41,115 nt of DNA. It comes from Defluviimonas salinarum. GTDB lineage: Bacteria; Pseudomonadota; Alphaproteobacteria; Rhodobacterales; Rhodobacteraceae. Shown piece after piece: positions 1-41,115 of this stretch. The stretch lies in NCBI RefSeq assembly GCF_026013545.1, contig NZ_JAPDOG010000030.1, positions 1 through 41,115 of the forward strand, in the 5' to 3' direction. The notes beneath the pieces are model-generated. The model was not told where the DNA came from. It did not search any database and was given only the letters and a program-made list of their open reading frames with translations. The first letter of the stretch is position 1, and every line of letters starts with the position of its first letter. The position numbers were made by a program, and so were the translations under genes.

Positions 1-111
1 CTCAAGAACGCCCGCCGTGTCGCCACCCGCTACGACAAGACTGCCGAAAGCTTCCTGGGTTTCATCGACATAACCTCGATCCGCCTCTGGCTCCGCCAAT
101 TGTCAACATGA
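1..111 (+). CDS. IS5-family transposase, C-terminal fragment
   Basis: An open frame enters from the left edge and ends at TGA 109-111. Its 36 residues include RRVATRYDKTAESFLGF and SIRLWLRQ, the typical C-terminal tail of IS5-family DDE transposases after the catalytic Glu. The catalytic residues themselves lie outside the window. The stop codon sits within a few bases of the IS terminus, as is usual in these compact elements. The element ends about 50 bp downstream of the lepA stop codon, on the opposite strand, so it did not break lepA but probably replaced its native 3' flank. The family call is from tail similarity only. Confidence 0.85.
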   Translation, partial: LKNARRVATRYDKTAESFLGFIDITSIRLWLRQLST

Positions 112-112
112 C
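1..112 (+). mobile_element. IS5-family insertion sequence, 3' end (left copy, cut by window edge)
   Basis: The first ~112 bases are the terminal part of an insertion sequence. The same sequence occurs inverted at the other end of the window, and the two copies match base for base over positions 3-115 against 41115-41003. They diverge just after a CTAR tetranucleotide, CTAA here and CTAG at the right end. That fits the YTAR target preference known for the IS5 group, so the IS end is placed at about 112, give or take two bases. The rest of the element lies outside the window, so its length and left inverted repeat cannot be seen. Confidence 0.85.
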
Positions 113-163
113 CTAAAGAGTTCTTCGCCGCGCTTAGTCCAATCAACTTTGTAAACATCCATA

Positions 164-1963
164 TTACCCATCCATCTTCAACGCGGAAATAAACGCCGAC
201 TGCGGGATCTCGACCTTGCCGAACTGGCGCATCTTCTTCTTGCCGGCCTTCTGCTTCTCCAGAAGCTTCTTCTTCCGGGTGACGTCGCCGCCGTAGCATT
301 TCGCGGTCACGTCCTTGCGCATGGCCGCAATGGTCTCGCGCGCGATGACCCTCCCACCAATGGCGGCCTGGACCGGGATCTTGAACATGTGGCGCGGGAT
401 CAGCTCCTTCAGCTTCTCGCACATCACCCGGCCGCGGCTCTCGGCGCGGTCGCGGTGGACCATGATCGAGAGCGCGTCCACCGGCTCGTCGTTGACGAGG
501 ATCGACATCTTCACGAGGTTGTCCTCGCGGTATTCGAGCATCTGGTAGTCGAAGCTCGCATAGCCCTTGGTCACCGATTTCAGCCGGTCGTAGAAGTCGA
601 AGACGACCTCGGCCAGCGGCAGGTCGTAGACCACCATCGCGCGGGAGCCGGCATAGGTCAGGTCCATCTGGATGCCGCGGCGGTCCTGGCAGAGCTTCAG
701 CACGTCGCCGAGGTAGTCGTCGGGGACCATGATCGTCGCCTTGATCCGCGGCTCCTCGATATGGTCGACGTAAGTGAGGTCGGGCATGTCGGCGGGGTTG
801 TGCAGCTCGCGCACCTCGCCGTCGCGCATGTGGAGCTTGAAGACCACCGAGGGCGCGGTGGTGATGAGGTCGAGATCGTATTCACGCTCGAGCCGGTCGC
901 GGACGACCTCGAGGTGGAGAAGGCCGAGAAAGCCCATGCGGAAGCCGAAGCCGAGGGCCGCGCTGGTCTCCATCTCGTAGGAGAAGCTGGCGTCGTTGAG
1001 GGCGAGCTTCTCGATGGCGTCGCGGAGCGCCTCGAAATCGGCGGCGTCGACCGGGAAGAGGCCGCAGAAGACCACCGGCTGGGCGGGCTTGAAGCCCGGC
1101 AGCGCCTTGTCGCAGGGCTTCTTCTCATGGGTGATGGTGTCGCCGACGCGGGTGTCGCGGACCTGCTTGATCGAGGCGGTGAAGACGCCGATCTCGCCCG
1201 GGCCCAGTTCGGCGATGTCGACCATCTGCGGTTTCAGGACGGCGAGCTTGTCGACGCCGTAGAGCGCGCCGGTCTGCATCATCTTGATGCGGTCGCCCTT
1301 CTTGATCACGCCGTCCATCACGCGGATCATGACGACGACGCCGAGATAGGGGTCGTACCATGAATCGACGAGCATCGCCTTCAAGGGGGCGCTGCGGTCG
1401 CCCTTCGGCGAGGGCAGGCGGGCGACGATGGCCTCGAGCACGTCGGGGATGCCGATGCCGGTCTTGGCGGAGATCGGCACGGCCTGCGAGGCGTCGATGC
1501 CGATCACGTCCTCGATCTCGGCCTTGACCTTCTCGGGCTCGGAGGCGGGCAGGTCGATCTTGTTGAGGACCGGGACGAGCTCGTGGTCGGCGTCGATCGC
1601 CTGGTAGGCGTTGGCCAGCGTCTGGGCCTCGACACCTTGCGTCGCGTCGACGACGAGGAGCGAGCCCTCGACGGCGCGCATCGAGCGCGAGACCTCGTAG
1701 GCGAAGTCGACATGGCCCGGCGTGTCGATCAGGTTGAGGATGTAGGTCTTGCCGTCCTTCGCCGGGTACTCGATGCGGACGGTGTTGGCCTTGATGGTGA
1801 TGCCGCGTTCTCGCTCGATATCCATCGAGTCCAGCAGCTGGGACTTCATGTCGCGTTCGGCGACGGTCCCGGTCAGCTGGATCAGCCGGTCGGCAAGGGT
1901 GGATTTGCCGTGGTCGATATGGGCCACGATGGAGAAATTGCGGATCTGGGCGAGCTCGGTCAT
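164..1963 (-). CDS. lepA: Elongation factor 4 (LepA), ribosomal back-translocase GTPase
   Basis: LepA is a membrane- and ribosome-associated translational GTPase that remodels stalled or mis-translocated ribosomes. The frame gives 599 residues, the usual family length. The G1 loop AHIDHGKST is at residues 14-22. The DTPGH and NKIDLP motifs follow in the G domain, and the lysine-rich C-terminal tail typical of LepA ([15 protein letters not shown]) is present. The ATG at 1963 was chosen because [17 protein letters not shown] is the canonical LepA N-terminus; the frame stays open upstream, but that extension is not conserved-looking. It is transcribed toward the IS at the left edge, with only ~50 bp between the stop codon and the IS end. 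No clear terminator is left there. Confidence 0.97.
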
Positions 1964-2031
1964 GATGGCGCGGATATGCGCGGGAAATGGCGGGCGGTCA
2001 ATGGGGGAGAAGGGTCCGCGCTGCGGCTGCG

Positions 2032-2355
2032 TCACTCCTTGCGGCGGATGAGCGCGTTGGCGATCTGGCCGACGAGTGCCACGAAGAGGCCGATGCCGAG
2101 CAGCATGAAGGCGATGGTGAAGATCTTGCCCGCATCGGTCTGGGGGGCGAAGTCGCCGTAGCCGACCGTCGACATCGTCGCCACGCAGAAGTAAAGCGCG
2201 TCGAGCCAGCTCCAGCCCTCGACATTGTGGTAGAAAACGGTGCCGCTGAGGACCGTCGCGAACACGAGGGTCACCGTCGTTCGGAAGGCCGGATCGCCCC
2301 ACGATCGCCGGATCGCGCGGAAGAGCCTCGCCAGCGTGAGAAAGAACGGAACCAT
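2032..2355 (-). CDS. Minimal two-helix potassium channel (Ion_trans_2 family)
   Basis: The product is a 107-residue inner-membrane protein with the KcsA-like layout. A first helix spans about residues 25-43, followed by a pore helix, the selectivity filter TVGYGD at 63-68, and a second helix at about 78-101. No RCK/TrkA-N, cyclic-nucleotide or voltage-sensor domain is attached, so it is a bare pore module expected to form a tetramer. It lies 68 bp upstream of lepA on the same strand and could be co-transcribed with it, though no functional link is evident. The filter makes K+ selectivity likely; what gates the channel cannot be read from the sequence. Confidence 0.9.
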
Positions 2356-2494
2356 GCGCCCCCCTGGTCTGCGTCACTTGCGGCCAGAGACTGGCGTATG
2401 GCGCCGAGCCCCGCAAGCCCCGGCGGGCGGGGCGGTCTCGGGGAGGATCGGGGCGGATGTGACCCTGCCGCTACCGGCTTGCCCCCCACTCCCA

Positions 2495-2519
2495 TCCCCT
2501 CCCCACCAGGGGGAGGGGA
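2495..2519. repeat. GC-rich hairpin, intergenic palindrome
   Basis: This is a perfect stem of TCCCCTCCCC (2495-2504) against GGGGAGGGGA (2510-2519) with a 5-base loop. Short palindromes with a C4TC4/G4AG4 arm are common dispersed intergenic repeats in alphaproteobacteria. There is no T-run on either side, so an intrinsic terminator is not supported. It lies between the K+ channel gene and the dehydrogenase pseudogene. Confidence 0.5.
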
Positions 2520-2567
2520 GGCGCAGGGCCGCGGTGCGGATCGCCCCGGCCCGAACGGGATCCAGGC

Positions 2568-2925
2568 GAAGCGCGCGCGGGTTCCCTGCGTCCTGAGCCG
2601 CGGGGCGCGGGATATCGCGAGGCCCGGCCAGCCGGAGAGTGCCTCGTCGCAGCGGTCCAGCGTCCGCACCCGGGAGGAGTTGATGAGGGCGGAAGCGGGT
2701 TTCATCGCGGCGAGCTCCGCCCTGCCGATGATGTGCCGCGTCGTATCCTTGAGCGTGCAGCGAAGCGGGACGACATCCGCCCGCAGCAGGATAGGCGCTC
2801 AGGTCATCGACCTTTTCGCCCCCCGCGCGCGGCCATCATCTCCGCGCTCCGGCCCGGATCGAGGGCGGCCACGCGGGGCGCGGACCCCCTGCCCCGCCGC
2901 CCGCGCAGGACCGCGAACCGCCGGC
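2568..2925 (-). pseudogene. Decayed, internally deleted D-2-hydroxyacid dehydrogenase fragment
   Basis: This stretch aligns with the 3' half of the intact dehydrogenase gene at 5152-6159, in the same orientation. Over 2677-2760 against 5462-5545 a hand count gives 69 of 84 identical bases. Translated pieces match the intact protein: MKPASALINSSR against [12 protein letters not shown], and [11 protein letters not shown] against [11 protein letters not shown]. About 194 bp (5255-5448 of the intact gene) are missing at 2664/2665, removing the catalytic Glu and His region. The NAD-binding half is absent beyond ~2925, and the reading frame is broken. It is a dead copy, with the boundaries drawn by eye. 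It and the intact gene flank the usp-symporter pair as direct repeats. Confidence 0.85.
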
Positions 2926-3047
2926 CGGAAAAGGAGCCGCCGCACCCCAAACGGCGCCCCATTCTGGACTCAGGATGCCTCGCAGTCTGGCCCTAACATC
3001 GGGAATCCCCACCCGCTACGGTTGCCGGATACCAAATCTCATGATCC

Positions 3048-3069
3048 GGGCGGCAGCGATCAGCCGCCC
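3048..3069. other. Inverted repeat in the usp leader
   Basis: A perfect 7-bp stem GGGCGGC/GCCGCCC with an 8-base loop lies about 30 bp upstream of the usp start codon and 20 bp before its ribosome binding site (AGGGAGG, 3091-3097). It could be an operator, a leader hairpin or a chance structure. No T-run follows, so it is unlikely to be a terminator. Confidence 0.35.
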
Positions 3070-3101
3070 CAACTCACTTGACCGCAACCAAGGGAGGACC
3101 G

Positions 3102-3536
3102 ATGAGCAATACGGTTTTGCTAGCGACAGACGGCAGCCCCGGCTCGGCCCGGGCACTCGACCACGCGATGGAGCGGGCGGGGAAATCCGGTGCGCGGGTG
3201 CTCGTCGCCTATGTCATCGAATGGTCGCCCTACTCGTTCAACACGCCGGAAGAAAACGCCCTGCGGCACACCAGGCGGGAATCCGAGATCGAGCGGGCCC
3301 GCGCCACCATCGTCGATCCGGCGCTGGCCAGGCTCAGGGCGGCCGGGATCGACTGCGAGGGGATCGTCCAGCACGGCCATCCGGCAAAGACCCTCGCCGA
3401 GATCGCGGAGGAACACGGCGCGGCGCAGATCGTCATCGGCAAGCAGGGCCAGAGCGGGCTCAAGGCGATGCTCTTCGGCAGCGTCGCGGGCAACCTGGTC
3501 CAGCTCGCGACGGTGCCGGTCATGGTCGTGCCCTAG
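3102..3536 (+). CDS. Universal stress protein (UspA family)
   Basis: The product is a 144-residue single-domain cytoplasmic USP. It opens with the typical strand and turn VLLATDGSPGS and ends with GKQGQSGLKAMLFGSVAGNL and VPVMVVP. This matches the ATP-binding pattern G-x2-G-x9-G-S, so it is likely an ATP-binding type. The ATG at 3102 follows AGGGAGG at 3091-3097 and gives the standard family N-terminus; an open extension to 3078 is not needed. It lies 60 bp upstream of the Na+/alanine symporter gene on the same strand and is probably co-transcribed with it. In many bacteria USPs sit beside transporters and may modulate them; that role here is inference. Confidence 0.92.
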   Translation: MSNTVLLATDGSPGSARALDHAMERAGKSGARVLVAYVIEWSPYSFNTPEENALRHTRRESEIERARATIVDPALARLRAAGIDCEGIVQHGHPAKTLAEIAEEHGAAQIVIGKQGQSGLKAMLFGSVAGNLVQLATVPVMVVP

Positions 3537-3596
3537 GGGCCCGACTGCGGCCCTCGGGGTCCGGCCCGAAAGCGAAACCAAGGAAACGGAGGAACC

Positions 3597-5099
3597 ATGT
3601 CGCGTCTGATCGCAGCCCTGCTGCCTCTCGCCGTCCTGCCGTCGCCCGCGCTCGCCGCGGGCATCGACGAGACCATCAACAACCTCACCGCCCCGCTCGC
3701 GACCCTGATCGGGCAGATCGTCTTCTTCAAGGTCACCCTCTTCGGCGCCGGCCTGCCGCTCGTCGTCCTCTGGCTCGTCGCGGGGGCGGTGTTCTTCACC
3801 TTCTACATGGGCTTCGTGAACCTGCGCGGTTTCAAGCACGCGATCGAGCTGGTTCGCGGCGACTATGCCGACCCGGATAGCGCGGGCGAGGTCAGCCACT
3901 TCCAGGCGCTGGCCACCGCCGTTTCGGGCACCGTGGGCATCGGCAACATCGGCGGCGTCGCGGTCGCCGTGACCGTCGGCGGGCCGGGGGCGACGTTCTG
4001 GCTCATTCTCGCGGGCTTCCTCGGCATGTCGACGAAGTTCGTCGAATGCACGCTCGGCGTGAAGTACCGCAACGAGAACCCCGACGGCTCGGTCTCGGGC
4101 GGGCCGATGTACTACCTGTCGAAGGGCTTCGCCGAACGCGGCATGGAAGGCTTCGGCAAGGTCATCGGTACCTTCTACGCCATCGGCATCTTCGTCGGCG
4201 CGCTCGGCATCGGCAACATGTTCCAGTCGAACCAGGCCTATGTGCAGCTCAACACCGTCGCGGGCGGCCGGCTTGACGGCTATGGCTGGCTGATCGGGCT
4301 GATCCTCGCCGCGGTGGTCTTCGCCGTGATCATCGGCGGCATCAAGTCGATCGCGCGCGTGACCGAGAAGATCGTGCCCTTCATGGCGGTCTTCTACTGC
4401 GTCTTCGCGATCATCGTGATCCTGATGAACTTCACCGCGATCCCGGAGGCCATTGCCAATGTCTTCACCGGCGCCTTCACCGGCGAGGGGGTCGCGGGCG
4501 GCGCCTTGGGCGCGCTGATCATCGGCTTCCAGCGCGCGGTCTTCTCGAACGAGGCCGGCATCGGCTCGGCCTCGATCGCCCATTCGGCGGTCAAGACCGA
4601 CGAGCCGGTGACGGAAGGTTATGTCTCGCTTCTCGAGCCCTTCATCGACACGATCGTGATCTGCACCATCACCGCGATGGTGATCGGCACGAGCCAAGTC
4701 GCCGATCCGGGCTTCGCCGGCGAGGCGACCGGGGTCGCCATGACCTCGGCGGCGTTCGAGCGGCAGCTGAGCTGGTTCCCGCTGCCTCTGGCCTTCGCGG
4801 CGCTCCTGTTCGCCTTCTCGACGATGATCTCGTGGTCCTATTACGGCCTGAAGGGCTGGACCTACCTCTTCGGCGAGGGCGATGCCGGGCAGACGGTCTA
4901 CAAGCTGATCTTCTGCGCCTTCGTGGCCCTCGGCTGCGTCGTCCAGCTCGGCCCGATCCTCGACATCTCGGACGCGCTCGTGTTCCTGATCTGCGTTCCG
5001 AACATCCTCGGGCTCTACTTCCTCGCCCCGATCGTCCGGCGCGAGATGGACGACTACCGGGCACGGCTCGCGCGCGGCGAGATCCGGAAATACGCCTGA
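3597..5099 (+). CDS. Sodium:alanine symporter (AGCS family)
   Basis: The product is a 500-residue polytopic inner-membrane transporter expected to import alanine or glycine with Na+. Family hallmarks are visible: TVGIGNIGGVAVAV in an early helix, the SGGPMYYLSKG segment, and the highly conserved FSNEAGIGSASIAHSAVKT loop. The first ~21 residues (ending ALA-AG) look like a cleavable signal or an extra N-terminal helix before the mature start GIDETINN. Length is normal for AGCS. ATG 3597 is preceded by AAACGGAGGAACC. It follows the universal stress protein gene and converges on the dehydrogenase gene, with a GC-rich hairpin between them. The exact amino acid carried cannot be told from the sequence. 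Confidence 0.95.
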   Translation: MSRLIAALLPLAVLPSPALAAGIDETINNLTAPLATLIGQIVFFKVTLFGAGLPLVVLWLVAGAVFFTFYMGFVNLRGFKHAIELVRGDYADPDSAGEVSHFQALATAVSGTVGIGNIGGVAVAVTVGGPGATFWLILAGFLGMSTKFVECTLGVKYRNENPDGSVSGGPMYYLSKGFAERGMEGFGKVIGTFYAIGIFVGALGIGNMFQSNQAYVQLNTVAGGRLDGYGWLIGLILAAVVFAVIIGGIKSIARVTEKIVPFMAVFYCVFAIIVILMNFTAIPEAIANVFTGAFTGEGVAGGALGALIIGFQRAVFSNEAGIGSASIAHSAVKTDEPVTEGYVSLLEPFIDTIVICTITAMVIGTSQVADPGFAGEATGVAMTSAAFERQLSWFPLPLAFAALLFAFSTMISWSYYGLKGWTYLFGEGDAGQTVYKLIFCAFVALGCVVQLGPILDISDALVFLICVPNILGLYFLAPIVRREMDDYRARLARGEIRKYA

Positions 5100-5108
5100 G
5101 CAAGGATG

Positions 5109-5134
5109 CCGCCCGCCGGTCGCGCGGCGGGCGG
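5109..5134. terminator. Possible bidirectional terminator hairpin
   Basis: A perfect 9-bp stem CCGCCCGCC/GGCGGGCGG with an 8-base loop lies in the 52-bp gap between the convergent symporter and dehydrogenase genes. Its position suits a shared terminator. It lacks a T-run on either strand, so factor-independent termination is uncertain. Confidence 0.5.
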
Positions 5135-5151
5135 ATCACTGGCCCTCGGCC

Positions 5152-6159
5152 TCACCCGAAGCGCACGCCCTGTTCCTGCGCCCTGAGCCGAGGGTCGCGG
5201 GATTTCACCAGGAGCGGGCGGCCGGAGAGGGCCTCGTCGCAGCGCTCCAGCGTCTCGCGTTCGAGCCGCTCCATCGCTTCGGCCGTGTAGAAGGTCAGGT
5301 GCGGCAGCAGCAGGACGTTCGGGAGCCTGAAGAGCGGGCTCATGAGGTGGCCGGAAAGGCTCAGTGGTTCGGAAGAGAAGACGTCGAGGCCGGCGCCGGC
5401 GATCCGGCCCTCGGTCAGCGCGGCGACCAGCGCCGCCTCGTCGACGAGCGCGCCGCGGGAGGAGTTGATGAGAAAGGCCGCGGGTTTCATCGCGGCGAGT
5501 TCGGCCGCGCCGATGATGTGGCGGGTCGTTTCGTTCAGGGTGCAGTGGAGCGAGACGAAATCGGATTGCGCCAGCATCTCGTGCAGGTCCTCCACCTTCT
5601 CGACCCCGTGCGCGGCCATCTCCTCGGCGCTCATGCCTGGCGTAAAGGAGATCACGCGGGCGCGGAACCCCTGCCCCGCCATCCGCGCGAAGCTCTTGCC
5701 GATGCGGCCCAGCCCGACGATGCCCACGGTCTTGCCGGCGATGTCGCTGCCCATCCAGCGCGCCGTGGGCCAGGCCCAGCCCTCGGCCTGCATCTGGCGG
5801 TCAAGCGGCACCAGTTTCTTCGCGAGCGCGATCATCAGGGTGAAGGCGCCCTCGGCCACCGTCTCCTCGGCATATTCGGGGATGTTGACGACCGGGATGC
5901 CCTTAGCGATCGCCGCGGGGATGTCGATCGCGTCGATGCCGACGCCGTATTTGACGATGCCCCTGAGCCGGGTCGCGGCGGCGATCACCGCGGCGGTCAC
6001 CGGGGTGTAGCACATCACGAGGAGGTCGGCCGAGGCGACCTCGGCGGCGAGTGCGGCCTCGCTCACGCCCTCGGGCAGGAGCACGAGTTCGCCGCGCCGG
6101 CGCAGCTCGGCATCGAGCTGCGGCGTTTCGAGTTCGCAATCGGTCCGGACGATCTTCAT
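5152..6159 (-). CDS. D-isomer-specific 2-hydroxyacid dehydrogenase
   Basis: This is an NAD(P)-dependent cytoplasmic oxidoreductase of the D-2-hydroxyacid dehydrogenase family, 335 residues long. The Rossmann motif GLGRIG is at 149-154. The catalytic Arg is R235 in NSSRGALVD, the Glu is E264 in GLDVFSSEP, and the His is H287 in LLPHLTFYT. The last motif departs from the usual PHxAxxT, so substrate preference may be unusual. ATG 6159 is used because GCAGGAAAC precedes it and MKIVRTD is a normal first beta strand; the open extension to 6183 lacks a ribosome site. A degenerate relative of the gene lies at 2568-2925. Substrate cannot be assigned; hydroxypyruvate, glyoxylate or another 2-oxoacid are all possible. 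Confidence 0.92.
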
Positions 6160-6250
6160 GTTTCCTGCCCCCCTGGCGGCCACGCACTTTGGAGTGTTTC
6201 GTGCTATGTTAGAGGGGCGACCGGCCCGGCCGCCAGAGAAAGAGCAAGCG

Positions 6251-6532
6251 ATGAAGGAGATTGCCTACAGCGTGCGTGTCACCGGCCATGTCCAGGGCGT
6301 CGCCTACCGCGCCTGGGCGCGCTCCGAGGCGGGGCTTCTCGGCCTCAGGGGCTGGGTCCGCAACCGCGGCGACGGCTCGGTGGAAGCGCTGGTCGCGGGG
6401 CCCGAGGCGGCCGTCGAGGAGATGGTCGCGGCGATGAGCGAGGGCCCCGGCGCGGCCCAGGTCACCGATGTCTGGACCGAAGCCGCCGACCCCGCCACAG
6501 CACCTGACGGGGAGTTCCGGATCACCGGCTGA
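6251..6532 (+). CDS. acyP: Acylphosphatase
   Basis: Small cytoplasmic enzyme (93 residues) that hydrolyses carboxyl-phosphate bonds of acylphosphates such as acetyl phosphate or 1,3-bisphosphoglycerate. The signature GHVQGVAYR gives the phosphate-binding Arg at R20, and [13 protein letters not shown] gives the catalytic Asn at N38. Length and fold order are standard. The ATG at 6251 is the family start; upstream there is only a weak purine-rich site (AGAAAGAGC). It is divergent from the dehydrogenase gene (91 bp between the starts) and converges on the secreted NTF2-like gene, 9 bp away. Confidence 0.95.
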
Positions 6533-6541
6533 CGGTCGCGC

Positions 6542-6967
6542 TCATTTCGGCGTGATCTTGGCCGTGAAGGTCTGGGCGACGATCTTGCCATCCTCGACAA
6601 GGAAGGTGTCGGTGGCGGTCTCGTAGGTATTGTCGGGCGTGTCGGCGTGCCAGGTGATGTAGCCGATCCGCCCGTTGTAGACCTCGCCGGTCATCTCGAA
6701 GACAACGTCGGGCTTGCCGAACTCGGCGAAGAAGGCCTCGAAGGCGGGGCGCATCTCTTCGGGGCCGGTCATGACCGTGCCGTTGGCAATCATCACCGAC
6801 GTGTCGGTAAAGTCCGCGAGCATGGCGTCCATGTCGCCCGCCCCGAAGGCCGCCAGATGACGGTGCACGACCTCTTCGGTCATCGCCGCGTCGTCCGCCC
6901 ATACAGGACCCGCGAGCGCCAGGATAACGGCAGTCAGAACCGCCGGCTTCGTGAGGATTGCGGTCAT
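6542..6967 (-). CDS. Secreted NTF2-like/SnoaL-like domain protein
   Basis: The product has 141 residues with a clear signal peptide ending around PVWA-DDA (about residue 24), so the mature protein should be periplasmic. The rest matches the NTF2-like fold. A helical start (EEVVHRHLAAFGAGDMDAMLADF) is followed by the conserved DTSVMIANG and GPEEMRPAFEAFF segments, and then by beta strands with YITWHADTPDN and TFLVEDGKI. Such proteins bind small ligands or act as ketosteroid-isomerase-like enzymes; no catalytic residue can be assigned here. It is convergent with acylphosphatase and separated by 83 bp from the Lrp-family regulator. Function unknown. Confidence 0.85.
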   Translation of the reverse strand: MTAILTKPAVLTAVILALAGPVWADDAAMTEEVVHRHLAAFGAGDMDAMLADFTDTSVMIANGTVMTGPEEMRPAFEAFFAEFGKPDVVFEMTGEVYNGRIGYITWHADTPDNTYETATDTFLVEDGKIVAQTFTAKITPK

Positions 6968-7050
6968 TTCGTCCCCCTATGTTTGATTTCGCAAGGCCGC
7001 GCTGGCCCGAGCCGCGACTATAGCACATCCGGGCCGCCACCGCCCGGCGC

Positions 7051-7506
7051 TCACCCGACCGGCAGGACCTGGCGCTTGACCATCGCGCGGAGCGCGAAGG
7101 AGGAGCGGGTCGAGCGGATGCCCGGCACCCGCATCAGCTTTTCTTCGAGGAAGCGGTCGAAATCGGCGAGGTCGGCCGCCACCACCCGCATCAGGATGTC
7201 GCGCGATCCGGTCATCAGGTGGCACTCCATCACCCGGTCGAAGCCCCTCACCGCGCGTTCGAAGGCCTCGATCGCGTCCTTCGACTGCTTTTCCAGCTCG
7301 ACCCAGATGAAGATCGAGACCGGCAGGCCGACCCGGTGCTGGTCGATCCGCGCCGAATAGCCCTCGATCACGCCTTCGGATTCGAGTCGGGCAAGACGGC
7401 GGGCACAGGGCGTCTGCGACAGGCCGATCTCGGCGGCGAGGTCGGTCACGGTGAGGCGACCGTCGCGCTGGAGAGCCGCGAGAATCCGGCGGTCTATGGC
7501 GTCCAT
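7051..7506 (-). CDS. Lrp/AsnC-family transcriptional regulator
   Basis: The product is a 151-residue DNA-binding regulator. The N-terminal winged helix-turn-helix is at about residues 3-48 (LTVTDLAAEIGLSQTPCARR and the following recognition helix). The C-terminal RAM ligand-binding domain carries the family segment VMECHLMTGSRDILMRVV. Lrp/AsnC proteins usually sense an amino acid and control metabolism of that amino acid. This gene is transcribed divergently from a Glu/Leu/Phe/Val dehydrogenase gene, with 132 bp between start codons, which makes that dehydrogenase the obvious target. Autoregulation from the shared intergenic region is likely by family habit but not shown. Confidence 0.94.
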   Translation of the reverse strand: MDAIDRRILAALQRDGRLTVTDLAAEIGLSQTPCARRLARLESEGVIEGYSARIDQHRVGLPVSIFIWVELEKQSKDAIEAFERAVRGFDRVMECHLMTGSRDILMRVVAADLADFDRFLEEKLMRVPGIRSTRSSFALRAMVKRQVLPVG

Positions 7507-7540
7507 GGGGAATTTTACCTTCTTGACCGTTACATTTAGT

Positions 7541-7578
7541 TAATATCACCACATGAAAGAACATCAAAGGTGGATATT
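7541..7578. promoter_or_regulatory. Candidate Lrp-type operator (imperfect inverted repeat)
   Basis: In the AT-richer divergent region between the Lrp-family gene and the amino-acid dehydrogenase gene, AATATCACC (7542-7550) faces GGTGGATATT (7569-7578), an inverted repeat with one inserted base centred near 7560. Lrp/AsnC proteins typically bind such AT-rich dyads. The position, ~35 bp from the regulator start and ~60 bp from the dehydrogenase start, suits control of both genes. This is an inference from symmetry and placement. Confidence 0.45.
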
Positions 7579-7638
7579 GGCGAAAACCTCCGCACGAGCG
7601 GTGGTATTCTGGACTTCGCATCATTCACGGAGCCTGCC

Positions 7639-8688
7639 ATGCAGATCACGCCGGTCGAAACCGCCGAGCACGAGGAAGTCTATCGCGTCGAGGACAGGGA
7701 GGCGGGGCTTGTCGGCTTCATTGCCGTGCATTCGACCGCGCTCGGCCCGGCGGCGGGCGGGCTCAGGATGCGGGTCTACCGCAGCGAGGACGAGGCGCTT
7801 GGCGACGTACTCAGGCTCTCGCGCGGGATGACCTTCAAGAACGCGGCGGCGGACCTGCCGCTCGGCGGCGGCAAGGCGGTGATCCTTGGCGATCCGGCGC
7901 GCGACAAGACGCCGGAACTGCTGCGCGCGATGGGCCGCGCGGTCGAGACGCTCTCGGGCCGATACTGGACCGCCGAGGACATGGGGATGACGACCGCCGA
8001 CATGGCCGTGCTGGCCGAGACGACCGCTTACGTCGCCGGGCTCGCGGGCGGGGCGTTCGCCTCCGGCGATCCCTCGCCGGTGACCGCGCGCGGCGTCTTC
8101 AACGCGGTCCGGCGGGTGGCGCAGCACCGGTTCGGGCGCGCGGATCTCGACGGGCTGACGGTGTCGGTACAGGGGCTTGGCAACGTCGGGCGGCATCTCT
8201 GCGCGCTGCTCCACGGCGAAGGGGCGCGGCTGATCGTCACCGACATCGACCCGGCGCGCGTTGCCGGAGCGGTCGCGGAATGGTCGGCCGAGGCGGTGGC
8301 CGAGAGCGAGATCTACAGCGCGGGCGCCGACATCTTCGCGCCCTGCGCGATCGGCGGCATCCTCAACGAGGGGACGATCCCCGAGCTGCGGGTCTCCGCG
8401 GTGGCGGGCGGTGCCAACAACCAGCTCGCGACGCCCGAGGACGGCGCGCGGCTGGCGGCGCGCGGCATCCTTTACGCCCCGGATTTCGTCGCCAATGGCG
8501 GCGGCATCATCAATGTCGCGGCCGAGATCCTGAAGATCGCCGACCGGCAGAGCTGGGTCGCGGCCAAGCTCGACGCGCTCGACGGCACGATGGAGGCAAT
8601 CCTGAGCGCCGCCGCGGCCGAGGGGGTCGGCCCGAACGCCGTCGCCGAACGCATCGTCGCCGAGCGGATGCGCCGCGTCGCCGCCTGA
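7639..8688 (+). CDS. Glu/Leu/Phe/Val dehydrogenase (leucine dehydrogenase-like)
   Basis: NAD-dependent amino-acid dehydrogenase performing reversible oxidative deamination, probably of a branched-chain or aromatic amino acid. At 349 residues it has leucine/phenylalanine dehydrogenase length and is much shorter than glutamate dehydrogenases. MTFKNAAADLPLGGGKAVI carries the substrate-binding Lys (K67) and catalytic Lys (K79), and VQGLGNVGRHL is the dinucleotide-binding loop. The ATG at 7639 was chosen because MQITPVETAEHEEVYR matches family N-termini and ACGGAG precedes it; the frame is open from 7570 without a good site. The divergent Lrp-type regulator suggests amino-acid-responsive control. 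The choice among Leu, Val and Phe cannot be made from motifs. Confidence 0.93.
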   Translation: MQITPVETAEHEEVYRVEDREAGLVGFIAVHSTALGPAAGGLRMRVYRSEDEALGDVLRLSRGMTFKNAAADLPLGGGKAVILGDPARDKTPELLRAMGRAVETLSGRYWTAEDMGMTTADMAVLAETTAYVAGLAGGAFASGDPSPVTARGVFNAVRRVAQHRFGRADLDGLTVSVQGLGNVGRHLCALLHGEGARLIVTDIDPARVAGAVAEWSAEAVAESEIYSAGADIFAPCAIGGILNEGTIPELRVSAVAGGANNQLATPEDGARLAARGILYAPDFVANGGGIINVAAEILKIADRQSWVAAKLDALDGTMEAILSAAAAEGVGPNAVAERIVAERMRRVAA

Positions 8689-8746
8689 GCCCTTGACGGC
8701 GGCGCCGCGCGGGCCGATCTATGCGGCAAAGCGAAGGGTAAAAGCG

Positions 8747-8944
8747 ATGAAGTTCCTCATCCCGGACATGAGCTGCGGACACTGCAAGGCCGTGGTCGAG
8801 CGCACGATCATCGACCTCGACAGCAATGCCGACGTGGTCGTCAATGTCGCCGCCAAAACCGCCGAGGTGAAGACCACCTCGGCGCCCGAGGCGATCCTGA
8901 CCGCGCTCAAGGCCGAGGGTTACCCAGCCAAGCTGGTCGGCTGA
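8747..8944 (+). CDS. Heavy-metal-associated domain protein (CopZ-like copper chaperone)
   Basis: The product is a 65-residue single HMA domain. The metal-binding motif MSCGHC (C10 and C13) sits in the first loop after strand MKFLIPD, and the C-terminal pattern ALKAEGYPAKLV is typical of CopZ/Atx1 chaperones that deliver Cu(I) to P-type ATPases. No copper ATPase lies in the window. ATG 8747 gives the standard domain length; upstream bases (GCGAAGGGTAAAAGCG) include a plausible ribosome site. It follows the amino-acid dehydrogenase gene by 58 bp on the same strand, and a strong hairpin follows its stop codon. Confidence 0.93.
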   Translation: MKFLIPDMSCGHCKAVVERTIIDLDSNADVVVNVAAKTAEVKTTSAPEAILTALKAEGYPAKLVG

Positions 8945-8975
8945 GCGTCGCACCATAATCTGTCCCGAGAGCGGT

Positions 8976-8998
8976 GACCGGGCGCCATTCGCCCGGTC
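8976..8998. terminator. Terminator hairpin between convergent genes
   Basis: A perfect 9-bp stem GACCGGGCG/CGCCCGGTC with the 5-base loop CCATT lies between the stop codons of the copper chaperone gene (plus) and the GYD gene (minus). The plus side continues CCGTTTCAG, a weak T stretch. It is most likely a shared transcription terminator. Confidence 0.65.
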
Positions 8999-9003
8999 CC
9001 GTT

Positions 9004-9336
9004 TCAGTCGAGCGCCGACTTGAAGGAGGGGGCCGCGTCCTGGGCCGCCTTCATCGCGGCCATCGCGTCCTCGATCGAGATGAGCTTGGTGGTGCGGCCT
9101 GCGGACATCGAGCCGGACCCCCCGACCAGCATCGAGCCGGCGATCATCGCCTTGTCGTCGGGCGCCTCGACCAGCGCGACGATGTCATCCGAGCCGAAGC
9201 AGAAGAACATGTGATGCAGCTTGCCGCCGATCGCCTCGATCATCTTCGCGGCAGCGGCCCTGCGATCCTGCGGCTTCTCGATCATCGCCTTGATCGCGGC
9301 TGGCGCGTAGCTTCCCTGAAACAGATAAAATCCCAT
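9004..9336 (-). CDS. GYD domain-containing protein
   Basis: The product is a 110-residue cytoplasmic protein of the GYD family, named for a conserved Gly-Tyr-Asp. The canonical start MGFYLFQGSYAPAAIKAMI, the central KLHHMFFCFGSDDIVALVEAPDD and the tail with MAAMKAAQ are all recognisable. The fold is ferredoxin-like and the biochemical role is unknown. ATG 9336 follows a strong GGGAGGACGGGAC site; the frame is open further upstream without one. It converges on the copper chaperone gene and lies 84 bp downstream of the phosphatase gene on the same strand. Confidence 0.88.
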   Translation of the reverse strand: MGFYLFQGSYAPAAIKAMIEKPQDRRAAAAKMIEAIGGKLHHMFFCFGSDDIVALVEAPDDKAMIAGSMLVGGSGSMSAGRTTKLISIEDAMAAMKAAQDAAPSFKSALD

Positions 9337-9420
9337 GTCCCGTCCTCCCTTGTGTGATTGTTGAGGGCGGGATTGTATCATGCGCGGCGACAGTTTTCCG
9401 GGGAATAGGGTATCGTCGCC

Positions 9421-9879
9421 TCACCCCCTGTGGAGTAGCCGGGCGATGAGCGCGTCCGCGCCGGCTTCGACGAGGTCGAGCACGGTGTCGAAATCGCCGG
9501 TGTAATAGGGATCGGGCATGTCGCGCGGCGCGGAGCCCGCCACGCCGTCGAGAAAGAGTGCGAGCGGGGTGGCGTGGCCGCGGGGACGGAGCGCCTCGAG
9601 TGCTGCGTGGTTGGCGCCGTCCATCGCGAGGATGAGGTCGAAGGCGGTGAAGTCGCCCACCACGGCCTGCCGGGCGCGCAGGCCAGAGAGGTCGTAGCCG
9701 CGCCGCAGGGCGGCGGCGACCATCGGCGGATGCGGCGGATTGCCGACATGCCAGCCGCCGGTGCCGGCGCTGTCGACCGCCACCGCAAGCCCGGCGGCGG
9801 CGGCGCGGGCGGCGAAGACCGCCTCGGCGGCGGGCGAACGGCAGATGTTGCCGAGACAGACGAAGAGTATACGGTGCAT
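9421..9879 (-). CDS. Low-molecular-weight protein-tyrosine phosphatase
   Basis: The product is a 152-residue cytoplasmic phosphatase. The P-loop CLGNICRS at residues 8-15 carries the nucleophile C8 and R14. The general acid is D123 in MPDPYYTG, the family's DPY motif. The overall length is standard. Relatives dephosphorylate phosphotyrosine proteins, often bacterial tyrosine kinases of exopolysaccharide synthesis, or act like arsenate reductases. The PDPYY motif favours the phosphatase role. It is divergent from cobB, with only 42 bp between the start codons, so the two genes share a promoter region. Confidence 0.95.
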   Translation of the reverse strand: MHRILFVCLGNICRSPAAEAVFAARAAAAGLAVAVDSAGTGGWHVGNPPHPPMVAAALRRGYDLSGLRARQAVVGDFTAFDLILAMDGANHAALEALRPRGHATPLALFLDGVAGSAPRDMPDPYYTGDFDTVLDLVEAGADALIARLLHRG

Positions 9880-9921
9880 CGTGGGCCTCCCGGCCCCGGG
9901 CGATGCCAGAAGGACGACAGG

Positions 9922-10635
9922 ATGTCAAAACCCGGTGCCCATATCGTGATCCTGACCGGCGCGGGGATCTCGGCCGAGAGCGGGCTCGGCACGTTCCGCG
10001 ATGTCGGCGGGCTCTGGTCGCGCTACGACTGGCGCGACCTCGCGACGCCTGAGGGATTCGCGCGCGATCCAGGTTTCGTGCTCGATTTCTACAACTGGCG
10101 GCGCGAGCGGGTGCGGGCGGCGAAGCCCAACCCGGCGCATCTGGCGCTGGCGCGGCTGCAGCGCGACTGGGAGGGCGAGGTGACGCTAGTCACCCAGAAT
10201 GTCGACGACCTGCACGAGCAGGCCGGCAGCGCTCCGGTGATCCACATGCACGGCAGCCATCTGACCGCGCGCTGCGCCGCCTGCGGCCACCGCTGGCCGG
10301 CGCCGCGGGAGATGGCGCCCGAGGACCGCTGCCCCGCCTGCAGGGCGGAGGCGGCCCGCCCCGACGTGGTCTGGTTCGGCGAGACGCCGCACCATCTGGA
10401 GGCGATCGGCGCCGCACTCGCGGCGGCCGATCTCTTTGTCGCGATCGGCACCTCGGGCACGGTCTATCCGGCAGCGGGCTTTGCCGGTGCCGCCCGCGCG
10501 GCGGGCGCGCGGACGCTGATGCTGAACCTCGAACCCGCCGAGAACGCGGACATCTTCGACGAAGCCCGCCACGGCCCGGCGAGCCGGATCGTACCCGACT
10601 GGGTGGCCGCACTCTGCCCCGGCGAGGCGCCCTAG
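9922..10635 (+). CDS. cobB: NAD-dependent protein deacylase, sirtuin CobB
   Basis: A Sir2-family enzyme of 237 residues that removes acyl groups from lysines using NAD+. GAGISAESG at 13-21 binds NAD, TQNVDDLHEQAG follows at 91-102, and the catalytic His is H110 in HMHGSH. The zinc ligands are C118, C121, C137 and C140. Y57 and R60 in FYNWRR form the Y-x-x-R pair that marks class III sirtuins able to remove succinyl and malonyl groups. ATG 9922 follows AGGACGACAGG. Its stop codon overlaps the stop of the convergent copper chaperone gene through a shared CTAG palindrome. Confidence 0.96.
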   Translation: MSKPGAHIVILTGAGISAESGLGTFRDVGGLWSRYDWRDLATPEGFARDPGFVLDFYNWRRERVRAAKPNPAHLALARLQRDWEGEVTLVTQNVDDLHEQAGSAPVIHMHGSHLTARCAACGHRWPAPREMAPEDRCPACRAEAARPDVVWFGETPHHLEAIGAALAAADLFVAIGTSGTVYPAAGFAGAARAAGARTLMLNLEPAENADIFDEARHGPASRIVPDWVAALCPGEAP

Positions 10636-11066
10636 CGGGCGCTGTCGACCGGGATCTCGACCGCGACCTCGCCGGCCTTCTCGAAGGTCAGCGTGACGGC
10701 CACGGTCTCGCCTTCGGCGGGGCGGCTTTCCAGTCCCATGAACATCAGATGGTCGCCGCCGCGTTCGAGCGCATGGCTCGCCCCGGCGGGGAGCGCGATG
10801 CCGCCCTCGATCGGGTGCATCTGCATCGCGCCGTCGGCGCCAATCGTGTGGGTGTGCAGCTCGGTCTTGGCGGCGATGCCGGAGGCGACGCCGATCAGGC
10901 GGTCGTCGCTGTCGCCCTGGTTCTCGATCACCATGAAGGCGGCGCCGGCCATCGCACCGGGCATGAAGCGGGCATAGGCGTCGCTGACCACGATCGTGTC
11001 GGCGGCAGCGGCGGGAAGGGCGAAGGCGACCGCGGCGGCGGTCAGGGCGGATTTCAGGAATGTCAT
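10632..11066 (-). CDS. Periplasmic copper chaperone PCu(A)C
   Basis: The product is a 144-residue exported protein with a signal peptide ending near AAA-ADT (about residue 22). It binds Cu(I) with a His/Met cluster: H71 in ELHTH, M81/M83, and H106-x-M108 in GGDHLMFM, the signature of the PCu(A)C (formerly DUF461) family. These proteins deliver copper to the CuA or CuB site of cytochrome c oxidase. The gene upstream on the same strand, 36 bp away, encodes a small Cys/His secreted protein and is probably in the same operon. The stop codon overlaps that of cobB within CTAG. Confidence 0.95.
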   Translation of the reverse strand: MTFLKSALTAAAVAFALPAAAADTIVVSDAYARFMPGAMAGAAFMVIENQGDSDDRLIGVASGIAAKTELHTHTIGADGAMQMHPIEGGIALPAGASHALERGGDHLMFMGLESRPAEGETVAVTLTFEKAGEVAVEIPVDSAR

Positions 11067-11102
11067 GTTATTTCCTCTGGTTTCGGTGTCATCGAAGGGC
11101 GA

Positions 11103-11462
11103 TCACACCGGAACCGGAGGCCCCCGCGCGCCGAAGGGCGCAGGCGCGGCCGCGCCGGGCACCCGCTTCGCCGCGGGCAGGCTTGTCTTGACCGGCGTCA
11201 CGGGGCGCGCTGCTTCCGCAGGGGCGGGATCGGTGACTGCGGCGAGGAGGCCGAGCGCGAGGTCGGGGCAGAGATGGGCGGGGCCGGAGGGCGCGCCGGT
11301 CGCGTCGCGCGGCACCTGGACAAGGCCCGCGCCGGAGCAGAGGACGAGCGCCTCGCCCCCGGCCCGGACCTGGCCGCGCGCGGCGGCGGCCGCGACGCCC
11401 ATCGCGGCGAGCGCGAGGGCGAGCGTCAGGATCAGCGCGGAGCGGAACGTCGGCCGGGTCAT
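11103..11462 (-). CDS. Small exported Cys-containing protein, possibly DUF2946-like
   Basis: The product has 119 residues and starts with a signal peptide or membrane anchor (hydrophobic run about residues 9-28). A short domain follows with C42 in LVLCSGAGLVQV and C65 in AHLCPDLALGLLAA. The tail is Pro/Ala-rich and low in complexity. The spaced Cys and His-Leu-Cys-Pro pattern resembles DUF2946, whose members often accompany copper genes. That fits the PCu(A)C gene 36 bp downstream on the same strand, presumably one operon. A metal-related role is inference; the family match is by eye and not certain. No close function is recognised. Confidence 0.7.
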   Translation of the reverse strand: MTRPTFRSALILTLALALAAMGVAAAAARGQVRAGGEALVLCSGAGLVQVPRDATGAPSGPAHLCPDLALGLLAAVTDPAPAEAARPVTPVKTSLPAAKRVPGAAAPAPFGARGPPVPV

Positions 11463-11512
11463 GGCCCCGTGATACGGCGGCTCCGCAGGGAAGGGAAAGG
11501 GACAAAACGAAG

Positions 11513-11534
11513 CGGCCCCGCCGGGGCGGGGCCG
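11513..11534 (-). terminator. Intrinsic terminator of rpmB
   Basis: The palindrome CGGCCCCGCC/GGCGGGGCCG lies 26 bp downstream of the rpmB stop codon. Read on the minus strand the stem is followed by CTTCGTTTTGT, a T-rich tract, as expected of a factor-independent terminator. The outer bases CGAA/TTCG extend the stem past one mismatch. Confidence 0.8.
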
Positions 11535-11559
11535 TTTCGGGTCACGTCAGACGGTCCGC

Positions 11560-11847
11560 TCAGGCGGCAGCCTGGGCCTTCGCGACGTCCTTCTTGATCT
11601 TCAGCGCCTTCGCCGACAGCTCTTCGTCCTTCGCCTTGGCGAGGAAGGCGTCGAGCCCGCCGCGATGGTCGACCGAGCGCAGGGCCGCGGCCGAGATCTT
11701 CAGCTTGTACGACTGGCCAAGCACGTCGGAGATCAGCGTGACATCGTTAAGGTTCGGCAGGAAACGACGGCGCGACTTGTTGTTCGCGTGGCTCACGTTG
11801 TTGCCCGACATCGGGCCCTTACCGGTCAGTTCGCAAACGCGCGACAT
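11560..11847 (-). CDS. rpmB: 50S ribosomal protein L28
   Basis: A 95-residue basic ribosomal protein of the large subunit. The N-terminus [20 protein letters not shown] and the [11 protein letters not shown] segment are diagnostic of L28 in alphaproteobacteria, with the usual C-terminal helical extension. A ribosome site AAGGAACG precedes the ATG. It is a single-gene unit with a terminator close downstream. The 189 bp on its 5' side separate it from the divergent nitrile hydratase operon and hold its promoter, though no clear -35/-10 pair could be picked out. Confidence 0.98.
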
Positions 11848-12036
11848 GGGTTCGTTCCTTGTTTCTCGGGCCTTGCGCCCGGCGTTCCGATAACATCAAT
11901 GGGCGCTGCCGTGGCAGCCCCCCGAATTCCGTTCGCGCCGTTTACGGCCAAAGCCGGGCGAGGTCAAGCGATTCATCCCGCCCGTCCCGCCCGCGCGAGG
12001 CTGGACAAGGCCCGGCCGGAGGACCATCCTTCGCGC

Positions 12037-12651
12037 ATGCCCCATGACGACCCCGATCATCCACATTCCCTGCTGCCCTCTGACCCCGCGCTGAGGGTGA
12101 AGGCGCTGGAGACGATCCTCACCGCGAAGGGGCTCGTCGATCCGGCCGCGCTCGACGCGATCCTGGAGACCTATGAGGAGAAGGTCGGCCCCCATCTCGG
12201 GGCGCGGGTGGTGGCGCGGGCCTGGAGCGATTCCGCCTTTCGCGACCGGCTCCTGGCCGACGCCACCGCCGCTGTCGCGGAGCTTGGCATTTCCGGCCGG
12301 CAGGGCGAGCATGTCGTCGCGGTGGAGAACACGCCCGAGACCCACAACATGGTCGTCTGCACGCTCTGCTCCTGCTATCCGTGGCCGCTTCTCGGCATTC
12401 CGCCGGCCTGGTACAAGTCGGACGCCTACCGCGCCCGCGCGGTGCGCGAGCCGCGCAAGGTGCTCGCGGAGTTCGGTGTCGCCCTGCCCGAGGGGCAGAG
12501 GGTGCGGGTCTGGGATTCGACCGCCGAGGTGCGCTACCTCGTGGTGCCGATGCGGCCCGAGGGGAGCGAGGGGCTGGACGAGGCGGCGCTGGCGGCGCTC
12601 GTTACCCGCGATTCGATGATCGGGACCGGATTGCCGGAGCGTCCGGCATGA
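12037..12651 (+). CDS. nthA: Cobalt-type nitrile hydratase, alpha subunit
   Basis: Nitrile hydratase converts nitriles to amides by metal-assisted hydration in the cytoplasm. This 204-residue subunit holds the active-site claw VCTLCSCY, with ligand cysteines C108, C111 and C113. Thr after the first Cys and Tyr after the third are the pattern of the non-corrin cobalt enzyme; iron enzymes carry CSLCSCT. C111 and C113 are expected to be oxidised to sulfinic and sulfenic acids. ATG 12037 was chosen by family length; GGAGG at 12018-12022 is rather far away, so initiation may be weak. The stop codon overlaps the start of the beta subunit gene (ATGA), showing translational coupling. Confidence 0.96.
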
Positions 12652-13319
12652 GCCGGGTCCATGACATGGGCGGGCGCTACGGCGACGGCGCGGTGGTGCC
12701 CGTGCCGCAGGACGCGCCGCCCTTCGCCGCGGAGTGGCATCGCAAGGCGCTCGCGCTGACGCTCGCGGCGGGCGGGCTCGGTGCCTGGAACATCGACACC
12801 TCGCGCCATGCCCGCGAATGCCTCGCGCCGATGGATTACGCGCGCTTCTCCTATTACGAGAAATGGCTCGCCGCACTTGCCGACCTTCTCGTCGCGAAGG
12901 GGCTTGTGACGCGGGCGGAACTGGCCGCGGGCCGGGCCGATCCGGCGCCATTGCACGCGCGCGCCTTGCGCGGCGAGGCGGTCGGCGCCGCGCTCGCGCG
13001 CCGGGTGCCCTATGCGCGGCCCGGCCCCGCCCCGCGCTTTGCCGTCGGCGACCGGGTAAAGACCCGACTGCCGGCGCGGAACGCCTTCGTGGCGGGCGGG
13101 CATACCCGCCTGCCCTCCTATGCCGCCGGCCAGACCGGCACGGTGGTGCTCGTCCACGGGCCGCATGTGCTGCCGGATGCCAATGCCCACGGGCTCGGCG
13201 AGAATCCCGAGACGCTCTACACCGTCGCCTTCGCCGCCGCCGATCTCTGGGGCGCGGCCGAGGGCCCCGGCGACGAGGTGACGCTCGACCTCTGGCAAAG
13301 CTACCTGGAGGCGCCGTGA
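12648..13319 (+). CDS. nthB: Nitrile hydratase, beta subunit
   Basis: The structural partner of the alpha subunit, 223 residues. The N-terminus MSRVHDMGG is the classic beta-subunit start. The C-terminal half holds the SH3-like barrel with [35 protein letters not shown] and LYTVAF, all conserved in the family. It overlaps the alpha gene by four bases and overlaps the accessory gene by four bases (GTGA), so the three genes form one tightly coupled operon in the order alpha, beta, accessory. This order is the usual one for cobalt-type enzymes. Confidence 0.96.
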
Positions 13320-13627
13320 CCACGCCCGCGCAGTTCGACGAGCCCTGGCAGGCGCAGCTCTTCGCGCTGACCGTGGCGCTGAACGAGGCCGGGCATTTCG
13401 GCTGGACCGACTGGACCGCAGCCTTCGGCGCCGAGTTGAAGGCGCGCGGCGCGGTGCGGGAGCTTGACGGCGGGGCGGATTACTGGGCGGCCTGGCTCGT
13501 GGCCTTGGAGGGGCTGCTCGACCGCTCCGGCATGGCGGCGCGGGGCGAGGCCGAGCGGGTCCGGGCCGACTGGGAGCGGGCCTATCTCGCGACGCCGCAT
13601 GGCCAGCCGGTGCGGCTGGAGGGCTGA
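13316..13627 (+). CDS. Nitrile hydratase accessory/activator protein
   Basis: A 103-residue protein resembling the N-terminal half of the beta subunit. It carries EPWQAQLFALTVALNEAGHFGWTDWTAAFGAEL, the hallmark of nitrile hydratase accessory proteins (P14K/NhlE type). These escort an apo-alpha subunit and insert cobalt by self-subunit swapping. The start is a GTG at 13316 overlapping the beta-subunit TGA; no ATG is available at the N-terminus. No cobalt transporter and no amidase for the amide product are present nearby. The role is well supported by order and similarity. Confidence 0.9.
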   Translation: MTTPAQFDEPWQAQLFALTVALNEAGHFGWTDWTAAFGAELKARGAVRELDGGADYWAAWLVALEGLLDRSGMAARGEAERVRADWERAYLATPHGQPVRLEG

Positions 13628-13630
13628 GCG

Positions 13631-13882
13631 TCAGTCCTCGATCCGGAAGAGCTTGTCGCGCGCGGTGGCGCCGCGCACCAGCGTGAGCCGCGACTTCGCG
13701 ATACCGAGCGCCCTCGCGAGCAGCTTCACCACCGCGGCATTGGCCTTGCCGTCCTCGGGCACGGTGGTGACCTGCACCCGGATCGCGCCATCGACGAGCG
13801 TGACGGCGTTGCGCGAGGCCTTCGGCGTCACCCGCACCGCGATCTCGGCGCCGGGCCGGGCCAGATGGCTGAGATCGGTCAT
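13631..13882 (-). CDS. DUF167 (YggU) family protein
   Basis: The product is an 83-residue cytoplasmic protein with the YggU pattern. IAVRVTPKASRNAV opens the first strands, VQVTTVPEDGKANAAVVKLLARAL forms the central helix-strand, and LTLVRGATARDKLFRI closes the domain. Function is unknown for the family, which has an RNA-binding-like alpha/beta fold. ATG 13882 follows AGAGGAGAACGCC. The frame continues open to 14368, but that extension is antisense to the deacetylase gene and not real. Its stop lies 3 bp from the stop codon of the nitrile hydratase accessory gene, with which it converges. Confidence 0.9.
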   Translation of the reverse strand: MTDLSHLARPGAEIAVRVTPKASRNAVTLVDGAIRVQVTTVPEDGKANAAVVKLLARALGIAKSRLTLVRGATARDKLFRIED

Positions 13883-13948
13883 GGCGTTCTCCTCTGGCCC
13901 AAGTCCTACCCCGCCGCTAGGCTGGCCGCCAGAGCCCGGGAGGATCCG

Positions 13949-15046
13949 ATGACCACCGCCTTCTTCACAGACGAGCGCTGCTTCTGGCATGGCGGCGGCA
14001 ACTATGCCTTCACGCTGAAGACGGGCGGGCTTGTGCAGCCCGGAGCCGGTCTGCCGGAGAGTCCGGAGACCAAGCGGAGGTTGAAGAACCTTCTGGAAGT
14101 CACGGGACTTGCTCGGGAAATGGCGATTCAGTCCGCGCCGGAGGCGAGCCGGGAGGTTCTTTTGAGGGTCCACCCCGCCAGCTATCTCGACGCCTTCGAG
14201 GCGGCCTCGGAGGCGGGAGGCGGCGAGCTTGGCCTGCGCGCGCCCTTCGGGCCGGGCGGCTACGCGATCGCGGCGCTGTCGGCGGGGCTCGCGGCCGGGG
14301 CGCTGCGGGCGGTGCTCGAGGGGCGCGCGAAGAACGCCTATGCGCTGTCGCGCCCGCCGGGGCACCACTGCCTACCCGACTGGCCGAACGGCTTCTGCCT
14401 TCTCAACAACATCGGCGTCGCGATCCGCGCGGCGCAGGCAGCGGGGCTCGCGCGTCGGATCGCGGTGGTGGACTGGGACGTGCATCACGGCAACGGCACC
14501 GAGGCGGTGTTCTGGACCGATCCCGAGGTGCTGACGATCTCGCTGCACCAGGAGCGGAACTACCCGCTCGACACCGGCGGGCCGGAGGCGCGCGGCGCGG
14601 GCAAGGGCCACGGCTTCAACATCAACATTCCCCTGCCCCCGGGTACCGGCCATGCGAGCTATCTGGAGGCGATGGAGCGGATCGTGCTGCCCGCACTTCA
14701 CCGTTTCCACCCCGAGGCGATCGTGGTGGCCTGCGGCTTCGACGCCTCGGCGGTCGATCCACTGGGCCGGATGCTGGCGACGGCCGAAACCTTCCGGGCG
14801 ATGACCCGGCAGCTTCGCGAGGCGGCGGAGGCCTTGTGCGGCGGGCGGCTCGTCCTCGTCCACGAGGGCGGTTATTCGGAGGCGCATGTGCCCTTCTGCG
14901 GCCATGCGGTGCTGGAGGAGCTGACCGGCTCCGCGATCCGCGCGCCCGATCCCCTTGGCGAGACGCTCGCGGCGCGCCAGCCGGGGCCGGAGTGGCAGGC
15001 CCATGTCTCGGCCCATATCGCCCGGCTCGCGGCCTATTTCCTTTGA
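13949..15046 (+). CDS. Class II histone deacetylase-like / acetylpolyamine amidohydrolase
   Basis: A zinc-dependent deacetylase of 365 residues, cytoplasmic. The active-site His pair is H139-H140 in RPPGHHCLPD. The metal and charge-relay segment VVDWDVHHGNGT lies at 173-184, with zinc ligands D177 and H179. The later metal loop GFDASAVDPLGRM and the C-terminal HEGGYSEAHVPFCG complete the class II HDAC set. ATG 13949 follows GGGAGGATCCG. Bacterial members deacetylate polyamines or other small acetylated amines, and some act on proteins; substrate cannot be told here. It is divergent from DUF167. Confidence 0.94.
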   Translation: MTTAFFTDERCFWHGGGNYAFTLKTGGLVQPGAGLPESPETKRRLKNLLEVTGLAREMAIQSAPEASREVLLRVHPASYLDAFEAASEAGGGELGLRAPFGPGGYAIAALSAGLAAGALRAVLEGRAKNAYALSRPPGHHCLPDWPNGFCLLNNIGVAIRAAQAAGLARRIAVVDWDVHHGNGTEAVFWTDPEVLTISLHQERNYPLDTGGPEARGAGKGHGFNINIPLPPGTGHASYLEAMERIVLPALHRFHPEAIVVACGFDASAVDPLGRMLATAETFRAMTRQLREAAEALCGGRLVLVHEGGYSEAHVPFCGHAVLEELTGSAIRAPDPLGETLAARQPGPEWQAHVSAHIARLAAYFL

Positions 15047-15111
15047 CCGAAGCGGCTTGACCCCGGCGCGGCGCTGACCGACATCAGGGCGAGACCCGAA
15101 CGGAGCACGAC

Positions 15112-15690
15112 ATGCCGATCCCCAATCCCGCCGCGATGGAGTTTCTCCTCACCCGCCGCTCGCGGCCCGCGAAGATCCTCACCGCTCCGGCGCCTACCCG
15201 CGAGGAGCTTCTGCCGATCCTGACCGCCGCCGCGCGGGTGCCCGATCACGGCAAGCTCGAACCCTGGCGGTTCCTCGTGCTGGAAAAGCCGGCACTTGCC
15301 CGGCTCGCGGCGCTTGCGCGGCGGCGCGGCGCCGGGATGGGGCTTGAGCCGGAGCGGATCGAGAAGGGCGTTCTGCAGCTCTCGGAAGCCGATCTCGCGG
15401 TCGCGGTCGTCCATGTGCCGCGCCCGACGGTCAAGGTGCCCGAGATCGAGCAGGTGCTGTCGGCGGGCGCGGCCTGCCTGACGCTGCTCAACGCCGCCCT
15501 CGCCTCGGGTTGGGGCGCGTCCTGGCTCACCGGCTGGCACGTCCATGACGCGGAGTTCTGCCGCGAGGGGCTCGGGCTCGGCGCGGGCGAATGGGTCGCG
15601 GGGCTGATCCACATCGGCACCGAGACCACGACCCCGCCGGACCGGCCCCGGCCCGACATCGCGGCGATCACGACGTGGGTGTCGGAATGA
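15112..15690 (+). CDS. Nitroreductase family protein (YdjA-like)
   Basis: An FMN-dependent oxidoreductase of 192 residues, the short type like E. coli YdjA. FMN-binding residues fall in LTRRSRPAKILTAPAPT at the N-terminus (RRS), in RVPDHGKLEPWRF, and near the C-terminus in GWGASWLTGWHV and VAGLIHIGT. Such enzymes work as homodimers and reduce nitro groups or quinones; the physiological substrate is unknown. The start ATG 15112 follows CGGAGCACGAC. The stop overlaps the ATG of the next membrane protein gene (ATGA), so the two are translationally coupled. Confidence 0.92.
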   Translation: MPIPNPAAMEFLLTRRSRPAKILTAPAPTREELLPILTAAARVPDHGKLEPWRFLVLEKPALARLAALARRRGAGMGLEPERIEKGVLQLSEADLAVAVVHVPRPTVKVPEIEQVLSAGAACLTLLNAALASGWGASWLTGWHVHDAEFCREGLGLGAGEWVAGLIHIGTETTTPPDRPRPDIAAITTWVSE

Positions 15691-16379
15691 TCCTCGGCGA
15701 TTTCCTGAAGGCGCTCGGGCAGCTCGGCGACCGGCGCTTTCTCAAGGTCGTGCTCCTTGGCGTGGCGCTGTCGCTGGCGCTTCTGGTCGCGGTCTACGCG
15801 GGCTTCGCGCAGGTCGTGGCCTGGCTCGTGCCGGACGCGATCTGGCTGCCCTTCGTCGGCGAGGTCACCTGGGTCGAGACCCTGATGAGCTGGGGCTCGC
15901 TCCTCCTGATGATCGGGCTCTCGGTGTTCCTGATGGTGCCGGTCGCCTCGGCCTTCACCGGGCTTTTCCTCGACACGGTCGCCGACGCGGTGGAGGACCG
16001 GCATTATCCCAGCTTGCCGCCGGCGCCGAACGTGGCCTGGATGGACACACTCATCGACAGCATCAACTTCTTCGGCGTGCTCGTCGCGGTGAACGTGCTG
16101 GCGCTGGTCCTTTACGCCTTCGTCGGCCCCTTCGCGCCGCTGATGTTCTGGACGGTGAACGGCTACCTGCTCGGGCGCGAATATTTCCAGATGGCGGCAA
16201 TGCGGCGGCTCGGGCGCGAGGGCGCGCGGGCGCTGCGGAAGCGCCATTCCGGTCAGATCTGGGTCGCCGGGATGCTGATGGCCGCGCCCTTGTCGCTGCC
16301 CGTGGTGAACCTCGTGATCCCGGTTCTCGGGGCCGCGACCTTCACGCATCTCTTCCACCGGCTGTCGCGGGAGCGGTAG
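15687..16379 (+). CDS. EI24/CysZ-like integral membrane protein
   Basis: The product is a 230-residue inner-membrane protein with four clear hydrophobic spans at about residues 19-46, 67-94, 129-150 and 191-217. The motif NGYLLGREYFQMAAMRR in the cytoplasmic segment is characteristic of the EI24 (Pfam) family that includes the sulfate transporter CysZ. Whether this member carries sulfate is uncertain, because the gene is linked to a nitroreductase and not to sulfur assimilation genes. It starts inside the stop codon of the nitroreductase gene, with a four-base overlap. Confidence 0.88.
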   Translation: MILGDFLKALGQLGDRRFLKVVLLGVALSLALLVAVYAGFAQVVAWLVPDAIWLPFVGEVTWVETLMSWGSLLLMIGLSVFLMVPVASAFTGLFLDTVADAVEDRHYPSLPPAPNVAWMDTLIDSINFFGVLVAVNVLALVLYAFVGPFAPLMFWTVNGYLLGREYFQMAAMRRLGREGARALRKRHSGQIWVAGMLMAAPLSLPVVNLVIPVLGAATFTHLFHRLSRER

Positions 16380-16506
16380 GCGGGTTCATCGAGGTCCACA
16401 GTGGCCGCATCAACCGCCGTGCGGACATGACGGGCATCGCTCCCAGACGGAACGGTTTCACACGCTCGCCGTGCCTTTAAGGAGAACGATGTCGATCAAC
16501 GCGGGA

Positions 16507-17061
16507 TTACTTGGCGACACGAATGCTCAGGAGCGTCTTCCCGAGGCGCTTCTGCACCGTCGTCGTCGCGCTTTGCGCGCCGCGATTGGCGCCGTCGTAA
16601 GCCGATTGCCCGGTCTCCCTGTAAAGAGCCGCCGCGGCATCGAAGTCCTTCGCCAAAATCAAGTCCGCAATCTGAGGCGCCAATGCGATGAGCACGTTCA
16701 CGTTCTCGAAGGCGGCTTCGGCGCCCTTCAACTCGTCGTCCGTGGCGAATTTGCTCTTTTTCACGCTGTTATAGGCTGTGGCGACTTCCGCCGCGGCCCT
16801 GTCCGCGTTGCTGCGGATGGCGTAGTCGTTTCCGATCTCCTTTTCCATCACGCGCCAGCCGCCGCGCTCCGCCTCGATGCTGTAGACGAGGAAATGGTTC
16901 ACCTGGCTCGTCATCCTTTCAAGCACTTGTAACGAGGTCAGCAGTCGCAGTTCGTCGGATGCCTTCGCGGCGAGTTCCTTGGCGGTTTCCTGCGCGTTTG
17001 CTGACAGACCAGAGAGGGCGAGACAAAGGCCGGTTAGGACAGCCATCCAAAATGAGCGCAT
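16507..17061 (-). CDS. Secreted helical protein, unrecognised (four-helix-bundle sensor-like)
   Basis: The product has 184 residues. It begins with a signal peptide cleaved probably after ANA (about residue 24) and then is almost entirely helical, with no cysteine in the mature part and no transmembrane segment. Segments such as LRLLTSLQVLERMTSQVNHF and LAKDFDAAAALYRETG resemble the periplasmic four-helix-bundle ligand domains of chemoreceptors, but there is no HAMP or signalling domain. ATG 17061 follows AGGAGTACAGGAA; the in-frame GTG at 17079 overlaps that site. The base composition is visibly less GC-rich than its neighbours. It follows a similar secreted gene at 17231-17809 on the same strand. 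Function unknown. Confidence 0.75.
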   Translation of the reverse strand: MRSFWMAVLTGLCLALSGLSANAQETAKELAAKASDELRLLTSLQVLERMTSQVNHFLVYSIEAERGGWRVMEKEIGNDYAIRSNADRAAAEVATAYNSVKKSKFATDDELKGAEAAFENVNVLIALAPQIADLILAKDFDAAAALYRETGQSAYDGANRGAQSATTTVQKRLGKTLLSIRVAK

Positions 17062-17230
17062 TTCCTGTACTCCTGTCACTAAAGCACTGACCGTGGCATG
17101 GCATCGACCTTTCTGACAACCCGAGCCCGTGTCCGGGTGGCCGCCAGCGGCGGTCCGCTCCGGGCTGGCATCCGGTGGTCTCCGGACGTGTACGACGCCT
17201 GATCGCGCGGCCGTGGCCTGCCGGGGAGCC

Positions 17231-17809
17231 TCAGCGGCAGTGCAGCGACATCCGTTTCACCTGCCGCTCCAGTCCGGAGGAAACGGTATAGGCCGCCCCG
17301 ACGGCGACCACCTGGGCCGGTACGGATTGCTCCGCATAAAGACCGGTCGCTTGCCGGATCTCTCCGGCTTCGAGCAGCGGCACCATCGAATGGCCGACCG
17401 AGACGATTGCGTCCGCGCTCGTTTCGATCTCGGAAAGCCGCGCCTGCGCATCCTCGTCCATCGGCAGGCGGCGACCGGACGTCAGGATGGACTTGATCGC
17501 GCTCTGGCCCTTGTCCATGCGCTTGCCGAGAAACCCGGTCGGCCCGAAGAAGCCGCCGTCATCCAAGCTGCTGATGACGACCCCCTGCGCGACCTCCAGG
17601 ATCGCCTCCGACTGCGCCTGCATCAGGGTCGCGATCTCCAGTTGCAGCTTGCGGAAAACGGCGACGGCGGCGTGATGGTTCGCGATGCCTTGGGGATCGC
17701 ACGCGGCCGATTGTGCGGCCGAACGCAGGGGAGCCAAGCTGGCCAGTACGCCGACGAGGAGTCCTGCCAGGAGCCATAACCACCGACGCCCAAACGGATT
17801 TCTCGTCAT
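17231..17809 (-). CDS. Secreted helical protein, unrecognised (second of a pair)
   Basis: The product has 192 residues. A signal peptide with a basic start (MTRNPFGRRW) ends near SAA-QSA (about residue 33), leaving a mature helical protein without further membrane segments. Two cysteines lie at the very ends of the mature chain (ACDPQG near the N-terminus and LHCR at the C-terminus) and could form a closing disulfide in the periplasm. VPLLEAGEIRQATGLYAEQSVP resembles the last helices of four-helix-bundle sensor domains. ATG 17809 follows GGGAGGAGGTTCC, a very strong site. The gene at 16507-17061 lies 169 bp downstream on the same strand. Function unknown. Confidence 0.75.
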   Translation of the reverse strand: MTRNPFGRRWLWLLAGLLVGVLASLAPLRSAAQSAACDPQGIANHHAAVAVFRKLQLEIATLMQAQSEAILEVAQGVVISSLDDGGFFGPTGFLGKRMDKGQSAIKSILTSGRRLPMDEDAQARLSEIETSADAIVSVGHSMVPLLEAGEIRQATGLYAEQSVPAQVVAVGAAYTVSSGLERQVKRMSLHCR

Positions 17810-17930
17810 GGAACCTCCTCCCAGCAACCATTCCGCACTCTATCACGGACGGCGGGAGGAGTCTGTTCACGGCTCGGAGCTGGTCTCGGCGCGGCCGCGA
17901 CGTATACCCCCGGCGCAGCCCCCCGCGCAA

Positions 17931-17960
17931 AGAAAAACCGCGGGGGTTGCCCCCCGCGGT
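17931..17960 (-). terminator. Intrinsic terminator of carD
   Basis: A perfect 10-bp stem ACCGCGGGGG/CCCCCGCGGT with the loop TTGC starts 24 bp downstream of the carD stop codon. On the minus strand it is followed by TTTTTCTTT. This is the clearest intrinsic terminator in the window. Confidence 0.9.
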
Positions 17961-17984
17961 CTCATCATTGCATCCCCTGAAAGG

Positions 17985-18494
17985 TCAGGCCGCGCGCGAC
18001 AGGAGGACGTCGTCCACCTTCTTCTGCGCGCCCGCCTCGTCGACGCCGGAGACGGCGGCGACTTCGCGGGTCAGCCGTTCGAGTGCCGCCTCGTAGAGCT
18101 GGCGCTCCGAGTAGGACTGCTCGCGCTGGTCGTCGGTGCGGTGGAGGTCGCGGACCACCTCGGCGATCGCCATGAGGTCGCCCGAGTTGATCTTCTGTTC
18201 GTATTCCTGGGCCCGGCGCGACCACATCGCGCGCTTGACCTTGGCCTTGCCCTTCAGCGTCTCGAGCGCCTTGGTGATCAGGTCGGGTGAGGAGAGCTGG
18301 CGCATGCCGATCTCGGTCGCCTTGTGCGTGGGCACGCGCAGGGTCATCTTGTCCTTCTCGAAGGAGATGACGAAGAGTTCGAGCTTCAGCCCGGCGATCT
18401 CCTGCTCTTCGATCGACATGATCTTGCCAACGCCATGCGCCGGGTAGACCACGAATTCGTTGGGGCGGAAGTCGGTCTTCTTGGTCTTGGTCAT
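17985..18494 (-). CDS. carD: CarD family transcriptional regulator
   Basis: An RNA-polymerase-binding regulator of 169 residues. The N-terminal Tudor-like domain (NEFVVYPAHGVGKIMSIEEQEI) contacts the polymerase beta subunit, and the C-terminal helical domain (KRAMWSRRAQEYEQKINSGD) carries the Trp that wedges into the promoter bubble. In Rhodobacter CarD activates many promoters whose -10 element lacks a consensus T, including rRNA promoters. AGGATAGGCGTAT precedes ATG 18494. It has its own terminator downstream and lies downstream of fdxA, from which it is separated by 312 bp, so it probably has its own promoter. Confidence 0.96.
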   Translation of the reverse strand: MTKTKKTDFRPNEFVVYPAHGVGKIMSIEEQEIAGLKLELFVISFEKDKMTLRVPTHKATEIGMRQLSSPDLITKALETLKGKAKVKRAMWSRRAQEYEQKINSGDLMAIAEVVRDLHRTDDQREQSYSERQLYEAALERLTREVAAVSGVDEAGAQKKVDDVLLSRAA

Positions 18495-18806
18495 ATACGC
18501 CTATCCTCGCACGGACCCCACCGTCGAGACCAAACGATACCGCCGGGGATACGCGATCTCCGGACAGCAATCATACTTGGCCTAAAACACCTTCCGCTGC
18601 GGAGGGACGCAACGGCGACGGTGAGCAATCCTCATCCAGTTGTAACGGAAATATATCAGAAAAATGGCATATCCGGAAGCGCCGCATCGCAGCGCGTCAA
18701 TCAAATACGACATATGGGGTCGTCAAAACATGGTTGCGCTGGGCGGTTTTCCGCCGAAACCACAAGATATTGTCGATTCGCCGCCGCCCAGGGGGCGCGC
18801 CTCGAA
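18495..18806. other. Intergenic region, carD upstream region
   Basis: These 312 bp between the carD start and the fdxA stop hold no convincing gene. Composition is clearly less GC-rich than the flanks, with AT-rich patches around 18570-18590 and 18640-18720, as expected of a promoter region for carD on the minus strand. An inverted repeat GATTCG/CGAATC with a GC-rich core (18775-18808) overlaps the fdxA stop and could serve as its terminator, though no T-run follows. No specific -35/-10 pair is claimed. Confidence 0.5.
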
Positions 18807-19145
18807 TCAATCGCCCGCGCCGGGGGTCTCGGAGAAGTACTTGTCGAGCTTGCCGGTCTCGCCGTCGCGTTCCTCCGCCTCGGGAAGCGGATCCTTGCGC
18901 TGCGTGATCACCGGCCACATCTCGGAGTACTTCCGGTTGAACTCGACCCAGGTCTCGAGATCGGGCTCGGTGTCGGGGCGGATCGCGTCGGCGGGGCATT
19001 CCGGCTCGCAGACGCCGCAGTCGATGCACTCGTCCGGGTGGATGACCAGCATGTTCTCGCCTTCGTAGAAGCAGTCCACCGGGCAGACTTCGACGCAGTC
19101 GGTGTATTTGCAGGCGATGCAGTTGTCGGTGACGACATAGGTCAT
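18807..19145 (-). CDS. fdxA: 7Fe ferredoxin FdxA
   Basis: A small cytoplasmic electron carrier of 112 residues with one [3Fe-4S] and one [4Fe-4S] cluster. Cysteines fall at 9, 12, 17, 21, 25, 40, 43, 46 and 50. This matches the Azotobacter ferredoxin I layout shifted by one: C9, C17 and C50 for the 3Fe cluster, and C21, C40, C43 and C46 for the 4Fe cluster. The C-terminal extension after residue 57 ([16 protein letters not shown]) is typical of the alphaproteobacterial FdxA group. The gene lies between the S4 protein gene and carD on the same strand. Confidence 0.97.
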
Positions 19146-19260
19146 GGCGCGGATCCGGGCTTTGGCTTCACGCTGCTACCTAGCCCCATGACGGGGATCA
19201 TTCAAGACGGGCCGGGCCGGAAAGAGCGGCCAGTCGCGGCCGGGTCGCGACGCCGGGACA

Positions 19261-19581
19261 TCATTCCTCAGGCGGGGCTTCCGGCAGCACGGTGTCGCGC
19301 GGTTCGGCGGGATCCGGGGCAAGATCGTCGTAGAGCGCCTGCGCCTCGGGCGCGGGGCCGCGGCGAGTGCCGCAGGCGCGGATGCAGACCACGCGGATCC
19401 GTCCGCCTTGCGGGAAGGTCAGCACGTCACCCGGGCCGACGGCATGGCCGGGCTTCGCGGTCTTTGCCCCGTTGAGCCGAAGATGTCCCGACGAGACCGT
19501 CGCGGCGGCGAGGCTGCGGGTCTTGAAGAACCGCGCCTGCCACAGCCACTTGTCGACGCGAATCCGCCCCTCGGCCGCCAA
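19261..19581 (-). CDS. RNA-binding S4 domain protein (Hsp15-like)
   Basis: The product is a 106-residue protein with one S4 RNA-binding domain at about residues 6-66. The family start RIRVDKWLWQARFFKTRSLA and the motif SGHLRLNGAKTAKPGHAVGPGD are those of HslR/Hsp15, which binds 50S subunits carrying stalled nascent chains. The acidic Pro/Ala-rich tail is not conserved-looking. The best available start is a TTG at 19581, with no ATG or GTG in frame nearby. It lies 7 bp downstream of the helicase stop codon, so translation may be coupled to the helicase gene. Confidence 0.88.
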   Translation of the reverse strand: MAAEGRIRVDKWLWQARFFKTRSLAAATVSSGHLRLNGAKTAKPGHAVGPGDVLTFPQGGRIRVVCIRACGTRRGPAPEAQALYDDLAPDPAEPRDTVLPEAPPEE

Positions 19582-19588
19582 CGCCGCC

Positions 19589-22369
19589 TCAGAACTTGTC
19601 CTTGAGCCCCATCAGCGCCGCGGCGAAGGGGTTGTCGGGGTCGATCCGGTCCTTCTTCGGCGGGCGCGACTCGAACTGGCGGCCGCCCTGCTCGTCGCGC
19701 TTGCCCTTGGCGCCCGGCTTACCCTTGCCGGGCTTGCCGCCGCGGTCGCCGCGCTCCGCACGGTCGCCGCGCGGCTTGCCCTCGCGCTTCTCGGCCCCCT
19801 CGCGCGGGCCGCGGTCGTTGCGGCGGCCGCGTTCCGGGCGCTCGCCACGCTCGCCGCGCGGCGCGCGCGGGCGCGGCGCCCAGGTGAAGGTGTAAAAGAC
19901 CTCGGTCTCGGTCACGGTCTGGAGGGCGGCCTCCTCCTCGGTGATCGGATTGGCGCTCTGGCCCTCCTCGGCGGGCGCGGCGACGGGTTCGGAGCGCACC
20001 TTCTCGCGCTCGCCCTTCTCGCCCTTGTAGCCGAGGCCGGCCATCAGGTCGGCAAACTGCTCGAGCGTCATGCCGGTGATCGAGAGCATGTCCGGGTTGG
20101 CCTCGAAGCCGGCCTTGCTGTCCTGGCCGCGCAGGATGTCGGCGAGCCGTTCGAGCATGTCGATGCGGATCGCGCGGGCACCGGCAGGGTGATAGCCCGA
20201 GAGCGTGTAATAGCCCTTCGGCACGTCGGGGATGTTCGGCACTGTGACCAGACCCGGCGGCGGGCTTTCGGGGAACTCGTCGAGCCCCTCGTTAAGCGAC
20301 CAGAGCACGAGCCGCAGCCGCGTCGGCGCGGGCTTCAGCAGGAGCGGCTGGAAGATCGTGTACTGGCCGAAGCGGACGCCGTGTTTCCTCAGCGCGCCGC
20401 GCATGTCCTGGTCGAGCGCCTTGACCTCGTCGGCCACGCCTTCGCGCGGCAGGACGCCCAGCGCCTCGACAAGACGGAAGGCGAAGCCGCGGGCGAGCCC
20501 GGCAAGCGCCTCGTCGCGCTGGAGCGTCAGCAGCGGCTCGAAGAGCGTCGCCACCTTGCGGTCAATGAAATGCTGGAGCCGGCGGCGCACCTTCTCGGCG
20601 ACGTCGAAACCGGCTTCCTCGTCGACGAAAGCCTCGACCTGCGGCTTCATCGCCTCGGCGCCCTTGACGAGCTTGCCGACGGCGGAATTGCCCCACATGA
20701 GGCCGCCCTGCTCGGTGAAGTCGAGCTCGGTGTCGGGCGCGTTGTAGAAGCGGTCCGCGCGCAGGTGGAACTCGGGCTTGAGCGCCTCGTAGGCCGCCTG
20801 CTTCAGCGTCTTCGCCTCGTCGGGCGAGGCCGATCCGTCCTGCTTGAAACGGAACCCTTCGAGACGGCCGACGAATTCGCCTTCCACCGTCACCTCGCCC
20901 TTGTCGTTCACCTCGGCCACAAGGCTCTCCTTCTGCTTGAGCCGGCGAAGGAGGACGCTCGTCCGCCGGTCCACAAATCTCTGCGTCAGCGCGCCATGCA
21001 GCGCGTCCGACAGACGGTCTTCTACAGCGCGCGTCTCGTCGCGCCAATGACTTTCGTCGGCGACCCAGCCGGAACGCTGCGCGACATAGGTCCAGGTGCG
21101 GATATACGCCAATCGCTTGGAAAGCGAGTCGATGTCGCCCTCGGTCTTGTCGATGCGGCGAATTTGCGCGGCGAGCCAGTCGTCGGGGACGTGGCCGTCC
21201 TGCAGGAAGCCGAAGATCCTTTGCAGCAGATTGGCGTGTTCCTGCGACGAGATGCCCTGGAAATCCGGGATCCGGCAGACGTCCCAGAGGAGCCTCAGGT
21301 CGCGCGGATGCCGGACCCTGTCGCGGATCTGGCCGATCTCGGCGAGCGATTTCAGCGCGCGCAGATCGTCCGCCTCGCGCCCGCGCATGAGCCATTCGTT
21401 CTGGGGCGGCGCTTCGAGCGAGGAAATCAGACGGTCGATCGTGCCGAAGTCGAGTTCGCCCGAGCGCCAGTTCAGCCGCTCGATCGGGCGGAAGCGGTGG
21501 TTCTCGATCGCGTTCACGACCTCGTCGGCGAGGGGCGAGGCCTCACCGGTCACGCCGAACGTGCCGGGCGTCATGTGCCGCCCCGCCCGCCCGGCGATCT
21601 GCGCCAGTTCGTGCGGGAAGAGGTGGCGCATCCGCCAACCGTCGAACTTCGCCGTGGCCGAGAAGGCGACATGGTTGATGTCGAGGTTGAGCCCCATTCC
21701 GATCGCGTCGGTGGCGACGAGGTAATCGACGTCGCCGTTCTGGTACATCGCGACCTGCGCGTTGCGGGTGCGGGGGCTGAGCGCCCCCATCACCACCGCC
21801 GCGCCGCCCTTCTGGCGGCGGATCAGCTCGGCCATCGCATAGACATTTTCAACCGAAAACCCGACGACGGCCGACCGCGCGGGCATCCGGCTGATCTTTT
21901 TCGAACCTGCGTAGCTCAGGGTCGAGAACCGTTCGCGCTTGAGGAACTGCACCTTCGGCACCAGCGCCGCGATGGCGCCGCGCATCGTGTCGGAGCCGAG
22001 AAACAGCGTCTCGGCGAGGCCGCGGGCATGGAGCAGCCGGTCGGTGAAGACATGGCCGCGCTCGGGGTCGGCGCAGAGCTGGATCTCGTCCACGGCGAGG
22101 AAATCGGCGCCGATCTCGGTCGGCATCGCCTCGACGGTGCAGACCCAGTACTGCGCGCGGGCGCCGACGATGCGCTCCTCGCCGGTCACGAGAGCTGCGA
22201 CCGCGGGGCCGCGCTGGGCGACGATGCGGTCGTAGACCTCGCGCGCAAGGAGACGCAACGGCAGGCCGATCACGCCGGTGCGGTGCGCCAGCATGCGTTC
22301 GATCGCGTAATGGGTCTTGCCGGTGTTGGTCGGGCCGAGGACCGCCGTGATCCTCGTCTCCGCCGCCAT
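19589..22369 (-). CDS. Suv3-like ATP-dependent RNA helicase with Arg/Gly-rich tail
   Basis: A 926-residue superfamily 2 helicase related to mitochondrial Suv3. Walker A is GPTNTGKT at 12-19 and the Walker B box is DEIQ at 94-97, the Suv3 variant of DEAD/DExH. The second RecA domain carries VATDAIGMGLNLDINHVAFSA and QIAGRAGRH, which together bind and hydrolyse ATP. Suv3 enzymes unwind double-stranded RNA, often with an exoribonuclease. The last ~110 residues are a disordered, Arg/Gly/Glu/Lys-rich tail, probably for RNA binding. ATG 22369 follows AGGAGCATCCC, which overlaps the end of the TPR gene region. Operon order is TPR, helicase, S4 protein. Confidence 0.94.
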   Translation of the reverse strand: MAAETRITAVLGPTNTGKTHYAIERMLAHRTGVIGLPLRLLAREVYDRIVAQRGPAVAALVTGEERIVGARAQYWVCTVEAMPTEIGADFLAVDEIQLCADPERGHVFTDRLLHARGLAETLFLGSDTMRGAIAALVPKVQFLKRERFSTLSYAGSKKISRMPARSAVVGFSVENVYAMAELIRRQKGGAAVVMGALSPRTRNAQVAMYQNGDVDYLVATDAIGMGLNLDINHVAFSATAKFDGWRMRHLFPHELAQIAGRAGRHMTPGTFGVTGEASPLADEVVNAIENHRFRPIERLNWRSGELDFGTIDRLISSLEAPPQNEWLMRGREADDLRALKSLAEIGQIRDRVRHPRDLRLLWDVCRIPDFQGISSQEHANLLQRIFGFLQDGHVPDDWLAAQIRRIDKTEGDIDSLSKRLAYIRTWTYVAQRSGWVADESHWRDETRAVEDRLSDALHGALTQRFVDRRTSVLLRRLKQKESLVAEVNDKGEVTVEGEFVGRLEGFRFKQDGSASPDEAKTLKQAAYEALKPEFHLRADRFYNAPDTELDFTEQGGLMWGNSAVGKLVKGAEAMKPQVEAFVDEEAGFDVAEKVRRRLQHFIDRKVATLFEPLLTLQRDEALAGLARGFAFRLVEALGVLPREGVADEVKALDQDMRGALRKHGVRFGQYTIFQPLLLKPAPTRLRLVLWSLNEGLDEFPESPPPGLVTVPNIPDVPKGYYTLSGYHPAGARAIRIDMLERLADILRGQDSKAGFEANPDMLSITGMTLEQFADLMAGLGYKGEKGEREKVRSEPVAAPAEEGQSANPITEEEAALQTVTETEVFYTFTWAPRPRAPRGERGERPERGRRNDRGPREGAEKREGKPRGDRAERGDRGGKPGKGKPGAKGKRDEQGGRQFESRPPKKDRIDPDNPFAAALMGLKDKF

Positions 22370-22378
22370 GGGATGCTC

Positions 22379-22939
22379 CTAGAGTCTGGTGCCGGAGGTC
22401 TTGCGCTCAAGCCGGGCGAGCGATTCCCTTATCCGTTCGTGGTGCGGATGTATAGCGAGGGCCGCGCGGTACGCCTCGATCGCGCGGGTATCATAGCCCA
22501 GTTCCTCCAAGATCAGGCCGAGCCCCGAGAGCGCGCCGAAATGGTGGTCGTTGAGCGCGAGCGTGCGGCGGATATCGGCGACCGAGGGACCGAACTGGCC
22601 GGCCATGTAATAGGCGGTGGCGCGCGCGTTCCAGCCCTCGGCAAAATCCGGCGCGTGGTCGGTGAGCGCGGTGAGATGCTCGATCGCAGCTTCGAGGTCG
22701 CCGGCCTCCATCGCCTCGCGGCCGCGCTTGAGCAGGAGGTCCATCGCGGGCGAGCCGGACTTGGACCATTCGCGGAGGATATCGGACTGGGTCCTCTGCC
22801 ACTCCCGGTTGTCAGGGTCGGCGAGTTCGGCGTAAAGCTCGTCGAGCGTCGCCGCGCCGGCGGAAACCGGCAGGGCAAGCAGTAACGCGGCGGCACAGGC
22901 CGCGAAAACCGATCCGAGCGGGGTGGCGAAACGTCCCAT
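22379..22939 (-). CDS. Exported tetratricopeptide repeat protein
   Basis: The product has 186 residues. A signal peptide ends near AGA-ATL (about residue 30), so the protein is probably periplasmic. Three TPR-like units follow from about residue 70 (LLLKRGREAMEAGDLEAAIEH, AEGWNARATAYYMAGQFGPS, FGALSGLGLILEELGYDTRAIEA). TPR proteins are protein-interaction scaffolds; the partner is unknown. Its stop codon lies 9 bp upstream of the helicase start. ATG 22939 gives the signal peptide at the right place, although the ribosome site is weak and longer in-frame starts cannot be excluded. Confidence 0.88.
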   Translation of the reverse strand: MGRFATPLGSVFAACAAALLLALPVSAGAATLDELYAELADPDNREWQRTQSDILREWSKSGSPAMDLLLKRGREAMEAGDLEAAIEHLTALTDHAPDFAEGWNARATAYYMAGQFGPSVADIRRTLALNDHHFGALSGLGLILEELGYDTRAIEAYRAALAIHPHHERIRESLARLERKTSGTRL

Positions 22940-23008
22940 TACACGGCAGAGTGTAGCCGATGCGCGCCGGTCAGCGAAAGGCCCCCGGCGGTCACAATTG
23001 GAGGAAGA

Positions 23009-23296
23009 ATGAGCGACGTTGTGAATGCGGCCGTGGCCGCCCTGAGCGAGAAACTGTCGGGCGGATTCGCCGGCCGCGCGAAATTCATCATCGAGGGCGA
23101 AGGCGCTCTGATGCTCGACACCGCCGGCGTGCGCGCGGGCGACGAGGAGGCCGACGTGACGCTCACCGCCGACCGCGAGACCTTCGAGGGGATCCTCTCG
23201 GGCGACGTGAACCCGACCGCGGCCTTCATGCAAGGCAAGCTCAGCGTGGACGGCGACATGGGGCTCGCGATGCAGCTCGGCGCGGTTCTCTCGTAG
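23009..23296 (+). CDS. SCP2 sterol-binding domain protein
   Basis: A 95-residue stand-alone SCP2 domain with the pattern KFIIEGEGALMLDTAG, ADVTLTADRETFEGILSGDVNPTAAFMQGKLSVDGD and MQLGAVL. SCP2 proteins bind lipids or acyl-CoA in a hydrophobic tunnel. A GGAGG site precedes ATG 23009. It is followed after 4 bp by an alpha/beta hydrolase gene, so the pair is co-transcribed and may share a lipid substrate. That link is inference from gene order. Confidence 0.94.
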   Translation: MSDVVNAAVAALSEKLSGGFAGRAKFIIEGEGALMLDTAGVRAGDEEADVTLTADRETFEGILSGDVNPTAAFMQGKLSVDGDMGLAMQLGAVLS

Positions 23297-23300
23297 GGCG

Positions 23301-24233
23301 ATGGAACGCGCGCCGTTCCACGCGGATGTGGCCGAGGCGCCCGCAGGTGAGACCTGCGTCTGGCTTGACACCTCGGACGGCGTGCGCGTCCGCGCCGCGC
23401 ATTGGCGCGAGGGAGCGAAGGGGACGGTGCTCCTGTTCCCCGGCCGCACCGAATATGTCGAGAAATACGGCCCCGCCGCGGCGGAATTCGCCGCGCGGGG
23501 CTACGCGATGGCGACGATCGACTGGCGCGGCCAAGGCATCGCCGACCGGCTCCTGGACGACCGGGCGCCGGGCCATGTCGGCGAGTTCCTCGACTACCAG
23601 AGGGATGTGGCGGCGCTGCTGGAGTTCGTCCGCGCCGAGGACCTGCCCGAGCCCTATTACCTCGTCGGCCATTCGATGGGCGGCTGCATCGGGCTAAGAG
23701 CGATCCATGACGGGCTGCCGGTCCACGCGGTGACCTTCTCGGCGCCGATGTGGGGCATCAAGATGCACTGGGCGCTGAGACCCGTCGCCTGGACGCTGGT
23801 CACGCTCGCGCCGCCCTTCGGGCAGGGCCACCGGATGGTGCCGACGACCTCGCCGATGACCTATGTGCTGGAAGCCCCATTCGAGGGCAACGTGCTGACC
23901 CGCAACGAGGAGATGTTCGCCTTCATGCGCCGCCAGCTCATCGCCCATCCCGAACTCGCGATCGGCGGGCCGACGCTGCAATGGCTCGGCGAGGCGCTGC
24001 GCGAGACGCGGGCGCTCAGGCAGATGCCCTCGCCCGCCCTGCCCTGCCTGACCGTGCTCGGCGCCGAGGAGCGCATCGTCTGCGCCCCGGCGATCCACGA
24101 CCGGATGCACCGCTGGCCGGGGTCGGAGTTCGACCTCGTCGGCTCGGCCGAGCACGAGCTGATGATGGAAGGCCCCGAAATGCGGGACAAGTTCTACCGC
24201 CGCGCCACGGCGCTGTTCGACGCGAGCCGCTGA
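23301..24233 (+). CDS. Alpha/beta hydrolase, lysophospholipase-type
   Basis: A serine hydrolase of 310 residues without a signal peptide. The nucleophile elbow GHSMGG places Ser at 125. GRTEYVEKYG and DWRGQGIADR are the lysophospholipase L2/monoglyceride lipase pattern (Hydrolase_4 family). The likely catalytic His lies in SAEHELMME near residue 284, and the acid in LTVLGAEERIV or just after. It follows the SCP2 gene by 4 bp and converges with the Anbu peptidase gene, whose stop lies 4 bp away. A lipid ester substrate is probable, but the exact one is unknown. Confidence 0.92.
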   Translation: MERAPFHADVAEAPAGETCVWLDTSDGVRVRAAHWREGAKGTVLLFPGRTEYVEKYGPAAAEFAARGYAMATIDWRGQGIADRLLDDRAPGHVGEFLDYQRDVAALLEFVRAEDLPEPYYLVGHSMGGCIGLRAIHDGLPVHAVTFSAPMWGIKMHWALRPVAWTLVTLAPPFGQGHRMVPTTSPMTYVLEAPFEGNVLTRNEEMFAFMRRQLIAHPELAIGGPTLQWLGEALRETRALRQMPSPALPCLTVLGAEERIVCAPAIHDRMHRWPGSEFDLVGSAEHELMMEGPEMRDKFYRRATALFDASR

Positions 24234-24237
24234 GGCG

Positions 24238-24963
24238 TCAGAGCGGGATCTTTCCGAAGCTCGACCGGAGCGCCTTCGACCAGGCCTCGCTGGTGCGGCG
24301 GAAATCGGCGTCGCCGGGCTCGAACCGGCGCTGCTGGGTGACGCGGCATTCGTCGCGCGCGATCACGGCGAGGTCGAGCGGCATCCCGACCGAGAGATTG
24401 GAGCGCAGCGTCGAATCCATCGACAGCAGGACCGCCTTCTGGCCGTCGGCGAGCGAGGTGTCAGGCCGCACGATGCGGTCGAGGATCGGCTTGCCGTACT
24501 TATGCTCGCCGATCTGCAGGAAGGGCGTGTCCTCGGTCGCCTCGATGAAGTTGCCCTCCGGGTAGATCAGGAACATCCGCATCACACCGCCCTTGCGCTG
24601 GCCGGCGACGATCATCGAGGCGGGGCCGAACTGGCCGCCGGTGCGGAGCCGCTGGTCGACCGCGTCGCGCACCGCCCAGAGCGTGGCGCCGACGATCTCG
24701 GCCACCTTCAGGAGCGTCGGCGCGAGGAGGATCGAGGTTTCGGGTGAGGCCTCGGGGTCCTCCACCGCCTCTTGCAGCTTGGCGATCGTGGCTTGCGTCA
24801 CCGAGAGGCTGCCGGCGGTGAGGATCGCGACGACCCGCTCGCCCGGCACCTCGAAGCTGAACATCTTGCGGTAGGAGGAGATGTGGTCGATCCCGGCATT
24901 GGTGCGGGTGTCGGACAAAAGCACCATGCCCTCGTTCAGGAGAAGCCCCACGCCATAGGTCAT
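24238..24963 (-). CDS. Proteasome-type peptidase Anbu
   Basis: A 241-residue Ntn-hydrolase of the Anbu family (ancestral beta subunit), a self-assembling relative of the 20S proteasome and HslV. The catalytic Thr is T2, exposed after removal of Met from MTYGVGLLL. SDTRTNAGIDHISSYRKMF, AGSLSVTQATI and DGQKAVLLSMDSTLRSNLSVG match the family closely. In most genomes anbu sits with genes for a circularly permuted ATP-grasp, an alpha-E domain protein and a transglutaminase. None of these is next to it here; its neighbours are a lipid hydrolase and oligoendopeptidase F. The natural substrate is unknown. Confidence 0.93.
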   Translation of the reverse strand: MTYGVGLLLNEGMVLLSDTRTNAGIDHISSYRKMFSFEVPGERVVAILTAGSLSVTQATIAKLQEAVEDPEASPETSILLAPTLLKVAEIVGATLWAVRDAVDQRLRTGGQFGPASMIVAGQRKGGVMRMFLIYPEGNFIEATEDTPFLQIGEHKYGKPILDRIVRPDTSLADGQKAVLLSMDSTLRSNLSVGMPLDLAVIARDECRVTQQRRFEPGDADFRRTSEAWSKALRSSFGKIPL

Positions 24964-25113
24964 GTCCGATATCCCCTCTGCCCCGACCGCGCCACACTAG
25001 GGCGCGGCGGGACCGCCCGCAACACCCCGCGGCGGGGCGATTTCCACCCCTTGCCGCTTGCCTTGCCCGGCCCGCCGCCCCTATGTCTTGGGCGGACAGA
25101 AAAGGAGTTTCCC

Positions 25114-26940
25114 ATGCCCATCCGCCTGCCGCGCCCGGTCTTCGACACCCATGCCGCCGCCGGGGGGCTCGGCGATTTGCCGGAATGGGACCTGAGCGAT
25201 CTCTACACCGCCCCCGACGCGCCGGAACTGGCGCGTGACATGGGCTGGCTGGAACAGGCCTGCGCCGATTTCGCCGCCAGCTACGAGGGCAAGCTCGCCA
25301 CGCTCGACGCGGCCGCGATGCTCGGCTGCATCCGGGCCTACGAGCGGATCGAGGCGGTGGCGGGCCGGATCATGTCCTACGCTGGCCTGCGCTACTACCA
25401 GAACACGGTCGACGCCGCGCGCGCCAAGTTCATGTCGGACTGCCAGGACAAGGTCACCGACTTCACCACGCCGCTCGTGTTTTTCTCCTTGGAATTCAAC
25501 CGAATCGAGGACGAAGCTTACACGTCGCTTTTCAACGCAAACGCCGACATCGCCCGCTACAAACCGGTCTTCGACCGGATGCGGGCGCTGCGCCCGCACC
25601 AGCTTTCGGACGAGCTCGAGCGGTTCCTGCACGACCAGTCGACGGTCGGCGCCTCGGCCTGGAACAAGCTCTTCGACGAGACGATGGCAGCGCTGGAATT
25701 CACAGTGAAGGGAGAGGCGGAGCCTCTGAGCCTCGAAGCCACGCTCAACCTCCTCTCGGAGCCCGAGCGCGGGCGGCGCGAGGCCGGGGCGCGCGCTCTC
25801 GCCGAGGTTTTCGGAAGCAATGTCAAACTCTTCGCGCGCGTACACAACACGCTCGCGAAAGAGAAGGAGATCGAGGACCGCTGGCGCAAGATGCCCACGC
25901 CCCAGCACGGCCGGCACCTGTCGAACGATGTCGAGCCGGAGGTGGTGGAGGCGCTCAGGAACGCTGTCGTCGCCGCCTATCCGAAGCTCTCGCACCGCTA
26001 CTACCGGCTCAAGGCGAAGTGGATGGGGCTCGACAAGCTCCAGGTCTGGGACCGAAACGCGCCCCTGCCGATCGAGACCAAGCGCACCGTCGGCTGGGAG
26101 GAGGCGCGCAATACCGTGACCTCGGCCTATGCCGCCTTCTCGCCGGATCTCGCCGCGCTGACCGAGCCGTTCTTCGACAGGGGCTGGATCGACGCCGGCG
26201 TGAAGCCCGGCAAGGCACCCGGCGCCTTCGCCCATCCGACCGTGACCGAGGTGCATCCTTACGTGATGCTCAACTACCTCGGCAAGCCGCGCGACGTGAT
26301 GACGCTGGCGCATGAGCTTGGCCACGGCGTTCATCAGGTGCTGGCGGCCCCTCAGGGCGAGATGCTGGCGTCGACGCCGCTGACGCTGGCCGAGACCGCG
26401 TCGGTCTTCGGCGAGATGCTGACCTTCCGCAAGCTCCTCGCGCAGGCGAAGGATGCAAATGAGCGCAAGGTGCTGCTGGCCGGAAAGGTCGAGGACATGA
26501 TCAACACCGTGGTCCGCCAGATCGCCTTCTACGACTTCGAGTGCAAGCTCCACGCCGCACGGCGCGTGGGCGAGCTGACGCCCGAGGACATCAACGCGCT
26601 CTGGATGAGCGTGCAGGGCGAAAGCCTTGGCGACGCGTTCGAGTTCATGGAGGGCTACGAGACATTCTGGGCCTATATCCCGCATTTCGTCCACTCGCCA
26701 TTCTACGTCTATGCCTATGCCTTCGGCGACGGGCTCGTGAACGCGCTCTACGCGGTCTACGAGGAGGGGCTGCCGGACTTCCAGGCGAAGTATTTCGAGA
26801 TGCTGAAGGCGGGCGGCTCGAAGCACCACAAGGCGCTCCTGAAGCCCTTCGGGCTCGACGCCAGCGATCCGAAGTTCTGGGACAAGGGGCTGTCGATGAT
26901 CGCCGGGATGATCGACGAGCTCGAGGCGATGGAGGGATGA
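25114..26940 (+). CDS. pepF: Oligoendopeptidase F (M3 metallopeptidase)
   Basis: A cytoplasmic zinc endopeptidase of 608 residues that degrades short peptides. The zinc motif HELGH is at 400-404, with the third ligand Glu in TLAETASVFGEM about 25 residues later. The C-terminal FVHSPFYVYAYAFGD is diagnostic of the M3B/PepF group. AAAGGAG at 25101-25107 precedes ATG 25114; the frame is open far upstream, but only this start gives a family-like N-terminus. It is divergent from the Anbu peptidase gene. The stop overlaps the next start (ATGA), coupling it to the capsule-type gene. Confidence 0.96.
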   Translation: MPIRLPRPVFDTHAAAGGLGDLPEWDLSDLYTAPDAPELARDMGWLEQACADFAASYEGKLATLDAAAMLGCIRAYERIEAVAGRIMSYAGLRYYQNTVDAARAKFMSDCQDKVTDFTTPLVFFSLEFNRIEDEAYTSLFNANADIARYKPVFDRMRALRPHQLSDELERFLHDQSTVGASAWNKLFDETMAALEFTVKGEAEPLSLEATLNLLSEPERGRREAGARALAEVFGSNVKLFARVHNTLAKEKEIEDRWRKMPTPQHGRHLSNDVEPEVVEALRNAVVAAYPKLSHRYYRLKAKWMGLDKLQVWDRNAPLPIETKRTVGWEEARNTVTSAYAAFSPDLAALTEPFFDRGWIDAGVKPGKAPGAFAHPTVTEVHPYVMLNYLGKPRDVMTLAHELGHGVHQVLAAPQGEMLASTPLTLAETASVFGEMLTFRKLLAQAKDANERKVLLAGKVEDMINTVVRQIAFYDFECKLHAARRVGELTPEDINALWMSVQGESLGDAFEFMEGYETFWAYIPHFVHSPFYVYAYAFGDGLVNALYAVYEEGLPDFQAKYFEMLKAGGSKHHKALLKPFGLDASDPKFWDKGLSMIAGMIDELEAMEG

Positions 26941-27908
26941 ACCCCGGCCGGGACGCGGGGCCGGGTCTTGTCCTGCATGTCCCGGGCCACATGCTCGACC
27001 CCGACGAGGCCGCGCTGCCGGGGCTCTTCCAGAAGCTCGCGGCCGGGTTTCGGGCGCGTGGGGTAAGGGTGGAGACCCGCTGGCGCGACCGCGTGGCGCT
27101 GGCGGAGATGGGCGAGACGGCGGACCTCCACCTGATCCACAACGGCGCGGTCCGCCACCCGCGGGCTCTGAACACCGGCCTCGCCTACGTTTTCCCGTTC
27201 TGGTACTGCGACGCGCAAGGCATCTTCGCGGACTCGAGCCTCGCGAGTGCCGCGTTCGATCCCGGCGCCGAGGATCCCGAAGCCGCGGCATCCTTCTTTG
27301 CCGCCCATGCGCGGCGGATCGTCGGGCAGCGGCTGAGCCGCTACGACCAGCCCATCCGGCGCGCGGAGTTTGCAGGCGGTGCGATCGCGGTCTTCCTGCA
27401 GGGCGACAGCGAGCCGGTCGAGCGGATGCGCCACATGCGCGAGGCCGAGATGTTCGAGGCGGTGGTCGCGGCGCGGGGCGAGCACAAGCTGATCGTCAAG
27501 GCCCATCCGCGCAACCGCACCGGCGACACCGGGGCGGTCCTGGACCGCGCCCGCGAGTTGCCCGGCGTGATCGTCACCGATGCCAATGTCCACGACATCC
27601 TCGCGGCCAGCGCGGTCACGGTCTCGATCTCGTCGGCCACGGCTCTTGAGGGGATGTTCCACCGGGTGCCGGCGGTGCTCTGCGGCCGCTCGGACCTGCA
27701 TCACTGCGCCGAGACCGCGCCCGACCCCGGCGCAGTGGCGGACGCGCTCCGCACCGCGCTCGAGCGGACCTATCCGTTCGAGGCCTTCGTGCACTGGTTC
27801 CTCGGCGCGGGCATGCTCAACACCGGGCGCGACGACCTTCTCGATCGGGTGGTGGCGCGGTTCCGGGCGCGAGGCGTCGACATGGCCGCGCTCGGCCTCG
27901 GCGATTGA
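26937..27908 (+). CDS. Capsule polysaccharide-type glycosyltransferase-like protein
   Basis: A 323-residue protein whose C-terminal half looks like a GT-B capsule synthesis domain (KpsC/KpsS or CDP-glycerol-transferase type). KAHPRNRTGDTG supplies the conserved His-Pro, and VTDANVHDILAASAVTVSISSATALEGMFHRVPAVLCG is the donor-binding pattern with the late Ser and Glu. The N-terminal part is not recognised. It overlaps pepF by four bases, an unusual partner for a polysaccharide gene. No other capsule or export gene is near. The exact reaction is unknown, and assignment to the Capsule_synth family is by pattern only. Confidence 0.75.
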   Translation: MNPGRDAGPGLVLHVPGHMLDPDEAALPGLFQKLAAGFRARGVRVETRWRDRVALAEMGETADLHLIHNGAVRHPRALNTGLAYVFPFWYCDAQGIFADSSLASAAFDPGAEDPEAAASFFAAHARRIVGQRLSRYDQPIRRAEFAGGAIAVFLQGDSEPVERMRHMREAEMFEAVVAARGEHKLIVKAHPRNRTGDTGAVLDRARELPGVIVTDANVHDILAASAVTVSISSATALEGMFHRVPAVLCGRSDLHHCAETAPDPGAVADALRTALERTYPFEAFVHWFLGAGMLNTGRDDLLDRVVARFRARGVDMAALGLGD

Positions 27909-27959
27909 CCGGGGTGCTGTGGTCGGGAAGAGTGGGCGCAACCTGACCGCGAGGCCCGG

Positions 27960-29132
27960 ATGGCGAAAATCCTGCTCAGGCTGATCCTTCTGCTCGCCGT
28001 CCTCGGCGCGGCCGGGTTCTTCACGTTCGCCCCCGGCATCGTCGACCGCCGGTTGAACCCGGTCGCCGCGCATGATCCCTGGCCGGTGAGTCCGGCCGCC
28101 AAGGCGATGCACGAGCGGCTGATCATCGGCGACCTCCATGCCGACACGCTGCTGTGGGACCGCGACCTGACGCGGCGCTCAGATCGCGGCCATGTCGATC
28201 TGCCGCGCCTTGCCGAGGGCAATGTCGCGCTGCAAGTGTTTACCACCGTTACCAAAAGCCCCTCCGGCCTTAACTACGCAAAGAACACCGCCGATGCGCC
28301 CGACGACATCACCCGGCTATTCATCGGCCAGTTGCGCCCCCTGCGGGCCTGGCGCGACCTGACCGAGCGCGCGCTGGTGCAGGCCGATGCGCTGGCGGCG
28401 GCCGAGGCGGCGGCGCCCGGCGCCTTGAAGATCGTCCGCACCCGCGCCGACCTCGCCGAGGTTCTCGCGCGCCGGGACGCGGGCGAGCGGGTCACCGGCG
28501 GCATCCTCGGCGCCGAGGGTGGCCACGCGTTGTTGGGCGATCTGGCCAGTCTCGACCGGCTTTACGACGCCGGGTTCCGGCTGATCGGGCTCACCCATTT
28601 CTTCGACAACGCGCTCGGCGCCTCGCTGCACGGTGAGGCCGGGGGCGGGTTGACGCCGTTCGGTCGCGAGGCGGTGCGGGCGATGGTCGAGCGCCACATG
28701 ATCATCGACCTCGCCCATGCTTCGCCACAGGTGGCGCGCGAGGTCCTGGCGATGGTCGATGTCCCGGTCGTGGTCAGTCATACCGGCATCCGCTCGCACT
28801 GCGAGACGGTGCGGAACTATCCCGACGCGCTGATGCAGGCGATCGCGGCGAAGGGCGGATTGATCGGCATCGGCTTCTGGAAGGACGTGACCTGCGACGA
28901 CAGCCCGGCGGGCATCGCTGCGACGATCGTCGCCGCGATCCGGCTTGTCGGCGAGGACCATGTCGCGCTCGGCTCGGACTGGGACGGCTCGGTCGGGGTC
29001 GCCTTCGACGTCTCGGAGCTTGCCGCGCTGACCGGGGCGCTGATCGACGCCGGGCTTTCGGAGCCGGTCATCGCCAAGGTGATGGGCGGCAACATGCTGC
29101 GCTTTTTGGAGTCGGCGTTGCCTGACCGCTGA
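27960..29132 (+). CDS. Membrane-anchored dipeptidase (peptidase family M19)
   Basis: A zinc dipeptidase of 390 residues, related to renal dipeptidase. An N-terminal hydrophobic segment at residues 4-25 anchors it, with the catalytic domain presumably periplasmic. Zinc ligands are H60 and D62 in GDLHADT, a Glu in ILGAEGGHALLGD, and His residues in LTHFFDN and VVSHTGIRS. SDWDGSVG near the C-terminus supplies the conserved Asp. M19 enzymes cleave dipeptides, including those with D-residues, and some hydrolyse beta-lactams. It follows the capsule-type gene by 51 bp on the same strand and may be in that transcript. Confidence 0.94.
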   Translation: MAKILLRLILLLAVLGAAGFFTFAPGIVDRRLNPVAAHDPWPVSPAAKAMHERLIIGDLHADTLLWDRDLTRRSDRGHVDLPRLAEGNVALQVFTTVTKSPSGLNYAKNTADAPDDITRLFIGQLRPLRAWRDLTERALVQADALAAAEAAAPGALKIVRTRADLAEVLARRDAGERVTGGILGAEGGHALLGDLASLDRLYDAGFRLIGLTHFFDNALGASLHGEAGGGLTPFGREAVRAMVERHMIIDLAHASPQVAREVLAMVDVPVVVSHTGIRSHCETVRNYPDALMQAIAAKGGLIGIGFWKDVTCDDSPAGIAATIVAAIRLVGEDHVALGSDWDGSVGVAFDVSELAALTGALIDAGLSEPVIAKVMGGNMLRFLESALPDR

Positions 29133-29141
29133 GGGCGGGCC

Positions 29142-29591
29142 TCACATCGGCTGGATATCGGCGAAATGCGGCGGCAGGTCGTGCACCGGCACCTTCACGA
29201 GGTCCTTGGCGAGATCGCCGTGCAGCGCCGCGGCGGGGGCACCGGTCAGCTTGGCGCGCAAGGCGCCGAGCATCTTCGGCGGTGCGGCAACGATCAGCCG
29301 ATCGGGCTTGACGCGCGCCCAGGTCTCCTGCACCGCCTCGACCACATGCTGGGCGAAGTTCGAGCGGGCGATCTCCTGATCGTGTCCGTGAGTGTCGAAC
29401 CCGTGGCGCGCGGTACCGCCGGGGCCTCCGGTCTGGCGCCCGGGCCGGTCTTCGTACTCGATCTGGGCATCAGCAAACTGGGCGACCGACAGTCCGGCGC
29501 GTTCCGTCAGCCCCTTGCCGATTCCGTCGTTGATGAGAAGCCGGGCATTTTCCTCGCCGGCGACGAGTACAAGCGTGCGTACTGGCTTCAT
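29142..29591 (-). CDS. Host attachment family protein
   Basis: The product is a 149-residue cytoplasmic protein matching the host_attach family, first linked to plant attachment in Agrobacterium. The pattern is TLVLVAGEENARLL at the start, then HGHDQEIARSNFAQHVVEAVQ and RLIVAAPPKMLGALRAKLTG, ending with KDLVKVPVHDLPPHF. The fold resembles release-factor eRF1 domain 2/3-type proteins, and its role outside symbionts is unknown. ATG 29591 has GGAGG six bases upstream; the ATG at 29597 overlaps that site and is rejected. It is convergent with the M19 peptidase gene. Confidence 0.9.
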   Translation of the reverse strand: MKPVRTLVLVAGEENARLLINDGIGKGLTERAGLSVAQFADAQIEYEDRPGRQTGGPGGTARHGFDTHGHDQEIARSNFAQHVVEAVQETWARVKPDRLIVAAPPKMLGALRAKLTGAPAAALHGDLAKDLVKVPVHDLPPHFADIQPM

Positions 29592-29669
29592 GACCATCCT
29601 CCGCTTTTTCGTATGCCCTTCAATATAGGGCAAACCCGCGTTCATTACACCGCGACGCACGCGGCGGCG

Positions 29670-30647
29670 TCACTCCGCCGCGGCGAAAACCCGGTCGATC
29701 ATCGCCTGGGTGCCCTGCGCGTCCTCGAGCCGCCAGGGAAAGGGCGCGCCGCCCCGGACCGCGCGGCCGAAGGCCTCGACCTGGAGGCAGTATTGCCGCG
29801 CGCCGGGGAAGCGTTCGAGATGGTCGGGCTGTCCCGCGCGAAAAAGGTGCAGCTGCGCCTCTCCGAAAAGCCCGGCGTTGAACGGCGCGGTGAGCCGGAG
29901 GAGCCCAGCCTCGCCTTGGAACACCACCTCCTGGCGCGGAAAGAGCCGCATCGAGGTCATCGCGTGGAAACTGAATCGCCCGCCCGGTCCCTCCATGTCG
30001 CCCGAGACGAGCGCGAAGGTGTCGACGCCGTTCTCGCGTTCGATCCGGGTGCGGAGCGTCACCGGCTCGGCCCCGGTCGCCCAGCGCAGCGAGCCGTAGG
30101 TGTAGACGCCGATATCGGGGATCGAGCCGCCGCCGGTCTCGGGACGGTTGCGGATATTGCCGGGATCGGCGCGGTTGTCATAGCTGAAATGGGCATCCGC
30201 ATGGAGCACGCGCCCGATCGCCCCCTCGGCGATGAGCGCCTGCGCCCGCTGCCATTGCGGGTGGTGGACGATCATGTAGGCCTCGGCAGCGAGAAGCCCG
30301 GTGGCGTCGCGAAGCGCGATCAGCGCTTCGATCTCGTCCGCCGTCATCGCGATCGGCTTTTCGGTCAGTACATGCTTGCCGGCCTGCAGCGCCTTCCTTG
30401 TCCATTCGACGTGAAGGTGGTTCGGTAGCGGGATATAGACCGCTTCGATGCCGGGATCGGCGAGCAGCGCCTCGTAGCTCGGGTAGACTGTCAGGTCCGG
30501 GCAGAAGGCCCGGAACCCCTCGGCCTTGGCGGGATGCGCGGTCGCGAGAGCGGCGAGCCGCGCGCCCTCGGCCTCGTGGATCGCGCGGGCCATGTGCTCG
30601 CGGGCGAAATTCGCGGCGCCGAGAACGCCCCAGTTGACGGTGGTCAT
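29670..30647 (-). CDS. Gfo/Idh/MocA family oxidoreductase
   Basis: An NAD(P)-dependent sugar or polyol dehydrogenase of 325 residues. The Rossmann loop is GVLGAANFAREHM at about residues 7-19. The LTEKPIAMT motif of the family provides the catalytic Lys, and DIGVYTYGSLRWATG lies in the C-terminal alpha/beta domain. Substrates of the family include inositols, glucose-fructose and trans-1,2-dihydrobenzenediols; none can be assigned here. The start follows GGGAGGGTAGGC. It lies downstream of rpoH on the same strand, 102 bp from its stop codon, and upstream of the host attachment gene. Confidence 0.93.
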   Translation of the reverse strand: MTTVNWGVLGAANFAREHMARAIHEAEGARLAALATAHPAKAEGFRAFCPDLTVYPSYEALLADPGIEAVYIPLPNHLHVEWTRKALQAGKHVLTEKPIAMTADEIEALIALRDATGLLAAEAYMIVHHPQWQRAQALIAEGAIGRVLHADAHFSYDNRADPGNIRNRPETGGGSIPDIGVYTYGSLRWATGAEPVTLRTRIERENGVDTFALVSGDMEGPGGRFSFHAMTSMRLFPRQEVVFQGEAGLLRLTAPFNAGLFGEAQLHLFRAGQPDHLERFPGARQYCLQVEAFGRAVRGGAPFPWRLEDAQGTQAMIDRVFAAAE

Positions 30648-30734
30648 GCCTACCCTCCCGCAGCCTGCGCTGTCGCTGACAGCTACCCGACGGCCCCGCG
30701 TCCGGCAAGCAAGGGCGGCGCGGGCCGGGGGATC

Positions 30735-30765
30735 GGTGGTGCCGCCCGGTCAGGCCGGCACCACC
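30735..30765 (-). terminator. Hairpin over the rpoH stop codon
   Basis: GGTGGTGCCG (30735-30744) pairs perfectly with CGGCACCACC (30756-30765) around an 11-base loop holding the rpoH stop codon. It could act as a terminator or mRNA 3'-end stabiliser. No T-run follows on the minus strand. Confidence 0.4.
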
Positions 30766-31646
30766 ATGCCCTTGTCCTTGGCGAGCTTGCGCATCTCGTT
30801 TTGCAGCTTCTCGAAGGCGCGGACCTCGATCTGGCGGATCCGCTCGCGGCTCACGTCGTACTGGCCGGAGAGATCCTCGAGCGTCACCGGATCGTCCTGC
30901 AGCCGGCGCTGGATCAGGATGTCGCGCTCGCGGTCGTTCAGGACCGCCATCGCCGCCTCCAGAAGCTCGCGCCGGATCGCCAGCTCGTCGGCCGCCTCGT
31001 AGTCGCCCGCCTGGTCGGCATCCTCGTCCTCAAGCCAGTCCTGCCACTGCGCCGTGCCCTCGCCCTCCGAACCGATCGTCGCGTTCAGCGAGGCGTCGGA
31101 ACCGGCGAGCCGGCGGTTCATGTCGATCACCTCGTCCTCGGTGACATTGAGGTCATGGGCGATCTTGGCGACATGCTCGGGCCTGAGATCGCCGTCCTCC
31201 AGCGCGCCGATCTTCGACTTCGCCTTGCGCAGGTTGAAGAACAGCTTCTTCTGCGCCGAGGTGGTGCCGAGCTTCACGAGGCTCCAGGACCTGAGGATGT
31301 ATTCCTGGATCGAGGCGCGGATCCACCACATCGCGTAGGTCGCAAGCCGGAAACCCTTTTCCGGGTCGAAGCGTTTGACCGCCTGCATCAGGCCGACATT
31401 GGCCTCCGAGATCACCTCGGCCTGCGGCAGTCCGTAGCCGCGATAGCCCATCGCGATCTTCGCGGCGAGGCGCAGGTGCGAGGTGACCATCTTGTGGGCG
31501 GCCGAGCTGTCCTCGTGGTCCACCCAGCGCTTGGCCAGCATGTATTCCTCTTCGGGCTCCAGAAGCGGGAACTTGCGGATTTCCTGCAAGTACCGGTTCA
31601 GCCCCTGTTCGGGGCTCGGAGCGGGAAGATTGGCGTAACTCGTCAT
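30750..31646 (-). CDS. rpoH: RNA polymerase heat-shock sigma factor RpoH (sigma-32, RpoHI type)
   Basis: A 298-residue sigma-70 family group 3 factor that directs polymerase to heat-shock promoters. The N-terminus LNRYLQEIRKFPLLEPEEEYMLAKRW is the alphaproteobacterial RpoHI start. Region 2 contains GLMQAVKRFDPEKGFRLATYAMWWIRASI, and the RpoH box QKKLFFNLRK is at 132-141. Region 4 is LNDRERDILIQRRLQDDPVTLEDLS with the helix-turn-helix VSRERIRQIEVRAFEKLQ. The 167-bp AT-richer region upstream (31647-31813) should hold its promoter, but no confident -35/-10 pair was found. Its position downstream of an RluD-type gene is common in Rhodobacterales. Confidence 0.97.
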   Translation of the reverse strand: MTSYANLPAPSPEQGLNRYLQEIRKFPLLEPEEEYMLAKRWVDHEDSSAAHKMVTSHLRLAAKIAMGYRGYGLPQAEVISEANVGLMQAVKRFDPEKGFRLATYAMWWIRASIQEYILRSWSLVKLGTTSAQKKLFFNLRKAKSKIGALEDGDLRPEHVAKIAHDLNVTEDEVIDMNRRLAGSDASLNATIGSEGEGTAQWQDWLEDEDADQAGDYEAADELAIRRELLEAAMAVLNDRERDILIQRRLQDDPVTLEDLSGQYDVSRERIRQIEVRAFEKLQNEMRKLAKDKGMVVPA

Positions 31647-31813
31647 TCAGACCCCCTGTTCCTTACAAGGACCAAGCAACCTAGGCGCGCATGGATATCC
31701 GCGCAAGGCGCAAGGCCTATCATCGGTAGTTTTACGTCAGATGAGCCGGTTTCCGTCGCTCTGCCAGATTTGTGTCGGTCCGATCACGGTCTTGTCAGAA
31801 ATTGTAAAGCATT

Positions 31814-32866
31814 TTAGTCGGAATTGCGCGAGTTGTCACCGAGAACCGCGAGGAGCCCGGCGAAATCCTCCGGCAGCGGGCTTTCGAATTCGAGCCGTTC
31901 GCCCGTCACCGGATGGTCGAAGCCGAGCGTCGCGGCATGGAGCGCCTGGCGCGGGAAGGCGATGACGGCTTCCGCCGCCCCCTGCCCGAGCGCCTTTGCC
32001 GCCGGCTTGCGTCGGCCGCCATAGGTCTGGTCGCCCACGAGCCCGTGGCCGACATGGGCCATGTGGACGCGGATCTGGTGGGTGCGCCCGGTTTCGAGCC
32101 AGCATTCGACGAGCGCCACCGACGGCGGGGTGCCGAAGCGGTCGAGGACGCGCACCCGCGTCACCGCGTGGCGACCGCCGTGGAACAGCACCGCCTGGCG
32201 CTGACGGTCGGTTTTGTGGCGCGCGAGCTGGGTGGTGATCTTGAGAATCCCGCCCGCCTCGAAATTCGTGCCCTTCACGCCGTGCAGCCGCGGGTCGGCG
32301 GCATCGGGCGCGCCATGCACCAGCGCGAGGTAGCGCCGGGTGACGCTGTGCTTCTCGAATTGTTTCGCAAGCCCGTAATGCGCCCGGTCGGACTTCGCCA
32401 CGACGAGAAGCCCGGTCGTGTCCTTGTCGATGCGGTGGACGATGCCCGGCCGCCGCTCGCCGCCGATGCCCGAGAGCGTCTCGCCGCAATGATGGAGGAG
32501 CGCGTTGACGAGCGTACCCGCGGGCGAGCCCGGCGCGGGATGGACCACCATGCCGGCGGGCTTGTCGATGACGATGAGGTCGTCGTCCTCCCAGATGACA
32601 TTCAGCGGAATCGCCTCGGGCCGGGTCTCGACCGCCTCGGCGGGGCCGAGCGCGATCTCGAAGACCTCGCCCTCGGCCACCTTCACCTTGGCGTCTGTGA
32701 CGGGGGCGCCGGCGTGCGTCACCGCGCCCTCGGCGAGAAGCTTCGCGAGCCGCGAGCGCGACAGGGCGGCTTCCTCTGGCACATCGCGGGCGAGCGCCTT
32801 ATCAAGGCGGTCGGGCGGGTTCTCCCCGATCACGACGGTAAGGACAGGGCCGGTGGCATCCGACAT
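31814..32866 (-). CDS. rluD: RluA-family 23S rRNA pseudouridine synthase (RluD-like)
   Basis: A 350-residue enzyme that isomerises uridines in 23S rRNA. The N-terminal S4 domain (DRLDKALARDVPEEAALSRS, residues 19-38 onward) is followed by the catalytic domain with HRIDKDTTG, where D147 is the catalytic Asp. LETGRTHQIRVHMAHVGHGLVGD is the conserved closing motif. Because the S4 domain is present and the length is ~350, RluD is favoured over RluA or RluC. ATG 32866 is used with GGAG nine bases upstream; a TTG at 32869 is the only alternative. The start region overlaps by 14 bp the divergent small membrane protein gene. Confidence 0.94.
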   Translation of the reverse strand: MSDATGPVLTVVIGENPPDRLDKALARDVPEEAALSRSRLAKLLAEGAVTHAGAPVTDAKVKVAEGEVFEIALGPAEAVETRPEAIPLNVIWEDDDLIVIDKPAGMVVHPAPGSPAGTLVNALLHHCGETLSGIGGERRPGIVHRIDKDTTGLLVVAKSDRAHYGLAKQFEKHSVTRRYLALVHGAPDAADPRLHGVKGTNFEAGGILKITTQLARHKTDRQRQAVLFHGGRHAVTRVRVLDRFGTPPSVALVECWLETGRTHQIRVHMAHVGHGLVGDQTYGGRRKPAAKALGQGAAEAVIAFPRQALHAATLGFDHPVTGERLEFESPLPEDFAGLLAVLGDNSRNSD

Positions 32867-33185
32867 CAATCAAGCTCCGAACGACGAGGGCACCGGCACG
32901 CCGCCGGAGCTCCGCTTCCTGAAAGTTCTGGTCTCGGTTCTGGCCGGGACCATGATCGTCGGCCTGATAACGATCATCGGGCTGCTTGTCATCCGCTTCC
33001 CGAAGGCGCTGGAGCCGCGCCCGGCGCTGCCCTCGGCGATCGCCCTGCCCGACGGCGCCAAGGCCGAGGCAGTAACGATGGGCCGCGGCTGGGTCGCGGT
33101 GGTGACCGAGGCGGACGAGATCCTGATCCTCGACGCCGAGACCGGCGAGCTGCGCCAGCGCGTGGCGATCACTCCGGCGGAGTGA
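32853..33185 (+). CDS. Small membrane protein (DUF6476-like)
   Basis: The product has 110 residues with one hydrophobic span at about residues 24-47 (LVSVLAGTMIVGLITIIGLL) and a soluble C-terminal part with short beta-like strands (AVTMGRGWVAVVTEADEILILD). The conserved-looking PPELRFLKVLV before the helix matches a small Rhodobacterales family that I recall as DUF6476. The best start is the GTG at 32853, after AAGGACAGGG; no earlier ATG exists and later ones lose the conserved part. The gene overlaps rluD head-to-head by 14 bp and the DUF2339 gene tail-to-tail by 17 bp. Function unknown. Confidence 0.75.
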   Translation: MASDINQAPNDEGTGTPPELRFLKVLVSVLAGTMIVGLITIIGLLVIRFPKALEPRPALPSAIALPDGAKAEAVTMGRGWVAVVTEADEILILDAETGELRQRVAITPAE

Positions 33186-35934
33186 CGCCGCCCTGCCGGC
33201 CGGCCGCCCAGCGGTTGAGCCAGGCGAGTGCCGCGAGCGAAAGGCCGAGGGCGAGGAACGAGGCGACCCGCGTCAGGCCGGACAACCCCGAGGCGTCGAT
33301 CAGGAAGACCTTGGCGATGGTCAGGGCGATCACCGTCATGGCGATGCGCCTCAGGTCCTGCGAGCGCCGGGCGATGGCCTGGTAAAGGAGGACCGCGCCC
33401 ACCAGCATCAGCGCGATCGTGTAGCTGTAGAGTTCTCCTTGCGTGACGCCCGGCACCGAGAGGTCGTCGCCGCGCCAGAGCCTGCGGATCTCGAGCCCGG
33501 CATAGAGCGCCGCGAAGGCCACGCCGACCGCGCCGAGGCCGATCCGCAGCCAGCGGTTCAGATGGCCGAGCCGCGCCGCGCCCAGAAGCAGGAGGAGCCC
33601 CGGCAGGCCATAGGCGACGAGGAGCGTGTCGAGGACCGGCGGGCCGTAGACGCGCCATTCCGGCGCGCCCGGCCCGCCGATGAAACGGGCGAAGAGCGGG
33701 TTCGCCGGCCCGGTCGCGAGCAGAAGTCCGCCGAAGCCGATCAGCGCCGCGATCCCCGCAATGGCCCAGCGCAGCCAGCGGAGCACGCCGCCAAGCTGCA
33801 ACCGGTAGAGCTGCACCAGCATCAGCACCAGCCAGGGCATCGCGTTGAGCGCGAGCCCCCAATGCGACAAGACCCACTCGCCGGTTCCGCGCGTCGTCAG
33901 CCAGCGGGTCAGGAGAACGTTGACCGTGAGCGCCGTATAGCCGGCAAAGGCGCTTTCGAGAAAGACCCGCGCCGCGCGCCGCTCGAGCCCGGAGAGGAGG
34001 AAAAGCCCCGCCGCCATCGCCGCCGCGGCGCCGCCATAGGAGGCGATGACCTCCCAGAGAGCCGCTCCGTCCACCGCCCAGGCGAGCCCGGGGTCGATCA
34101 CGAGCCGCCACGACAGCACGATCACCGCGGCCTGGATGAAGAGCCCCATCTCCGGCAGCCGGAACCGCCGGTCAAGCGCGGCGGCCGCGACGACGAGGGC
34201 CGAGAGCGCCAGCGTCAGCGCGCCCTTGGTGGTGATCAGGAACAGCGCGAGCGCGATCAGCGACAGTGCCGAGAGCGTGGCATAGGCCGCGCGGCGGCGG
34301 TCCTCGCCGTCGGCGCGGGCGAAGCCCAGCGCCAGCGCCACCATGATCGCGGCGAGGCCGATGACATGGAGCGCCCAGGTATAGGTCCCGAGCACCGCCG
34401 AGGGCGCCCAGAAGAGTTCCATCACCAACGCGGTGAGCGGCGCGGCGAGGGCCGCGCCCGCCGCCCAGAACGGTTTCAGCCGCCCCGCCCCGCCGCTCGC
34501 CCAGGCCGCAGCCAGCGTCACCGCGAGCGCGAGCGCGAGGAGGAGCGTCGCGGTCAGCGGCGGCGCGGTCTCGGGTTCGCGCAGATGGATGGCGCGGGCG
34601 GCGAACTCGCGGGCGAGCGGCCAGCGGTCGAGCCCCTCCAGCCCAAGCCGCAGGAGGAACCCCGCCACGGGCAGGAGCGTCAGGTCGGAAAGCGCGGGCG
34701 CGGGGCCCGACCAGGTGGTGAGCGCGAGCGCCAGCGCCGCGAGGCAGAGGAAGACGAGGAGGCTTTCCGCCCCGGTCTCGGCGGGCAGGAGCGTGAGGAT
34801 GACCGCCGCCGCCGCCACCGCGCCGCCGGCGAGCCGGGTCGGGAAGTGGGGCCAGCCGCCCTGCCCCTTGCGCCAGAGCGCCTCGGCGAGCATCGGCCCC
34901 TGATGGTCGGGCAGGATCCCGCGCGCCGGGATCAGGATGGCGAGCGCCACGAGGACGGTGAGCGTCAGCGCGTACCAGCCGCCCCCGCCGGTTCCGGCGA
35001 AGGTGAGCCAGGCCCCGGCATGACCGAGAACCAGCGCGAGCACCGAGACCCAGGCCCAGCGCCGGATCGTGTCGATGGCGAGCCCTGCGCCCGCGATCAC
35101 CGCGAAATAGCCATAGAGCCAGTAGGGCGCCTCGCTCTCGCCGCCGACGAGGAAGGGCGCGGCGGCGGCGCCAAGGAGGCCTACGGCGGCGAGGAACGGT
35201 CCGTGGAACCAGCCGAGAACGACCGCGAGCGCGGCGGTGGCCAGAAGCCCGGCAAAGGCGACCTCCGGCCCGATCAACTCGTAGAGCTGGCGCGCTGCGA
35301 GGACGCCGCCGAAGATCGAGACGAGCCCGGCCCCGGAGAAGGTCGAGGGAAGATAGGCGGTGGCCGAGTGCTCGCTGTCGCCCCAGCGCCGGCGCAGCCA
35401 CTCGCCCGCGCCGATAAGCGCGAGGCCGAGGAGGATCGCCGCGGCGACCCGCATCGGCGGCGGCAGGAGCCCGTTCTCGACCCCGTATTGCACGAGGAAG
35501 ATCCCGGCAAGCGCCAGCGACAGCGCCGAGACCGCGTAGACCCAGTTCGCGACCAGCCAATCGCCGAGGGTCGAGCCCCGCTCGGGCCGCGCCACCACGA
35601 CCGGCTCAGAGCTCCGCGCGGCGGCGGGGGGCAGGTTCTCCCAGGGGCCGGGCGCAATCGGTGGTGCCTCGGCCGCTTCCGGCAGTTCGGGCGCCGGAGG
35701 TTGTGGCGGCGCGGGCATTTCGGGCAGGTCCGGCACGGCCGGCGTCGCGGGCACCTCGGGAGGCGCCGCGCGGGACCTTGCGCGCAGGTCCTTCACCTCG
35801 TGTTCCAGCATGGCCGCGCGCCGTTCCAGCAGCGCGAACTGGCGCCTGAGACCCGAGACCGCGACCAAAAGCACGATCACGAGGACCGGGATCGCGAGCG
35901 CTACGAGTGCCGCAAATACGAGCAGAGCTTCCAT
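33169..35934 (-). CDS. DUF2339 domain multi-spanning membrane protein
   Basis: A very large integral membrane protein of 921 residues. It starts with one helix (residues 3-28) and a coiled-coil-like stretch LLERRAAMLEHEVKDLRAR. A Pro/Ala/Glu-rich linker to about residue 115 follows, and then some 25 or more hydrophobic segments in close succession. The order and the motif ENGLLPPPMRVAAAILLGLALIGAGEWLRRR are characteristic of DUF2339, whose function is unknown. The 3' end overlaps the end of the convergent small membrane protein gene by 17 bp. Extreme GC content makes the antisense frame open over almost its full length, but that frame is an artefact. Confidence 0.92.
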   Translation of the reverse strand: MEALLVFAALVALAIPVLVIVLLVAVSGLRRQFALLERRAAMLEHEVKDLRARSRAAPPEVPATPAVPDLPEMPAPPQPPAPELPEAAEAPPIAPGPWENLPPAAARSSEPVVVARPERGSTLGDWLVANWVYAVSALSLALAGIFLVQYGVENGLLPPPMRVAAAILLGLALIGAGEWLRRRWGDSEHSATAYLPSTFSGAGLVSIFGGVLAARQLYELIGPEVAFAGLLATAALAVVLGWFHGPFLAAVGLLGAAAAPFLVGGESEAPYWLYGYFAVIAGAGLAIDTIRRWAWVSVLALVLGHAGAWLTFAGTGGGGWYALTLTVLVALAILIPARGILPDHQGPMLAEALWRKGQGGWPHFPTRLAGGAVAAAAVILTLLPAETGAESLLVFLCLAALALALTTWSGPAPALSDLTLLPVAGFLLRLGLEGLDRWPLAREFAARAIHLREPETAPPLTATLLLALALAVTLAAAWASGGAGRLKPFWAAGAALAAPLTALVMELFWAPSAVLGTYTWALHVIGLAAIMVALALGFARADGEDRRRAAYATLSALSLIALALFLITTKGALTLALSALVVAAAALDRRFRLPEMGLFIQAAVIVLSWRLVIDPGLAWAVDGAALWEVIASYGGAAAAMAAGLFLLSGLERRAARVFLESAFAGYTALTVNVLLTRWLTTRGTGEWVLSHWGLALNAMPWLVLMLVQLYRLQLGGVLRWLRWAIAGIAALIGFGGLLLATGPANPLFARFIGGPGAPEWRVYGPPVLDTLLVAYGLPGLLLLLGAARLGHLNRWLRIGLGAVGVAFAALYAGLEIRRLWRGDDLSVPGVTQGELYSYTIALMLVGAVLLYQAIARRSQDLRRIAMTVIALTIAKVFLIDASGLSGLTRVASFLALGLSLAALAWLNRWAAGRQGGVTPPE

Positions 35935-36013
35935 GCCTCATCTCTCCTGCCGCCCCGGATCTGCGTCCGGGCTCATCGCCTCCATTGATACCGAAGGCGG
36001 CCCGCGAGGAAAG

Positions 36014-37024
36014 TCAGGAATTCCCCTTGGTCTCTCCCGCCCCACCGAAAAGCCCCGCGAGGCCGCGGCTGACGAGGTTCGTGACCTTGGGCTTCGGCAG
36101 GGCGGCGAAGGGCAAGGGCCGGCAGACCTCGATCGCCGCGACCCCGACCCGTGCGGTCAGCGCGCCGTTGATCACCCCCTCGCCGAAGCGGCGCGAGAGC
36201 TTCGAGAGAAGCCCGCCGCCCGCAACCGACTGGATCAGGTCATCGCCGACCGCGACCGCGCCGGTCGCGACGAGATGGGCAAGGACCGCGCGCAGGAGCC
36301 GCCAGCTGCCGATCGTGCCGGCGCGGCCGCCGTAGATCTCGGCGATGCGGCGCACCATGCGCAGATTGGCGATGAGCGCGGCCGCGACATCGGCGAGCGC
36401 CAGCGGCACGATCGCGGTCACCGTCGCGACCTGCCGCGACGAGGCCTCGATCTCGGCCCGCGCGGCGCGGTCGAGGGGCGCCATCAGCTCGGCCTCGGCG
36501 AGCGTGAGGAGCGCGTCGGCGTCGAAGACCTCGCCCCGCCGCTCGGCGAGCCGGGAACGGCCCCAGGCGGTGTCCTCGCGGGCCTCGTAAAGCGCGACGA
36601 GCCGGTCGGCGACGCGGTTCGCCTGTTTCAGATCGCCCGAGGCGAGGGCATCGAGAGCGGCGCGGTGCACCCGGTCGAGCCGCGCGAGGCGGCCATAGGC
36701 GGCCCATTCCCGGAGGGCAATCAGGACGGCCGCGAGAAGGAAGAGCCCGACCAGCGCCGCCGCGATGCCGCCGAGGAGCGGGTTCTGGCTGAGGAGGGTC
36801 TCGACGAAGCGCCAGGCGGAGATCGACAGCACGAAGCCGAAGAGCGCACCGGCCGTGGTCCAGAAGAACCGGCCGAGCGGCGACCGGCGCCGGGCCCCGA
36901 GCGCCGCCACCGTCTGCATCGATTGGCCCTCGGGCTGCAGCTCGGGAACCGGCGGCGCCTCAGCCGGACCCTCCGCGGCGGGCCGCTCCATCTCGATCAG
37001 CACCGGACCCTTGGGTTTCGTCAT
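36014..37024 (-). CDS. YcjF/TIGR01620 family membrane protein
   Basis: The product has 336 residues. A Pro-rich cytoplasmic N-terminus is followed by two adjacent transmembrane helices at about 53-74 and 83-104, then by a soluble helical domain and the DUF697-type segment VTAIVPLALADVAAALIANLRMVRRIAEIYGGR. This order is that of TIGR01620/YcjF. The partner YcjX is encoded two genes upstream in the same operon. The start ATG 37024 overlaps the stop codon of the GNAT gene (ATGA). YcjX/YcjF are linked to envelope stress and heat-shock regulons in other bacteria; the molecular role is unknown. Confidence 0.9.
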   Translation of the reverse strand: MTKPKGPVLIEMERPAAEGPAEAPPVPELQPEGQSMQTVAALGARRRSPLGRFFWTTAGALFGFVLSISAWRFVETLLSQNPLLGGIAAALVGLFLLAAVLIALREWAAYGRLARLDRVHRAALDALASGDLKQANRVADRLVALYEAREDTAWGRSRLAERRGEVFDADALLTLAEAELMAPLDRAARAEIEASSRQVATVTAIVPLALADVAAALIANLRMVRRIAEIYGGRAGTIGSWRLLRAVLAHLVATGAVAVGDDLIQSVAGGGLLSKLSRRFGEGVINGALTARVGVAAIEVCRPLPFAALPKPKVTNLVSRGLAGLFGGAGETKGNS

Positions 37025-37467
37025 GCCGCACCTCCCGCCTTCCGCACCAGCCGGACATCCGGCAGCCGCTCCGCATTGCCGCTGCCGTCCGTGCGTTCCG
37101 TTTCCACAAATCCGCGCGCAGAATAGAACCGCAGCGCCCCGGCATTCGCCTGAAAAGTCCAAAGCGAAAGATCGGACTCCGCCGCCCCCGCCGCCGCCAG
37201 CAGCGCCGATCCGACGCCCCGTCCGCGCGCCGTAGCGGCCACATAGAGCGCGTCGATCTCGCCGCCCTGACGGGCGAGAAAGCCCACGACCCAGTTTGCC
37301 CGCGCCACCAGGACCTCGTGGCTGGCGAGAAGTCCCGCGACGAAGCCGCGGTCCTCTGCCATGCTGTGGAGCCGCGGCATCCAGGGGGTCGCGTCGATCC
37401 AGTCCGACAGGATCGACGCCATCGCCGGAACGTCCTCCGGCCCCGCGCTCTCGACCACGATCCTCAC
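37021..37467 (-). CDS. GNAT-family N-acetyltransferase
   Basis: A 148-residue single-domain acetyltransferase. Recognisable parts are IVVESAGPEDVPAMASILSDWIDATPWMP, then VVGFLARQGGEIDALYVAATARGRGVGSALL, where ARGRGVGSALL is the acetyl-CoA pyrophosphate loop (Q/R-x-x-G-x-G/A). ANAGALRFYSARGFVETERTDG is the C-terminal GNAT motif. The start is a GTG at 37467 inside the ycjX stop codon (GTGA), and its own stop overlaps the ycjF start. It is therefore placed between and translationally coupled to both genes. Substrate unknown; the location suggests a link to the YcjX/YcjF function. Confidence 0.9.
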   Translation of the reverse strand: MRIVVESAGPEDVPAMASILSDWIDATPWMPRLHSMAEDRGFVAGLLASHEVLVARANWVVGFLARQGGEIDALYVAATARGRGVGSALLAAAGAAESDLSLWTFQANAGALRFYSARGFVETERTDGSGNAERLPDVRLVRKAGGAA

Positions 37468-38879
37468 AGCCGGTCCCCGATCAGGAATTCCGCCGCGCGG
37501 TCGAGCCGGATATGCGGCGGTCCCTCGCCCGGCTTCAGCTTCAGCACCGCCGGCGCGAAGGCCATCACCGCGTAATCGGCGTCGAGCCATTGGGTCGCCC
37601 CCTCCCGTGCGGGGGCCAGGAGGGCGGCGGGATTGTCGGGCAGTTCGCCGGGATAGAACGCCGCCTCGCGCCCGCCGTCGAGGAGGCGGCCCCGCACGCA
37701 GTCGAGCACGCGGCCCTCGTGGCGGACACTCTCCTCGACGGTGGCGCGCAGGGAGCCGATCGCCATCGCAGCGGTCTCGGCGCCGGCGAATTCGGCCCGG
37801 TCCTTGGCCTCGCGCATCAGCGCCGCCATGATCCGGGTCAGCTTGGCGTGTTCGGAATGGTGCAGGTGGTCGGCCTTGGTCGCGGCGAAGAGAATGCGTT
37901 CCACCCGGCGCAAACCCAGAAGCCCGGTGAGCCAGCCGGTGCGGCCCGGCCGGAACGCCGCGAGGATGCCGGCCATCGCCCGGCGCATATCCTCGACCGC
38001 GCGGGGGCCGGCATGGATCGCGCCGAGTGCGTCGACCAGCACGACCTGACGGTCGATCCTGGCGAAATGGTCGCGGAAGAAGGGCTTCACCACCATGGCC
38101 TTGTAGGCCTCGAAGCGCCGCTCCATCTCGCGCCAGAGCGCGCCGCGCGGGGTCTCGGCGGGCTTCGGGAGGGGCGCGAAGGTCAGGACCGGGGAGCCGG
38201 CAAGCTCGCCCGGCAGAAGGAACCGGCCCGGCGTACAGTCCGAATAGCCCGCCGCCCGCGCGGCGCCGAGATAGGAAGCGAAGCCCTCGGCCAGCGCCTT
38301 CGCCCGCATCTCGTCATGCGCCGCCGCCGCATCGAGCCCGGCGATCTGCGCCATGTAGCCGGCCGCCTCGACGCGGGGCTCTATCCGGGTGAGCACCTCG
38401 GCGCTCCATCCGGCATAGTCCTGTTCCATAAGCGCGAGGTCTAAAAGCCACTCGCCGGGATAGTCGACGATGTCGAGATGGAGCGTACGCGGCCCCCGCA
38501 TCCCGCCGAAGAGCCCCGCCTCGGCGAGCCGGAACGACAGCCGCAACTCGCTGACGGCCCGGGTGCTTTCGGGCCAGCGCGGCGCGGGTCCGGTGAGCTC
38601 GTCGAGGTGCACCTCGTAGTCGAAGCGCGGCACGGTGTCGTCGGGCTGGGGCTGGAGGAAGGCCGAGAGGATCCGCCCCTCGGCGGCGGCCCTGAGCCCC
38701 GGCATCCGGCCGCGATCCATCAGGTTGGCGACGAGCGAGGTGATGAAGACGGTCTTGCCGGCCCGCGAAAGCCCGGTGACGCCGAGCCGGATCACCGGGT
38801 CGGAAAAGGCCTCGGTCAGCCCCGAGCCGAGCCCGCCGAGCCCGCGCAGAAGATCGTCCGCGATGTCACCGATACCCAA
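37464..38879 (-). CDS. YcjX family GTP-binding protein (DUF463)
   Basis: A P-loop protein of 471 residues. The Walker A loop is GLSRAGKT at 36-43, and LHLDIVDYPGEWLLDL is the Walker B/G3-like DxPGEW signature of YcjX. Near the C-terminus, the ILFAATKADH element is the NKxD-like guanine-binding loop. The likely start is a TTG at 38879 (after GGGGCAGGTC) that gives a normal-length N-terminus; the frame runs open to 38975, but that extension resembles nothing. It heads the ycjX-GNAT-ycjF operon, and the 94-bp gap to truA, transcribed divergently, should contain its promoter. Confidence 0.9.
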   Translation of the reverse strand: MGIGDIADDLLRGLGGLGSGLTEAFSDPVIRLGVTGLSRAGKTVFITSLVANLMDRGRMPGLRAAAEGRILSAFLQPQPDDTVPRFDYEVHLDELTGPAPRWPESTRAVSELRLSFRLAEAGLFGGMRGPRTLHLDIVDYPGEWLLDLALMEQDYAGWSAEVLTRIEPRVEAAGYMAQIAGLDAAAAHDEMRAKALAEGFASYLGAARAAGYSDCTPGRFLLPGELAGSPVLTFAPLPKPAETPRGALWREMERRFEAYKAMVVKPFFRDHFARIDRQVVLVDALGAIHAGPRAVEDMRRAMAGILAAFRPGRTGWLTGLLGLRRVERILFAATKADHLHHSEHAKLTRIMAALMREAKDRAEFAGAETAAMAIGSLRATVEESVRHEGRVLDCVRGRLLDGGREAAFYPGELPDNPAALLAPAREGATQWLDADYAVMAFAPAVLKLKPGEGPPHIRLDRAAEFLIGDRL

Positions 38880-38973
38880 GACCTGCCCCTCGCCTTTCCG
38901 CCCAAGATAGGCACCCCGGCCACGGCTGTGTAGGGGCGATTGCCAAGCCGCGTCTCGGCGGCTAGGGAGGGCC

Positions 38974-39741
38974 ATGCCCCGCTACGCGCTTCTGATCGAC
39001 TATCACGGCGGCCCGTTTTCGGGCTGGCAGCGGCAATCCGGCCAGCCCTCGGTGCAGGAGGCGGTGGAAACCGCGCTCCGGAAGCTCGAAGCGGAAGCCC
39101 CCGGCATCGCGGCGGCGGGGCGCACCGATGCCGGTGTCCACGCCACGGGCCAGGTCGCGCATTGCGACCTCGCGAAGGACTGGGACCCGTTCCGTCTATC
39201 CGAGGCCTTGAACTTCCACCTGAAACCCGCCCCGGTGGCGATCCTCAAGGCCGCCCGCGTCGCCGACGACTTCCACGCCCGCTTCTCGGCCAACGAGCGG
39301 CGCTACCTCTTCCGGCTGATCGCGCGCCGCGCGCCGCTCACCCATGACGCGGGGCTGGCGTGGCGGGTGCTGAACCGGCTCGACGCGGAAGCGATGCGCG
39401 CGGGCGCCGCCCATCTCGTCGGCCATCACGACTTCACCACCTTCCGCTCGACTCTCTGCCAGTCGAAGAGCCCGGTGAAAACACTCGACGAGATCACGAT
39501 CACCGAGCACGCGATCCCGCAGGGAACCGAGTACCGTTTCCAGCTTCGTGCCCGGAGCTTCCTGCACAACCAGGTCCGCTCCATCGTCGGCACGCTCGAA
39601 CGTGTCGGCGCCGGGTCCTGGGCGCCCGAGGACGTGCGCGCCGCGCTCGAGGCCCGCGACCGCACCGCCTGCGGGCCGGTCTCGCCGCCCGACGGGCTCT
39701 ATCTCACCGGCGTTGGCTATCCCGAGAACCCCTTCGTGTGA
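38974..39741 (+). CDS. truA: tRNA pseudouridine synthase A
   Basis: This enzyme forms pseudouridine at positions 38-40 of the tRNA anticodon arm. It has 255 residues, the normal length. The N-terminal [18 protein letters not shown] and the catalytic loop [13 protein letters not shown] with D52 are diagnostic. [21 protein letters not shown] and [12 protein letters not shown] complete the family pattern. ATG 38974 follows AGGGAGGGCC. It is transcribed divergently from ycjX and is followed by 172 bp without a recognised gene before the first small Pro/Arg-rich ORF. Confidence 0.97.
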
Positions 39742-39913
39742 GTCTATTGCGTCGCGGTTCCGGGGCGCCGAACGCCGCCCTGGGGATGGCGCGCGCGGAA
39801 ACTGACGCTCGATTGCCGGAGATTTCACGACGGCGCGCCCGACGGTCTGACGTCGCGCTGACAGGTCCGTTGCAGGATGAACCATCGAAACCCAGCAAGG
39901 AAAGGCCAGACCG

Positions 39914-40024
39914 ATGCCCCGCCCCCAGCCCCGCCGCGAAACGCCCCGCATCTACCGCCCCGCGCCGCCGCCCGGTCCGCGCATGCCCAGGACCTACCGC
40001 TTCACCGACTTCGCGATGATCTGA
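39914..40024 (+). CDS. Tiny Pro/Arg-rich protein 1, novel family
   Basis: A 36-residue ORF (10 Pro, 8 Arg) with a strong ribosome site AAGGAAAGG (39897-39905) eight bases before the ATG. Its last ten residues, TYRFTDFAMI, differ at only two positions from the last ten of the second small ORF at 40889-41005 (TYRFTDWAAI). Both end directly at the stop codon. The rest is low-complexity Pro/Arg sequence. I do not recognise it. It could be an RNA- or ribosome-binding microprotein, a leader peptide for the gene that begins 87 bp later, or an unannotated conserved small protein. Expression is inferred from the ribosome site and paralogy only. Confidence 0.65.
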   Translation: MPRPQPRRETPRIYRPAPPPGPRMPRTYRFTDFAMI

Positions 40025-40111
40025 CCCCCGCAAACGCCAGCGCGGACCCTTTACCCTCCGCCCGCTCTCCGCATAGGCTTTCAGGACCACAGTCAGCCCC
40101 GGGTGGAGCGC

Positions 40112-40621
40112 ATGTTTCAGGACGACTTTCCCCTTCTTGGTACCCCGAGCCTCCTCGCGCTGATCCTGCACGGGGCGGAGGCCGGACCGGTGACCCTCGA
40201 CGACTGCGCCGCCCGTCTCGACGCGCTTTTCCGCGAGGCGAACGAACGCCCCGCCCTGCCGCCCGATGCCATCCGCGACCGGCTCGCGCGCCACGTCCGC
40301 CAGCTCGAGATTGCCCGGCTCCTCGAGCCGGTCGGGGACAGCGCCTATCGGCTCACCGACCGCGGCAGCGAGACGCTGCGGCACCGGACCGGCCGGATCG
40401 ACCTGCCCGACCTGATGTCATACCCCGAATACGCCGCGCATATCGGCGAGAGCGGCGGCCATGCGCCGCGTGCGGATACCCGCGGCGCGAGCTACGACGA
40501 AGGCTACGAGGCCCGGCGCGCCGGCCGGAGGTTCACCGCCAATCCGTACACGGTCAATTCCGTCGACCACCTCTGCTGGGAGAACGGCTGGATGGAGGCG
40601 CTCGACGACGAGCAGCCCTGA
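40112..40621 (+). CDS. Mrr_N-like winged helix plus Rmf/CrpP-like C-terminus, hypothetical
   Basis: The product has 169 residues. Residues ~8-105 look like an N-terminal winged helix of the Mrr_N type: SLLALILHGAEAG, a long helical middle, ARHVRQLEIARLLEPVGDSAYRLTDRGSETL, then RIDLPDLMSYPEYAAHI. The last ~40 residues (YDEGYEARRAGRRFTANPYT, then W-x2-GW-x2-A) match the ribosome modulation factor/CrpP pattern G-Y-x-A-x3-G...PY...W-x2-GW. The fusion is not one I know. ATG 40112 has GGTGGAG five bases upstream; the GTG at 40103 would add three residues. It is flanked by the two tiny Pro/Arg-rich ORFs. A ribosome-related role is a hypothesis. Confidence 0.7.
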   Translation: MFQDDFPLLGTPSLLALILHGAEAGPVTLDDCAARLDALFREANERPALPPDAIRDRLARHVRQLEIARLLEPVGDSAYRLTDRGSETLRHRTGRIDLPDLMSYPEYAAHIGESGGHAPRADTRGASYDEGYEARRAGRRFTANPYTVNSVDHLCWENGWMEALDDEQP

Positions 40622-40888
40622 TCCCGCGTGGATGGCGCGCCCGCACCGGACGGTCAGTCCGCAGGGTCGGGATTTCCCGACCTGTCGCGCGGAACCACAA
40701 ATGCTATCCTTTCCGTATTGACGAAAGGCATTTTGAAGGGGCCGACGGGTGGCAAAGGCCGGGGTCCCGACATTCAACGCGGATCCCGGCCGGCAACACA
40801 TGATCTCACGTCCCCGCCAGCGGACCGACACATTTCTGGATCCGCGCCGGCCGGCCCCCATGTCCTTCCGTGAACGAAGGAGAGAGTC
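40622..40888. other. Intergenic region upstream of the second small ORF
   Basis: No convincing gene lies in these 267 bp. The stretch 40690-40735 is AT-richer and contains the inverted repeat CCTTTCCG/CGAAAGG (40708-40715 and 40722-40728), a candidate operator for the second small ORF. An 81-codon open frame at 40628-40873 has no ribosome site and is not called. Confidence 0.45.
40665..40682 (+). terminator. Hairpin downstream of the Mrr_N/Rmf-like gene
   Basis: A perfect 7-bp stem GGTCGGG/CCCGACC with the loop ATTT lies 43 bp after the stop codon. A smaller stem CGGAC/GTCCG lies just before it (40647-40661). No T-run follows, so this is only a possible terminator, separating the gene from the second small ORF. 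Confidence 0.45.
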
Positions 40889-41005
40889 ATGAATCGACAA
40901 GCCCCGCGCCCGCCCGTTCCGAAGCCCCGCACCGGAGACCGCAAGCCGCGTCCGCCGCGCGCCCCGCGCGTCACCTACCGGTTCACCGACTGGGCCGCGA
41001 TCTAG
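40889..41005 (+). CDS. Tiny Pro/Arg-rich protein 2, paralogue of protein 1
   Basis: A 38-residue ORF (9 Pro, 8 Arg, 2 Lys) with a strong AAGGAG site at 40877-40882 before ATG 40889. The C-terminal TYRFTDWAAI matches TYRFTDFAMI of the ORF at 39914-40024 in eight of ten positions, and in both cases the tail ends at the stop codon. Its TAG stop (41003-41005) lies in the CTAG target site of the IS. The insertion therefore kept the coding sequence intact but cut off whatever followed. Unrecognised function. The preserved tail and ribosome site argue for a real gene. Confidence 0.7.
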   Translation: MNRQAPRPPVPKPRTGDRKPRPPRAPRVTYRFTDWAAI

Positions 41006-41115
41006 GTCATGTTGACAATTGGCGGAGCCAGAGGCGGATCGAGGTTATGTCGATGAAACCCAGGAAGCTTTCGGCAGTCTTGTCGTAGCGGGTGGCGACA
41101 CGGCGGGCGTTCTTG
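41006..41115 (-). mobile_element. IS5-family insertion sequence, 3' end (right copy, inverted)
   Basis: Positions 41003-41115 are the exact reverse complement of positions 3-115. The IS end is placed next to the CTAG at 41002-41005, which fits a YTAR target. This copy points in the opposite direction to the left one, so the two bracket the whole window as inverted repeats with their 3' ends inward. Confidence 0.85.
41007..41115 (-). CDS. IS5-family transposase, C-terminal fragment
   Basis: Minus-strand frame entering from the right edge and ending at TGA (41009-41007). It encodes the same C-terminal tail as the copy at 1-111, with ATRYDKTAESFLGF and SIRLWLRQ. The catalytic domain is outside the window. 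It ends within two bases of the stop codon of the second small Pro/Arg-rich ORF. Confidence 0.85.
   Translation of the reverse strand, partial: KNARRVATRYDKTAESFLGFIDITSIRLWLRQLST

Follow-up and report, generated by a model that had tools for sequence, protein, structure and literature searches.

Stop-proximal leader and arrest peptides, such as TnaC, MgtL, and the Erm-type peptides, are among the closest described counterparts of the microproteins analyzed here: both are a few tens of codons long and combine a variable start with residues conserved right before the stop codon. MgtL in particular shares with the microproteins an association with ABC-F ATPases: EttA acts on it, and the microprotein genes have ABC-F genes in their neighbourhood. 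The microproteins differ from leader and arrest peptides in lacking a constant downstream target, in facing a convergent downstream gene in about 16 of 52 loci, and in having a stop codon that is not fixed, and no RNA switch recurs consistently among them. DUF1127 small proteins of Alphaproteobacteria are likewise short, often unannotated, and present as several paralogues per genome, but the microproteins have no DUF1127 match above the cut-off and their conserved part is a seven-residue tail. Proteins such as bacterial SSB, in which a disordered linker leads to a conserved docking tip, also have a Pro/Gln-rich linker, and their short tip likewise contains an acidic residue and ends in a hydrophobic one; unlike SSB, the microproteins have no folded domain, a different tip sequence, and a free-standing gene. 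A protein with a domain resembling ribosome modulation factor (RMF, PF04957) is encoded between the two microprotein ORFs described below, which themselves have no RMF match.

The two ORFs lie near the 3' end of the window, that is, the whole stretch of 41,115 nucleotides of Defluviimonas salinarum DNA that was analyzed. The following features were located, with ORF coordinates including the stop codon.

39897..39905, plus strand: ribosome-binding site of microprotein 1, AAGGAAAGG
39914..40024, plus strand: microprotein 1 (ORF1), 36 aa, MPRPQPRRETPRIYRPAPPPGPRMPRTYRFTDFAMI, stop TGA
39992..40021, plus strand: conserved C-terminal tail of microprotein 1, TYRFTDFAMI, running up to the stop
40112..40621, plus strand: gene for a 169-aa protein with an RMF-like domain, between the microproteins (C-terminal PF04957, E 5.6e-9, above the cut-off)
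40806..40833, plus strand: promoter-like element of microprotein 2 (TCAC, 17 bases, GACACAT), ending 55 bases 5' of the start codon
40877..40884, plus strand: ribosome-binding site of microprotein 2, AAGGAGAG
40889..41005, plus strand: microprotein 2 (ORF2), 38 aa, MNRQAPRPPVPKPRTGDRKPRPPRAPRVTYRFTDWAAI, stop TAG
40973..41002, plus strand: conserved C-terminal tail of microprotein 2, TYRFTDWAAI, running up to the stop
41006..41115, minus strand: 3' end of a transposase, presumably of the IS5 type

An earlier note on this DNA had described two ORFs of 36 and 38 residues, each preceded by a ribosome site and ending in a common tail directly before the stop codon, and this description was borne out, with 8 of 10 tail residues identical. 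Across the 5.0 Mb genome the TYRFTD pattern is confined to these two sites (a single further one appears if one mismatch is allowed), which sets the shared tail beyond chance, as the note had held. The product of the gene between the ORFs is not a member of the microprotein family, and relatives 54% identical to it were found in 2 of 21 other genomes of the genus; its N-terminal part looks winged-helix-like by eye. The transposase starts on the minus strand right after the ORF2 stop, and the contig end at 41115 falls inside it, so the former downstream sequence of ORF2 has been displaced. Likely orthologues of microprotein 2 were identified in the genus (L031/L004, L368, L385, and L394), and the length difference between ORF2 and L031 amounts to three whole codons, which does not shift the reading frame; frame-disrupting changes in relatives were one of the refutations named in the note. 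A third copy in the same genome (G000:C1:93573, recovered as L373 and L395; MEYPRQM...ATIFTDWASI) lies 58 bases 5' of a TfoX_C gene, and this genome thus has at least three members. An ndk gene and a YheS-like ABC-F gene lie near this third copy.

Further members were sought in genomes of Rhodobacteraceae with tail patterns, and an ORF was retained if it had an ATG start, a ribosome site, and a body of low complexity, and if x-x-D-[WYF]-A-x-[ILF] directly preceded the stop codon. Ninety-eight distinct members passed these filters, with lengths of 25–72 residues and sequences very unlike one another apart from the short terminal tail. The homologues are thus abundant within the Rhodobacteraceae, in agreement with the note's proposal of a real microprotein family, and tandem copies recur: three in L219, two each in L217 and L225, and two in the window. 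The three in L219 are packed into 475 bases (6839–7313) and end in FRFTDWASI, VRYSDWAAI, and VRFTDWAAL. Looser tails with the same architecture, including FSDWASI, ITDWASI, VITDYASL, and FRDWASI, were found upstream of TfoX_C genes. ORF1 and ORF2 were accordingly assigned, by sequence, to one lineage of a larger family. The shared tail proposed in the note therefore stood as the mark of a family, but TYR is a feature of one lineage, since what all lineages conserve is [F/I]-x-D-[W/F/Y]-A-x-[I/L/F]-stop. Pro/Arg richness, which the note had also listed, did not hold as a family trait, other members being Gln-rich or acidic.

The specificity of the tail was assessed with pattern scans. In larger samples the six-residue match is not telling in itself (TYRFTD gave 16 places in 394 family genomes, 7 of them members, and the reversed pattern 13); its position at the stop is. 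DWA-x-I-stop was found at 28 places in 19 of the 22 genomes of the genus, against none for the reversed pattern, and 26 of the 28 were kept as members, with one place ending in TGG and one without a start being dropped. RFTDWA was found at 56 places in 388 Rhodobacteraceae genomes, against 24 reversed (manual count). At 34 of the 56, in 31 of the 388 genomes, the frame stops exactly two residues after DWA; the remaining 22, approximately as many as in the control, fall within other reading frames, among them several RNase D genes. An exact-pattern scan for YRFTDW-A/V with one genome per species resulted in 107 stretches, from which 81 were dropped by eye (the frame was long, or a ribosome site and start were lacking) to leave 26 small ORFs with a start and a ribosome site. 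All but one of these 26 end in the tail, the exception (L032) running past it, and we take their carriers to be Rhodobacterales genera or metagenome-assembled genomes labelled Rhodobacteraceae, Rhodobacterales, Alphaproteobacteria, or bacterium.

Beyond the family, DWA-x-I-stop, which covers W tails ending in Ile only, gave no member outside the Rhodobacteraceae in 174 sampled alphaproteobacterial genomes. The 177 genomes of the class scan held 26 places (reversed control 12, manual count), of which 2 belong to this genome; 12 of the other 24 are not stops, and the remaining 12 include a single member, which belongs to the Rhodobacteraceae. RFTDWA matched in 41 of 289 class genomes, and none of the 29 loci examined beyond the window's own (L262–L290) encodes a small protein. 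At 25 of these 29 loci (22 by motif, 3 by eye) the match is instead a DKSSRFTDWARRPL-like segment in alphaproteobacterial RNase D, an identity established with NCBIfam rnd for one locus. Such segments, which are conserved and internal to RNase D, would fit a peptide whose RFTDWA mimics them and so vies with RNase D for a common contact. We consider such mimicry very improbable: the TfoX_C-linked tails FSDWASI, ITDWASI, and VITDYASL differ before DWA, so R-F-T is not general and RFTDWA is not shared by all members, and by a rough estimate the chance of meeting the hexamer in some conserved protein is a few per cent.

Microprotein 1 scores 30.8 bits with tail profile A1, of which it is itself a row, the match being partly by construction. 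Among 10 further tail-profile places examined, no long protein ending in the tail was found, and the same places yielded two more small members (L434 and L436). In many genomes of the family, a 15.6-bit match to the tail profile also recurs within a reading frame some 600 codons long (e.g., G022:C7:47080-47106). The tail was observed at the end of small proteins only, and its hydrophobic last residue, carried on a tether of low complexity, is reminiscent of C-degrons; it could deliver the microprotein, or a partner bound to the tether, to a protease such as ClpXP or Lon. The motif is longer and more specific than typical degrons, with an aromatic residue at -7 followed by D, W, and A, and a role as degron or protease adaptor seems to us improbable.

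Conservation was next examined residue by residue. Among the 98 members, W is present in 93, the last-but-one residue is S, A, or M in 92, and the final residue is I in 82; the invariance of D and A, like the low-complexity body, follows in part from how members were searched for and filtered. In 60 tails compared, the residues hold while third codon positions vary. Over 40 close pairs, the body had a pN/pS of 0.19/0.40 and the tail one of 0.05/0.39, values that are descriptive because pairs share members, and ORF2 compared with its genus relatives in L400 and L401 gave a pS of about 0.5 and a pN of about 0.12. The members are therefore, as judged from these substitution patterns, under selection at the protein level, strongest in the tail, and the synonymous bias anticipated in the note was recovered. 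The stop codon itself is not fixed (TGA in 77, TAA in 11, and TAG in 10 of the 98), which would be anticipated for a function carried by the peptide rather than by its mRNA. The body, in 61 members, averages 26% Pro and about 6% V, L, I, M, F, and W together, and is also rich in Arg, Ala, Thr, Gln, and Lys with few hydrophobic residues. A hydrophobic membrane helix like that of type I toxins is not found in the body of these 61 members as judged by composition, from which the body is predicted to be disordered. Net charge ranges from -5 to +9 across the same 61 members, so charge is not the conserved feature. As the members differ greatly except at the terminal tail, the tail is suggested to be the working part of the protein.

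The note had considered the family probably undescribed, and the database searches agree. Neither window ORF has a match above the cut-off in Pfam, NCBIfam, PHROGs, or PADLOC, the weak Pfam line for ORF2 (Nsp2_AV, E 0.023) being below the family cut-off, and five TfoX_C-linked members have no Pfam or NCBIfam match above the cut-off. Matches in the PDB were limited to two fragments attributable to chance (E 0.57 and 1.2). The tail strings led to no paper describing a protein of this kind, in a literature search that took in subscription journals to a small extent, and no such family is named in the titles and abstract openings of the papers found on TfoX, Rhodobacteraceae, and small proteins. 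The microproteins thus appear to form a widespread and apparently undescribed family. Membership in a defence system was rejected, there being no PADLOC match. A phage or mobile origin was also rejected, with no PHROGs match and no member among the 13 and 3 viral contigs matched by tail patterns; 50,697 phage records gave no match to a composite query, and a viral contig scan for the RMF-like neighbour gave no relative. Two members lie on plasmids, outside any gene listed in the PLSDB gene table, which is incomplete, and a further plasmid search with a made-up query gave no match.

The genomic context of the members was then examined, and two main lineages were distinguished, one upstream of TfoX_C genes and one near ettA. 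TfoX_C (PF04994) genes were found in 147 of 198 family genomes. From these, the 30 best-scoring loci were chosen regardless of the microprotein, giving 28 distinct scorable loci besides L337, in which one gene separates the microprotein from TfoX_C; in 19 of the 28, a D-[WYF]-A-x-[ILFVM]-stop tail was found within 500 bases upstream. TfoX_C was called downstream in 13 of 55 member loci, 9 of which also have a second ABC-F gene 0.8–2.8 kb further on, and in several loci ndk lies on the other strand between the two. This second ABC-F gene is closest to YheS (PRK10636), below the NCBIfam cut-off. If no TfoX_C was called (42 loci), EttA was found within about 7 kb in 25, upstream and on the same strand in 22 of these; one representative passed the NCBIfam cut-off for EttA and the others were named by an identity of 70% or more. 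None of the 55 loci combines EttA with a called TfoX_C.

The ettA lineage is patchy. From 61 EttA places 40 were sampled, several of them with neighbourhoods cut by contig ends, and a member was found near ettA in one (L297), or in 3 of 42 if G040, whose member has an extended tail, and G045 are added. The order dacB-nadD-ettA is kept in 25 of the 40, and with 39 of 40 lacking a member the ABC-F link, which strikingly involves a different ABC-F gene in each lineage, may be plain synteny. For the second ABC-F gene, the opposite-strand ndk between it and TfoX_C points the same way. The same patchiness favors a view of the ORFs as remnants or chance ORFs in GC-rich intergenic DNA, which we regard as having next to no likelihood, given that all 98 members carry the tail directly before the stop codon, that the genus scan gave 28 places against 0 reversed, and that pN is below pS. 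In G014 the gene order is EttA (86% identical), microprotein, and RMF-like gene, and this order suggests that the window pair, which flanks its RMF-like gene away from ettA, derives from an ettA locus of that type. The stretch 3' of ettA (L292 8895–9665, L293 7300–7900) holds different genes in this genome and in its relative G003, and the site directly 3' of ettA, with dacB-nadD-ettA kept, is possibly a variable spot. A transposase, presumably of the REP-associated type, recurs next to ettA both with and without a microprotein (L294, L304, L309, L310, and L324; L096, L219, L220, and L224).

These neighbourhoods bear on whether the microprotein acts in cis. As a nascent-chain sensor, the ORF would carry an arrest motif read in the ribosome and would control the downstream gene, be it TfoX_C, the RMF-like gene, csp, or the gene for an L,D-transpeptidase. 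Conservation that reaches the last codon before the stop fits such a role, as does the spacing of TfoX_C, which starts 34–182 bases after the microprotein stop in 50 of 51 pairs. EttA of E. coli acts on MgtL, a Pro- and Asp-containing leader peptide, according to PMC11282234, and the MgtL motif concerned is at the start of the peptide. A short ORF of this composition can therefore be a client of an ABC-F protein, albeit with the motif at the start and not the end. The downstream genes, however, vary between loci without a constant partner. By mechanical calling, 35 of 52 loci have a co-directional first ORF downstream, so that a cis role is possible there, and 17 have a convergent one, or about 16 after correction for L215, in which a TfoX_C gene missed by the ORF caller was found by tblastn. 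A same-strand downstream gene, as a leader needs, is thus not general, being found in the TfoX_C lineage and for ORF1 of the window, and the convergent genes argue for action in trans.

Upstream signals and RNA pairing were analyzed with shuffled sequences as controls. Of 96 members, 26 carry TCAC at -92 to -72 from the start, where shuffles gave 5.9, for a motif picked after inspection; in some members (G/T)AAACAT follows about 17 bases after it, an arrangement that ORF2 fits and ORF1 fits poorly. Of the 51 pairs, 26 have a -10-like box, likewise picked after inspection, just 5' of tfoX_C, where shuffles gave 3.0 (three other versions of the motif gave 11, 23, and 18 of 51); the box was also found in 3 of 10 TfoX_C loci without a microprotein, where shuffles gave 0.4. 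Given the 26 pairs, tfoX_C often seems to have a promoter of its own. Pairing was calculated for the 27 pairs that passed filters, namely 26 of the 51 with TfoX_C plus ORF1 and the RMF-like gene: the downstream ribosome site was unpaired at a mean of 0.30, against 0.35 in shuffles. Seven of the 27 fell below the 10% level of their own shuffles, with 2.7 expected, mostly in the window's genus, and the tfoX_C ribosome site is fully paired in the genus members L376, L379, L380, and L381, so a leader role in some members is possible. The site of the RMF-like gene after ORF1 is paired, as it also is in 30% of shuffles, and no known RNA family was found within 38900–41115. A general leader-peptide role is disfavored. 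With pairing only slightly above shuffles, own -10-like boxes before tfoX_C, and convergent neighbours, docking in trans is preferred over action in cis, and we consider the nascent-chain sensor unlikely.

Our preferred explanation, to which we give about an even chance, is a small protein that acts in trans through a C-terminal docking tail. The variable Pro/Gln-rich part would be disordered and act as the tether of a docking motif formed by the final seven residues, F/I-x-D-W-A-x-I-COOH. Trp, Ala, and the terminal Ile with its free carboxylate would insert into a pocket that is conserved in one cellular partner, and the protein would exert its effect by occupying or bridging this site. Expression of the genes and docking of the tail are both predictions from sequence. 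The one hint as to the partner is location, the lineages adjoining ettA or the second ABC-F gene. ABC-F ATPases act on the ribosome. Conceivably, the family is a signalling system in which several paralogous disordered microproteins per cell compete through a shared key, F-x-D-W-A-x-I-COOH, for one conserved lock in the translation machinery, plausibly the ribosome with the ABC-F ATPases EttA and the YheS-like protein, with each promoter tuned to a condition, though we view this broader proposal as a long shot.

The family is thus present in most genomes of the genus and upstream of most TfoX_C genes examined in a large bacterial family, yet it has no match in the protein-family databases used; gene callers and profile methods probably miss proteins this short and variable. 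The function is open to direct testing, as the tail hardly varies while the body does. Should the partner prove to be the ribosome or an ABC-F factor, these microproteins would add a protein layer to the bacterial control of stalled translation.
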